Below are positions 1 through 46,663 of a stretch of DNA of 46,663 bases, piece by piece. The DNA lies in NCBI GenBank assembly GCA_009885845.1, contig VFJW01000016.1, forward strand, positions 1 through 46,663. Direction: 5' to 3'. Numbering within the stretch: the first letter of the stretch is position 1; every line of letters begins with the position of its first letter. The position numbers and the translations under genes are program-made. Below the pieces are notes generated by a model, which searched no databases, was not told where the DNA came from, and worked only from the letters and a program-made list of their open reading frames with translations. This DNA is from Geobacter sp. (lineage in GTDB: Bacteria; Desulfobacterota; Desulfuromonadia; Geobacterales; Pseudopelobacteraceae).

Positions 1-2
1 CC

Positions 3-203
3 TTAAATTCTTGTTACGTTCGCGGCCTGAAGCCCTTTCGGACCCTTTGTTACTTCAAAAGTTACTCTATCGCCTTCTGCAAGGGATTTGAAACCTTCGC
101 CTGCGATTGCGGAGAAATGGCAGAATACATCTTCGCCACCTTCCTGCTCAAGAAATCCAAAACCCTTGCTGTCATTAAACCATTTTACTGTTCCGTTTAC
201 CAT
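3..203 (-). CDS. Cold-shock domain protein (CspA family)
   Basis: A complete 66-residue single cold-shock domain, the normal length for CspA-type proteins. It binds single-stranded RNA/DNA in the cytoplasm and melts mRNA structure. The RNP1 motif KGFGFL (residues 14-19) and RNP2 motif VFCHF (26-30) are both present, with the aromatic residues that stack on bases. An AGGAGA ribosome site lies just upstream of the ATG. A TTGACA -35 box lies upstream with a weak -10, and the leader carries a small palindrome at 241-252. Which Csp paralogue this is, and whether it responds to cold, cannot be told from sequence. Confidence 0.95.
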
Positions 204-262
204 GTGCTTACTTCTCCTGATTCTTCTTAATGATTTTATCCGGAAATATCCGAATTTTTTCT

Positions 263-292
263 AACCTATCAGCAGCTCACAACCAATGTCAA
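263..292 (-). promoter_or_regulatory. Predicted sigma-70 promoter of the cold-shock gene
   Basis: On the minus strand a perfect TTGACA (287-292) is followed after 18 bases by TAGGTT (263-268), a weak -10. Transcription would start near 256 and leave a leader of about 55 bases that includes the palindrome CGGA-AATA-TCCG (241-252). The -35 is strong but the -10 matches only three of six bases. It overlaps the last codons of miaA. Confidence 0.4.
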
Positions 293-1230
293 GAAAAATA
301 AATCGACGCTCTTTCTTTTTTTTGAATAACCTCACGTGCCTGTGCTAACTGATCCCCCTCTCCCTCAATCCAGTTGACAACAACGCCATGTCGCTCCATC
401 CGCCGAAACCAGTTCCCCTGGCGTTTTGCAAAATCATTAATCGCACTGTTCAACCTCTGGAACATATCGTTTTTATTCATATCCCCCCGAAGATACGCTC
501 CGACAAAGCGGTACTCAAGCCCGTAATAATCGAGTCGTTCCCACGCTATGCCGCTGGCATGCAGAAGCTGTACCTCCTCTATCATCCCGTTATCAAGGCG
601 CTCCTTCAGGCGATCGGTAATGCGCCGACGCAATGCTTCACGCTCCCAATGGATGCCGATTACAACTATCTGCATCCCGGTTCGTTGCTCGCAACCTGAA
701 CCGACTTCGATCTCTCCACGGGCAATTTCGATCGCCCGGACGGTACGCTCACGATTCAGCAGATCAGTGCTGTTATGCTGATCCGGCTTGAGTCGTCGTA
801 ACTCATCCACCAGTTCGACATCATCTTTCTTTGCCAGATCCGCACGCAATGAATCATTGTATGGCACTTCAATCATGCGATAATTGCGCAGGGCAGCATC
901 AAGATACATGCCGCTTCCCCCGCATAGAACAGGAAATGCTCCCCGGGCAGTAACCTCTGCAAAGACGTTTAAAAATCTGCGCTGAAATTCAAAAACACTG
1001 AATTCTCCTCCGGCATCCAGAATATCAATCAGATGATACGGCACATGACCATATTCATGAAGATCCTTGCCACTGCCTATGTCCATCCCCCGGAAAACCT
1101 GACGCGAGTCGGCTGAAATAATCTCTCCGCCTAATTCCTTTGCCAAAGCAACAGCCATACGCGTCTTCCCTGAAGCTGTTGGACCGAGAATAGTCAGCAT
1201 ATCCAGTGATATTTCATCCTTTTTCATCAT
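289..1230 (-). CDS. miaA: tRNA dimethylallyltransferase (MiaA family), divergent
   Basis: Transfers a dimethylallyl group to the N6 of A37 in tRNAs reading UNN codons; cytoplasmic. The P-loop GPTASGKT lies at residues 15-22, followed by ADSRQVFRGMDIGSGK, the family's substrate region. The C-terminal FAKRQGNWFRR matches the usual AKRQ.TWFR signature. At 313 residues it has normal length. Two motifs deviate: DIGSGK replaces the common DIGTAKP, and YYGLEYRFV stands where IGY(K/R)E is usual, suggesting a second, diverged MiaA-like paralogue. The gene overlaps the uvrC stop by 17 bases, so the two are probably co-transcribed. An AGAGGA ribosome site supports the first ATG; a second ATG follows immediately. 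Confidence 0.88.
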   Translation of the reverse strand: MMKKDEISLDMLTILGPTASGKTRMAVALAKELGGEIISADSRQVFRGMDIGSGKDLHEYGHVPYHLIDILDAGGEFSVFEFQRRFLNVFAEVTARGAFPVLCGGSGMYLDAALRNYRMIEVPYNDSLRADLAKKDDVELVDELRRLKPDQHNSTDLLNRERTVRAIEIARGEIEVGSGCEQRTGMQIVVIGIHWEREALRRRITDRLKERLDNGMIEEVQLLHASGIAWERLDYYGLEYRFVGAYLRGDMNKNDMFQRLNSAINDFAKRQGNWFRRMERHGVVVNWIEGEGDQLAQAREVIQKKERASIYFS

Positions 1231-3100
1231 GTAATCCTCTGTATACCGCCGCGGCAGTGACCAGGCTCATTCCAGGAACAGCGAGAATTTCTTCCACGGC
1301 AGCCTCCTTCATCCGCCGCAGACTGCCGAAATGTTTCAGCAGCGCAGTCCGACGTTTTGGGCCGACTCCGGGAACCGCTTCGATTCCGGAAGCAACCCCC
1401 TCTTTGCCCCGTAGTTTTCGATGGTATCCGATGGCAAAACGATGGGCCTCATCCCTGATAGCCGCCAACAGAAGCAGTGGTTTTGAATTCTGACGTAACA
1501 CGACCGGATTTTTTCTACCGGGAAGAAAGACCCGCTCATCACTTTTTTTGACCGCGAGGTCTGAAGCATCACGCTGTACTCGACTCTTGGCAAGCGACAC
1601 CAGATCAAAACAGCCCGTCAAGCCAAGCTCTGCCAGTATCTCCTGAACAGCATTCAGTTGACCGATCCCTCCATCGACAATAACCAGATCGGGCAGTCCA
1701 CATTTTTCTCTTTTTTCACCACGAAAACGACGGGTAATAACTTCCCGCAGCATGGCAAAGTCATTCTGGCCCTCTACAGTCCGAATGCGATAGTGACGAT
1801 ATTTATTTCGATCTGCCCGACCTGACGCAAACACGATACAACTCCCTACTGAAAATCGCCCCTGAATGGTCGAGATATCATAGCACTCAATTACTTGAGG
1901 GATCCTGGTTAACTGCAGACGTCTTGACAGCTCCATTAACACTGAAGCAGCGGCAGCCTGCAACTCATCGCGCTCTCTGCAGGCAGACATGGCATTCCTG
2001 TCAGCCATAGCAACCAATTCACGCTTGGTGCCGCGCTGGGGAAAGATGAGTGACACCCTAATCCCCTTCAACTCTCCGAGCAACCCTGCCAACACCCCTC
2101 GATCATCAATATCAAGCGGGAGCAGGACATCATCCGGGATAAAAACTGCCCCGGTATAATACTGAAGCAAAAATGCTGAAATTACTGCGGCATCATCCAG
2201 CTCCCAGGATACGGTAAACTGGCGACTTCCCGAAAGCACTCCGGCGCGGATAAAGAGGAGTGCCAGCTCGACTCTGGTGCCGTCACGGTAAAAACCGACA
2301 ACGTCGCTGTCTCCTCCGCGCAGCACTACTTTCTGCTTTTCGACCGTCACCTCAATCGAGTGGAGCAAATTCCTCCAGCGGGCGGCCTCTTCATACTGCA
2401 TCCGCTCAGAGGCATCACTCATACGGCGCTTGAATTCGGCGACAAGCTGTCGTCCTTTCCCCTCCAGAAAGAGCATTGCCCCGTTAACAAGTGCTGCATA
2501 CGCTGCCGGTGTTATCAGGTTATGGCAGGGGGCGCTGCACTGTCCGATCTGATGGTACAGGCAGGGGCGCGTACGGGACATGCAGATGGCAAGCGGATAA
2601 TGCCGCAAAGGAAACATCCGGGTCATCTGCCGGAGCACCTCTCTGGCCGCTGAACCGGAGGAATACGGGCCGAAATACCGTGCATCGTCGTGCGGGCGCT
2701 TCCGTACTACCGTAAAGCGCGCAAACTCCTCGCGAGGATCAACCCGAAGTGAAAAATAAGTTTTATCATCTTTGAGATGCAGGTTATAGCGAGGATGATG
2801 CTGCTTAATAAGAGTGTTTTCAAGGAGCAGCGCTTCTTTCTCCGTATCGGTCAACACAACATCGATATCGGCAACCTTCGCCATCAGAAATTTGACGTGA
2901 TATCGTGAATCACCAGACGGGTTGAAATATGAGCGGACGCGCTGCTTCAGACTGCGCGCCTTTCCGATATAGATTATGTCACCGGCGGCATCTTTCATCA
3001 GATATACGCCAGGCGAGGTCGGGAAATGCTGTATCTTGTCTTCAAGTCTCATTGACTGCAATTCTACCTGTTTGACCCTCGAATGGGAAGCGTCTTTCAT
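1214..3100 (-). CDS. uvrC: Excinuclease ABC subunit C
   Basis: Makes the two incisions flanking a lesion bound by UvrA/UvrB in nucleotide excision repair. A GIY-YIG nuclease domain (about residues 30-105; PGVYLMKD, then IIYIGKA) is followed by Cys-rich and UvrB-binding UVR segments (about 205-240), the RNase H-like C-terminal nuclease (VIECYDIS near 405, IVDGG near 475) and tandem HhH motifs (VPGVGPKRRTALLKHFGS near 575). The 628 residues fit the family, possibly slightly long. Residue 17 (MRLEDKIQ, position 3052) would give the commoner N-terminus, but the first ATG has a nearer GGTGG ribosome site, so I kept it. It precedes miaA, overlapping by 17 bases. Confidence 0.96.
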   Translation of the reverse strand: MKDASHSRVKQVELQSMRLEDKIQHFPTSPGVYLMKDAAGDIIYIGKARSLKQRVRSYFNPSGDSRYHVKFLMAKVADIDVVLTDTEKEALLLENTLIKQHHPRYNLHLKDDKTYFSLRVDPREEFARFTVVRKRPHDDARYFGPYSSGSAAREVLRQMTRMFPLRHYPLAICMSRTRPCLYHQIGQCSAPCHNLITPAAYAALVNGAMLFLEGKGRQLVAEFKRRMSDASERMQYEEAARWRNLLHSIEVTVEKQKVVLRGGDSDVVGFYRDGTRVELALLFIRAGVLSGSRQFTVSWELDDAAVISAFLLQYYTGAVFIPDDVLLPLDIDDRGVLAGLLGELKGIRVSLIFPQRGTKRELVAMADRNAMSACRERDELQAAAASVLMELSRRLQLTRIPQVIECYDISTIQGRFSVGSCIVFASGRADRNKYRHYRIRTVEGQNDFAMLREVITRRFRGEKREKCGLPDLVIVDGGIGQLNAVQEILAELGLTGCFDLVSLAKSRVQRDASDLAVKKSDERVFLPGRKNPVVLRQNSKPLLLLAAIRDEAHRFAIGYHRKLRGKEGVASGIEAVPGVGPKRRTALLKHFGSLRRMKEAAVEEILAVPGMSLVTAAAVYRGLHDEKG

Positions 3101-3211
3101 GGAACCACCGATTGCCTTATTTTACAGCAGTTGCCAAATATTGTGGCACCACCTACTCGGAGCAAATCAATATTTTTGTATTATAATCAGGCGGTTATAA
3201 AAATATTTTGT

Positions 3212-3228
3212 TTGGCCACTTTCTTGCT
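3212..3228 (+). promoter_or_regulatory. Sigma-54 (RpoN) promoter of amtB
   Basis: TTGGC at 3212-3216 and TTGCT at 3224-3228 put GG (3214-3215) and GC (3226-3227) exactly ten bases apart, the diagnostic -24/-12 geometry. Transcription would start near 3239, leaving a leader of about 43 bases with a G-rich ribosome site before the amtB ATG. Ammonium transporter genes are classical RpoN/NtrC targets, so site and gene agree. Upstream is an AT-rich imperfect inverted repeat (about 3169-3210) and a GTGG-CA-CCAC element (3143-3152). Either could be an activator site, but neither is a clear NtrC consensus. Confidence 0.82.
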
Positions 3229-3281
3229 AAGTTGAAAATCGCCCAAAGACGGGCAACAGACATCAACGGGGGTAATCTTGT

Positions 3282-4502
3282 ATGGAAACCATGTCAACGA
3301 TGACAGGTCTGAAGAGTAGTGCTGATGTTCTTTTTCTTATGCTGGGCTCGGTTATGGTATTTGCGATGCATGCAGGCTTTGCCTTTCTTGAAGTCGGTAC
3401 CGTGCGCAAAAAAAATCAGGTTAATGCTCTGGTGAAAATACTCACCGACTGGTCAGTTTCGACAGTTGTCTACTTCGTACTCGGTTTTCCGATCGCGTAC
3501 GGTATTTCGTTTCTGAAACCGGCCGGGGAGCTTCTCGGGACATCTCAAGGGTACGATCTGGTCCATTTCTTTTTCCTGCTCTGCTTTGCGGCCTGCATTC
3601 CCGCCATTATTTCCGGCGGCATCGCAGAACGTGCCAAGTTCTGGCCACAGGTGATCGCCGGTGCTATTTTTGCTGGGATCTCCTACCCGCTGTTTGAATC
3701 TTTTGTATGGGGACAGAATGCGACCCATATGCAATCACTTTTTAAATCAATTGGTGGCGCTGAATTTCATGACTACGCCGGCTCCGTTGTCGTCCATTCC
3801 ATCGGCGGCTGGATCGCGCTACCGGCAGTTATAATTCTCGGGCCGCGCATGGGACGCTTTATTCGCGGCAAATCGCACCCTATCCTGGTCAGCAACATCC
3901 CTTTTCTTTCTCTCGGATCATGGATTCTGGCGGTCGGATGGTTCGGATTTAATGTCATGAGTGCCGGAAATCTGGAAAAGATCTCCGGGCTGGTTGCGGT
4001 TAATTCGCTGATGGCAATGGTTGGCGGAGTCCTCGCAGCACTGATCGCCGGAAAAAATGACCCCGGTTTTATCCACAATGGTGCCCTGGCTGGACTGATT
4101 GCGGTCTGTGCCGGCAGTGATATCATGCACCCTCTGGGAGCATTTGCCGTCGGTTGCATCGCTTCGATACTATTTGTCTATGGTTTCCATTTCGAACAGG
4201 AAAAACTCAAGATTGACGATGTATTGGGTGTATGGCCGCTTCACGGCATAATTGGCACCTGGGGGGGCATTGCCGCCGGTATCTTCGGACAGAAATTTCT
4301 GGGAGGGATGGGAGGGGTCAGCTTCATATCCCAATTTGCAGGAAGTGTTGGTGCGATTATTTTTGCCGTGGTCAGCAGTTGTATCGTCTATGGCCTCCTG
4401 AATAAAACCGTCGGAATCCGTCTCGATCAGGAAGATGAATTTAACGGTGCCGATCTTTCAATTCACAAAATCGGAGCATATCCGGAAGACAGTATTCGCT
4501 GA
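3282..4502 (+). CDS. amtB: Ammonium transporter, Amt/MEP/Rh family
   Basis: An 11-helix inner-membrane channel that imports ammonium when nitrogen is limiting. The 406 residues are hydrophobic throughout and carry the twin pore histidines H172 (in GSVVVHSIGGW) and H321 (in VWPLHGIIGTWGG), with the conserved Asp164 in DYAGS. The start begins right at the periplasmic end of the first helix; I see no separate cleavable signal. A GGGGGT ribosome site precedes the ATG. No glnK (PII) gene adjoins, although amtB is often paired with one. The RpoN promoter upstream implies nitrogen control, and glnE later in the window acts in the same regulatory circuit. Confidence 0.96.
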   Translation: METMSTMTGLKSSADVLFLMLGSVMVFAMHAGFAFLEVGTVRKKNQVNALVKILTDWSVSTVVYFVLGFPIAYGISFLKPAGELLGTSQGYDLVHFFFLLCFAACIPAIISGGIAERAKFWPQVIAGAIFAGISYPLFESFVWGQNATHMQSLFKSIGGAEFHDYAGSVVVHSIGGWIALPAVIILGPRMGRFIRGKSHPILVSNIPFLSLGSWILAVGWFGFNVMSAGNLEKISGLVAVNSLMAMVGGVLAALIAGKNDPGFIHNGALAGLIAVCAGSDIMHPLGAFAVGCIASILFVYGFHFEQEKLKIDDVLGVWPLHGIIGTWGGIAAGIFGQKFLGGMGGVSFISQFAGSVGAIIFAVVSSCIVYGLLNKTVGIRLDQEDEFNGADLSIHKIGAYPEDSIR

Positions 4503-4610
4503 CATCAAAGATGATCGATTCCAGTCGATAGTGTCCAGAAATAACAGTGTGTCATAACGGTTGCTAACATACTGACATACCGTTTCTTTCGTTGACAATA
4601 ACGTCGGGAG

Positions 4611-4625
4611 GTGCTACTTAAGCAC
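4611..4625. repeat. Small inverted repeat in the amtB-TPR gene gap
   Basis: GTGCT-ACTTA-AGCAC forms a 5-bp stem in the 196-base gap between amtB and the next gene. It lies about 75 bases before that gene's GTG start and just downstream of an isolated TTGACA (4592-4597). It could be an operator or leader hairpin. It is short enough to be chance. Confidence 0.25.
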
Positions 4626-4698
4626 GTATTTTCCTGTTACTCATATCTGCTCTCCGTGCGCCGTCCGTTGGGTAGCCGGCTAAAAGAGGTCAATTAAC

Positions 4699-7269
4699 GT
4701 GATACTATTGAGATTATGCCACAACTTTATCATCCGACTTCTGATCGCCCTTGTCATAATTTCATCTCTGATTGCTCCTCCCGCTTTTTGTCAGGAAGCG
4801 GAAGATTCTCAGATTTTTATTGCCGGATTTAATGCCTACCAGCAAAAAAAATATACCTCCTCAATCGAAAAAATGAATGAGGTATTACAAAAATATCCCG
4901 ACACTCCTCTCAGAGATATGGCGTTGTTCTGGCTTTCCCGATCCTACTTCAAAACGGGCAACCAACAGGAAGCTGCCCGTCATCTCTCTCAGTTCTCCAA
5001 AGAATACCCCGATAATCCTCTTAAAAATACTGTTGACGACGAACTCCTTGCTCTTACCGCCCGCTACGAAAAAGGCGAACAGCTATCGACAGGATCGTCT
5101 CCAGCTAAACAGCCTGACCGCCAGACTGCCCAGAAAGCAAAGTCTGAGAAGGAACACCTTGCTGCGGCCAAAGTTGAGGAAGCGAAACTGGCAGCAGCGG
5201 CAGCTACAGCAGAAACGGCACGCGTAGCCGCACTCAAACAGGCGGAAGAAAAAGCTGCTGCAGAAAAGAAAGAGATGGAGCGTGCAGATGCAGCGAAAGC
5301 TGAGCAGGAGCGCAATGCAGCCGCCAGGGCCGAAGAAGCGAAACTGGCAGCAGCAGCTACAGCAGAAACGGCACGCGTAGCCGCTCTCAAGCAGGCTGAA
5401 GAAAAAACCGTCGCCGAAAAGAAGGAGATGGAGCGTGTCGCTGCAGCGAAAGCAGAGCAGGAGCGCATCGCTTTAGCCAATGCTGAAGATGCGAGACGGG
5501 TTGCCGCAGCTACTGCGACTCTGCGTGTTGAAGCCGAAGCTGAGACTGCCCGGATAGCTGCGCAGAAAGCCGAGCGTGATCGTATCACCATTGCTAAAGC
5601 AGAAGAAAGTCGCCTGGCGCAGCAAAAACTTGCCGAGGATAGGGTCAAGTCTGCAAAATCGGCATATCGAGAAAAAGCAATCGGCCAGTATAAGTCCATC
5701 ATTGATAATTATCCCACGTCCACTGCAGCAGTCACAGCAGCGGCAAAACTTCGCGAACTGGGCGTTGTTGTTGCCTTGCCGCCCATGGCTGTCGAAGCAC
5801 CTCTGCCTGAAAACGCTCAGGTGCTGCGCCTTGAAGTTGCTCAATTCGCCGGTTTCGAATTTAACCTCCTGCCTCGCCCGGATGCGTTCACTGTTGGTCA
5901 GCAGATTGCTGTTCCGTTTGAAGTAATAAATCGCGGCAATGGCAACGACTCATTTTATCTGGAATCTACGTTCCCGGCGGACTTTAAAGCCCGCTTTGCC
6001 TCGGCAGCCACTTCTGGCGTTGCAATCAGCCAAACCCCTGAACTCGCACCCGGTGAAACATTCAAAGGGATTATCAATCTTACAATCCCATCCGGAAGCA
6101 TTGACGGCCTGCGCATTACACATCCTGTCAAGGCTGCTTCGCGTCTGATTGCAGAAGCCAGCCAGTCACGTGAAGTAAAGCTGGTTGCCTCTGCCCCACT
6201 CCTGCGGGCTGTTCTGCGCACAGAAAAAATCAAGCCTCTCCCGGGTGACAAGGTTGTATATCGCATCGCCATCCTCAACGTTGGCTCAACCGTTGCGCAG
6301 GATGTAACCTTCCGCCTTAACTTTCCTCCACAACTCGAACCGGTTGACTATGCTGCTGCCGGCTTCAGGCAGGAAATGAAATCCGCTCTGATATTCGATG
6401 GCTTGAAGATCAATTCCGGCGAAAGTCGTGAATTCAGTGTTGTCTTCCAACTCAAGGATGACTCGCTGGCCGGACAAGAGTTGTCAACACGCGCCGAACT
6501 GATCAACAACTCTCTCAACACCACCGCTGCCTTCGTTTCAAATGTCGCGTCTGTAGAAGCTCAACGAAGCATCTTCGTCCGCACCGGTTCAGATCGCCTG
6601 ATGGCAATTCCCGGCCAGACAATTTCTGTACCCTTTGTTGTCACCAACACCGGTAATGTCCGGGAAAAATTCAAGATCACTTCCATTGTCACAGGAGCCC
6701 GGGACGCTGTCATTTTCTACGATCTGAACCGAGACGGCATTCGTCAGGCAAGTGAACCGGTGATCAGCGAAATCGGCCCCCTTTCACCACGCGAAGAAGC
6801 AAGTGTCGTGGTTGAGATCAAGACCCCAAACAGTGCTGCCGATGGCAGCCAGGGAAGCATTCAGATTTCATTTGCATCAGAAGGCAGCCCAGCAAGTTCA
6901 GCATCCGGGCTAACCCGGCTAACCTACTCGAGACCGGTTCTGAAGATGGTCATGGCCGGTCGCGACGGGCGCCTCAAACCGGGCGACGTAGCCTCCTTTG
7001 ATCTGACTATCACCAACAACGGCTCTAACCTGGCGCGGATAGTTGAGTTACAGAGTACCTGGCCGGAGCAGTTGGAGCTGGTAGCAGCCGACCCTTCCGC
7101 CAGCGCTGTCATCAGCGGAACCGTTGTCTGGCGTTTTAAAGAGATGGGTGCCGGTGAAAAACGAATCATCAAGGTTTCATTCAGAGTTAAGCCGGGAACC
7201 GGGGTTGGAACCGCAATCCAGGTCAAAAACATTCTGACCTACGAAGACCAACTAGGAAACAGGTATTGA
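4699..7269 (+). CDS. Secreted TPR / coiled-coil / CARDB-DUF11-like protein
   Basis: An 856-residue exported protein of unknown function. Start is GTG with an AGAGGT ribosome site 8 bases upstream. Residues 1-31 form a Sec signal peptide (hydrophobic 10-28). Residues 35-125 hold two or three TPR-like repeats resembling those of CpoB/YbgF. About 145-325 is a TolA-like Ala/Glu/Lys coiled coil built from 52-residue duplications. Near 325-360 is another TPR-like helix pair (YKSIIDNYPTST). From about 385 to the end are four Ig-like modules, each with a PGD/PGQ...N.G core, typical of CARDB or DUF11 repeats. It ends one base before the LysM gene, so they are likely co-transcribed. A periplasmic envelope scaffold is an inference. 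Confidence 0.75.
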   Translation: MILLRLCHNFIIRLLIALVIISSLIAPPAFCQEAEDSQIFIAGFNAYQQKKYTSSIEKMNEVLQKYPDTPLRDMALFWLSRSYFKTGNQQEAARHLSQFSKEYPDNPLKNTVDDELLALTARYEKGEQLSTGSSPAKQPDRQTAQKAKSEKEHLAAAKVEEAKLAAAAATAETARVAALKQAEEKAAAEKKEMERADAAKAEQERNAAARAEEAKLAAAATAETARVAALKQAEEKTVAEKKEMERVAAAKAEQERIALANAEDARRVAAATATLRVEAEAETARIAAQKAERDRITIAKAEESRLAQQKLAEDRVKSAKSAYREKAIGQYKSIIDNYPTSTAAVTAAAKLRELGVVVALPPMAVEAPLPENAQVLRLEVAQFAGFEFNLLPRPDAFTVGQQIAVPFEVINRGNGNDSFYLESTFPADFKARFASAATSGVAISQTPELAPGETFKGIINLTIPSGSIDGLRITHPVKAASRLIAEASQSREVKLVASAPLLRAVLRTEKIKPLPGDKVVYRIAILNVGSTVAQDVTFRLNFPPQLEPVDYAAAGFRQEMKSALIFDGLKINSGESREFSVVFQLKDDSLAGQELSTRAELINNSLNTTAAFVSNVASVEAQRSIFVRTGSDRLMAIPGQTISVPFVVTNTGNVREKFKITSIVTGARDAVIFYDLNRDGIRQASEPVISEIGPLSPREEASVVVEIKTPNSAADGSQGSIQISFASEGSPASSASGLTRLTYSRPVLKMVMAGRDGRLKPGDVASFDLTITNNGSNLARIVELQSTWPEQLELVAADPSASAVISGTVVWRFKEMGAGEKRIIKVSFRVKPGTGVGTAIQVKNILTYEDQLGNRY
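5179..5490 (+). repeat. Tandem 156-bp in-frame repeat coding for coiled coil
   Basis: Two direct copies with a period of 156 bases (52 codons): the shared start GAAGCGAAACTGGCAGC lies at 5179 and again at 5335. Both continue through the AETARVAALKQAEEK and EKKEMER segments. Copy 2 lacks one alanine codon near its start. Identity is high at the DNA level at first and fades toward the end of the second copy, implying a fairly recent duplication on top of older ones. Confidence 0.85.
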
Positions 7270-7270
7270 T

Positions 7271-7945
7271 ATGACACCATGTACTCGTTGCACAACCGTC
7301 ATCGCTTTCGTTATCTGCCTTGCTCTGCCGGCCTGGGGTCAGCAATATCTTCTGTATTCGCCTCAGACGATAGCTTCCGACCAGAAAACCTCATCGAAGG
7401 ATGGAATTTTGGTCAAGGAGGTTGAAATTCAGCGGGGAGATACACTGTATGACCTTTCAAAAAAGTTCAGTGGTCGCGGGATGTATTATCCCCAGATACT
7501 TCTGTTCAACTCTATAAAGAACCCTAACCTGATTTATCCGGGCGCTATTTTGAAGATTCCGGTAACTCAAAAAGAAGTGCGCGATTCAGAGCACGTCGAA
7601 ATGACCCCAGCCGTCTCCTCTCCCCGGCCCAGGTCATCAGGAAACAAGAAAAATACTACGGCTCATGCAAAAGCAATTAATTCTCCGGAACCTCCGTCTT
7701 CAGCAAGTCAGGTAACTCCACTCTCCACAGCTCCCCCCAGGAGTGTCACACCAGTTGCCCCTGCGCTCGAAGCCGCAGCTGGCCAAAAACTCTTCGAAGC
7801 TGCAGTGACGGCATATCGGCAGGAGGATTATCGCTCGGCTCTTACTCTGCTCGACCGCTATCTCGCAGACAACTCAAGGTCACCCCTTGCCGCCGATGCG
7901 AATCTGTACAAAGCCGAATGTTATTTGAAACTTTCTGCACAATAA
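7271..7945 (+). CDS. Exported LysM and TPR protein
   Basis: A 224-residue protein with a signal peptide (about 1-23, ending PAWGQQ). A single LysM domain follows (about 50-97; IQRGDTLYDLSKKF, then NLIYPGAILKIP), the fold that binds N-acetylglucosamine in peptidoglycan. A Pro/Ser-rich linker (about 100-165) leads to a C-terminal TPR-like helix pair (LFEAAVTAYRQEDY through YKAECYLKL) matching the repeats at the start of the preceding protein. It begins one base after that gene stops, so translation is probably coupled. Likely a periplasmic peptidoglycan-binding adaptor; the exact role is unknown. Confidence 0.78.
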   Translation: MTPCTRCTTVIAFVICLALPAWGQQYLLYSPQTIASDQKTSSKDGILVKEVEIQRGDTLYDLSKKFSGRGMYYPQILLFNSIKNPNLIYPGAILKIPVTQKEVRDSEHVEMTPAVSSPRPRSSGNKKNTTAHAKAINSPEPPSSASQVTPLSTAPPRSVTPVAPALEAAAGQKLFEAAVTAYRQEDYRSALTLLDRYLADNSRSPLAADANLYKAECYLKLSAQ

Positions 7946-8049
7946 TTCCAGGTTAATAACCAGCATCAGCAGCCGCAGGAAGCAACTATTCACCGACAGC
8001 TGATTGTATTAACTCACTTCCGTTATGTATCCTGCGAGGTTATCACAAC

Positions 8050-8502
8050 ATGAATATTTCTCCGCTTGACATTCAGCAACAGCAATTCAAGGTAAAAACA
8101 TTTCGAGGCCTTGACCCTGATGACGTCGACGCTTTTCTGCAAACAGTTGCGGGTGAAATGGAGAGTCTGATTCGCGAAAACAGCCACATGAAAGAGCAGC
8201 AATCACGTCAGAGTCGCGAGATGCAGGATATGGCTGAAAAAGAAAGAGAGCTGCGTGAAACTCTGCTTTCTGCCCAGCGAGTGATTGAAGAAATGAAGGC
8301 CAATGCCCGCAAGGAAGCCGAATTAATCGTTTCTGAGGCCGAAATTAAAGGTGAACGAATTATTGCTGACGCTGAACGACTGCTGGGGGAATTAAAAGCA
8401 CGGATTGAAGAAGTCCGGCGCCAAAAGATCCAGTTTGAAATGAGCTTCAAAGGATTGCTCGAAAGTTTTAGTCGGCAACTTTTAAGTGACGAGCACATCT
8501 GA
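8050..8502 (+). CDS. DivIVA-domain protein
   Basis: A 150-residue cytoplasmic coiled-coil protein. The N-terminal 45 residues match the DivIVA/GpsB membrane-binding module (SPLDIQQQQFKVKTFRGLDP, then DVDAFL). The rest is a long heptad-rich coil with charged residues. DivIVA-family proteins sense negative membrane curvature and recruit division or polarity partners; in delta-proteobacteria they often accompany cell-wall genes. It lies 104 bases after the LysM gene on the same strand, with a GAGGT ribosome site. Its place beside two envelope proteins suggests a shared role in division or polarity, but that rests on neighbourhood only. Confidence 0.85.
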   Translation: MNISPLDIQQQQFKVKTFRGLDPDDVDAFLQTVAGEMESLIRENSHMKEQQSRQSREMQDMAEKERELRETLLSAQRVIEEMKANARKEAELIVSEAEIKGERIIADAERLLGELKARIEEVRRQKIQFEMSFKGLLESFSRQLLSDEHI

Positions 8503-8526
8503 AGATACTTTTTAACAACTCATTAA

Positions 8527-8566
8527 CAGTCTGATCCTGAGGGCCATATACCCAAAAAACAGACTG
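8527..8566 (+). repeat. Inverted repeat abutting the ribosome site of the FKBP gene
   Basis: CAGTCTG (8527-8533) and CAGACTG (8560-8566) are perfect 7-base inverted arms with a 26-base loop. The right arm touches the AAAGGA ribosome site (8567-8572) of the peptidyl-prolyl isomerase gene. Folding would place the ribosome site right beside a helix, so it could be an operator or translational control element. No T-run follows, so it is not a terminator. Confidence 0.4.
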
Positions 8567-8582
8567 AAAGGATATATAATTC

Positions 8583-9095
8583 ATGGCACACGCAAAAACC
8601 GGGGACAAAGTAAAAGTTCATTATACGGGCACTCTCCCGGACGGGTCTGTTTTTGATTCTTCGGAAAGCGATGGAGGTCATCCTGATACTCATTCCTGCG
8701 GGTGCGGCAACAGGAAGGAGGGTGAAGAAGGCTGCGGAAGCGGGAGTAATGCAACAGAACCGATGGAATTCGTCATTGGAGCCGGCCAGTTGATACCGAA
8801 GTTTGAAGCTGCAGTGATCGGGCTCGAACCCGGTCAGAGCATAACTGTTTCCATTCCGGCAGATGACGCCTATGGTCAGCGCGCAGAAGAAATGGTTGCG
8901 GTGATTGAACGGAGTGAAATCCCCGCGGGAATCAACCCTGAACCGGGTCATCAAATGGAGGTGATTCTGGAAGATGGCTCCCCGCTGCCGGTTCTGGTGA
9001 CAGAAGTAACCGATACAACTATAACTCTGGATGGCAACCACCCGTTGGCCGGCCGTGATCTGATCTTCGCTATCAGGCTGATTGAAATTCTATAG
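8583..9095 (+). CDS. FKBP-type peptidyl-prolyl isomerase (SlyD-like) with Cys/His insert
   Basis: A 170-residue prolyl isomerase and chaperone of the SlyD type: an FKBP half (VKVHYTGTLPDGSVFDSS, then FVIGAGQLIPKFEAAVIGL) wrapped round an IF chaperone domain (about 90-145) and closed by the DGNHPLAGRDLIFAI signature. SlyD proteins usually carry a metal-binding His/Cys tail at the C-terminus. Here that tail is missing, and instead residues about 29-58 form a loop with H33, H37, C39, C41 and C51 between the first strands. The insert may bind nickel or zinc in place of the tail. The AAAGGA ribosome site supports the start. It is followed by a strong hairpin. Confidence 0.88.
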   Translation: MAHAKTGDKVKVHYTGTLPDGSVFDSSESDGGHPDTHSCGCGNRKEGEEGCGSGSNATEPMEFVIGAGQLIPKFEAAVIGLEPGQSITVSIPADDAYGQRAEEMVAVIERSEIPAGINPEPGHQMEVILEDGSPLPVLVTEVTDTTITLDGNHPLAGRDLIFAIRLIEIL

Positions 9096-9117
9096 ACCGC
9101 CTCACAATTTTACGCAC

Positions 9118-9151
9118 GAAAGGCCGTTAACAGCGATGTTAACGGCCTTTC
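9118..9151. terminator. Bidirectional hairpin terminator between convergent genes
   Basis: A perfect 14-bp stem GAAAGGCCGTTAAC (9118-9131) / GTTAACGGCCTTTC (9138-9151) with a 6-base loop AGCGAT sits between the convergent isomerase (plus) and zinc-ribbon (minus) genes. Each strand reads CCTTTC at the base of the stem, giving only a short U-tract, so termination may rely mainly on stem strength. Confidence 0.8.
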
Positions 9152-9183
9152 TCGTGTGAGACTATACCAGTTTGGAATTGGAA

Positions 9184-10686
9184 TTACTGCTGTTTTCCGG
9201 CTGCCACCGTAGAACCGGCAGACTGCACCTCGAAATCTTTAGCTCCCTTGGGAAGATTGGCAAGAACAATAACAAAAGGGATCGCCTTACCAGGGGCTAC
9301 TTCCATGTTAGCCAGAGAATCACCAAACTGATTTGCCATGGCGGCCTCGATCTTGTCGAGCGACAGACTCTCTAACTGCTCCTCCGTGAGAGGGTTCCCG
9401 CCATACGCATTTTTAGTGGCAATGCTTTGTCCATCGGCGTCAAATATCGTCACTTTGACTTGCAGCGCTGCCCGAATTTCAGCATACTCATTGAGAGCTT
9501 CACCTGAAATAACCAGCAGCTCTCCCGCCTCATCATTGTCAATAAAGGTTGCTATGACCGATTTAACGCTGATCTTTCCGGCATCATGAAGAGCGGTTTC
9601 AGAATGATTGGAAAACGAAGAAAAACCAAAAAAACCGACAACCGAAATAACCGCAAAAGCGATTACCGCGATCAGTGCCCGTGAAATGTGAAGATCTTTG
9701 CGACGCGAAGCAATCGAGAGCGGCGGCAGCTCCTGCTGATCACCGGAAGGAATATCTCCCAAAAACACCTGAGAAAATTCATCGTCAGTTGATTTGTTCT
9801 TTTTTTCAGCCAGAGGGGCAAACAGAATCTCCTGCGAGGGTTTCAGGTCATCAGGATTTACCTGCTGAACAGCAACCGATGTAAGTTCATCGCCAAAATC
9901 AATTTCTCCAAGATTGAATGGTACATCTCCATGCGAATCAAGTGAAAACGATGTGCCGCTCGAAACCGTTGAATCCTGCCCCCCCGCGCCCATCGATTCA
10001 GTAAAACTGTCATCTCCAAAATCAAATGAGATGGTGTTACTTAAAGGTTCGGCAACATCTGGCACAACCGCTCCGAACATGGCATCATCGGAGAAATCAA
10101 GTCCCTGCGGCGACTCTTTTTTCTGGGGGGTGACAGGAGCAGATTCAATCGTTCTGTCAGACAAGGCTTCTACTGCCGCTACAGACGGCGGTTCAGACTC
10201 GGTTTCGCCGTCATTAAAATCAAAACCTGAAAAATCGACCTCATTCTCATTATCGGCAGGATTATCATCTGCGGCAGACTCATCATTAACGGCAGGACTA
10301 TTCACGTCGATGCCATCATGTGGTTCATCTGGTTCAAACGACAGTGCCGAATCATCAAAGTTCGAAGTCTCAAACGAGCTGAAATCCACTGGTCCGCTAT
10401 CGGCCGGAGAACTTTCAAAAATATCTGTATCCAGAGATTCATCCGGAACAAATTCCGTCGCAAAATCCTGATCTTCGGAAGCCGCTTCCGGCACTTCATC
10501 CGGAGTATCAGAAAAAGAAAATTCGGCCAATGCATCATCAGGTTCAAATGAAGCAATTTCCGGTTCTTTCTTCTGCACGGTAAAGACATATTTACACTTT
10601 GTGCAGCGGACTTTTGCGTCTTTATCGGTGACCCTTGAGTCATCAAGCCGAAATCTGGTCTGGCATTTTTCGCATTGGATTATCAT
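9184..10686 (-). CDS. MJ0042 zinc-ribbon, single-pass membrane protein (DUF3426)
   Basis: A 500-residue protein in three parts. Residues 1-36 form a zinc ribbon with C5, C8, C28 and C31 (CEKC...CTKC), matching the MJ0042 family. Residues 40-320 are an acidic, low-complexity stretch with recurring Phe/Asp motifs such as FDFNDGE, LDFSDDAMF and FDFGDDSF, probably disordered. One transmembrane helix (337-358) precedes a C-terminal DUF3426 domain (to 500). With no signal peptide, the ribbon should face the cytoplasm and DUF3426 the periplasm. Function unknown; the layout suggests a sensor or scaffold. It has its own promoter at 10755-10783. Confidence 0.85.
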   Translation of the reverse strand: MIIQCEKCQTRFRLDDSRVTDKDAKVRCTKCKYVFTVQKKEPEIASFEPDDALAEFSFSDTPDEVPEAASEDQDFATEFVPDESLDTDIFESSPADSGPVDFSSFETSNFDDSALSFEPDEPHDGIDVNSPAVNDESAADDNPADNENEVDFSGFDFNDGETESEPPSVAAVEALSDRTIESAPVTPQKKESPQGLDFSDDAMFGAVVPDVAEPLSNTISFDFGDDSFTESMGAGGQDSTVSSGTSFSLDSHGDVPFNLGEIDFGDELTSVAVQQVNPDDLKPSQEILFAPLAEKKNKSTDDEFSQVFLGDIPSGDQQELPPLSIASRRKDLHISRALIAVIAFAVISVVGFFGFSSFSNHSETALHDAGKISVKSVIATFIDNDEAGELLVISGEALNEYAEIRAALQVKVTIFDADGQSIATKNAYGGNPLTEEQLESLSLDKIEAAMANQFGDSLANMEVAPGKAIPFVIVLANLPKGAKDFEVQSAGSTVAAGKQQ

Positions 10687-10754
10687 CTGTAACTCCTCGA
10701 TGATGATGATAGCGTACGGGAGAATCCGCGAATCTAAACTGAAACAACGTTTGT

Positions 10755-10783
10755 CCTATATCAGAAAGGGTAGAGTGTGTCAA
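10755..10783 (-). promoter_or_regulatory. Sigma-70 promoter of the zinc-ribbon/DUF3426 gene
   Basis: On the minus strand TTGACA (10778-10783) and TATAGG (10755-10760) are separated by 17 bases, a near-ideal housekeeping promoter. Transcription would begin near 10748 and give a leader of about 60 bases ending in a GAGGAG ribosome site. Confidence 0.7.
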
Positions 10784-10809
10784 ATCATTACGCTGAATCA
10801 TTACGCTGA
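10784..10809. repeat. Perfect 13-bp tandem direct repeat upstream of a -35 box
   Basis: ATCATTACGCTGA occurs twice with no gap (10784-10796 and 10797-10809). On the minus strand the pair lies immediately upstream of the TTGACA at 10778-10783, where activators bind. It is also just beyond the stop of the TIGR02757 gene. Confidence 0.9.
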
Positions 10810-10819
10810 TACATTTCGA

Positions 10820-11683
10820 CTATTTAGTCGGCATTTTTGTGCATATCCCGATAAGCTTGCATATCGAACAGCGGCTCAGGTCCTTGCCGTCGCAGCCATC
10901 ACTTATTCCGAGATGAGCCAGAGGGAAATCATATTTAACCGGATCTGTCGGGCAGAGGCCGCGCAAGGCGGCAGTAATTTCCTGAGCCATGCGCCAGTCA
11001 GCAGCTTTTCTGCTGGTCAGGCCAAGATAGCGGCTGATACGACTGATGTGGGTATCAACGGGAATAATCAGCTGTGCCGGAGAGATTCTGTTCCAAATGC
11101 CAAGATCTATACCATCAGCGGGGCGCACCATCCAGCGCAGCATCATGCAGAGCCGTTTGCAGGCGCTGCCGGAAGCGGGGGCGGGAAAGAAAAACCGAAA
11201 GTATGAATCATCAGGGAAGGAACCGGTCCCGAATATCTCTGAATAGTCCAAAGCAAGTACTGCCGTAGAATAACTGTTCAAGGAACTGCTCACGTCATAA
11301 TCTTCCGGAGTATATCCTCGAAAAAAGAATGACTGGATGCTGCCGGCCTGCTCGATCATCTGCCTCATCCCCCACAGTAGGGCGCAGAGATCACGTCCAT
11401 CATTAAACCGGTGCTTGAATTTCGAGAACGTGCGCGCACCGGAGCGGGGATCAAAGTGCTCAATATACCTTCTCGGCGACGAACCGATCCCGGCAAAAAC
11501 CGTTTCCAACGTACGGAGGATAATACCTATTGAGCCGTAGGCAAAAGACGATGCGACGACCGCTGCAATTTCCTGATCGGCCGGATCACGATAGCGATGA
11601 CAGAACTGCAGCGGATCATTGTCAAGATGCTGTGTGGACCGCGATTCGTAGAGCGCGTCGAGGACTGTCTTGATGTCAGACAT
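10820..11683 (-). CDS. TIGR02757 (DUF2400) family protein
   Basis: A conserved bacterial protein of unproved function (287 residues from this start), related by pattern to HhH-type DNA glycosylases. The central VDTHISRISRYLGL resembles the HhH-GPD catalytic region of EndoIII-like enzymes. The C-terminus carries a Cys cluster (CDGKDLSRCSICKLIGIC) that could bind an iron-sulfur centre. I chose the ATG at 11683 over the ATG 27 bases further upstream because it leaves the typical ATGTCTGA 8-base overlap with galT and has GGGAGG directly upstream. Linkage to galT looks operonic rather than functional. Confidence 0.83.
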   Translation of the reverse strand: MSDIKTVLDALYESRSTQHLDNDPLQFCHRYRDPADQEIAAVVASSFAYGSIGIILRTLETVFAGIGSSPRRYIEHFDPRSGARTFSKFKHRFNDGRDLCALLWGMRQMIEQAGSIQSFFFRGYTPEDYDVSSSLNSYSTAVLALDYSEIFGTGSFPDDSYFRFFFPAPASGSACKRLCMMLRWMVRPADGIDLGIWNRISPAQLIIPVDTHISRISRYLGLTSRKAADWRMAQEITAALRGLCPTDPVKYDFPLAHLGISDGCDGKDLSRCSICKLIGICTKMPTK

Positions 11684-12701
11684 CCGCCTCCCGCAGAAAC
11701 CGGGCGGCATCCTCTGGCGCAGTCGGATTTATGTAAAAACCGGTGCCCCATTCAAAACCGGCCACCTGCGTCAAGCGCGGTACCAGCTCGATGTGCCAGT
11801 GATAATCATACTCAAGTGAGTTCCAATGAGCGGGCTTGCCGGGGCGGCGGTGCATAGGGGGGGCCGTGTGCAGAATGAAATTGTAGGGCGCATCACGCAG
11901 CACCGTCTTGACGCGCAGCAGCATATCCTTCATTGCCACCGCCAATTCAGCCAGCTGGGCATCATTCATCAGAGCAAAGTCATGGCTGTGGCGTTTGGGA
12001 TAGAGCCGCAACTCGAAAGGTGAACTTGAAGCGTAGGGAGTCAGTGTCACATAGTTGGAAAACTCCTTGACCACGCGCACCCCTTCACGCAGTTCAAACT
12101 CGATGAGATCACAGAAAATACAGCGTTCCTTGTCATTAAAATAGTTGCGGGCGACTTTCAGCTGGGTGCTTGCGACCGGAGGCAGCAGCGGCACCGCAAT
12201 AAGCTGGCTGTGCGAATGAGAAAGAGACGCGCCTGCCCGGGTACCGTGATTTTTGAACAGAACCATATAACGGAAACGAAAATCCTTGCGCAGATCGAGA
12301 TAGCGGTGCCGATATGCGATCAGAACATCGTTCATCTCACTGACGGTCAGATCTGCAAGAGTCCGGTTATGGTCGGGCGTTTCTATGATCACTTCGTGCG
12401 CACCGATACCGTTCATAACATCATACATACCGTAGCCGCGGCTGTTGAGAGTACCCTCTACCCGCAGCGCCGGGTACTTGTTGGGAATGACCCGCACCCG
12501 CCAGTCAGGGGTGTTAGGCAGATTGCCGGGACGAATGGCAAAAATCTCCGGGGGCGTTTTGTCCTCATTACCATAGCAGAACGGGCAGGCGGTCATCCCG
12601 CTCTGTTCCGGTTCGATCAGAAAATCACGCGGACGACGGCCACGTTCTGTGGCGATAATTACCCAGTACATTTTTATCGGATCCCAGCGAAGTTCAGACA
12701 T
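11676..12701 (-). CDS. galT: Galactose-1-phosphate uridylyltransferase family protein
   Basis: A 341-residue HIT-superfamily enzyme that exchanges hexose-1-phosphates on nucleotide sugars. Zinc-type Cys pairs occur at C39/C42 (CPFC) and C194/C197 (CIFC). The active-site motif is SHSHSQ (161-166), with H164 as the expected nucleophile; classical GalT reads HPHGQ. The C-terminal YDYHWHIELVPR is also typical. The Leloir pathway is the default reading. Since neighbours are a glucan hydrolase and a sugar nucleotidyltransferase, with no galK or galE nearby, a role in glucose-1-phosphate or ADP/UDP-glucose exchange is equally plausible. AAGGAG supports the ATG. Confidence 0.88.
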   Translation of the reverse strand: MSELRWDPIKMYWVIIATERGRRPRDFLIEPEQSGMTACPFCYGNEDKTPPEIFAIRPGNLPNTPDWRVRVIPNKYPALRVEGTLNSRGYGMYDVMNGIGAHEVIIETPDHNRTLADLTVSEMNDVLIAYRHRYLDLRKDFRFRYMVLFKNHGTRAGASLSHSHSQLIAVPLLPPVASTQLKVARNYFNDKERCIFCDLIEFELREGVRVVKEFSNYVTLTPYASSSPFELRLYPKRHSHDFALMNDAQLAELAVAMKDMLLRVKTVLRDAPYNFILHTAPPMHRRPGKPAHWNSLEYDYHWHIELVPRLTQVAGFEWGTGFYINPTAPEDAARFLREADV

Positions 12702-12720
12702 GTTGTTACTCCTTAAAGTA

Positions 12721-12776
12721 CAACCCCCCTCAATCCCGAAAGGCTCCTCCCCTGATAAAGGGAGGCGGGGAAGGGG
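12721..12776. repeat. G/C-rich palindromic element between GH57 and galT
   Basis: The gap between the GH57 stop and the galT start contains CCTCCCC (12746-12752) and GGGAGG (12760-12765) as a short hairpin inside a pyrimidine/purine-skewed stretch. Its minus strand reads TATAACCCCTTCCCCGCCTC, closely resembling the left edge of the element inside the U32 gene (44351 onward). It looks like a member of a short dispersed repeat family. Confidence 0.5.
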
Positions 12777-14966
12777 TTATATCAACCAGTTATCAAGCTC
12801 AATTTCCTGACCGGCATAGAACAGCATAAGAGATGCATCGCTCGGCCAGCGGCCGATCTCTTCATTGTCACGTACCAGCGTCATCGAGACGAAGAGCTTG
12901 CTCCCCCCCGACAGCTTGATACTGCTGAGTGGAATACTGATTTCGCATGTTCTGGCAATCTTCCAGAGACAGTAGCTGCCGGTCGGTATCCATTCACCGT
13001 TTTCCTTGACCAGCAGTGGCCCGACATCATTCCTGATCTGTAACGGCAACCGGTAGTCACGATCGCACACAAGATGCAGATTGAGTACATCATCATCCTT
13101 CAGCAAGCGGGAAAGATCCTGAACTCCGTCGATCCTGACAAAGAACGAACGATTGTTATACCCATAGTAGAAACTCTGCAGCATGCGGTCCGAAGAGTGC
13201 ATTGCAGACCCCTGACGGGTCAGATCATACAGTCCGGCTGCCAGCCATTCAAAGTAATCGCTGATCCTGCCGTTTATTTCCGGATCAATAAAGGCGGCAG
13301 GTTCGCGGATAAGCCCCGCGGGGGTTTTCTTCTTGATCGGCTCCAGCAGTTCACGGGGAGGACCCTGTCCCAGAAGACGGTAGATATTCATAAGATGCTG
13401 TCGGAAGAGCCGGTCAAAACGATCGCTGTGCGGCGAAAAATGATCATCACCGTACCACCAGAACCAGTCGCTCCCTTCAGCAGCATACAGTGAACGGCAG
13501 ATAGCCTCCGCGGTACCATCGGAAGAAGGTTCTCCGCTTTCAAGAGCTGCCGCGACCAGACTGTTCGAGGTAACTGCAGCGTCACGAGCCTGTGAAATCA
13601 GATCCCAGGCCAGATTTTCCTCAGGATGACCGATCCAGATCGCGTAGTTGCCGTTAATCCAGGATCCGGGGAAAATATCGTGCAGTCGGCCATCGAAACG
13701 TGTTTCATTCAGAACTTCGGTACAGGTGGTCAGGCGAAGCGCTCCTGACCCGGCTATCCCTGCATACATTCCCTGGAGAAATTCATACGCATTATCGGGG
13801 TAATATTCCCACGCATTTTCACCATCCAGAATGATCGGCACGACACGGCCTTCACCTCCAAGTCGTGACCTGATAGCGTTAAGGCGACCGCACAGGTCAG
13901 CCACAGCACGCCCCGGCTCCCATTGTGAGTAGGTAAAGCCGATCAGGTCGGAGAGCTGATGATCGCGGAAAAAAGCGCCGATTTCGCCCTGGCTGCTGCT
14001 GTAGCGCCATGGCCGATACAGTCTCTCCTTGCCCGCCCCGAGGCCGCCGGCCATGCTTTTTTCCAGAATTTCCTCATCGGTGGCAATCCAGCGAATACCA
14101 CTCCCGGCTATGATCGTCAGAGTCTCATTACTGACGGAACCCTCCGAAGGCCACATTCCGGTCGGAGTGAACCCGAATATGTCCCGGAAATAGCTGATCC
14201 CGCGTTTGATCTGGGCACGCGCATCCTCCGGATGGCGAAAACCGGTCGTGGGAAGAGTGGCCCGCGGCATGGCGGTCTGAGCCGTTTTTATATCGCACAG
14301 CAGAGGCAGTATCGGGTGATAGTAGGGGGTTACCGACAACTCAATCCGACCCTCGATGTGAAGACGTTTATACAACGGAATAATCGCTTGTAATACTTCC
14401 AGCTGGGTAGCAAAGAGCCTCTCCTTGTCGGCAGCGGTAAAATTTTCTCCCTTGGCGACCAGATCGGAAAAGACCGGGTAACGGCGACGGGCCGCCTCAC
14501 CGGTCCAGGCAAGGAAGAAACAGACCTGCAGATCGAGCAGATCCTGATCACTGAAATGTCGCACCCGCTCGGCAGCGCTTCCCGGCTTTCCTTCGCCGGC
14601 CATATAGAGAAGCTCCAGATAGCGTCGGGAAGGCTCAATCATATGTTGCCGGTTGGCCGAGAAGAAATTTTCAAGCAGGAAAATCCGCTCTTCATGACTC
14701 AGTTCAGAGGGAGCAGCTTTCCCTAAAATGAGAAACTGATCAACGGCAGTCCCGGAAGCGTAATCGAGCAGCTGCTCGATCAGTGACGGAACAAGATTGA
14801 ACACCGCCTTCGCACCCGGCGTATCCTCAACGATAGCCGGCATGTCAAAATAATCCTTGATGCCATGCAGATACGTCCAGGGGAGGGCATATTCATTTTT
14901 TAGAGGATCTTTGTAGTATGGCTGATGCATGTGCCATACAATCACTACGTCGAGCGGCTTGGGCAT
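12777..14966 (-). CDS. Glycoside hydrolase family 57 (alpha-amylase/amylopullulanase-like)
   Basis: A 729-residue retaining alpha-glucan enzyme. The N-terminal WHMHQP (11-16) is GH57 region 1. The nucleophile lies in GMWPSEGS (E275) and the acid/base Asp in ILDGENAWEYY (D381). The (beta/alpha)7 barrel spans about 1-400, followed by a helical domain and a C-terminal beta-sandwich (about 590-729). No signal peptide, so it acts in the cytoplasm, on glycogen-like glucan or maltodextrin. The exact activity (amylase, debranching, branching or transferase) cannot be separated by sequence alone. It starts 6 bases after the nucleotidyltransferase gene, so the two are almost certainly co-translated. 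Confidence 0.9.
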   Translation of the reverse strand: MPKPLDVVIVWHMHQPYYKDPLKNEYALPWTYLHGIKDYFDMPAIVEDTPGAKAVFNLVPSLIEQLLDYASGTAVDQFLILGKAAPSELSHEERIFLLENFFSANRQHMIEPSRRYLELLYMAGEGKPGSAAERVRHFSDQDLLDLQVCFFLAWTGEAARRRYPVFSDLVAKGENFTAADKERLFATQLEVLQAIIPLYKRLHIEGRIELSVTPYYHPILPLLCDIKTAQTAMPRATLPTTGFRHPEDARAQIKRGISYFRDIFGFTPTGMWPSEGSVSNETLTIIAGSGIRWIATDEEILEKSMAGGLGAGKERLYRPWRYSSSQGEIGAFFRDHQLSDLIGFTYSQWEPGRAVADLCGRLNAIRSRLGGEGRVVPIILDGENAWEYYPDNAYEFLQGMYAGIAGSGALRLTTCTEVLNETRFDGRLHDIFPGSWINGNYAIWIGHPEENLAWDLISQARDAAVTSNSLVAAALESGEPSSDGTAEAICRSLYAAEGSDWFWWYGDDHFSPHSDRFDRLFRQHLMNIYRLLGQGPPRELLEPIKKKTPAGLIREPAAFIDPEINGRISDYFEWLAAGLYDLTRQGSAMHSSDRMLQSFYYGYNNRSFFVRIDGVQDLSRLLKDDDVLNLHLVCDRDYRLPLQIRNDVGPLLVKENGEWIPTGSYCLWKIARTCEISIPLSSIKLSGGSKLFVSMTLVRDNEEIGRWPSDASLMLFYAGQEIELDNWLI

Positions 14967-14972
14967 AGCTGG

Positions 14973-17477
14973 TTACACCATCTCCTTCTTCCATGTCCTG
15001 ATTTTATTCTCGTACTCACCGAGCAGCCTCTGGGCCGATTTATGATCCCCGGCCTCGGCCACGACATGGATCACGGGCAGATACTGGTCAGGCAGTACCA
15101 GCACCCACTCTGCACCGAAATGAATCTTGATGCCATCAATGAATGTCGCCTCCTTTTCCAGACTGTCCTCGCTCATCTTGCGCATGATACCGCCCTTCAT
15201 TTCCCAGGGGCACGGGAGGCTTGTTTGAAGGTATGCCGTGCGCGGAACATCAGAGAGCGCATCTGAAAGTGTTACTCCGCAGGCAGCACTCAGTTCCATC
15301 AACCGGGCAATAGCAAACATGCCGTCAAAAGCCGACTGAAAACGGGGAAAAGCAAAGCGGCCATCCGTTGTACCGGTCAGGTCAATTTCCGAAGAGGAGG
15401 CAATTTCCTGCATAGAGCGGTCAGAGCTCTTGGTGCGGATCACCCCCCCCCCCCTCTGCGACACCATCTGTTCAATTGTTGAGGGGGTCTGCACCGGTAC
15501 GGCAATCACCCCCTTCTGTCCTGCTTTCATCAACAGCGCCACGGTGAGGGACAGCAACTCTATGCCGGTACAGATGCGACCGGTTTCATCTACCATCGTG
15601 ATCGCTTCAGCGGAGGAGTCAAGCCAGAAGCCGGCCTGCGCATCCAGAGACGAAACAATTGCCGATAACTGATTAAGGGCCAGTTCTTTTTCCTTGTACT
15701 GAACCCCACGCCCTTCGTCCACGTAGGCATTAAGCGCGATCGCCGAGAAACCAAGCTCATTTAAAAGTTGGGGCAGAGTCTGGCTTGCGGGGGAGAAATT
15801 GAAGTCCACAACCACAGTAAAGGCCGATTTTTTAAGCAATTCCCTGTCAAGTGCCCGCAAAAACCCTTCGCGATAAAAATCTCCGACATTGTTGATATCA
15901 GTGATAACTCCCGGTTCGGTATGGTGCGCACGACGAAAATTTTCCTTGAAAAATGTGCGTTCAACATTTTTCCCCATATTACTGGAGAAATCGAGACCGT
16001 CACCGTCCAGAAAAATGATCTCCAGCATGGCGGGATCTTCCTGGGCCTGACGGAAATGAACCCCTCCAACCTCTCCAAATGTCTTCAGTTTATAGCGAAT
16101 AAGCGGCAGCGATGTCATCTTCATGTCGCGGACATTGATACCGGCCGAAAGCAGGCCCCCCATAAAACAGCGCTTGAGCATGCGGGATGATGGATTAGAA
16201 TCACGGCCACCCAGTACGAAGCTCCCTTTTGGAAGCGATGTTCCGTAGGCGCACCCCAGCTTGGCACAAAATTCCGGAGTAAGTTCCACATTGGAGAGCC
16301 CTTTGATGATTGCCCCCTCAAAAAGTGCTTTTTTCCATTTTTCCCCCCAAATCATATTGGAGGTGACGGTAGCGCCGGCTTCGATGGTTTTCCTGGGCCA
16401 AATTTTGACGTCCGCTCTGATAATCGCTTCGTCGCCAACTGACGTCTCGTCAGCAACAATTACCCCCTCCTCAAGAACAGCCCCCTGGCCGATACGAACG
16501 TTGGAACAAATAACACTGTCGTTAATCCGGGCCCCTTTCTTGACATACGAGTTATCCCAGATAATGCAGCGATTGAGCCTGACTCCCGTTTCAATTGTGC
16601 AGTTGCGGCCAATCACAGAATCTTTGATGCGCACATCGCCCAAAATCTGACTGTTGTCACCGATCACGACCGTACCCTCAAGACCAGCGACATGTTCGAG
16701 TTTGACATCAACACCTATACGAAGATCTTTTCCGACAAAATCCTGCTTTGACTCGTCAATCTTCAGGTTGATCTTTCCTTTAAAAATGTCATGGTACGCT
16801 TCGCGATACGAATCAGTGTTGCCGATATCCCGCCAATAACCTTTTGCCGTCACACCAAACAGTGCATCCTTCTTTTTCAGCATAAGCGGGAACAGATCCT
16901 GCGAAAAATCGAAGTTCTCTCCCTCGGGAATATATTTCATAATTTCCGGCTCCAGCACATAGATTCCGGTATTAATTGTATCAGAAATAACTTCCCCCCA
17001 GCCCGGTTTTTCCAAAAACCGGGCAATGCGCTTCTCCTTGTCGGTAATCACGACACCGAACTGCAACGGGTCTTTGACAGAAGTCAGCGTAATAGTTGCC
17101 TTTGCTTTGTTGTTGATATGAAAATCGATGATTTTTTTCAGGTTGAAATCGGTCAGGAGATCCCCGCTGATCACCAGAAAGCGCTCATCCAGATACTTTT
17201 CGGCCGCCTTGACCGCCCCGGCTGTCCCCATATCGGCAATCGGAGTAACATAGGTAATCTTGACACCGAAATCGGAGCCGTCACGGAAAAAGTTTTTGAT
17301 ATGGTACGGCTGGTGATAGAGCAGCATGACAAGTTCGGTAATATCGTACTTCTTCAGAAGTTCGACAATGTGAAGCATGATCGGACGGTTGAAAAGCGGG
17401 ATCATCGGCTTGGGAATGTTCCCGGTCAGAGGCTGAATGCGGGTACCGAAGCCACCCGCCATGATGACGGCCTTCAT
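14973..17477 (-). CDS. Sugar nucleotidyltransferase / left-handed beta-helix / phosphomutase-like fusion
   Basis: An 834-residue fusion. Residues 1-235 form an intact nucleotidyltransferase (MAGGFGTRIQPLTGNIPKP, D106 in ISGDLLTD, EKPGWGE) making an NDP-sugar from sugar-1-phosphate. Residues 245-375 are hexapeptide left-handed beta-helix repeats. Residues 395-834 match the four-domain phosphoglucomutase/phosphomannomutase fold, but the catalytic loops are degenerate: no TASHNP serine near 476, DSSAEA (620-625) where DGDADR is expected, TTDGRF (703-708) for the sugar loop, and PDQYLP (796-801) for RPSGTEP. So the mutase half is probably non-catalytic. Annotation as mannose-1-phosphate guanylyltransferase/phosphomannomutase would overstate it. 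TACTCCTTGGAG region gives a GGAG ribosome site. Confidence 0.87.
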   Translation of the reverse strand: MKAVIMAGGFGTRIQPLTGNIPKPMIPLFNRPIMLHIVELLKKYDITELVMLLYHQPYHIKNFFRDGSDFGVKITYVTPIADMGTAGAVKAAEKYLDERFLVISGDLLTDFNLKKIIDFHINNKAKATITLTSVKDPLQFGVVITDKEKRIARFLEKPGWGEVISDTINTGIYVLEPEIMKYIPEGENFDFSQDLFPLMLKKKDALFGVTAKGYWRDIGNTDSYREAYHDIFKGKINLKIDESKQDFVGKDLRIGVDVKLEHVAGLEGTVVIGDNSQILGDVRIKDSVIGRNCTIETGVRLNRCIIWDNSYVKKGARINDSVICSNVRIGQGAVLEEGVIVADETSVGDEAIIRADVKIWPRKTIEAGATVTSNMIWGEKWKKALFEGAIIKGLSNVELTPEFCAKLGCAYGTSLPKGSFVLGGRDSNPSSRMLKRCFMGGLLSAGINVRDMKMTSLPLIRYKLKTFGEVGGVHFRQAQEDPAMLEIIFLDGDGLDFSSNMGKNVERTFFKENFRRAHHTEPGVITDINNVGDFYREGFLRALDRELLKKSAFTVVVDFNFSPASQTLPQLLNELGFSAIALNAYVDEGRGVQYKEKELALNQLSAIVSSLDAQAGFWLDSSAEAITMVDETGRICTGIELLSLTVALLMKAGQKGVIAVPVQTPSTIEQMVSQRGGGVIRTKSSDRSMQEIASSSEIDLTGTTDGRFAFPRFQSAFDGMFAIARLMELSAACGVTLSDALSDVPRTAYLQTSLPCPWEMKGGIMRKMSEDSLEKEATFIDGIKIHFGAEWVLVLPDQYLPVIHVVAEAGDHKSAQRLLGEYENKIRTWKKEMV

Positions 17478-17499
17478 AGATACTCCTTGGAGAAAAGTC

Positions 17500-17537
17500 T
17501 CCTCCCTGACGGACCCTCATGGGCCTGAAGGGGAGGA
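17500..17537. repeat. Imperfect palindrome before the nucleotidyltransferase gene
   Basis: TCCTCCC (17500-17506) and GGGGAGGA (17530-17537) flank an inner CCC-TCAT-GGG. The CCTGAAGGGG portion is shared with the element at 24627-24660. It lies in the 82-base gap between the response regulator and the fusion gene. It could end or attenuate transcription or be a dispersed repeat; no clear T-run follows on the minus strand. Confidence 0.5.
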
Positions 17538-17559
17538 TCAGTGTGGTGGGGTATGTTTA

Positions 17560-17937
17560 CTATACTTCTTTGACCTTCAATGCCTTTTTGGCAAGCACCC
17601 GGCCAATTTCCTGTTTCAGTTCGGTAAGATCGCCAGACTTAACCACATAGCCATCCGCCAGCCAGGCGGAAAAATCATCTTTGTAACAGGAAAATGCCGA
17701 GCAGAGGATAACCGGCATATCGTGGCGCTCCTTGACGAGTTTCTGCAGCAGCTCAATGCCGCTTTCGTTCTTCAGTTTGATATCCAGGACCGCCAGATCA
17801 AATACGCTCCCCTGCAGTTTATCCAGCGCCTCAGCGCCGCTTGCCGCCGTTACGACTTCATATCCTTCATCCTTCAGCTCTTCGGCATACAGCAGCCGGA
17901 TATTCGCTTCATCGTCTACTACCAGTAATCTGTTCAT
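17560..17937 (-). CDS. Single-domain response regulator
   Basis: A 125-residue CheY-like receiver with no output domain. The acidic pocket D8/D9, phosphoacceptor D52 (LAVLDIKL), hydroxyl position S80 (ILCSAF) and K100 (YVVKSGD) are all present. Its ATG overlaps the stop of the histidine kinase by four bases (ATGA), so the two form a translationally coupled two-component pair. With no DNA-binding domain, it must signal through protein contacts or another phosphorelay step. It lies 82 bases before the nucleotidyltransferase/glucan genes on the same strand. Confidence 0.93.
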   Translation of the reverse strand: MNRLLVVDDEANIRLLYAEELKDEGYEVVTAASGAEALDKLQGSVFDLAVLDIKLKNESGIELLQKLVKERHDMPVILCSAFSCYKDDFSAWLADGYVVKSGDLTELKQEIGRVLAKKALKVKEV

Positions 17938-19559
17938 GGTTGTTCCTCCTTGCGGGTGGGGAGTACAATGGTATAATGGAGTCCCTCGTGTTCGTCAGCC
18001 TGGACGGAAAGCGGGATCCCCTGCTTTTCAAGCATGGTTTTACAGAGAGCCATTCCCAGTCCTGTTCCCAGATCCCGGGTTTCCGAAAAAGGCACCAGCA
18101 ACCGGTCAAGTTCCATCTGGGAAATGTGTCGGCTCCGGTCTTCAATAGTGATGGTAACAACATTTTCACCGCTCTGTGAAAAAATCGCAAGCGTCCGGTC
18201 TTCCCCGATACCGCCGATATCATTCAGCAGTATCGTCCGGAGGCAGTAGGATAGCTGTTTGAAGTCTATAAAAACCGGCTGCAGGTCATGACCCGGCGAA
18301 TATCCGGTGGCATAGCCAAGCGAAGTCAAAATATCAGCGCTATCCCGCAGGGCGGTCTCAATAAGCTGGTTAACATCCCAGAAGTCACGGGTGGGATAGA
18401 TCGAATCGGAATAGTTGAGGATTTCGTCCAGAACCCCCTCCAACTGTCTGGTCTCGTCAACAATCGATTCAATAAAAGTACGCTTCGGGTCTGATGCGGA
18501 GCTGTTTTTGAGCATCGAACGGGCAAACCCGCCGATAATCATCAACGGATTGCGAACCGAATGGGCAATACTCGAAGTGATCCGACCGACCAGGGCCATA
18601 TTTTCCATTTTGACGATTACTTCCTGCTGCTCTTTCAGTTTTTTCCCCGCTTCGGTAACCCGGTTGAGTTCAACCTGCAGCTTATCGTACAGAGAGGCAC
18701 GCTCGATTGCAAAAGCAACCGGAAAACCGAACGTTTCCAACGAATGCATATCTTCGTCAGTGATGGTTCGGTGAGTAATGCAGTTGTCGGCGACTATCAT
18801 ACCAACCCGACGATTGCGCGAAATCAGTGGCATCAGCAGGAAGGTATCAACTCCCAGCAGACGGGCAAGTTCAGGCGGAACATCCGGATGCTGAAACGCT
18901 CCCTCGATTCTGACCGGATGTCTTCCATCCAGCGCTTTGATGATAACATGATCCTTGTTGGCAAGCGGAACTGTTAATTGTTCCAGGACATTGTGAAATT
19001 TTGCGCGTTCAGCGGAGAGTTTGTTCAGTCGGAAGTTCTGAGCTAGTGTCTGCAGGTCCATATCATTCTGGGCAATCTCGTTCCAGACCTGGCTTGCCTC
19101 TTCAAGATCGCGGGGACCGATACCGAAGTATCCATGCAACACTCCCTCCTCGCGGTCGGTCAGAAGCAGGAAGGCGCGGTTCATACCGAAGCCCTTGCCG
19201 GCGGTAATCGCCGTCAGTGCCACAGACAGCACCTCGTCAAGATCCACCGAACTTTGCAAAACAGATCCAAGCTCATGCATGAAACGCATTTCCAGCGTCT
19301 TATTATCGAGAAAACTTGCCAGGGATTGAATCTGGGTTTTTTGTTGTTGAAATTCTGCATGAATAAGGGAAAAAACCGGGGCAAGCGGGTGCCTGCTTTC
19401 ACTGAAGCGTACCAGATCCTGCTTGAACAGAGCACAGTCACAACATTTTTCGAGGACGCGGCGGCGCAGGGATGACAGAAGGCTTTTGTCATCATCACCA
19501 ATATTGGGACACTCCCCCGCAGCAATCACTTCCCTGTTCCAGCAACACTCCTGATTCAC
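17934..19559 (-). CDS. GAF sensor histidine kinase with N-terminal Cys cluster
   Basis: A 541-residue soluble kinase without transmembrane segments. The N-terminus carries six cysteines (C5, C6, C17, C39, C40, C42) in a short helical region. A GAF domain spans about 90-290, with a coiled linker (295-320), a HisKA domain with H333 (SIAHSVRNPL) and an HATPase domain. The ATP-binding G2 box GTGLG (498-502) is intact, but the G1 box DxGxG is replaced by DRSRH (474-478) and the N-box is unusual (ILLNDIGG). ATP binding may therefore be weak or altered. It is coupled to the response regulator by a 4-base overlap and has its own promoter upstream. Confidence 0.9.
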   Translation of the reverse strand: MNQECCWNREVIAAGECPNIGDDDKSLLSSLRRRVLEKCCDCALFKQDLVRFSESRHPLAPVFSLIHAEFQQQKTQIQSLASFLDNKTLEMRFMHELGSVLQSSVDLDEVLSVALTAITAGKGFGMNRAFLLLTDREEGVLHGYFGIGPRDLEEASQVWNEIAQNDMDLQTLAQNFRLNKLSAERAKFHNVLEQLTVPLANKDHVIIKALDGRHPVRIEGAFQHPDVPPELARLLGVDTFLLMPLISRNRRVGMIVADNCITHRTITDEDMHSLETFGFPVAFAIERASLYDKLQVELNRVTEAGKKLKEQQEVIVKMENMALVGRITSSIAHSVRNPLMIIGGFARSMLKNSSASDPKRTFIESIVDETRQLEGVLDEILNYSDSIYPTRDFWDVNQLIETALRDSADILTSLGYATGYSPGHDLQPVFIDFKQLSYCLRTILLNDIGGIGEDRTLAIFSQSGENVVTITIEDRSRHISQMELDRLLVPFSETRDLGTGLGMALCKTMLEKQGIPLSVQADEHEGLHYTIVLPTRKEEQP

Positions 19560-19589
19560 ACGAACCTCATCAGTTGTAATGGGATATAA

Positions 19590-19606
19590 CCTGAATCAGC
19601 TTCAGG
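19590..19606. repeat. Operator-like inverted repeat at the kinase gene's start site
   Basis: CCTGAA-TCAGC-TTCAGG is a perfect 6-base inverted repeat with a 5-base spacer. It overlaps the predicted transcription start (about 19604) of the histidine kinase gene and sits 30 bases before its coding start, where a repressor would bind. Confidence 0.45.
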
Positions 19607-19611
19607 ATCAC

Positions 19612-19639
19612 ATTATAACAGTCAAAAACGGGTATGCAA
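19612..19639 (-). promoter_or_regulatory. Predicted promoter of the kinase/regulator/glucan gene run
   Basis: On the minus strand a perfect TATAAT (19612-19617) carries an extended TG one base upstream (TGTTATAAT), with a weak TTGCAT -35 (19634-19639) 16 bases away. An extended -10 compensates for a poor -35. It lies in the 85-base gap after cysS, pointing toward the kinase. Confidence 0.5.
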
Positions 19640-19644
19640 CCAGG

Positions 19645-21126
19645 CTATTTCACTTTCCAGGTTGTTGCCTGCGGGGAATCAAACAGCAAAATGCCTTTTG
19701 CCAGCAGCAGATCACGAATCTCGTCACCACGTTTAAAATTTTTCGCAACCCGTGACTCGGTCCGTTCGACAATCAACCGCTCAATCTCTTCAGGTGATAT
19801 GTCAACTCTGTCCGCCTTGGCAGATTTGATTTTTTCCAGCCATACGGACGGTAAAACGGCAAACAGCCCCAGAATACTCCCGGTTTCAACAAACAGATGG
19901 CGAACATGGGCAATCATAGACAGTGAGAGCGAGGTATACTCTTTCGTCTCTGCAAGAAAACGGTTGGCGGCACGCACCATTTCAAACAGGACACCGAGAG
20001 CCAGCGCACTGTTGAAGTCGTCATCCATCGCCTCGACAAAACGGGGCAGACACTGGTCGATCTTTTCCTGCAGTTCCAGACCGACCTGTGACGGATTTTC
20101 GATCACGGCAATTTCAGCCGATAGTGACTGGCCGTTCAGAATGTCGTCCAGGGCAGACAGACAGGAATAAATTCTTTCCAGACCCGACTGCGCTTCCTCA
20201 AGATTCTGATCCGAGAAGTCGATCGGTGAGCGGTAATGTGCCGAGAGAATGAAGAGGCGTAATGTCTCAGAATCATACTTCTTCAGCACTTCCCGAATGG
20301 TAAAAAAGTTCCCCAGTGACTTGCTCATCTTCTCTGCATTAATATTTACAAAGCCGTTGTGCAGCCAGTAGCGCACAAACTTGCAGCCGTTGGCGCCTTC
20401 GGACTGGGCGATTTCATTTTCATGATGTGGAAACACCAGGTCTTTCCCGCCGCCATGTATATCGAAGGTTTTGCCCAGAAACTCCATGCTCATCGCAGAA
20501 CATTCGATATGCCAGCCGGGGCGGCCGTTCCCCCAGGGCGACTGCCACCACGGTTCACCCGGCTTTGATCCCTTCCAGAGGGCAAAATCCATCGGATGGC
20601 GTTTTTTGTCTCCCACCTCCACCCGGGCTCCTGCCTGCATCTCCTCAAGGTTACGTCCGGAAAGTTTCAGATAGTGAGGGAACGTTTCTACTGCATAATA
20701 TACATCACCGTCCGAAACATATGCGTGCCCCTTGGCAATCAGTGCTTCGATGATGCCGATAATACCGGCGATATGATCGGTGGCTTTCGGCTCCACCGTC
20801 GGTTTTGCCAGCCCCAGCCGGTTCATATCCTCATCAAAAGCCTGGATATACCGGTCAGCAATCGTGCGGTAATCCGTTCCTTCCTGGTTGGCACGGTTGA
20901 TGATCTTATCATCGATATCGGTGTAGTTCCGGACGTAGGTCACATCGTAGCCGGCGAATTTCAGGTAGCGGAAAATAATGTCAAACACCACCCCGGCGCG
21001 GGCATGCCCGATATGGCAGTAATCATAGACCGTCACCCCGCAGACATACATACCGACTTTACCCGGAAGCAACGGAACGAAGATCTCTTTTTCACCGGTC
21101 AAGGTGTTGTAGACTCGCAATGTCAT
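19645..21126 (-). CDS. cysS: Cysteinyl-tRNA synthetase
   Basis: Charges tRNA-Cys with cysteine; class I synthetase, cytoplasmic. HIGH lies at 38-41 ([11 protein letters not shown]), KMSKS at 266-270 ([12 protein letters not shown]), and zinc ligands C29, C209 and the GHPHH-like HENE region are present ([20 protein letters not shown]). The anticodon-binding C-terminal DALR-like region ends in [17 protein letters not shown]. The 493 residues are full length. A CGGAG ribosome site sits upstream. It is 79 bases downstream of pit, with a small ACGGTT-GGT-AACCGT hairpin (21184-21198) between; whether it has its own promoter is unclear. Confidence 0.97.
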
Positions 21127-21205
21127 ACTGTTAAACTCCGCTGGTAAAAAACCAGATATTATGTCTGCAGAATCACCCGGTCGACGGTTGGTAACCGTGA
21201 CATTT

Positions 21206-22207
21206 TTATTTCCCCAGCAACGGACTCATGACCTGGTAGGTCAGGTAGGCGACCAATCCGGAAGCCGGAATGGTAAGAACCCACGCGATCAGAATCCGTT
21301 TGGCGACATTCCAGTTAACTGCGTTGAGCCTTTTGGAAAGACCGACACCCAGAATTGTTGAGGTAATAACATGGGTGGTGCTGGTCGGCATACCGAAGGC
21401 GGAGGCCCCAAGTATAACACCGGCCGAAGCGGTTTCCACGCAAAAGCCGTGTACCGGCTGCAGCTTGACAAAGTCACGACCGACTGTTTTGATGATGCGC
21501 CAGCCGCCTGCAGCCGTTCCAAATGCCATCGCTGTTGCACAGGCCACCATGACTTCCCAGGGCACATCAAAAGTTTTGATAGTCCCGAAGCTGACAAGTG
21601 CCATGGTGATAACCCCCATCGACTTTTGAGCGTCAGCGGTTCCATGTGAGAAGGCCATCAAGGCTGCCGATGCAACCTGCAGGCGACGGAAGTTCTTATT
21701 AAGGATACTGGGGGCGCTGTTGCGAAAGATCCGGTACAAAATTATCATGAAGATGAAACCGACGGCGGTTCCGAGGATGGGTGAGAAAATCAATGACATG
21801 ATAATCTTCTTGAGTCCGGCAAATTTCAGGGCAGCGAAGCCTGCATGGGCAATAACCGCCCCGCAGAGACCGCCGATAATTGCATGAGAAGAAGAGGATG
21901 GCAGGCCATAGTACCAGGTGATGAGGTCCCAGACAATTGCTCCGAAGATACCCGCCAGTACCACCATCTGGGTCACATTGGAGCCGTCCACAATTCCTTT
22001 TCCGATGGTCGTGGCAACTTTGGTAGAGATCATGGCACCGGCAAAATTCAGCACTGCAGCCATTATGATGGCCGACTTGACTGAGAGGGCACGAGTTGAG
22101 ATACAGGTGGCGATGGCGTTGGCTGTGTCGTGAAAACCATTGATATAGTCAAAAACCAGCGCCGCCACAATCACCAGGCAGAGCATCAGGAAGGCCGGAT
22201 CAAGCAT
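21206..22207 (-). CDS. pit: Low-affinity inorganic phosphate transporter, PiT family
   Basis: A 333-residue inner-membrane protein importing phosphate, probably as a metal-phosphate with protons. Both PiT signature repeats are present: [15 protein letters not shown] near the N-terminus and [13 protein letters not shown] near 185. Around ten transmembrane helices surround them. The start overlaps the DUF47 stop by 8 bases (ATGCTTGA), so the two are translationally coupled and transcribed together. I see no obvious Pho box upstream of the pair. Confidence 0.95.
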
Positions 22208-22820
22208 TCTTTACCACCACGCTTTCAAGGATATTTGAGGCGTCTTCGCACCGGTCGGTCGCCTTTTCGAGTGTCTCATAGATCTCTTTCCATTTGATCA
22301 ACTGGATCGGGTCCTTCTCCTCATCAAACAGTCGGCTGATCGCTTCACGTGAAACGCGGTCTGCTTCATTTTCCAGTGAATTGATCTCCACACATATTTT
22401 AAAGATCTGCTCGTTGGTCTTCTGGCCCAGCATGGCAACCGCCTTGTCGATGGAAATGCACGACTGCAATATGATGAAACCGAGCGTTTTGGCTTCGGCG
22501 GGAATGGCTTCGACGTTGTACATGATAATCCGCTGGGCGGAAGCATCAATCAGGTCAAGGATATCGTCCAGTTTGGAGGCAAGAGCATAGATATCTTCGG
22601 GGTCCAGAGGTGTTACAAACGTTTTGTGCAGCGTCTGGATGATTTCGTGAGTGATTGAATCCCCTTTGTGTTCCACATCCTTGATCCTGCGCTGACTTTC
22701 GACCGGGTTTGCAAAATTGTCGAGCATATCCTTGAGAAGCTTGGCTCCATCGATGATATTTTCGGTCATTTCCTTGAAAAGCTTGAAAAATTTTTCTTCC
22801 TTAGGTATCAATCCGAACAT
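22200..22820 (-). CDS. DUF47 (PhoU-like) partner of the phosphate transporter
   Basis: A 206-residue all-helical PhoU-related protein. It shows the family's EHKGDSITHE and LASKLDDILDLIDAS helices with acidic residues that bind metal in PhoU-like bundles. In other bacteria, DUF47 genes next to pit encode accessory or regulatory proteins for the transporter, consistent with the 8-base overlap here. A GGAGG ribosome site precedes the ATG. It lies first in the pair, downstream of a 177-base gap shared with the divergent uppP. Confidence 0.92.
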   Translation of the reverse strand: MFGLIPKEEKFFKLFKEMTENIIDGAKLLKDMLDNFANPVESQRRIKDVEHKGDSITHEIIQTLHKTFVTPLDPEDIYALASKLDDILDLIDASAQRIIMYNVEAIPAEAKTLGFIILQSCISIDKAVAMLGQKTNEQIFKICVEINSLENEADRVSREAISRLFDEEKDPIQLIKWKEIYETLEKATDRCEDASNILESVVVKNA

Positions 22821-22997
22821 GGTTCCGCCTCCGATAATTTTTGTGCAAACCGCATTTAAAACGAGAAACCAATAGCATATTTTTAGCGCCGTTCACAGCC
22901 TAAATTTACCCCTGTGTGCCATCACCGGAGCAACATGGATTGCCTTTGCTGATAAGTTGCAGTATTGTTCATTCTTATAATGCAAAGGGAGTATGTT

Positions 22998-23819
22998 ATG
23001 AATCTGTTCCACGCCGCAATTCTTGGCGCTCTGCAGGGATTTGCGGAAGTACTTCCGATCAGCAGTTCCGCTCATCTGATTCTGGTCCCCTGGCTGCTCG
23101 GATGGCCTGAATCCGGTCTGACGTTTGATGTCGCCCTGCATCTGGGAACGTTTCTCGCTCTGTCACTCTATTTCTGGCGCGACATCATTGAAATGTCCGT
23201 ATCGTTTTTCGATGCCATTGCCGCTCGCCGATTGAACACTCCTGCCCGGAGACTGCCGTTTCTGATCATCGCCGCTACGATTCCCGCCGCACTGGTCGGC
23301 AAGCTGTTTGAAGATCAGGTTGAGGCGATTTTCCGCTCCAGTCCATTGTTGATTGCATCGTTTCTGGTAGTATTCGGTCTTATTCTCGGTCTGACCGACT
23401 ATCTTGGTCGCAAGCGCCTGGTGTTAGACGAGATTAAACCGGCAAGTGCCATGACCATTGGACTCCTGCAATGCCTTGCGTTGATTCCGGGGGTTTCCCG
23501 TTCCGGTATAACCATCACTGCCGGACTGTTGCTTGGTTTCACTCGTGAAAGCGCTGCCCGCTTTTCATTTTTGATGTCGCTGCCGATTGTGGCAGGAGCG
23601 GCTCTGCTTAAAGCCTTACACCTGTTAAAGCATGGCATTCCTGCCGGAGAAGGTCTTCCGATGCTGGTCGGGATTATTTTTTCGGCAGTCACCGGTTATA
23701 TCAGCGTCGCGTTTCTGCTCCGCTTTGTACAAAAGCAGAGTCTTTCACCGTTTGTCTGGTACCGTATTATTGTTGGTGGCGGGTTGATTGTTTTTATTCT
23801 GGCTGGTTACAAGCTGTAG
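22998..23819 (+). CDS. uppP: Undecaprenyl-diphosphate phosphatase
   Basis: Recycles the lipid carrier for peptidoglycan and other cell-surface polymers by removing a phosphate from undecaprenyl diphosphate; inner membrane. The two conserved active-site motifs are present: FAEVLPISSSAHL near the N-terminus and PGVSRSGITITAGLLLG near 170. The 273 residues are normal. I chose the ATG at 22998, with AAAGGGA 7 bases upstream, over an in-frame ATG 33 bases earlier that adds a non-family extension. It is 8 bases from radC, so they are likely co-transcribed. Confidence 0.95.
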   Translation: MNLFHAAILGALQGFAEVLPISSSAHLILVPWLLGWPESGLTFDVALHLGTFLALSLYFWRDIIEMSVSFFDAIAARRLNTPARRLPFLIIAATIPAALVGKLFEDQVEAIFRSSPLLIASFLVVFGLILGLTDYLGRKRLVLDEIKPASAMTIGLLQCLALIPGVSRSGITITAGLLLGFTRESAARFSFLMSLPIVAGAALLKALHLLKHGIPAGEGLPMLVGIIFSAVTGYISVAFLLRFVQKQSLSPFVWYRIIVGGGLIVFILAGYKL

Positions 23820-23827
23820 GAGGGTGT

Positions 23828-24517
23828 ATGCGGGGTGGCATCAAGGAATGGCCGGAGGACGAGCGCCCTCGCGAAAAAATGCTCAAGCAGGGTGCAGCGA
23901 CCTTGACTGATGCTGAACTGCTGGCGCTGATTATCAGAGTCGGGGATTCAAGCTCCAAGCAGAGTGCCATTGACCTGGGGCGGGGATTGATCAAGCATTT
24001 CAGCGGCAACCTGCGGGAGTTAGCGAGCGCTGATATAGGCGAACTGTGTGCTATCAAGGGGGTTGGACTGGCCAAGGCAACCAGTATCAAAGCCGCTTTC
24101 ACCCTGGCATCGCGCTTCCAGGCCAGAAAACTGGAACGCCTCGACCGCTTCACCTCACCGCAGCAGGTTTTTGACTACTTCCATCATGAGTTCCGCGACA
24201 GTCGTAAAGAGTATTTTCTTGTCCTGCTGCTGGACGGCAAAAACCGAATTATCAGACGGGTCCAGATTTCTGAAGGAAGCTTGAATCAGTCCATTGTTCA
24301 TCCGAGAGAGGTATTCAGCCCGGCGGTCAAGGAATCAGCCGCTGCGATGATTCTGGTGCATAATCACCCCACCGGCGACCCGATCCCCAGCAGCGAAGAC
24401 ATTGCCATCACGAGACGGCTGAAAGAGGCCGGTGAGATCATGGGAATCAAGGTGCTGGATCACATCATTATTGGTGATGGTGAATATGTGAGTTTTGTGG
24501 AGCGGGGATTGCTTTGA
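23828..24517 (+). CDS. radC: RadC family JAB/MPN domain protein
   Basis: A 229-residue protein with an N-terminal HhH-like region (about 25-90; AELLALIIRVG, then IKGVGLAKA) and a C-terminal JAB1/MPN domain with the metal motif HNHPTGDPIPSSED (about 178-191). Long called a DNA repair protein, but its biochemical role is not established. A GGAGGG ribosome site lies upstream. It is 8 bases after uppP. Confidence 0.95.
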   Translation: MRGGIKEWPEDERPREKMLKQGAATLTDAELLALIIRVGDSSSKQSAIDLGRGLIKHFSGNLRELASADIGELCAIKGVGLAKATSIKAAFTLASRFQARKLERLDRFTSPQQVFDYFHHEFRDSRKEYFLVLLLDGKNRIIRRVQISEGSLNQSIVHPREVFSPAVKESAAAMILVHNHPTGDPIPSSEDIAITRRLKEAGEIMGIKVLDHIIIGDGEYVSFVERGLL

Positions 24518-24617
24518 ATCGGAACATCATGTATCTAAAAGCAGATGGTTATTTCTGCGCACAATCAATGGCAACTCAATGTTGTGAAAAGCGAAAAATA
24601 ATGGCATCTTATGTCAA

Positions 24618-24662
24618 CCCATCCTCACCCCGAAAAGTCCCTGAGTGGACCTGAAGGGGTTT
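24618..24662. repeat. Imperfect palindrome between radC and mtnA
   Basis: ACCCC (24627-24631) and GGGGT (24656-24660) enclose an inner GTCC-CTGAGT-GGAC stem. TTTGTCTCTT follows on the plus strand, so this may act as a terminator for radC. The CCTGAAGGGG string is shared with the element at 17500-17537, suggesting a dispersed repeat. The rest of this 163-base gap shows nothing I recognise. Confidence 0.5.
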
Positions 24663-24680
24663 GTCTCTTAAGGAGTCCCC

Positions 24681-25721
24681 ATGTCCTTCCGAACTATCGA
24701 ATGGCGCGATGACACCGTCATAATGATTGACCAGACCCGCCTGCCGGGAGCAGAGATCTACAATACCTACAGCGATTTTCAGTCGATTGCGGAAGCGATC
24801 AAAGGAATGATCATCCGGGGAGCACCGGCAATTGGTGTAGCAGCCGCCATGGGTGTTGCTCTGGGGTCACGGTCAATCATCGCCGATACCCATGAATCTT
24901 TTTTCCGCCAACTCGATAATATCTGTGAGGTTCTGGGGCGAACCCGGCCAACGGCGGTCAATCTTTTCTGGGCAATAGAGCGGATGAAGCGGGTTGCGGA
25001 GAAAAATCGCGGCGGTACTCTTGACACCATTCGTGATGCTCTTAAAAAGGAAGCGATCCGGATCGAGAAAGAGGATCTGACTATCTGCAAAAACATCGGC
25101 AAATGGGGTGCTACCTTGATTCCGGAAGGGGCCACCGTTCTGACACATTGCAATGCCGGCGGCCTCGCTACAGCCGGTTACGGCACCGCGCTCGGCGTGA
25201 TCCGAGCCGCTCATGAGGCGGGGAAAAAGATTCAGGTTTTTGCCGACGAGACCCGTCCCTGGCTGCAGGGTGCGCGTTTGACCGCCTGGGAATTGATGAA
25301 AGAAGGGATTCCGACAACGCTGATTGCCGACAACATGGCCGGATTCTTTATGAGCCGCGGCGAAATAACCTGTTGCGTCGTCGGTGCCGACCGTATCGCC
25401 GCCAACGGTGATACCGCCAACAAGATCGGCACCTATTCCGTTGCAGTGCTGGCTAAAGAAAACAACATCCCCTTCTATGTCGCCGCACCGGTTTCCACCC
25501 TTGACCTGACTCTTGCCGACGGCAGCAAGATACCGATTGAAGAACGTCCCTACTCTGAAGTAACCCATATCAAGGGGATTGCGATCGCACCTGCAGGAAT
25601 TCGGGTGCGCAACCCGTCGTTCGATGTGACCCCCGCCCGATACATAACTGCAATCATCACTGAAAACGGCATCGTGAAAGGTGACTACCGGAGTGGTCTG
25701 CGCAAGATCTCCGGTACCTGA
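24681..25721 (+). CDS. mtnA: Methylthioribose-1-phosphate isomerase
   Basis: Converts 5-methylthioribose-1-phosphate to methylthioribulose-1-phosphate in methionine salvage; related to eIF2B subunits. The catalytic Cys157 ([17 protein letters not shown]) and Asp237 ([12 protein letters not shown]) are present, as are [12 protein letters not shown] and [14 protein letters not shown]. At 346 residues it is full length. AAGGAG precedes the ATG. Its stop lies 1 base before the glnE start, so the two are transcribed together. No other mtn genes are visible in the window. Confidence 0.96.
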
Positions 25722-25722
25722 C

Positions 25723-28700
25723 ATGCATATTGAACGCTTCTCGCAGGAGTTCCGCCGGATCATCAGCCTGTCAGATCCGGTCCGGAAACCACAGGAGCTT
25801 GCCACATTCCTGGAATCCCGCGGTTTCCAGCACGGAAACCAGAGCGCTGATAATATCCTCCTGCTCAGTCATCTGTTCACTATCGAAACCCTGCACCGCA
25901 TCGTCGTCTATGCGCTCATGACCCCCTCGCCTGACCAGGCGCTTAACTCCTTCGAACGACTGGTCGGGGTCATCTCTCCGGAAACTCTGGCTAAATTGGC
26001 TCTGCGCAGAAAACGACTCGCCCAGTGCATACTGCTCTGCGGTTCATCACCTTTTCTGGTGAACCTGATGTACAAATCCCCTGATACCCTCCACTGGCTG
26101 TTTCTGGAAAACGGCATCGATCTTTCCCGCTCTACAGAAGAGATGCTGAACGCCGTACTGGCAACTGTCGATGAAACAACCGATTTCAACTCACTACAGA
26201 AAGCGCTGCGCTGTTTCAAGCGGCGTGAAATAGTACGGATTGCCGCACGCGATCTGAACGGCCTGGCCCAGCTCGAAGAGGTTATGGGTGAGCTGGCCGA
26301 CCTCGGCTCGTCAACGCTGCAGGCCGCCTATCAGGTCTGCCGTCGCTGCCTGATACGGGATCATGGTGCCCCGCTGCTGGCGGAAGAGCCGCATGCCGGG
26401 CAGGAAGCAGAGATGACGGTCATCGGCATGGGTAAGCTGGGAGGGCGCGAGCTTAATTTTTCTTCCGACATCGATATCATCTACTTTTATGAGTCAGACA
26501 AAGGTGAGACAGCTGGCTCCGGAGGAAAAAAAGGGGTCATCTCGCTTCATGCCTTTTTCAACAAGCTGGCTGAGATGATCAGCAAAGCGCTGTCACAGGT
26601 AACTGAGGACGGCTTTGTCTTTCGGGTGGATGTCGGACTCCGGCCGGAAGGGAAGTCGGGGGATATGGCGGTTTCACTCCGTTCCGCCGAAGTGTACTAC
26701 GAATCCTGGGGGCAGTCCTGGGAGCGCACCGCGATGCTGAAAGCGAGGCCGGTGGCTGGCAGCCTGGCGCTTGGTGAACAGCTGCTGAGAACCCTGCAGC
26801 CGTTTATCTATCGAAAATATCTCGATTACAACCTGATCGAGGATATGAAGCAGATGAAACAGAAAATAGATGCCTCACTGGCCCGTTCCCGAGAGGGAGA
26901 GAGCAATCTTAAGCTCGGTCGTGGGGGGATCCGGGAAATCGAGTTTTTCATCCAGGCCCTGCAACTGGTGTATGCCGGCAAAAACCCGAAGCTGCGAGAA
27001 CGCAATTCACTGCACGCTCTGGACACCCTGCTGACAGCGCAATTACTGGGTGAGGAAGATCACCGCAAGCTGCGGGAAGCATATCGCTTTCTCCGTTCGG
27101 TCGAGCACCGGATTCAGGTTGTGCAGGAACGTCAGACACATAATCTGCCGGCAAAAGAGGAGGAGATGCTGGCGCTGGCGCGGCGCAGCGGCTATCTGCG
27201 AGCCAATGGACTGGAGCGTTTCCGCGCAGTGCTGGAAGAGCATCGCGGCGATGTTTCCTTCATCTACGGCACCCTGTTTTATTCAAGCGACCAGCAGCCG
27301 GAGCAGGAGGTTCACCCGCAGGTTCTGTTTCTTCTTGATCCCCGCGCCGATTCAGACCTGGTCAAAGACCTGCTGGCGGAGCGCCATTTTGAGGATGTAG
27401 AGCGTGGGTATGAAAATTTGATGTCGCTGCGGCGTGGACCGGTAAAAGGCAATCTGGCCGAACGGAGTCGTCGCATACTGGAAAAGATCGCACCACTCAT
27501 GATTCAGGAGATTTTTGAATCACCCGATCCCGACATGGCGCTGAGCAATCTGGAACGGTTCATGGCGGTAGTCGCCACCCGCTCCTCCTATTATGCTCTA
27601 CTGGCAGAAAACCGCGCCACGATCAAACTGCTGGTGACGTTGTTCGGCATGTCAGAATTTCTTTCCAAAATTTTGATCAGTCATCCGGAACTGCTGGACA
27701 GCCTGGTTGCCCGGACCGGTTCCTCCGATGTCAAAACAAAAGAAACGATGAACGATGAGCTGGATATACTGCTGGAACAGAGCGATTATTTCGAGGATCA
27801 TCTGAATATCCTGCGACGATACCGCAACGAGGAGTTTCTCCGTATCGGCCTGAATGATATCCATGGCCGCCTGCTGCAGGGAGAAGTCACTGCGCAGCTC
27901 AGCCTGCTCGGGGAGGTCTGTCTGGCGACGGCTTTCCGCCTGGCAACTGCAGAGTTGCAACGGTTTGGCCGGCCGACCAGGCAGAACGAGGGGAAGAATA
28001 TCGGGGCACATCTGGCGATCATCGCCCTGGGAAAGTTGGGGGGGGGCGAACTCAACTACCATTCCGACCTGGACATCATCTTCGTCTATGATCATCAGGG
28101 GGTAACGGACGGTGAGAAGCAGATCTCCAATCACGAATATTTTGCCAAGCTTGCCCAGAAGATCATTTCGATCCTGACCATGCAGACCCGCGAGGGGTTT
28201 GTCTACAAAATCGATACCCGTCTCCGGCCGTCCGGAAATGCGGGGCCACTCGTGACCTCCCTGGAGTCATTTCTGGAGTACCACCGCACGGAAGCCCAGA
28301 TATGGGAGCGACAGGCGCTTACCAAAGCCCGTGTTGTGTTCGGCGATGGCGTATTGGCTGACCAGCTGCATGATATCATTACCCACACGATTTACGGTAA
28401 AACCGTCGATGATGAGGGGCGGCGGGAGATCTACCGCCTGCGCATGCGCATGGAAAACGAACTGGCCCGGGAATCAAACGGCAGCTACAACATCAAAACC
28501 GGCAGAGGGGGGATGGTGGATGTTGAATTCGCCGTTCAGTATCTCCAGCTGCGGGAAGGGTGTCGCTGCCCCGGGCTGCAGACTCCCAATACGGTTGTCG
28601 CACTCAAGGAGATCAGTACGCTGGGACTGCTGCCGGACGGGAGCGCCCGGACTCTCCTGGCCGGATACAAGTTTCTGCGTAAACTCGAAAACCGCCTCCG

Positions 28701-28878
28701 GATTATTCATGATTACTCGGTCAATGATCTCTCTGGGACGAGAATCTATCTGAACAAGCTGGCACGCCGCATGGGGTATGATCCAAAGCTGAAGAATCCG
28801 GGAGCTGCCCTGATCTGTGACTATGAAGAGATGACGGGTAAAATCCGGGATGTGTTTGACAGGTTGTTTGTGGTGTAG
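25723..28878 (+). CDS. glnE: Glutamine synthetase adenylyltransferase/deadenylylase
   Basis: Adds and removes AMP on glutamine synthetase in response to PII, tuning nitrogen assimilation. The two nucleotidyltransferase domains show GMGKLGGRELNFSSDID (about residues 233-249) and ALGKLGGGELNYHSDLD (about 765-785), each with a helical GlnE/GlnD-like region between and after. From the ATG at 25723 the protein has 1051 residues, somewhat longer than E. coli GlnE (946). A GTG 42 bases upstream, inside mtnA, is in frame but less likely. Ribosome-site match is weak, consistent with translational coupling to mtnA. Confidence 0.95.
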   Translation: MHIERFSQEFRRIISLSDPVRKPQELATFLESRGFQHGNQSADNILLLSHLFTIETLHRIVVYALMTPSPDQALNSFERLVGVISPETLAKLALRRKRLAQCILLCGSSPFLVNLMYKSPDTLHWLFLENGIDLSRSTEEMLNAVLATVDETTDFNSLQKALRCFKRREIVRIAARDLNGLAQLEEVMGELADLGSSTLQAAYQVCRRCLIRDHGAPLLAEEPHAGQEAEMTVIGMGKLGGRELNFSSDIDIIYFYESDKGETAGSGGKKGVISLHAFFNKLAEMISKALSQVTEDGFVFRVDVGLRPEGKSGDMAVSLRSAEVYYESWGQSWERTAMLKARPVAGSLALGEQLLRTLQPFIYRKYLDYNLIEDMKQMKQKIDASLARSREGESNLKLGRGGIREIEFFIQALQLVYAGKNPKLRERNSLHALDTLLTAQLLGEEDHRKLREAYRFLRSVEHRIQVVQERQTHNLPAKEEEMLALARRSGYLRANGLERFRAVLEEHRGDVSFIYGTLFYSSDQQPEQEVHPQVLFLLDPRADSDLVKDLLAERHFEDVERGYENLMSLRRGPVKGNLAERSRRILEKIAPLMIQEIFESPDPDMALSNLERFMAVVATRSSYYALLAENRATIKLLVTLFGMSEFLSKILISHPELLDSLVARTGSSDVKTKETMNDELDILLEQSDYFEDHLNILRRYRNEEFLRIGLNDIHGRLLQGEVTAQLSLLGEVCLATAFRLATAELQRFGRPTRQNEGKNIGAHLAIIALGKLGGGELNYHSDLDIIFVYDHQGVTDGEKQISNHEYFAKLAQKIISILTMQTREGFVYKIDTRLRPSGNAGPLVTSLESFLEYHRTEAQIWERQALTKARVVFGDGVLADQLHDIITHTIYGKTVDDEGRREIYRLRMRMENELARESNGSYNIKTGRGGMVDVEFAVQYLQLREGCRCPGLQTPNTVVALKEISTLGLLPDGSARTLLAGYKFLRKLENRLRIIHDYSVNDLSGTRIYLNKLARRMGYDPKLKNPGAALICDYEEMTGKIRDVFDRLFVV

Positions 28879-28917
28879 GGCGCATTACGTTTTAACGGTT
28901 TTTCAGGAGATCATTCT

Positions 28918-30129
28918 ATGCTGTCATCAACAAAACTTTCCGTCGCTTTAAAGACAGAATACCTCGATCGGCTTCAGCAGCTCGGCACGACGATTACGCT
29001 TGCTCCAGGTGCGACGCTTTTTGATGCCCATTCATCCTCCGGTGAAATGCACGTCATTGTCCAGGGGGACATAAACCTGTACAAAGCAGGACAGGATCTG
29101 CCGGTGGTCTGGTTGGGACCGGGAGATATTCTCGGCGAAATCGGATTTATCCTCCGCACCCCCCGCACCATATCTGCCCGCGCCGGTATGCATGGGTGCC
29201 TCCTCTGGCGGCTTGACCGCCGGGTCATTTCGCCCCGCATGGATGCGGAGATCACTGACATTCTGACCCGACTCTTCATCGGCATGGCACCCTACGTCCG
29301 GGTCCGGTATGCCAAGTTGACCGGCGGTTACGGCCACTCAGCAAAAATACTTGAACAGCATTGCGACCATCAGCATCCCGTCATTCAACATATGGCCGAG
29401 TTTCTTATAGGACGTGATACCTGGGAAACTGCCGGAAATATCTGGGAGTATGTCCGCTACCTCCCTTACCGCTTCGGTTTCTGGAATCTGCTCGCGTCGC
29501 AGGTACTGCAGATGGGCTACGGCATGTGCACGACCAAGACCAATCTGCAGGTTGCCCTGCTGCGGGCCTGTGAAATCGAAGCGGCCTTTGGCGAGATAGA
29601 CTTCCCTTCCGAACGGATGAAACCGCTGATTCCTGAAGGGTATCACCACATTCTGGCAATTGAACCGAATGTAAAGCATTACTTTGGCGTATTCCGCATC
29701 GGCGACGACTGGTATCCGTGCGATGCCACCTACCCTCCCCAGGTCTGGGAGCTGCTCAATCCCGGACAACCGGAAAGCCTCTTTGAGCCGGGCAGCCCCT
29801 TCAACCCCTGTAATGCTCTGATCGACAGACCGTTTGACGCCTATAAACGCTTCGACAATCTCAACCACGTCCTAAAAAAACGCCCCTTTTACGATGCCGA
29901 CAATGTGGAGGCGATGAATATTATTCTGGACAAGGTGCAGGGGCCGTTTCTGATGCTTCCCGAATGGGTGGTTCCGATCCACTACCTGATGCGGGAAGTC
30001 CCGCATGCCGCATTCCAGCGGGCATACGCCGGTATTATTACCGAGATGGAGCGACTCTACCGGGCGGTACAGGTGTCGACCGGAGAGGCAGAAGCGCCCC
30101 GTGATGCGGGAAGGATTGCGGTGCTGTAG
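28918..30129 (+). CDS. Cyclic-nucleotide-binding domain fused to a transglutaminase-like domain
   Basis: A 403-residue protein with two recognisable parts. Residues about 20-120 form a Crp/CAP-type cNMP fold with the phosphate-binding cassette GEIGFILRTPRTISARA, including E74 and R83. Residues about 175-280 match a transglutaminase-like core: C204 in MGYGMCTTKTNLQVALLRA, H254 in VKHYFGVF and D269 in WYPCDATY form the Cys-His-Asp triad in the right order. A C-terminal helical region (to 403) follows. No DNA-binding HTH is visible, so it is not a simple Crp regulator. It could be a cysteine peptidase or transferase switched by a nucleotide. It sits 39 bases after glnE with a CAGGAG site. Confidence 0.8.
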   Translation: MLSSTKLSVALKTEYLDRLQQLGTTITLAPGATLFDAHSSSGEMHVIVQGDINLYKAGQDLPVVWLGPGDILGEIGFILRTPRTISARAGMHGCLLWRLDRRVISPRMDAEITDILTRLFIGMAPYVRVRYAKLTGGYGHSAKILEQHCDHQHPVIQHMAEFLIGRDTWETAGNIWEYVRYLPYRFGFWNLLASQVLQMGYGMCTTKTNLQVALLRACEIEAAFGEIDFPSERMKPLIPEGYHHILAIEPNVKHYFGVFRIGDDWYPCDATYPPQVWELLNPGQPESLFEPGSPFNPCNALIDRPFDAYKRFDNLNHVLKKRPFYDADNVEAMNIILDKVQGPFLMLPEWVVPIHYLMREVPHAAFQRAYAGIITEMERLYRAVQVSTGEAEAPRDAGRIAVL

Positions 30130-30242
30130 ACATAATGGTTGTCAGTTGGCAAGCAGAGCTTAAAAGCCAAAAAGACCTGCCATCCATGCAAACGTGGGTT
30201 ATGCTGTAGAGTAGGAATCCACTACGGCTCAGAGCCACAGAA
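30130..30242. other. Gap upstream of the IS110 remnant
   Basis: First part of the 301-base space between the convergent cNMP/transglutaminase and histidine kinase genes. Reading frames are short and broken, and I see no RNA structure or gene. A frame continuous with the downstream transposase remnant runs back to a stop just before 30220, but shows no family match. Confidence 0.4.
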
Positions 30243-30366
30243 AGTCCCAAAAAGCTCATGGCATTTCTGGGGCTTGTGCCGTCGGAGCACTCCAGTGGTG
30301 AAAAGAAACAACGTGGCAAAATAAGCAAAACTAAGTAATGGTCACGCTCTCAGGAGCGTTGTTGTT
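30243..30366 (+). pseudogene. IS110-family transposase C-terminal remnant
   Basis: Codons from 30243 read SPKKLMAFLGLVPSEHSSG and then EKKQRGKISKTK before a stop at 30336. This closely matches the Transposase_20 region of IS110/IS116/IS902 transposases (LMAFLGLVPSEHSSGEKRRQGKITKTGN). A single-base insertion near 30333 shifts frame; the next frame continues SNGHALRSVVV, matching the family's GNGHARRALVE. The upstream catalytic part and the rest of the tail are gone, so this is a dead fragment. It lies in the 301-base gap between convergent genes. Confidence 0.85.
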
Positions 30367-30371
30367 TGTTT
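30344..30371 (+). terminator. Possible terminator within the transposase remnant
   Basis: ACGCTC (30344-30349) / GAGCGT (30354-30359) with loop TCAG is followed by a T-rich run (30360-30371). It could end transcription of the cNMP/transglutaminase gene 215 bases upstream. The same bases also code the transposase fossil, so the hairpin may be incidental. Confidence 0.4.
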
Positions 30372-30430
30372 CCTCCGGCCTGGGCGAGTCATTTTTGCAA
30401 AGTACAAAACCAGAGATGAAGCTAAAAAAA

Positions 30431-31810
30431 TCAGGTTCCGGTATATCCTGCCAGCGGCAATGTTATTGTGAAAACAGCGCCATGATCGGTATTGTGGGTT
30501 TCTATTGATCCAAAATGATTGAGGATAATGCGGTTTACAATCGCCAGCCCCAGACCGGTGCCATGATGTTTGGTCGTAAAAAAGGGATTGAAGATTTGTG
30601 CTGTCATCTCTTTAGGAATACCCCCCCCAGTGTCTTCTACGGAGACAATAACAGATTTTCCTTCGAGAGGTTCTTTTTTAAGAGTCAGAACCAACTCCCC
30701 GCCCTCAGGCATGGCATCACAGGAGTTCAGTATCAGGTTGAGAAAAACCTGTTTCAGCTGGTGAGCATCTCCGGATACAGTCCAAACGCCGGCTTCCGGG
30801 GAAAAAGATGTCCTGATGGTATGATCCTCAAACATGGTAACGCAGCTTGTGAGGCAGTCCTGGATAATTTCCTCCAGATCACAGGAACTGAAACAGATGG
30901 TTGGTTTGCGTGAAAATGCCAGGATTTCCGCGAGCATTTTTTCCAGCCTGCTGACTTCCGAGACAATTGTATCGGCATATTGATGTTCCCGTGTTTCAGA
31001 AGGCAGAGATTTGAGCAACCGACCGGCGAAACCTCCGATAGTGATAAGCGGGTTTTTCAGTTCGTGGGCCAGGCTTGCGGCCATCTCACCGATTGCACCG
31101 AGTCGTTCGCCATGCAGCAGGCGTTCCCGGGCATCCCGCAGGTTTAGGTGGGCATCTTCTATGCGACTGTAGAGCATTGAATTTTCAATTGCCATCCCGG
31201 CCTGATTGGCAAAGAGTTGAAGAAACTGAAGACTGTCAATTGAAATTTCACAGGTTGTTTCTGGATTGTCGACGACAAGCATGCCGATTGTCGAGTCGCG
31301 GGCTACAAGAGGAACCGCCGCGAATTCTCCGCCGCATAATGGTTTGATAGAGTGACAGGTCGGGCAATTTTGGCAGAGAATATCATTGGAGCGGCAGAGA
31401 CCTCGATCTGAAACAATCTGATGTATGAGAGGGCAGGAATCGTCGATTTCAATGCGTGTGAGGCGGACCTGCAGACAAAATTCAGCGGACCGCTGTCGCG
31501 AAATTATATCGTCGCTTATTTCCCATCGGCTCCCGAGGGCATCATGACCTCCGATAATCTGTAGTCCTTCTGACAGTTGGCGGGTGACCGCCAGCATGCC
31601 TTGCAGAACATTGGATTTTTCATTACGCAAAAAAAGTATGGATCGTTCAAAGAGGTTGGATGATGGTGTGGTAATAGCGGTAAGAATGAGGTGTGTCAGT
31701 TTGTTGAGACGGATGGTGGAAAGCATTGTGTTGCTGAACTGATACAGAAGCGTCAATTCAGAAAGACGGGTGGTGCTTTCAGTATGGTAAAGAGAATCAC
31801 GAATATTCAT
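30431..31810 (-). CDS. GAF sensor histidine kinase with a Cys-rich GAF loop
   Basis: A 459-residue soluble kinase. A GAF domain (about 25-215) contains seven cysteines, C112, C126, C139, C146, C149, C152 and C159; the last five lie in C-x6-C-x2-C-x2-C-x6-C. HisKA holds H249 (SLAHELKNPL). All ATP boxes are intact: NLILNSCDAMPEGG, VEDTGGGIP and GTGLGLAIVNRI. So this is an active-looking kinase. The Cys cluster could hold a metal or iron-sulfur redox sensor. No adjacent response regulator exists, so its partner is elsewhere. It lies 37 bases after dksA on the same strand; GGAC upstream is a weak ribosome site. Confidence 0.92.
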   Translation of the reverse strand: MNIRDSLYHTESTTRLSELTLLYQFSNTMLSTIRLNKLTHLILTAITTPSSNLFERSILFLRNEKSNVLQGMLAVTRQLSEGLQIIGGHDALGSRWEISDDIISRQRSAEFCLQVRLTRIEIDDSCPLIHQIVSDRGLCRSNDILCQNCPTCHSIKPLCGGEFAAVPLVARDSTIGMLVVDNPETTCEISIDSLQFLQLFANQAGMAIENSMLYSRIEDAHLNLRDARERLLHGERLGAIGEMAASLAHELKNPLITIGGFAGRLLKSLPSETREHQYADTIVSEVSRLEKMLAEILAFSRKPTICFSSCDLEEIIQDCLTSCVTMFEDHTIRTSFSPEAGVWTVSGDAHQLKQVFLNLILNSCDAMPEGGELVLTLKKEPLEGKSVIVSVEDTGGGIPKEMTAQIFNPFFTTKHHGTGLGLAIVNRIILNHFGSIETHNTDHGAVFTITLPLAGYTGT

Positions 31811-31847
31811 ATCAGGTCCTGCGTGCCGTCATATCCGAATAGTGGAA

Positions 31848-32204
31848 TTAAACTCGTCGCTCCTTTTCTTCGGCAGCTATCTTGCAATCGATACACTGGG
31901 TAGTTACCGGTCTCGCCTTGAGGCGCGCCTCACCTATTTCCTCTCCGCAATCGTCACAAATACCAAACTCTTTAGACTCAATACGGTCGAGAGCATCTTT
32001 AATTTTATTGATTAACTTCCGCTCCCGGTCTCTGATGCGTAACTCGAAATTACGATCTGACTCCTGTGTGGCACGATCAGTCGGGTCGGGGAAGTTTAAG
32101 GCATCCGTAGTCATCTCCGTTACAGTCTTACCAGCTTCGCCCCGTAACGCTTTCATCTCTTCATTCAGCATATTTTTGAAAAAATCCATTTTTCCCTGGT
32201 CCAT
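31848..32204 (-). CDS. dksA: DksA/TraR-type zinc-finger protein
   Basis: A 118-residue DksA/TraR protein that acts on RNA polymerase through its secondary channel, usually with ppGpp. A coiled coil (about 20-75) leads to the four-Cys finger CDDC-x17-CIDC near residues 82-106. The Asp/Ala tip residues of DksA are in the loop region but cannot be assigned securely; the protein is shorter than E. coli DksA (151), so it may be a DksA-like paralogue. CGGGAG supports the first ATG. The kinase gene follows 37 bases downstream. Confidence 0.9.
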   Translation of the reverse strand: MDQGKMDFFKNMLNEEMKALRGEAGKTVTEMTTDALNFPDPTDRATQESDRNFELRIRDRERKLINKIKDALDRIESKEFGICDDCGEEIGEARLKARPVTTQCIDCKIAAEEKERRV

Positions 32205-32319
32205 AGAAAACTCCCGTTTTTCAATTAACTGAAATATTTTAGTGGGAATGGTCTAACAAGTCCAGAAAAAAAACAGGAAGAGAAATCTCCGTTTCAGGTC
32301 ATTTTACAAAACTATTACA

Positions 32320-32347
32320 TTCACTATCGTAGATGCCTTGCTATGAT
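32320..32347 (+). promoter_or_regulatory. Possible promoter of the nitronate monooxygenase gene
   Basis: TTCACT (32320-32325) and TATGAT (32342-32347) are 16 bases apart. The -10 is good (5/6) and the -35 fair. It would start transcription near 32354, just before the GGAGGG ribosome site. It lies in the divergent gap with dksA. Confidence 0.35.
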
Positions 32348-32379
32348 GCGCCGATATAACTGTGATTGGAGGGATTATT

Positions 32380-33450
32380 GTGCAGCCACTGAAAATCGGA
32401 AAACATACGGTTCGCTATCCGCTCATACAGGGCGGTATGGGTGTTCGAATATCTGCGGGCAGATTGGCCGGCCATATTGCGAAGAACGGCGGTGTCGGAC
32501 TGGTCGCTGCTGCTGGAATTGCACTCAATAGTGGTCTCTATAACGGCAGGAACTTTTTTCAGGCTGAAGCAGAGGCCTTTATAGCGGAGTTGCACAAGGC
32601 ATATGAAATTGCTCCTGACGGTGTTATCGGAGTAAATGTTATGGTAGCACTCTCCGACTTTGAGCCGCTTGTGAAGGCAGCGATAGAGGGAGGTGCCAAG
32701 GTAATCGTGTGCGGTGCCGGACTTCCGATGGGGCTGCCGGAACTGACTTCAGATCATCCTGATGTTGCGCTGGTGCCGATTGTCTCATCTCTTCGGGCAG
32801 CCCAACTTATCGTTCGTAAGTGGCGGAAGACGTATAACCGGTTACCGGATGCGGTGGTTGTTGAAGATCCTGATACCGCTGGCGGACATCTGGGTGAAAA
32901 GATGGAAAACATCGGTACCGGTGAGTACGACCAGTACGCCACCGTGCGTGAGATCAAGGCCTTTTTCCGCGATGAGTGCGGCGCTGATGTGCCGGTGATT
33001 GCCGCTGGAGGCGTTTGGGATCGGGCAGATCTTGAGTATGCCCTTGCTGCAGGGGCTGACGGAGTTCAAATGGCCAGTCGCTTTGTCTGTACCGAGGAGT
33101 GTGATGCCAGTGACGAGTTCAAGCAGCGCTACATCGATTGCAAAAAGGAGGATATCGGCCTAATCATGAGTCCGGCCGGACTGCCGGGACGAGCCATTTT
33201 AAACAACAAGGAAAAAATTCGCCAGTTTGACCTTGATCACCATACTCCGTGCCGCATGGGCTGCCTGAAAAAATGTTCTTACAAGGAGTCGGGGGAGCGT
33301 TTCTGCATTGTTACCGCTCTTGATCGTGCCCAGCGCGGTGATGTTGAGACCGGCCTGGTTTTCTGCGGGACCAACGCCTGGAAATCTGACCGGATCACCA
33401 CGGTAAAGGCCATATTTGATGAACTTTTTGGTGATCAACCCGGCACATAG
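32380..33450 (+). CDS. Nitronate monooxygenase / 2-nitropropane dioxygenase family flavoprotein
   Basis: A 356-residue FMN-dependent TIM-barrel enzyme. It shows YPLIQGGMGVRISAGRLA at the start, VVVEDPDTAGGHLG (about 163-176) and VIAAGGVWDRADLEYALAAG for FMN-phosphate binding, with ADGVQMASRF after. I chose the GTG at 32380 because GGAGGG lies 6 bases upstream; an in-frame GTG 18 bases earlier would add six residues. Near the C-terminus are C291, C295, C299 and C309 (C-x3-C-x3-C-x9-C), possibly metal-binding. The family oxidises nitronates, but the substrate in an anaerobe is uncertain. Homologues in strict anaerobes may have other roles. Confidence 0.85.
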   Translation: MQPLKIGKHTVRYPLIQGGMGVRISAGRLAGHIAKNGGVGLVAAAGIALNSGLYNGRNFFQAEAEAFIAELHKAYEIAPDGVIGVNVMVALSDFEPLVKAAIEGGAKVIVCGAGLPMGLPELTSDHPDVALVPIVSSLRAAQLIVRKWRKTYNRLPDAVVVEDPDTAGGHLGEKMENIGTGEYDQYATVREIKAFFRDECGADVPVIAAGGVWDRADLEYALAAGADGVQMASRFVCTEECDASDEFKQRYIDCKKEDIGLIMSPAGLPGRAILNNKEKIRQFDLDHHTPCRMGCLKKCSYKESGERFCIVTALDRAQRGDVETGLVFCGTNAWKSDRITTVKAIFDELFGDQPGT

Positions 33451-33516
33451 AGCATAAAGCAAATCTATGGATTTCTGGCAGACAGAGAGCATTCAACTGT
33501 AGGTGTTATTTTCTAC

Positions 33517-33545
33517 TTGACTTGTCTGGTTCATGTATCTATATT
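33517..33545 (+). promoter_or_regulatory. Sigma-70 promoter of rplU-rpmA
   Basis: TTGACT (33517-33522) and TATATT (33540-33545) are 17 bases apart; each matches consensus at five of six positions. Transcription would start near 33552, giving a leader of about 36 bases to the rplU ATG. Strong, as expected for ribosomal protein genes. Confidence 0.8.
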
Positions 33546-33587
33546 CCAAAACTCTTTAAAAATCAGAAAGCGGATGGAGATGGCATT

Positions 33588-33896
33588 ATGTACGCAGTTA
33601 TCAAAACAGGTGGAAAGCAGTACAAAGTTACCGAAGGTGAATTTCTCAAAGTTGAAAAACTTGAGGGTGAAATCGGCGACAGCATAGAATTTGCTGAAAT
33701 CCTTATGGTTGGTGGAGAGAAGACTGTTGTGGGTGCGCCTCTTGTTGCTGGAGCCTCTGTTACAGCCAAGATTGCGGTGCAGGGCAAAGGTAAAAAAGTC
33801 CTCGTTTTCAAATCAAAGCGTCGTAAGGACTCACGCAAACTGCGCGGTCATCGTCAGCATCTGACGGTACTCAAAATCGAAAAAATTACGGCATAA
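33588..33896 (+). CDS. rplU: Ribosomal protein L21
   Basis: A 102-residue 50S subunit protein. It begins [14 protein letters not shown], the universal L21 start, and ends with the [13 protein letters not shown] motif that contacts 23S rRNA. I chose the ATG at 33588 over an in-frame ATG 66 bases upstream because it matches the family N-terminus and a GGAG ribosome site precedes it. rpmA follows after 36 bases. Confidence 0.98.
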
Positions 33897-33932
33897 GTGT
33901 ACGTATAACTATTTTCCCCGGGAGACACGGAA

Positions 33933-34187
33933 ATGGCACATAAAAAAGCTGGTGGTAGTTCAAGAAACGGCAGAGATTCAGGTGGACAGCGTCTTGGCTG
34001 CAAAAAATTCGGCGGCGAAAGCGTAAAAGCCGGTAACATCATTTATCGTCAGCGCGGCACTCAGATCCACCCTGGAAACAACGTCGGCTGTGGCAAAGAT
34101 TACACCCTGTTTGCCCTGATCGAAGGCGTTGTAGCGTTTGAACGTCTCGGTAAAGATCGCAAAAAGGTTTCGGTATACCCGAACTAA
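33933..34187 (+). CDS. rpmA: Ribosomal protein L27
   Basis: An 84-residue 50S protein whose N-terminus, [20 protein letters not shown], reaches the peptidyl transferase centre. The start matches mature bacterial L27; there is no Firmicutes-type cleavable extension. It continues with [21 protein letters not shown]. The Cys where most L27 have Val/Ala in RLGVK is mild variation. GGGAG precedes the ATG. The usual third gene, obgE, does not follow. Confidence 0.98.
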
Positions 34188-34211
34188 AGCACGTATTATC
34201 ACAACCTGTTC

Positions 34212-34247
34212 AAAGGCCCGGAAGATATTTCTTCCGGGCCTTTTTTT
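34212..34247 (+). terminator. Rho-independent terminator after rpmA
   Basis: AAAGGCCCGGAAGA (34212-34225) pairs fully with TCTTCCGGGCCTTT (34230-34243) round a TATT loop and is followed by four further T residues. A textbook intrinsic terminator that ends the rplU-rpmA message 25 bases after the rpmA stop. Confidence 0.95.
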
Positions 34248-34263
34248 CTTCGTTTTCTAAACG

Positions 34264-34304
34264 ATAAACCAAGAGTTGCATATATAATAAACCAATAGTA
34301 TTAT
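34264..34304 (+). promoter_or_regulatory. Promoter and direct repeats upstream of the AAA ATPase gene
   Basis: TTGCAT (34276-34281) and TATTAT (34299-34304) are 17 bases apart. The 9-base ATAAACCAA occurs at 34264-34272 and again at 34287-34295 (period 23), flanking the -35 box, a possible regulator site. The stretch is markedly AT-rich compared with its neighbours. Confidence 0.55.
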
Positions 34305-34358
34305 ACTGATGGTTAAATTTTTTACTTCACTGCTCGATAATTCATGGGAGGATGCCTT

Positions 34359-35531
34359 ATGCACGGTACAGGGAACCCGTTTTCAAAAACAGTCATTGGA
34401 GACAATGAACCGCTCTGTAATCAAAAGGAACTTCTTGCTGCACTTATGCTGGAAGCTCATTCAGGCAACAACAATGTTCTGCTTGCGCCACGCAGAGCCG
34501 GAAAAACATCCCTTGCGATGAGGTTGGCAAGGAATTATCGTGCGCAAGGAGGATTAGCAACGTTTACTGATCTCAGTGCTGTTCCGTCAACTGATGCGGC
34601 TGCAGAGCGGATTGCAACCGCTCTATTCGCCGCATTGAGTATTAACGATAAAATATTCAAGAAATTATCGCAATTGGTGACCGCTTTTGTTCCCGTTATT
34701 ACCATGAATCCCGATGGTTCTTTCTCGGTGTCCGCGTCAGCTTCAGGAATTTGTAAAAATGGCCTGGACAGGCTTGTTTCAGTCGTTGCTTCACTTGACA
34801 GAATATCCACGCAATCTGATATGCCATTTCTTGTGATATTGGATGAGTTTCAGGATCTGGCTATGTTGAGCGACGGCGCTCTAATAGAAGCTGCATTACG
34901 TTCTACCATACAGCATCACAAAGCATCATACTTGTTCATAGGTTCGCGCAGAAAATTATTGCGTGATATGTTCGAATCGCCTAACCGAGCCTTTTACCGG
35001 GGAGCAACGACGAGAGAACTTCCTTTTATCAATAAGGATGAATTTTCTGTCCATCTGATCGAACGAGCCGGAACCTCGGGAGCCGTCTGGCCACGAGCCA
35101 TCACCGACACTATTGTCGCCACTGTAGAAGCTCATACGTACAGTGTTACTGCAATCGCACATACTCTGTTTGAAGCTACCGCACCACATACACCGAATGA
35201 AGACGATCTTACAGATGCCATACATATAACAACGACGAGAGAAACTTCACTCTTTATGTCCATCTACGCTTCACTGACCCCGCAATCTCGCATCCTGCTG
35301 GAAGCCCTTGCGGCCGAAGCGACGAAACATCCTATGGCGGGGGATTACATGGCACGACACAAGCTAACCAATGCAGCGACTGTTAAAAAATCACTGCTTA
35401 CGCTTGTGAACGGAGACCATATCGCGATCAATGAAGACGGCTTTACCTGTCTTACCGACCCATTATTGAAGCGCTGGCTAACTACAAGATGGAGTAAGCG
35501 TAATATGCTCAGCAGTTTGCTACCGGAGTAA
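34359..35531 (+). CDS. AAA-type ATPase with a C-terminal winged-helix-like region
   Basis: A 390-residue ATPase of unknown role. Walker A is APRRAGKTS (about 46-54), Walker B VILDEFQDL (about 157-165) and sensor-1 FIGSRRKLLRD (about 191-201). The C-terminal 90 residues (LTPQSRILLEALAAE to LTDPLLKRWL) look like a winged helix. The layout resembles STAND/Orc1-Cdc6-related 'ATPase domain' proteins widespread in bacteria and archaea. I chose the ATG at 34359 because GGGAGG lies about 8 bases upstream; the ATG at 34344 overlaps the ribosome site. Codon use is more AT-rich than neighbours, and the gene sits where obgE is usual, so it may be horizontally acquired. No partner gene is adjacent. Confidence 0.8.
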   Translation: MHGTGNPFSKTVIGDNEPLCNQKELLAALMLEAHSGNNNVLLAPRRAGKTSLAMRLARNYRAQGGLATFTDLSAVPSTDAAAERIATALFAALSINDKIFKKLSQLVTAFVPVITMNPDGSFSVSASASGICKNGLDRLVSVVASLDRISTQSDMPFLVILDEFQDLAMLSDGALIEAALRSTIQHHKASYLFIGSRRKLLRDMFESPNRAFYRGATTRELPFINKDEFSVHLIERAGTSGAVWPRAITDTIVATVEAHTYSVTAIAHTLFEATAPHTPNEDDLTDAIHITTTRETSLFMSIYASLTPQSRILLEALAAEATKHPMAGDYMARHKLTNAATVKKSLLTLVNGDHIAINEDGFTCLTDPLLKRWLTTRWSKRNMLSSLLPE

Positions 35532-35537
35532 ATCAGT

Positions 35538-37700
35538 TTATTTGAATAAACTATGTGTGAGTCTCACATGGTAGCTTTTGTTTCGATTTGCACACGCCAA
35601 CCCTGCAACTGCACTTAAAAGGATGAACATCAGCGTCATCAGGGGAAATTCAATAAGTAAGACAATCGGTGTTAGTGCCCAGCGGGACAGGATACGCAAC
35701 GTGTCATGCTCCGATATGACAGCGGCAACCGGGGGGCTCCAACGGTAGTAGAGAGACACAAACGCCCGGCCGGGGGCGTTTGTGAGAAGTCGGGTGTCCC
35801 GGAAGTCCCGAAGAAGACGGACGTGGGGATGGAGATAGCTGCCGTAGGCCGCCGTAGCGATGAAGCAGTAGCCGTTGCTTTCTGGTGCAGACGGTAGAGT
35901 GGCAGTTTCTGCGGTGGCCGTTATGGTGAGGCTCTCCACTACGATATTTCCGGTATTGTCCGTGATTCTGAAGCGGACGTAGTAGGTCCCAGCCGTTACG
36001 AAAGTATGGGTAATTTGAGAAGTGGTCCCCGGGATCGCTTTGAAGATCCCTTCACCCAGATCCCACTCATATTTCGTTATGGATGCGGCGGACCGGATCT
36101 CCGCGGTGAGATCGACAGTCAGTGGAGCGACCCCAGAAACGGATGAGGCTGAAAGAGTAATGAGCGGCACAATCGTCACCGGAAAGCCGCTCCCCTGGCC
36201 ATTAACCCTGACAGTACCACTTTGAGCGTTTTGAGGAATGACCGCCGTTATCTGGGTATCGTTCCAGACACTGACGGTCATAGTTGTTCCGGCAAGAGCG
36301 ATACTTCCGGGTGAGACGCCAAAATTAGCCCCTTTGACCGTAATTGATCCGCCATTCCAGTTCAGCTGATAGGGAGAGACATCAAATACCGTCGGAATGT
36401 CCAGGGCGTTCAGCGCTTTCTCAAGATTCAGTCTGCCGCCGGTAATAGTTTTCCCGGCAAAGGCGGCGACCTGGTCAACACCATTTAAAATGCGTGCCTT
36501 CACCTGAACCGCGCTCAAGCCAGGATGAAGGTTCCAGATCAATGCTGCAGCACCGGCCACCTGCGGTGCTGCCATTGAAGTTCCTGCCGTTGTCCGGTAT
36601 AACGTGGCACCATTGTCAAGCCATACCGTGCTCAGCACGGCATCGGCTGATCCGGTTGCGAAGCCGCCCGGGGCCGCAAGCTCCACCGTATGTCGTCCGT
36701 AGTCGGAATACGACGGCATGGTGTCTGATGAGGTAGAGGCGGCGACTGCAATGTTGACGGGAGATCTGACCGATGCGGGGAAAATAGCAGTCTGATCGAG
36801 ATTCAGCCCCACGTTGCCGGCAGCCGATATTACCAGCACTCCTGCATTTTCTGCTGCCGTGATCGCATCACGCAGCGAGCCGGAATCCTCATCCACCTCA
36901 AAACTCATGTTGATGATCTTCGCCCCCCTGGAGAGGGCATATTCAACTCCTCTCAAAGCGTCGATCAGGTCTCCCATCCCTTCAGGACCATGAAGGAATT
37001 TGACCGCCATTATTCTCGCTGCCCAGTTGATCCCGGCACCACCGACACTGTTATTGCCTGCTGCACCGATGATCCCTGAGACATGAGTGCCATGACTGTC
37101 TGCCGTATCATCGTCCCAGGGGTCTCCCGAGGCCTGAGTAGTACTGCCGAAGTTTGCCCCATAACAGTCATCAATTATGCCGTTATTGTCGTTGTCGATG
37201 CCGTCACCGCAGATTTCGCCGCTGTTCACCCAGACATTCGGTGCAAGATCGGGGTGAGAATAGGCCATGCCGGTATCCAGCACCGCGACGATAATGGAGC
37301 CGACCGCCCGGGTTCCCGCAAAGAGATCCCATGCGGCGGGGGCGGAGATCAATGGCAGGTGCCACTGACTTCCATAATTCGGGTCGTTCGGCACCACCGA
37401 CTTCCGGACACGGTAATTCGGTTCAGCATAGAGAACATTTGGATCGCTCTTGAACGATGCCACTGCTTCCTGAACCGACACCCCTGCCGGGAGTTTGATG
37501 TGATGTACGGGAAGGCGCTGGAATTTACGTATAATAGAGGATTTTTGAAGTGAGACGCTTTTTGCCGCTTTCTGCGGGTTTTTGAAGCGGACAATCAACT
37601 CACCTTCTTTGTAAGACTGCAGCGGAGCAGCGGACACGGCGGGGACATACATCGCAATCAATAGCAGCTGAATGGCAGCCAGACATAATTTCATCAACAT
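35538..37700 (-). CDS. Exported subtilisin-like serine peptidase (S8) with IPT, PKD and CFI-box C-terminus
   Basis: A 720-residue secreted protease. Signal peptide 1-24; an I9-like propeptide about 30-98; an S8 catalytic domain about 110-430 with triad D142 (VAVLDTG), H203 (DSHGTHV) and S375 (AGTSMAAPQ), plus N296 for the oxyanion hole. An EF-hand-like loop (GIDNDNNGIIDD near 167-178) may bind calcium. Then an IPT/TIG module (about 435-520), a PKD module (about 525-600) and CFIATAAYGSYLHPH (about 615-629). That last feature is the start of the 'CFI-box' C-terminal sorting tail, which continues to a transmembrane helix near the end. It probably is processed or anchored at the surface. It is convergent with the ATPase gene. 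Confidence 0.92.
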   Translation of the reverse strand: MLMKLCLAAIQLLLIAMYVPAVSAAPLQSYKEGELIVRFKNPQKAAKSVSLQKSSIIRKFQRLPVHHIKLPAGVSVQEAVASFKSDPNVLYAEPNYRVRKSVVPNDPNYGSQWHLPLISAPAAWDLFAGTRAVGSIIVAVLDTGMAYSHPDLAPNVWVNSGEICGDGIDNDNNGIIDDCYGANFGSTTQASGDPWDDDTADSHGTHVSGIIGAAGNNSVGGAGINWAARIMAVKFLHGPEGMGDLIDALRGVEYALSRGAKIINMSFEVDEDSGSLRDAITAAENAGVLVISAAGNVGLNLDQTAIFPASVRSPVNIAVAASTSSDTMPSYSDYGRHTVELAAPGGFATGSADAVLSTVWLDNGATLYRTTAGTSMAAPQVAGAAALIWNLHPGLSAVQVKARILNGVDQVAAFAGKTITGGRLNLEKALNALDIPTVFDVSPYQLNWNGGSITVKGANFGVSPGSIALAGTTMTVSVWNDTQITAVIPQNAQSGTVRVNGQGSGFPVTIVPLITLSASSVSGVAPLTVDLTAEIRSAASITKYEWDLGEGIFKAIPGTTSQITHTFVTAGTYYVRFRITDNTGNIVVESLTITATAETATLPSAPESNGYCFIATAAYGSYLHPHVRLLRDFRDTRLLTNAPGRAFVSLYYRWSPPVAAVISEHDTLRILSRWALTPIVLLIEFPLMTLMFILLSAVAGLACANRNKSYHVRLTHSLFK

Positions 37701-37780
37701 CCCGTTTTCTCCGGACTACCAGTAATAAAAAACGGCAAATGATTTATATGGGGTTATTACCCCATCAGAGCACAAAAAGA

Positions 37781-37804
37781 AAGGGGCAGCTTTCACCGCC
37801 CCTT
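37781..37804 (-). terminator. Rho-independent terminator after the lipoprotein pair
   Basis: On the minus strand AAGGGGC and GCCCCTT form a 7-bp stem with a 10-base loop, followed by TCTTTTT. It lies 24 bases past the stop of the 543-residue lipoprotein. A second small hairpin, GGGGT-TATT-ACCCC (37750-37763), follows upstream of the subtilase gene. Confidence 0.82.
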
Positions 37805-37827
37805 CTTTACCATAAAACAAACAATTT

Positions 37828-39459
37828 CTATCTTGCAGGCGTTATGGTGGTACTCCCCTTCGCCCGGAACGGGTAGACGTACGCCGCGCCGGTCTGATTA
37901 CTTTCTCCCCAGAAGTTGAACTTGAACGAGCCGAAGGAAATTGCCGTCTTCGTGGTGGTTTTCAGTGCCATGAAGTTCCAGGGTTGATAGATTTCACCAC
38001 TGCCGGGAAGTTGCTGTTTACAGGTGTTATAATTGGGATTCGGGGTCATCCCTGTCGGACCATAAATATTCAGTTGGCCATCCCAGACATGGCAGTAATC
38101 GCCATAATCGGTTGTGGTCGGAAGCAGCCCGTATGAGTAATCCCCTGGATTGGTATAATACTGACCAGTCATCGGATCAATCTGGAAATCGAGATACACA
38201 TTAGTATTCCAGTCGTCATAGCAGACTTTGTTCCCCAGCACGACCTTTCCTGCCGAAGTATTATTGGCAAACGTCCATGTGCCGCGATTCTGAGGACTTG
38301 AGCCGGAACAGACGAGAATTTGGTAATCTTTTATCGCAAGGCCGGTATAAGGGGTATTGGTCGATTGTGCCTTAACCGCCTTGGCGCTGATCGCTCTCTT
38401 GGCAGCGGCCGGAGTGCCGAAAGTGACAACTCTGTTCGAAGAGGGCAGCCATTCAACAATCCCGCCGGTGATGAGGTTGCCTCCGGTTACAACCGTATCA
38501 GGGAGAGCGGCCATAAGATCGAGAGCCGTTCCATTCTGGGTGAATGATGTTTTTCCTTTTCCGGGGAGTAGATCATACGGTAAACCAATCAGAAAAGCCC
38601 CTGCTGAAGCCCCGACGATTTCCGATCCATCACCCTTACTGCTGACCATTATAATCTGATCTCCGGCACTTTCAGAGCAGTTCATACTGTCCTGACTGCA
38701 TTTTTTGGTAAAGTTGTAACCGGAACTGTGCACCGTAGTGCTCGTCGTGCCGATAAACTGGGACATCATGCCGCCATAGGTGCGAGCGCTGGTGTAGCCG
38801 CTGAAGCGTAAACGCATATTTCCGCCGCCATAGCCAATCGGCCTGGTGTAATCCATGGCACTTTTACCCGCCTTGTAGTACATAGGTGGTTGGGAATCAC
38901 CGGCAACAATCATGTCGTTAAGGGCGGTGCCGTTACTTAACACCACGGAAGAAGGCAAATCATTGGCATCAACAATGGTCCATTGGCCGTCCAGGAAGGT
39001 GAGGACGATCGAATTTGACTGCCCCGCAAGAACTTCCCCTCCCGACATCGTTCGACCAACTTCCTTGCGGGTAGCAGTGACTGTCGAGTCCCACGCGATT
39101 GCGTACATCTTATACTGGCCTGCGGCGATCTGCACCGTCTGACTCGGCGCAGCGGGAGTAAGCGTTGCAATCAGCGTCCCGTACATTTGGTACGGATTGG
39201 AAGAGGTATAATTCGTGAACGTAAACGGCTGTTTCTGGGCATACACCTCAATTGCTTGGGCTGTTGCCGGGATCAGGCTTTTTACCGCGCCGCCGGATGT
39301 GGGAAACGCGGCGGAAAATGTTACGTCGGTTTTGGCCACCTGCTGATTCTGACCGGATGATGCACTGCCCGGGCTCGTTGAGCCACTGCACCCGGAAATG
39401 GCTGCGGTGCCGGCACACAGGGCAAAGGCTAATAACACTGCATAGTTTCTCTGTATCAT
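37828..39459 (-). CDS. Large exported lipoprotein, function unknown
   Basis: A 543-residue predicted lipoprotein. The signal peptide (1-23) ends in the lipobox AISGC, with Cys24 for lipidation, and a Ser/Gly/Gln-rich linker follows. No catalytic motif or known domain is visible. The body contains several Cys (for example KKCSQDSMNC and VCYDDWN) and tracts of aromatic and Gly/Asn residues consistent with an all-beta surface protein. It follows the 976-residue lipoprotein by 34 bases and ends at a terminator, so the two form an operon. Confidence 0.75.
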   Translation of the reverse strand: MIQRNYAVLLAFALCAGTAAISGCSGSTSPGSASSGQNQQVAKTDVTFSAAFPTSGGAVKSLIPATAQAIEVYAQKQPFTFTNYTSSNPYQMYGTLIATLTPAAPSQTVQIAAGQYKMYAIAWDSTVTATRKEVGRTMSGGEVLAGQSNSIVLTFLDGQWTIVDANDLPSSVVLSNGTALNDMIVAGDSQPPMYYKAGKSAMDYTRPIGYGGGNMRLRFSGYTSARTYGGMMSQFIGTTSTTVHSSGYNFTKKCSQDSMNCSESAGDQIIMVSSKGDGSEIVGASAGAFLIGLPYDLLPGKGKTSFTQNGTALDLMAALPDTVVTGGNLITGGIVEWLPSSNRVVTFGTPAAAKRAISAKAVKAQSTNTPYTGLAIKDYQILVCSGSSPQNRGTWTFANNTSAGKVVLGNKVCYDDWNTNVYLDFQIDPMTGQYYTNPGDYSYGLLPTTTDYGDYCHVWDGQLNIYGPTGMTPNPNYNTCKQQLPGSGEIYQPWNFMALKTTTKTAISFGSFKFNFWGESNQTGAAYVYPFRAKGSTTITPAR

Positions 39460-39493
39460 GGAGTGTTCCTCCTGTATCTTAAAGTTTTATGGG

Positions 39494-42424
39494 TTAATTG
39501 ATTCCTACGCTTGTGCCGACAGATACCGACAACGTCCTGTCAGATGAATTGGTTAACGTTCCGTCACTGGCCGTAAAAAGGAGTAGAACTGCTCCCGCTG
39601 TCGCAGGTGGAGTGTACAGACAGCTGCTCGAAATCGGTGTTGCACCGGATCCACTGCATCCTGCTCCTAATATCCCGCCACCGCTGACAATTGACCAGCT
39701 CCAGGTGATGGCATCACCGTTTCGATCATTCGCTGCAGCTAAGAGGCTAACGGCAGCCGAACCGGGGGCAACAGAGGCTGGAACAGTCATGCTGGTTATT
39801 GTTGGTGCTGAAGGAGGAATACCGTACATAACGGTTGTTTCACGATAGCCCGTTTTCCCGCAGGCGGTTGCCGTAAACCTGAACTTGAACAGGTCCCCCA
39901 CAACTGCCGTACTCGGGATGGCATAGGTACAGATGGTGCTTGCGCCGCTGGCAACAGAAACGTCAGGACAGGCGGCCACGGGAGCACCGTTCACTGTCCA
40001 GCTTCCGGTTACTGATATCCCGTCTGCATGAGTAGCAGCTGCAGTTGCGGTTGCATCTCTTGCTGTCCCTGACGTACCTTCAAGTACCATTAAAGGCGTT
40101 GCGGTCAGACTGGATACCCACGGAGCTGATGAATAGGTATTAACCGCAACAGTGCGACTGGCGCTCTTGGGAGTCGGGGTGCTGTTGTCAGTTACCGTGT
40201 AGGTGTAGGTGGAATTGCCGGATACGGTAACAGGGCATGAAGAGGAGATGTACCCGGTAGTGCTGCTGTTGCCGGCGCAGGAGACACCGGTTCCACTCCA
40301 CAATGCGGAGAGGCCGTCACCATCGGGGTCATATGCGGAACCGTACAGGGTAATATTGTTGCTGGCGCTGCCGCAGGCGTTGACATACAGCTGACTGGCA
40401 TACGCCGTTACTACCGGAGGTCGTGCTCCATCAGAAACGGTAAGGCTGCCGGCCTGAATAGTACGAGTACCCCCCTTGCTGTCAGTAAGAGCGAGAGTAA
40501 TAGTATTATCACCGAGTGCAAGCGCACTGCCGAGAATTTGCTGTGATGCCGAATATGAGGTTGTCCCGTCTATGGAGCCGGTATAGGGCTGTGTACCAAT
40601 AGTAAGGGTATAGGCTATCGGATAGTTGCCGTCTTCGTCATACGCGGAGATGCTTGCGGTTGCGGAGCCGGTAATCTTGATGGAACGCGGCGACAGGTAT
40701 ACATAGCCGGACGGGGGAATATTTGGCGCCGTCAGGGTTTTGAGGGTCGCTTTGGCTGCATCATCCGTCAGTTCATCGGTATTGCCGGTGGTAGTCCCGT
40801 TAACATTGAATGTGGCCAATGGAGTAGTACCACCCATGTAGAGACTGATAGCAGAGTTGCAGGCAACGAGACTGCTGAATGCCCCGGTACTATCCGTACT
40901 TGTGCCGCGATTGAAGTTGCTCCCCTGAAGATTCAGCCAGCGGCTCGCAACTCCGGCCCCTGCAATGTCCACCAGCTTACCGCTGACTTCGCATGGCTTG
41001 GTGAAGTTTGTTTTGCTGTAATCCTTACAGAGAGGAAAGGCAGTGTTGAGATCAACATCCACGCCGGTGTAGTTTCCGTTTTCGTCCGAGTAGGTTAATC
41101 TCCCTTTTCTGTCAACGTTGGTTTTGTTCAGAAGTACCGTTGACAGGGTATATTTGCCGGTCACGGGATCGGTTTTTGACCATTTGTAGTCAAGGTTCGA
41201 TCCGGACAATGATAGAGAGAGGTTTTTCAGTGGATCGCCGTTACTGTAGGCAAATGTACCGGACAGGCAGACCTCTGTCGGCGTATCAAAGACGATATGG
41301 TCGAGGTTCCACCAACTCTTGGCAAATTCAGTGTTGGCCACATTGATCCTGAGGTTGTAGGTACCGCTGCTGACTCCGCAACCGGCCTCGGTTGGCGTGG
41401 CAATGATGGTACCGGCGCTGTCAACAACGGTCCCTTCTCCGATAAAAACCCACTTGCCGGTTGTAGGATTAAGCGACCAGACTGGAACCTGATGCCCTGC
41501 TGCAGTTGCGTTGTAATCCGTTAAAAACAGGTTACTGCAGCTTGATGTGTAGATTGAGCGGGTAACGGTGGTTGTCGTAGCAGCGGCTTTGCTTACTCCC
41601 GCTCTGACCAATTTCGCGGCTACTTTGCCAAGGTTATCCCCGGTATCGGCATTTGATATTTTTATGAAGTCAAAGGCGAGTGATACCATCTTGCCATCAC
41701 CCTTGACCGGATCGGTTCCGGTGTAAGAGCCGGGAAAGCGGTCAGACTCCTTTGCAGGATCAAACGTTTCGAGCTCACCTTTCAGTGTTTTTACGCCAGG
41801 GATTGATGACTTCGGAATATTGATTTCCAGCTCGGAGGCAGCACCGGCCGCCTTGGCCGCCCGGATCGCTTTGCCCGCCAACGCTTTTTTAGTACCATTT
41901 GGGTACTTGACCACGGCAAAGCTGAAGGACGATTCGGTTGATTTACCAATACCCGCAGTAAGCGCTGAGCCTGTAGATATATTTGCAAACGCCACATTAA
42001 GCCCCTGCAATGAGGCTTTAAGCTCCAGGTTGCCGGGTGCGGTATAATCGACCCTTTTCTGATACTGGCTGTACCCTTCCTTGGATGCGATAAGCATCAC
42101 ATAACCGCCAGTGTCAAGGAGCTGCAACTGCGCGGAAAAACCACCCGCAGCATCAGTTGTTACTGCAGCGCGGCCGATTTCATTGTTACTTTTATCATAG
42201 GAAACTATTTCGATTGCGGCACCATCGAGTGTTGTCGCGGCTTTGGCCACCAGCCCCGACAGTGAAATGACCGCCGTACCGCTTACAGTTGCGGCAGACT
42301 TCGCCACCGGTGTCGGTGTCGGTGTGATTACGGTGCTGTTATTTTTATCCCCACCGCCACCACAAGCGGTAAGCAGAACACATGCTGCCAATGAACAGAT
42401 ACACATACCCATCATTTTTCTCAT
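39494..42424 (-). CDS. Very large exported lipoprotein with Ig-like/PKD-like repeats
   Basis: A 976-residue predicted lipoprotein. The signal peptide ends VLLTAC with Cys21 for lipidation, then a GGGG linker. Near 45-135 is a carboxypeptidase-regulatory-like module (AAVTTDAAGGFSAQLQLLDT). The middle (about 290-560) has another such module (TDSTGAFSSLVACNSAISLY). From about 570 to the end are repeated Ig/PKD/cadherin-like units, with motifs such as SAYDEDGNYPIAYTLTIG, YDPDGDGLSALW and NDRNGDAITWSWSI, each with Asp/Asn-Gly loops typical of calcium-binding folds. Probably surface-exposed, in adhesion or binding. The start codon lies 60 bases below a good promoter. Confidence 0.8.
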   Translation of the reverse strand: MRKMMGMCICSLAACVLLTACGGGGDKNNSTVITPTPTPVAKSAATVSGTAVISLSGLVAKAATTLDGAAIEIVSYDKSNNEIGRAAVTTDAAGGFSAQLQLLDTGGYVMLIASKEGYSQYQKRVDYTAPGNLELKASLQGLNVAFANISTGSALTAGIGKSTESSFSFAVVKYPNGTKKALAGKAIRAAKAAGAASELEINIPKSSIPGVKTLKGELETFDPAKESDRFPGSYTGTDPVKGDGKMVSLAFDFIKISNADTGDNLGKVAAKLVRAGVSKAAATTTTVTRSIYTSSCSNLFLTDYNATAAGHQVPVWSLNPTTGKWVFIGEGTVVDSAGTIIATPTEAGCGVSSGTYNLRINVANTEFAKSWWNLDHIVFDTPTEVCLSGTFAYSNGDPLKNLSLSLSGSNLDYKWSKTDPVTGKYTLSTVLLNKTNVDRKGRLTYSDENGNYTGVDVDLNTAFPLCKDYSKTNFTKPCEVSGKLVDIAGAGVASRWLNLQGSNFNRGTSTDSTGAFSSLVACNSAISLYMGGTTPLATFNVNGTTTGNTDELTDDAAKATLKTLTAPNIPPSGYVYLSPRSIKITGSATASISAYDEDGNYPIAYTLTIGTQPYTGSIDGTTSYSASQQILGSALALGDNTITLALTDSKGGTRTIQAGSLTVSDGARPPVVTAYASQLYVNACGSASNNITLYGSAYDPDGDGLSALWSGTGVSCAGNSSTTGYISSSCPVTVSGNSTYTYTVTDNSTPTPKSASRTVAVNTYSSAPWVSSLTATPLMVLEGTSGTARDATATAAATHADGISVTGSWTVNGAPVAACPDVSVASGASTICTYAIPSTAVVGDLFKFRFTATACGKTGYRETTVMYGIPPSAPTITSMTVPASVAPGSAAVSLLAAANDRNGDAITWSWSIVSGGGILGAGCSGSGATPISSSCLYTPPATAGAVLLLFTASDGTLTNSSDRTLSVSVGTSVGIN

Positions 42425-42490
42425 AGTCTCCTCCTTTTCTTTGGTAGTGCGACTTCCAGATATGATGCGCCAAAAAAGTGTTAGGTGTGT

Positions 42491-42520
42491 ATTCTATACC
42501 CCGTTATTTTTGATTGTCAA
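42491..42520 (-). promoter_or_regulatory. Sigma-70 promoter of the lipoprotein operon
   Basis: On the minus strand a perfect TTGACA (42515-42520) and TAGAAT (42491-42496) are 18 bases apart. Transcription would start near 42484, leaving a leader of about 60 bases with a GGAGGA ribosome site. Confidence 0.7.
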
Positions 42521-42685
42521 ATTATTATTTATGCAGCAATCAGCAACACAGATTTTTTTGAAGTATCGTCCTGTTTATTTTTGTAACCAGCTGAGAAACA
42601 GCGATTTTAATGAGAAAAATACCTCGGGCAATTTCCGGCAGTTATGAAATAACATGGTTTTATTTGCTGGATATGACAAAAAAAT

Positions 42686-42705
42686 ACCGGCGGTGATATG
42701 CCGGT
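42686..42705 (-). terminator. Rho-independent terminator after the thermonuclease gene
   Basis: On the minus strand ACCGGC (42700-42705) and GCCGGT (42686-42691) enclose an 8-base loop and are followed by ATTTTTTT. It lies just after the stop of the nuclease gene and ends the U32/nuclease operon. Confidence 0.88.
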
Positions 42706-42719
42706 TAAATATCCTGCAA

Positions 42720-43247
42720 TTACCTGTGAATTGCCTGTTTTCCTCGTCCTTTTCGTTCGTTTCTAAACTCCCAGGGGGGCTGTGGATTCAAGTCACTCCA
42801 GAATCCGACTCGACGCGACCGGGCACGGTTTTCTGCTCCAATATATTCTGAAGCGTAAGCTCCCTGCAAATACTGGCGGTATGCCCACGCCATTCCTTCT
42901 GACACCATCTCGCGATTGATGTCTCTGCCGGCATAACGAATGACCGCTACCAACCTCTTGTACTGATCGATTTCAATAATCTCCGCCGTAACCCGCCGCC
43001 CCTTGATCCTGTCCATCAGTGCCCGCTTCGAAATATCACCGTATTGTTGACCCGCCCGGTGCGGTTTTTTCGTTTCAGGGGCATCAATGCCGTACAGTCT
43101 CACCTTCAGCCGACTATCCTCACGGGTGTTCAACAGTATCGTATCGCCGTCGTAAACAGCCTTTACCACGCCTTCCACCGTTCTTCCGGCATGGGCAACC
43201 CCGGTCAGGAGCAGGATCTGCAGTATGATCGCAAGATGCCGGGTCAT
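42720..43247 (-). CDS. Exported thermonuclease (SNase-like) family protein
   Basis: A 175-residue calcium-dependent nuclease of the staphylococcal nuclease fold. Signal peptide about 1-20 (GVAHAG). The active-site set is present: D in VYDGDTILL, R in LKVRLYGIDAPET with the E at its end, and R in YKRLVAVI. Secretion suggests a periplasmic or extracellular role in nucleic acid breakdown. Its ATG directly abuts the U32 stop (TGA-ATG), so translation is likely coupled. Confidence 0.9.
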   Translation of the reverse strand: MTRHLAIILQILLLTGVAHAGRTVEGVVKAVYDGDTILLNTREDSRLKVRLYGIDAPETKKPHRAGQQYGDISKRALMDRIKGRRVTAEIIEIDQYKRLVAVIRYAGRDINREMVSEGMAWAYRQYLQGAYASEYIGAENRARSRRVGFWSDLNPQPPWEFRNERKGRGKQAIHR

Positions 43248-45704
43248 TCAGATCAACTCCGCAGCATAGTTGAATTCGGTGGTACCGGAGAGCTCCCGGC
43301 CGGATCTGAAAGCGGCGATGATTTCACCCCATTTTTCACGCGATTCTTCACTCAGATCGATCACAAACGAGCTGCACCCTTTTTGCTTTAATTCGCTATG
43401 TCGCGCAGTCAGTGAAAATGGCAGATCGGAGCTGATCGTCTGCAGACCGTCCTGACTGGTAACACGGTAACTTTCTCCACGGTCGGAATGGAGCGGAGTA
43501 TTGGCATGCACATCTTTGATGCGGATTTTGGTAGTCATAACCGGCACTGGTGAATAGACCAGCAATCGTTGTTCGATGTCAATTCCGCTTGCCAGCAACC
43601 CGGCAATGTTACTGCTGTCGTCTTCCAGATAAAGTGTTGCCGCTTCGGCGCCGAGTTCCTTCCAGGCAGCCAACGCCTGACTGTTGAGAGAAAAGCAGCG
43701 GTGCCATGTCGAGATATGCAGGCCTTCAAAACCGTGGAACAGATCGAAATGTGACAGGTTGGCCGCCTCGAAACGGCGGAAGCCGCTCCGGTACAAGGTG
43801 CGAAGTGTGTCGCGATACAGCGGGATATCGCGGTCAAAGAGAATAAAGGGTAGCTGCCAGATAATCTGCTCTTCCGAGCCACGCATTCGTGGGACAGTCG
43901 TTGGAATCTGGTGAATTGCCGCTTTCGAAAGGGGCAACAGGGTGGAGTCTGCTCCGTTCTGCAGCGGAAAACGCCACTCTTTCGGTTCATCAATTACTAT
44001 CGTCAGCGTTTCGCGAGGAGAAGAGCGACGCGGGCTGTTCTGTACGTTCTCCAGTTCCTGGAGTGCCCCCCGGCGTGCCGACGCAATCTGTTCCCGGAAA
44101 ACAGCCGAAGAGACTTCACCGAGCTGCTGATAAAAACGGCGCCGCAGATCCTTGAACAGGGCAGACGGAATCAGTATCGCCGGGAAATCGGGAGCATCGA
44201 GAGAATCGAGCCTGAACGGGGTGTCACCGCACTTGGAAAACTGACCGAACAGTACCGGTTGCATGTCACTGCTGCGGGCCGGTTCCAGCGGGCCAAGTGG
44301 AAAAGTGAAATCATGGTGCAGACCGCTGACTTCGGCGGAGATAAGGAGCTTATAACCTTCCCCCCTCCCAACCTCCCCCCGCTGGGGTGAGGAGTTCTGC
44401 TCCCTCCCCAGGAGGGGGAGGGTTGGGGAGGGGGGAAGTTGTTCCAGCGACATCCGCAGTCTGCAGGGAAGCTTCCCGCCCTGTCCCCCCTCAAGTCTGC
44501 GCAGACAGGCATTGTCACTGAGGGTATACGCCTCACGGGATGAAACTTTATAGATCGAATCACCGACCGAAAAGCTGAACGGCGTCTCAACCTCTACGGT
44601 GCTTCCGGCTGGCGCCTCCATACACTTCCTGCGGTTGTGGGCCATCTCTCGCAGCGTCCAGGCCTGTCCCGCCATGTCACTTTTGGGTTGTGCCCGCAAA
44701 CGGTCTCCTACGTAGAGGGTGTCTCTGGTTTCAAAGGTCAGACTCTTCCCTTTGATACTTTTGATCTGACCGATAAAGCGTCCGGTGCCCCCCTTCTGCC
44801 AGGGATTAGCGATATCATCAGGTTGCTGTGATGCCAGAAAACCTTTGGTCGGAGTGCGGCCGAAGGAATATTTCAGAATCCCTTTTGCAGTTGCCAGCGC
44901 TTCCTTATGCCTCTGCTCCGGTGCATCGAGCACGGTCCGATAGGCTTCAACAACAGATGCAACGTACTCGGCGGATTTCATCCGTCCTTCAATCTTGAGT
45001 GACTTCACGCCGGCTTTAATCAGATCCGGAAGCAGGTCGATGGCGGACAGGTCGCTGGTGGAGAAGTAATGCCCCTCCTTGCCGCGATGGTTGTACAGAC
45101 GCCGGCAGGGTTGCGCGCAGCGTCCTCGATTACCGCTGTGCCCTCCCAGCAGGGAGGAAAAGAAGCATTGTCCGGAGATCGAAAAGCAGAGGGCGCCATG
45201 GACGAAACATTCAATCTCGACCGGTGTTGAAGCGGCTATTGCCGCAATTTCATCAACCGCCAGTTCACGTGCCAGTACGGCCCGCTGAAAACCGAGTTCC
45301 TCCAGCATCTTGACACCGGGAGTATTGTGTATGGTCATCTGGGTTGAGGCATGCAGCGGGATAGAAGGGAAGTGATTGCTGATCAGCCGCGCCACGGCAA
45401 GATCCTGAAGGATCACGCCATCGACCCGCATTCCAGCCAGAGCGGCCAGTGTATCAACCAGCTGCGGCAGCTCTTTCTCCTTCACCAATGTGTTGAGAGT
45501 GACATAAATCTTCCGGTTTTGGCCATGAGCATAGGCCAACATCCGTTCCATCTGGGACAGTGTGAAGTTTTTGGCCCGGGCCCGGGCGGAAAAATCCTGC
45601 AAGCCGGCATACACGGCATCGGCTCCTTTCTCGAGAGCAGCAAAGAAGGATTCAAGTGAACCGGCGGGGGCGAGGAGTTCGGGTTTTGAGTGCGTGGTAT
45701 TCAT
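43248..45704 (-). CDS. Peptidase U32 family protein (RlhA/YegQ-like)
   Basis: An 818-residue U32 protein with a DUF3656-like C-terminal region. The U32 signature EIECFVHGALCFSISGQCFF is at about 170-189, followed by Cys residues in GHSGNRGRCAQPCRRL; together these could hold an iron-sulfur cluster as in UbiU/RlhA. In E. coli, RlhA hydroxylates 23S rRNA C2501, so 'peptidase' may be a misnomer. I placed the start at 45704 (MNTTHSKPELLAPAGS) with AAGGAA upstream; a longer in-frame ORF runs on into asd and lacks family match. An in-frame palindromic insert occupies about residues 423-449. The nuclease gene follows directly. Confidence 0.9.
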   Translation of the reverse strand: MNTTHSKPELLAPAGSLESFFAALEKGADAVYAGLQDFSARARAKNFTLSQMERMLAYAHGQNRKIYVTLNTLVKEKELPQLVDTLAALAGMRVDGVILQDLAVARLISNHFPSIPLHASTQMTIHNTPGVKMLEELGFQRAVLARELAVDEIAAIAASTPVEIECFVHGALCFSISGQCFFSSLLGGHSGNRGRCAQPCRRLYNHRGKEGHYFSTSDLSAIDLLPDLIKAGVKSLKIEGRMKSAEYVASVVEAYRTVLDAPEQRHKEALATAKGILKYSFGRTPTKGFLASQQPDDIANPWQKGGTGRFIGQIKSIKGKSLTFETRDTLYVGDRLRAQPKSDMAGQAWTLREMAHNRRKCMEAPAGSTVEVETPFSFSVGDSIYKVSSREAYTLSDNACLRRLEGGQGGKLPCRLRMSLEQLPPSPTLPLLGREQNSSPQRGEVGRGEGYKLLISAEVSGLHHDFTFPLGPLEPARSSDMQPVLFGQFSKCGDTPFRLDSLDAPDFPAILIPSALFKDLRRRFYQQLGEVSSAVFREQIASARRGALQELENVQNSPRRSSPRETLTIVIDEPKEWRFPLQNGADSTLLPLSKAAIHQIPTTVPRMRGSEEQIIWQLPFILFDRDIPLYRDTLRTLYRSGFRRFEAANLSHFDLFHGFEGLHISTWHRCFSLNSQALAAWKELGAEAATLYLEDDSSNIAGLLASGIDIEQRLLVYSPVPVMTTKIRIKDVHANTPLHSDRGESYRVTSQDGLQTISSDLPFSLTARHSELKQKGCSSFVIDLSEESREKWGEIIAAFRSGRELSGTTEFNYAAELI
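44357..44437. repeat. Palindromic G/C-rich element inserted in frame in the U32 gene
   Basis: The plus strand reads CTTCCCCCCTCCCAACCTCC from 44358 and its imperfect reverse complement (GGAGGGTTGGGGAGGGGGGA) up to about 44436, centred near 44396. Its translation in the U32 frame is PPSPTLPLLGREQNSSPQRG and GEVGRGEG, a proline-rich run unlike the flanking protein. The arms resemble the element at 12721-12776. It looks like a mobile repetitive element that landed in frame. Confidence 0.85.
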
Positions 45705-45723
45705 AACTTCCTTTACAAACAAG

Positions 45724-45748
45724 AAAGCGCCCCGAAGCGGGGCGCTTT
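45724..45748 (-). terminator. Rho-independent terminator after asd
   Basis: An 11-bp stem AAAGCGCCCCG / CGGGGCGCTTT round an AAG loop. On the minus strand it is followed by CTTGTTTG, a moderate T-rich tail. It lies 28 bases after the asd stop and 20 bases before the U32 start. Confidence 0.8.
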
Positions 45749-45775
45749 CAAAAGTATCATCTGGAACGGTTCCAT

Positions 45776-46663
45776 CTATTTTTCCAGAAGGATACGCAGC
45801 ATCCGTCGCAGCGGCTCTGCCGCGCCCCACAGCAGCTGATCGCCGCAGGTGAAGGCCGACACGTACTGCGGTCCCATCTTCATCTTGCGCAGACGGCCGA
45901 TCGGCACTGTCAGAGTACCCGATACCGCTGCCGGAGTGAGTCCTGCCAGAGAATCGGCCTTGGTGTTGGGAATCAGCTTGACCCACTGATTGTCGTTTTT
46001 GATCAGGTTTTCAATCTCGGCGATCGGCAGATCTTTGTTCAACTTGATTGTTAATGCCTGGCTGTGGCAGCGCATGGCACCGACGCGAACACATATGCCG
46101 TCGACCGGGATCGGCGACGCGGTGCCAAGTATCTTGTTGGTCTCGGCAAAACCTTTCCATTCCTCACGGCTCTGGCCATCCTCAACCTCACGGTCGATCC
46201 AGGGGAGTACATTTCCGGCCAGCGGAAAACCGAACTCTTTGGTCGGCATGGAGCCGTCTCGAAGCGTAGCCGTTACTTTCTGGTCTATTTCGAGAATTGC
46301 AGAACCGGGGTTCTTCAATTCTTCTGAAACAACGCCCTGCAGCACACCCATCTGAGCGAGCAGTTCGCGCATATTGGGGGCACCGGCGCCACTGGCTGCC
46401 TGATAGGTCATGGAGCTAATCCATTCGACAACTCCGGCGCGGAACAGTCCGCCCAGAGCCATCAGCATCAGGCTGACCGTGCAGTTGCCACCGATGAAAT
46501 CCTTCTCCCCTTTGGCCAGCGCGGCATCTATTACGCCACGGTTGACCGGATCGAGAATGATTACGGCATTGGATTCCATTCGCAGGGTGCTGGCAGCATC
46601 AATCCAGTAGCCGTTCCATCCCTGCTTGCGCAGTTCCGGGTGAACCGCCTTGGTGTAATCCCC
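45776..46663 (-). CDS. asd: Aspartate-semialdehyde dehydrogenase, E. coli type (partial)
   Basis: The C-terminal 295 residues; the frame runs in from the window edge without a start. It converts aspartyl phosphate to the semialdehyde for lysine, threonine, methionine and cell-wall diaminopimelate. The catalytic Cys is in [17 protein letters not shown], and the N-terminal part reads [15 protein letters not shown], both typical of E. coli-like Asd rather than the Gram-positive type. Then [12 protein letters not shown] carries the conserved His and substrate-binding residues. It ends near a strong terminator. The missing N-terminus holds the Rossmann NADPH site. Confidence 0.95.

Follow-up and report, generated by a model that had tools for sequence, protein, structure and literature searches.

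In a Geobacter sp. contig, we found a gene whose product, here called CNTG, joins a Crp-type cyclic-nucleotide-binding (cNMP) domain to a transglutaminase-like core in a single chain. We give a rough probability of 0.45, somewhat below even odds, to the reading that CNTG is a cytosolic cAMP-gated cysteine enzyme working within a surface-protein signalling module; its location, ligand, gating, catalysis and substrate are all inferred from sequence. The gene occupies positions 28918–30129 (+) of the window, by which we mean the whole 46,663-nt stretch of DNA analysed, and encodes 403 aa, with a Shine-Dalgarno-like AGGAGA (28905–28910, +) recognised by eye 7 nt 5′ of the ATG. It is supported by two Pfam domains, by orthologues and by purifying selection.

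An earlier note on this DNA had read a cNMP domain followed by a transglutaminase-like core, and this order was borne out by profile searches in which both domains scored over their Pfam cut-offs. In the ORF translation, E74, R83, C204, H254 and D269 stand at the residues the note had given. The same note held that CNTG lacks a DNA-binding domain, which agrees with searches against Pfam (E≤0.1) and NCBIfam (E≤0.01), where no Crp/Fnr-type helix-turn-helix was matched. Beyond PF00027 and PF01841 there was no Pfam match in CNTG at E≤0.1, and no NCBIfam family was assigned to the protein at E≤0.01. A C-terminal region, residues 321–358 (29878–29991, +), reads KRPFYDADNVEAMNIILDKVQGPF..PEWVVP.HYLM and is strongly conserved, being almost unchanged across five orthologues; it had no Pfam or NCBIfam match. 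The window as a whole contained no Rfam families at gathering scores.

Full-length orthologues were present in 5 of 141 genomes of the order, the window's own (G000) included, and these fall into three genera. Two share the genus of the window genome, G090 (locus L001, 89% identical to the window copy) and G076 (L002, 84%), while G069 (L003, 65%) and G139 (L004, 63%) belong to two other genera. Among the matches listed for 277 genomes of the class, no other protein spanned both halves. When the second half was used as a query against 395 genomes of the phylum, the window gene gave 552.9 bits and matches elsewhere reached at most 176.7 bits; the protein with this score (G317:C32) has 232 aa and was rejected as a second-half relative, being close to L019, a member of the query alignment A2. 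An exact-peptide-pattern scan of 84,980 species genomes, which detects close relatives only, returned four loci, those of the other four orthologue genomes. Outside the window's phylum, the survey consisted of this pattern scan together with viral contigs and plasmids. A close-relative scan of viral contigs did not recover CNTG. Viral contigs yielded two transglutaminase-like contigs and one cNMP locus, L098 and L099 repeating the contigs of L096 and L095, and the viral rows, misplaced beyond the Cys helix in A8/A9, were trimmed for alignment A10. The single plasmid match was a transglutaminase-like gene without a cNMP part.

Both halves of CNTG look to be under constraint, judging from codon comparisons. 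Between the window copy and L001, dN/dS was 0.063 for residues 1–120 and 0.049 for residues 141–390, with dS above 1, and between the window copy and L002 it was 0.080 and 0.110 for the two halves; since dS was near or above 1 even in the closest pairs, these ratios are rough. For the second half of L004 against the other four orthologues, dN/dS was 0.17–0.27. In the five-orthologue alignment (A1), L003 was cut at residue 390 and L004 at residue 393, their ORFs reaching 404 and 401 aa, respectively, from the aligned start.

The transglutaminase-like core spans residues 170–269 (29425–29724, +). PF01841 (Transglut_core) matched CNTG at 23.1 bits against a cut-off of 23.0, a margin of a tenth of a bit, and fell below the cut-off in both orthologues that were scored singly (L003, 19.5 bits; L004, 16.6 bits), so that the assignment was put to further tests. 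A profile built from A1 recovered class-wide relatives of the second half, the best at 59.3 bits (E 3e-16, residues 141–274), and 38 transglutaminase-like relatives were picked by profile match to this region and trimmed by hand. Using hhalign, A1 was compared with relative sets of 14 and 23 rows, which together hold 37 of the 38 (L064 is in A6 and absent from A3/A4); one set matched with a probability of 98.5% (E 1.8e-15, residues 149–271) and the other with 97.7% (E 2.1e-12, residues 150–281). Across the five orthologues and 38 relatives, 41 of 43 rows matched Transglut_core at E≤0.001, and the two rows without a match are taken to be L003 and L004 because these scored below the cut-off singly. 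A solved structure, 3isr, a transglutaminase-like putative cysteine protease, was matched at residues 154–274 (E 6.1e-5) by the 43-row mixed profile A6 only, and was not among the best 60 of 114 matches listed for the orthologue-only profile A1 against the PDB. In the test alignment, a Cys stood opposite C204 and a His opposite H254 in every one of the 38 relatives. Given the hhalign results, the Cys and His of the relatives, the 41 of 43 rows and the 3isr match, the assignment of the second half to the transglutaminase-like family, as first proposed in the note, is firm at the level of profile comparison.

The relatives are bacterial proteins that share a homologous core with CNTG and gave no match to a CNTG-type cNMP profile. 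They differ from it opposite D269, where 14 carry Asp, 23 Thr and one Ala. The Thr-bearing proteins (e.g. L058, L065, L073) make up a large group that keeps Cys and His.

The complete Cys-His-Asp series, in order, is found in CNTG and in three of the four other orthologues. The candidate nucleophile C204 is encoded by TGC (29527–29529, +) and is kept in four of the five; H254 (29677–29679, +) is the same residue in all 43 aligned rows, and D269 (29722–29724, +) is Asp in all five orthologues. In L004, the codon for C204 is replaced by AGC (Ser), with H254 and D269 retained. This Ser could represent a true loss, a serine variant, or an error of sequence or assembly; L004 comes from a metagenome-assembled genome of 75% completeness. 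AlphaFold2 models built from shallow alignments had a mean pLDDT of 30.3 for full-length CNTG (5 rows) and 42.2 for residues 141–384 (7 rows), and a Foldseek search with the latter, low-confidence model matched no fold in the PDB at E≤0.001. The reading of CNTG as a cysteine enzyme is weakened by the Ser at 204 in one orthologue and by the low pLDDT of these structure models.

Under one alternative, catalysis would have been lost from the transglutaminase-like half, or be unnecessary there, and CNTG would be a nucleotide-switched binding scaffold. Non-catalytic scaffolds do exist among transglutaminase-like folds, and such a role would accommodate both the modest Transglut_core scores of the two singly scored orthologues and an L004 second half that remains constrained with Ser in place of C204. 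However, the triad is whole in four of five orthologues, Cys and His are universal among the relatives, and a single base in an incomplete metagenome-assembled genome could be a sequencing or assembly error. We consider this pseudo-enzyme unlikely, at perhaps one chance in a few, and keep to a cysteine enzyme as the preferred reading of the second half.

The cNMP domain occupies residues 27–103 (28996–29226, +), where PF00027 scored 37.3 bits against a cut-off of 27.5; the L003 and L004 orthologues scored 51.5 and 37.9 bits, respectively. Its phosphate-binding cassette, G73-E74 ... R83-T84 (29134–29169, +), reads ILGEIGFILRTPRT and is identical in all five orthologues, E74 and R83 included, and the cassette Glu and Arg were kept in 23 of 23 aligned cNMP-domain relatives. 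Against the PDB, the five-orthologue profile matched the cNMP domains of PKA (2e-7), the diguanylate cyclase 5h5o (4.6e-7), SthK (~7e-6) and Bd1971 (0.0023); a PKG domain was also among the matches of this half, and PycTIR (E 0.42) was not significant. The N-terminal half is thus placed by its profile matches in the cNMP_binding family, as a putative cyclic-nucleotide binder, with cAMP versus cGMP not readable from the residues.

A cyclase is the neighbour that a cNMP domain would predict, and in two of the five genomes (G069 and G090) a PF00211 match lay within 10 kb of CNTG. In L003, CNTG ends at 9215 and a 747-aa protein with CHASE2 and Guanylate_cyc domains is encoded on the same strand from 9255, after a gap of 39 nt. 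In L001, the genes that come after CNTG on its strand encode, in order, a 1111-aa protein (choice-of-anchor Q domain), a 178-aa protein of lipoprotein-like appearance (by eye), a TPR protein, a FecR protein and a 661-aa CHASE2 and Guanylate_cyc protein, the last of which starts ~6 kb downstream of CNTG, behind the surface-type and FecR genes. With only 33% identity between the two linked cyclases, these may be separate associations. By eye, they read DKFIGD or DKYIGD and YTVIGD or YTVMGD (the patterns of our script matched nothing), which we take to be the mark of an adenylate rather than a guanylate cyclase. In the other three CNTG genomes, all PF00211 matches (six in the window genome) lay on contigs other than that of CNTG. 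Each of the five CNTG genomes had two to six PF00211 matches; among 20 genomes without CNTG, chosen from listings and not at random, 14 had at least one and 7 at least two. Under random placement, the chance of a cyclase within 10 kb in at least two of five genomes is 0.0024, a value computed after the neighbour had been seen.

Genes for surface-type proteins recur near CNTG in the relatives. In L004, near a contig end, a 166-aa lipoprotein-like protein ends 1 nt before the aligned CNTG start; it is 32% identical (E 2e-8) to the 178-aa protein of L001, and its gene is preceded by pieces resembling the 1111-aa protein. In L002, the frame after CNTG exceeds 2600 aa, contains kelch, delta-60 and MBG repeats and runs off the stretch, and a separate contig of the same genome, not joined to the first, again carries a 1111-like end, a 178-like protein, TPR, FecR and a CHASE2 cyclase. 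The window genome has, on contig C52 and apart from the window, a homologue of the L001 cyclase (47%) adjoining a homologue of the L004 lipoprotein-like protein (41%). The surface-protein and lipoprotein-like neighbours of CNTG in the relatives hint at where it may act. Cohesin- and dockerin-like features were suspected by eye in the neighbouring lipoprotein-like and repeat proteins and were dropped, having no Pfam support; an outer-membrane-like end of the TPR protein, matched below cut-off only, is not claimed.

Two gene sets were noted in their own right. A repeat-type protein, a small lipoprotein-like protein, TPR, FecR and a CHASE2 cyclase recur together at L001 9249–17200 and at L088 (G076:C82), with or without CNTG, and L087 (G000:C52) has only the cyclase, the lipoprotein-like protein and pieces of repeat type. 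At L003 9255–16570, a CHASE2 cyclase, a WD40-caspase-like gene and a ShlB-type two-partner secretion gene stand in a row and look like a signalling and surface module of their own.

A second alternative concerns the ligand: the Crp-type domain may take another molecule (a cyclic dinucleotide or other) or be structural, leaving CNTG free of cNMP control. Crp-family domains with other ligands, or without any, do exist. Against this stand the cassette G-E...P-R-T, unchanged in all five orthologues, the match of the domain to the solved PKA, PKG and SthK domains, and the cyclase genes near CNTG in two of five genomes, and we regard a different ligand, or none, as distinctly improbable.

For the nucleotide-gated cysteine enzyme, which the earlier note had put forward as its own inference, the evidence is in partial support: the reading gains from the presence of E74 and R83 in five of five orthologues and from a class III cyclase beside or near CNTG in two of five genomes. 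The most economical account would be that cAMP from CHASE2 cyclases switches the cysteine peptidase or acyl-transfer chemistry of CNTG. CHASE2 is an extracytoplasmic sensor domain. Class III cyclases of the CHASE2 type would produce a cyclic mononucleotide, most likely cAMP, which would be bound by the Crp-type N-terminal domain of a cytosolic CNTG; binding would switch the C-terminal transglutaminase-like domain, and Cys204-His254-Asp269 would then act on a protein of the cytosol by cysteine peptidase, amidase or acyl-transfer chemistry. That protein may come from the surface-protein and lipoprotein-like module encoded beside CNTG in the relatives. Counting against a cAMP-gated module are the immediate neighbours of CNTG in the window, glnE and a histidine kinase gene, and the lack of a cyclase match on the CNTG contig in three of the five genomes.

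The gene order in the window is mtnA, glnE (25681–28878, +), CNTG and then a convergent GAF-histidine kinase gene downstream, with 39 nt between glnE and CNTG. A link between CNTG and nitrogen metabolism, which the earlier note called unproved when pointing to glnE, found no support. On that account, CNTG would be an accessory of the adenylyl transferase GlnE within one operon, and it does follow glnE on the same strand after a short gap in the window and in L001, and comes next after glnE in L002, mtnA-glnE lying upstream in both of these loci. These three genomes, however, are of one genus; in L003 and L004, of the other two genera, the stretches surrounding CNTG showed neither mtnA nor glnE (for L004, 1.3 kb upstream only), and a full-length CNTG match is absent from 136 of 141 genomes of the order. 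We judge the nitrogen account very unlikely and ruled it out as the main reading, glnE being a neighbour in one genus only. When ten proteins from the L001, L003 and L004 neighbourhoods were compared with the window, only CNTG itself matched.

Scarcely any weight falls on a last alternative, that CNTG is a Pycsar-type anti-phage effector whose cysteine enzyme is switched on by a phage-triggered cyclase signal. In its favour, PycC models of PADLOC match the L003 cyclase (best 107.8 bits), the WD40-caspase gene comes after that cyclase, and the cNMP part of CNTG has a weak PycC match (15.5 bits). Against it, both linked cyclases carry CHASE2, that of L001 sits amid surface-type, TPR and FecR genes, the PycC match may simply mirror the common cyclase fold, PADLOC gives no other CNTG match at E≤0.01, the close-relative scan of viral contigs found no CNTG, and the arrangement of a Pycsar effector, cNMP with TIR or TM beside PycC, was not seen, with no PF00211 on the window's contig.

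If cAMP gating of CNTG is correct, direct control of a cysteine peptidase-like enzyme by cAMP within one chain would add a type of output to bacterial cyclic-nucleotide signalling, and the gene pairing would offer a concrete cyclase-effector pair in Geobacter-like bacteria. Surface proteins matter for attachment in these bacteria. That a cNMP domain can be joined to an enzyme is already known (Bd1971, the diguanylate cyclase 5h5o, PycTIR); like CNTG, PKA and PKG, SthK, Bd1971 (a Bdellovibrio EAL protein), 5h5o and PycTIR all pair a cNMP domain of the Crp type with a non-DNA-binding output. Judged by their names, none of the cNMP-gated PDB chains among the matches listed has a transglutaminase-like output, whereas CNTG has one. 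No report of a cNMP-transglutaminase fusion was found in the literature searched, which covers few subscription papers, and one conflict-systems paper mentions both domain types, with no such fusion among the passages available from it.

The LapG/LapD and DvhG/DvhD pairs offer a comparison, as protease systems under c-di-GMP control that are directed at large adhesins. LapG has a transglutaminase-like fold and serves a surface adhesin in response to a cyclic-dinucleotide signal (PMC4359373). It is periplasmic and is controlled in trans by a separate c-di-GMP receptor. In a sulfate reducer, the Dvh system is described as a functional analogue of Lap in which DvhG targets two large adhesins (PMC13090378). 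Like LapG, CNTG is transglutaminase-like, and in its relatives it lies near surface-protein genes. Unlike LapG, it bears a cNMP domain in its own chain, and inspection of its N-terminus by eye revealed no signal peptide. No LapG-type curated family was matched in CNTG (Pfam E≤0.1, NCBIfam E≤0.01), which on the tests made is not a predicted member of the LapG family. A full cAMP version of the LapG/LapD logic, in which a CHASE2 adenylate cyclase and FecR would sense the envelope and a cytosolic CNTG protease, switched directly by cAMP, would process or release giant surface proteins or a lipoprotein-like partner from the same locus, is a long shot.

Two further loci of the window genome were recorded. 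On contig C158 (L089), ~3 kb separates a transglutaminase-like gene from a class III cyclase, which may be chance. Within the window, the product of positions 35541–37700 (−) carries a C-terminal CFI-box domain together with subtilisin-type matches, the protease models scoring below cut-off, and it adjoins a protein encoded at 34344–35528 with AAA-type matches below cut-off.
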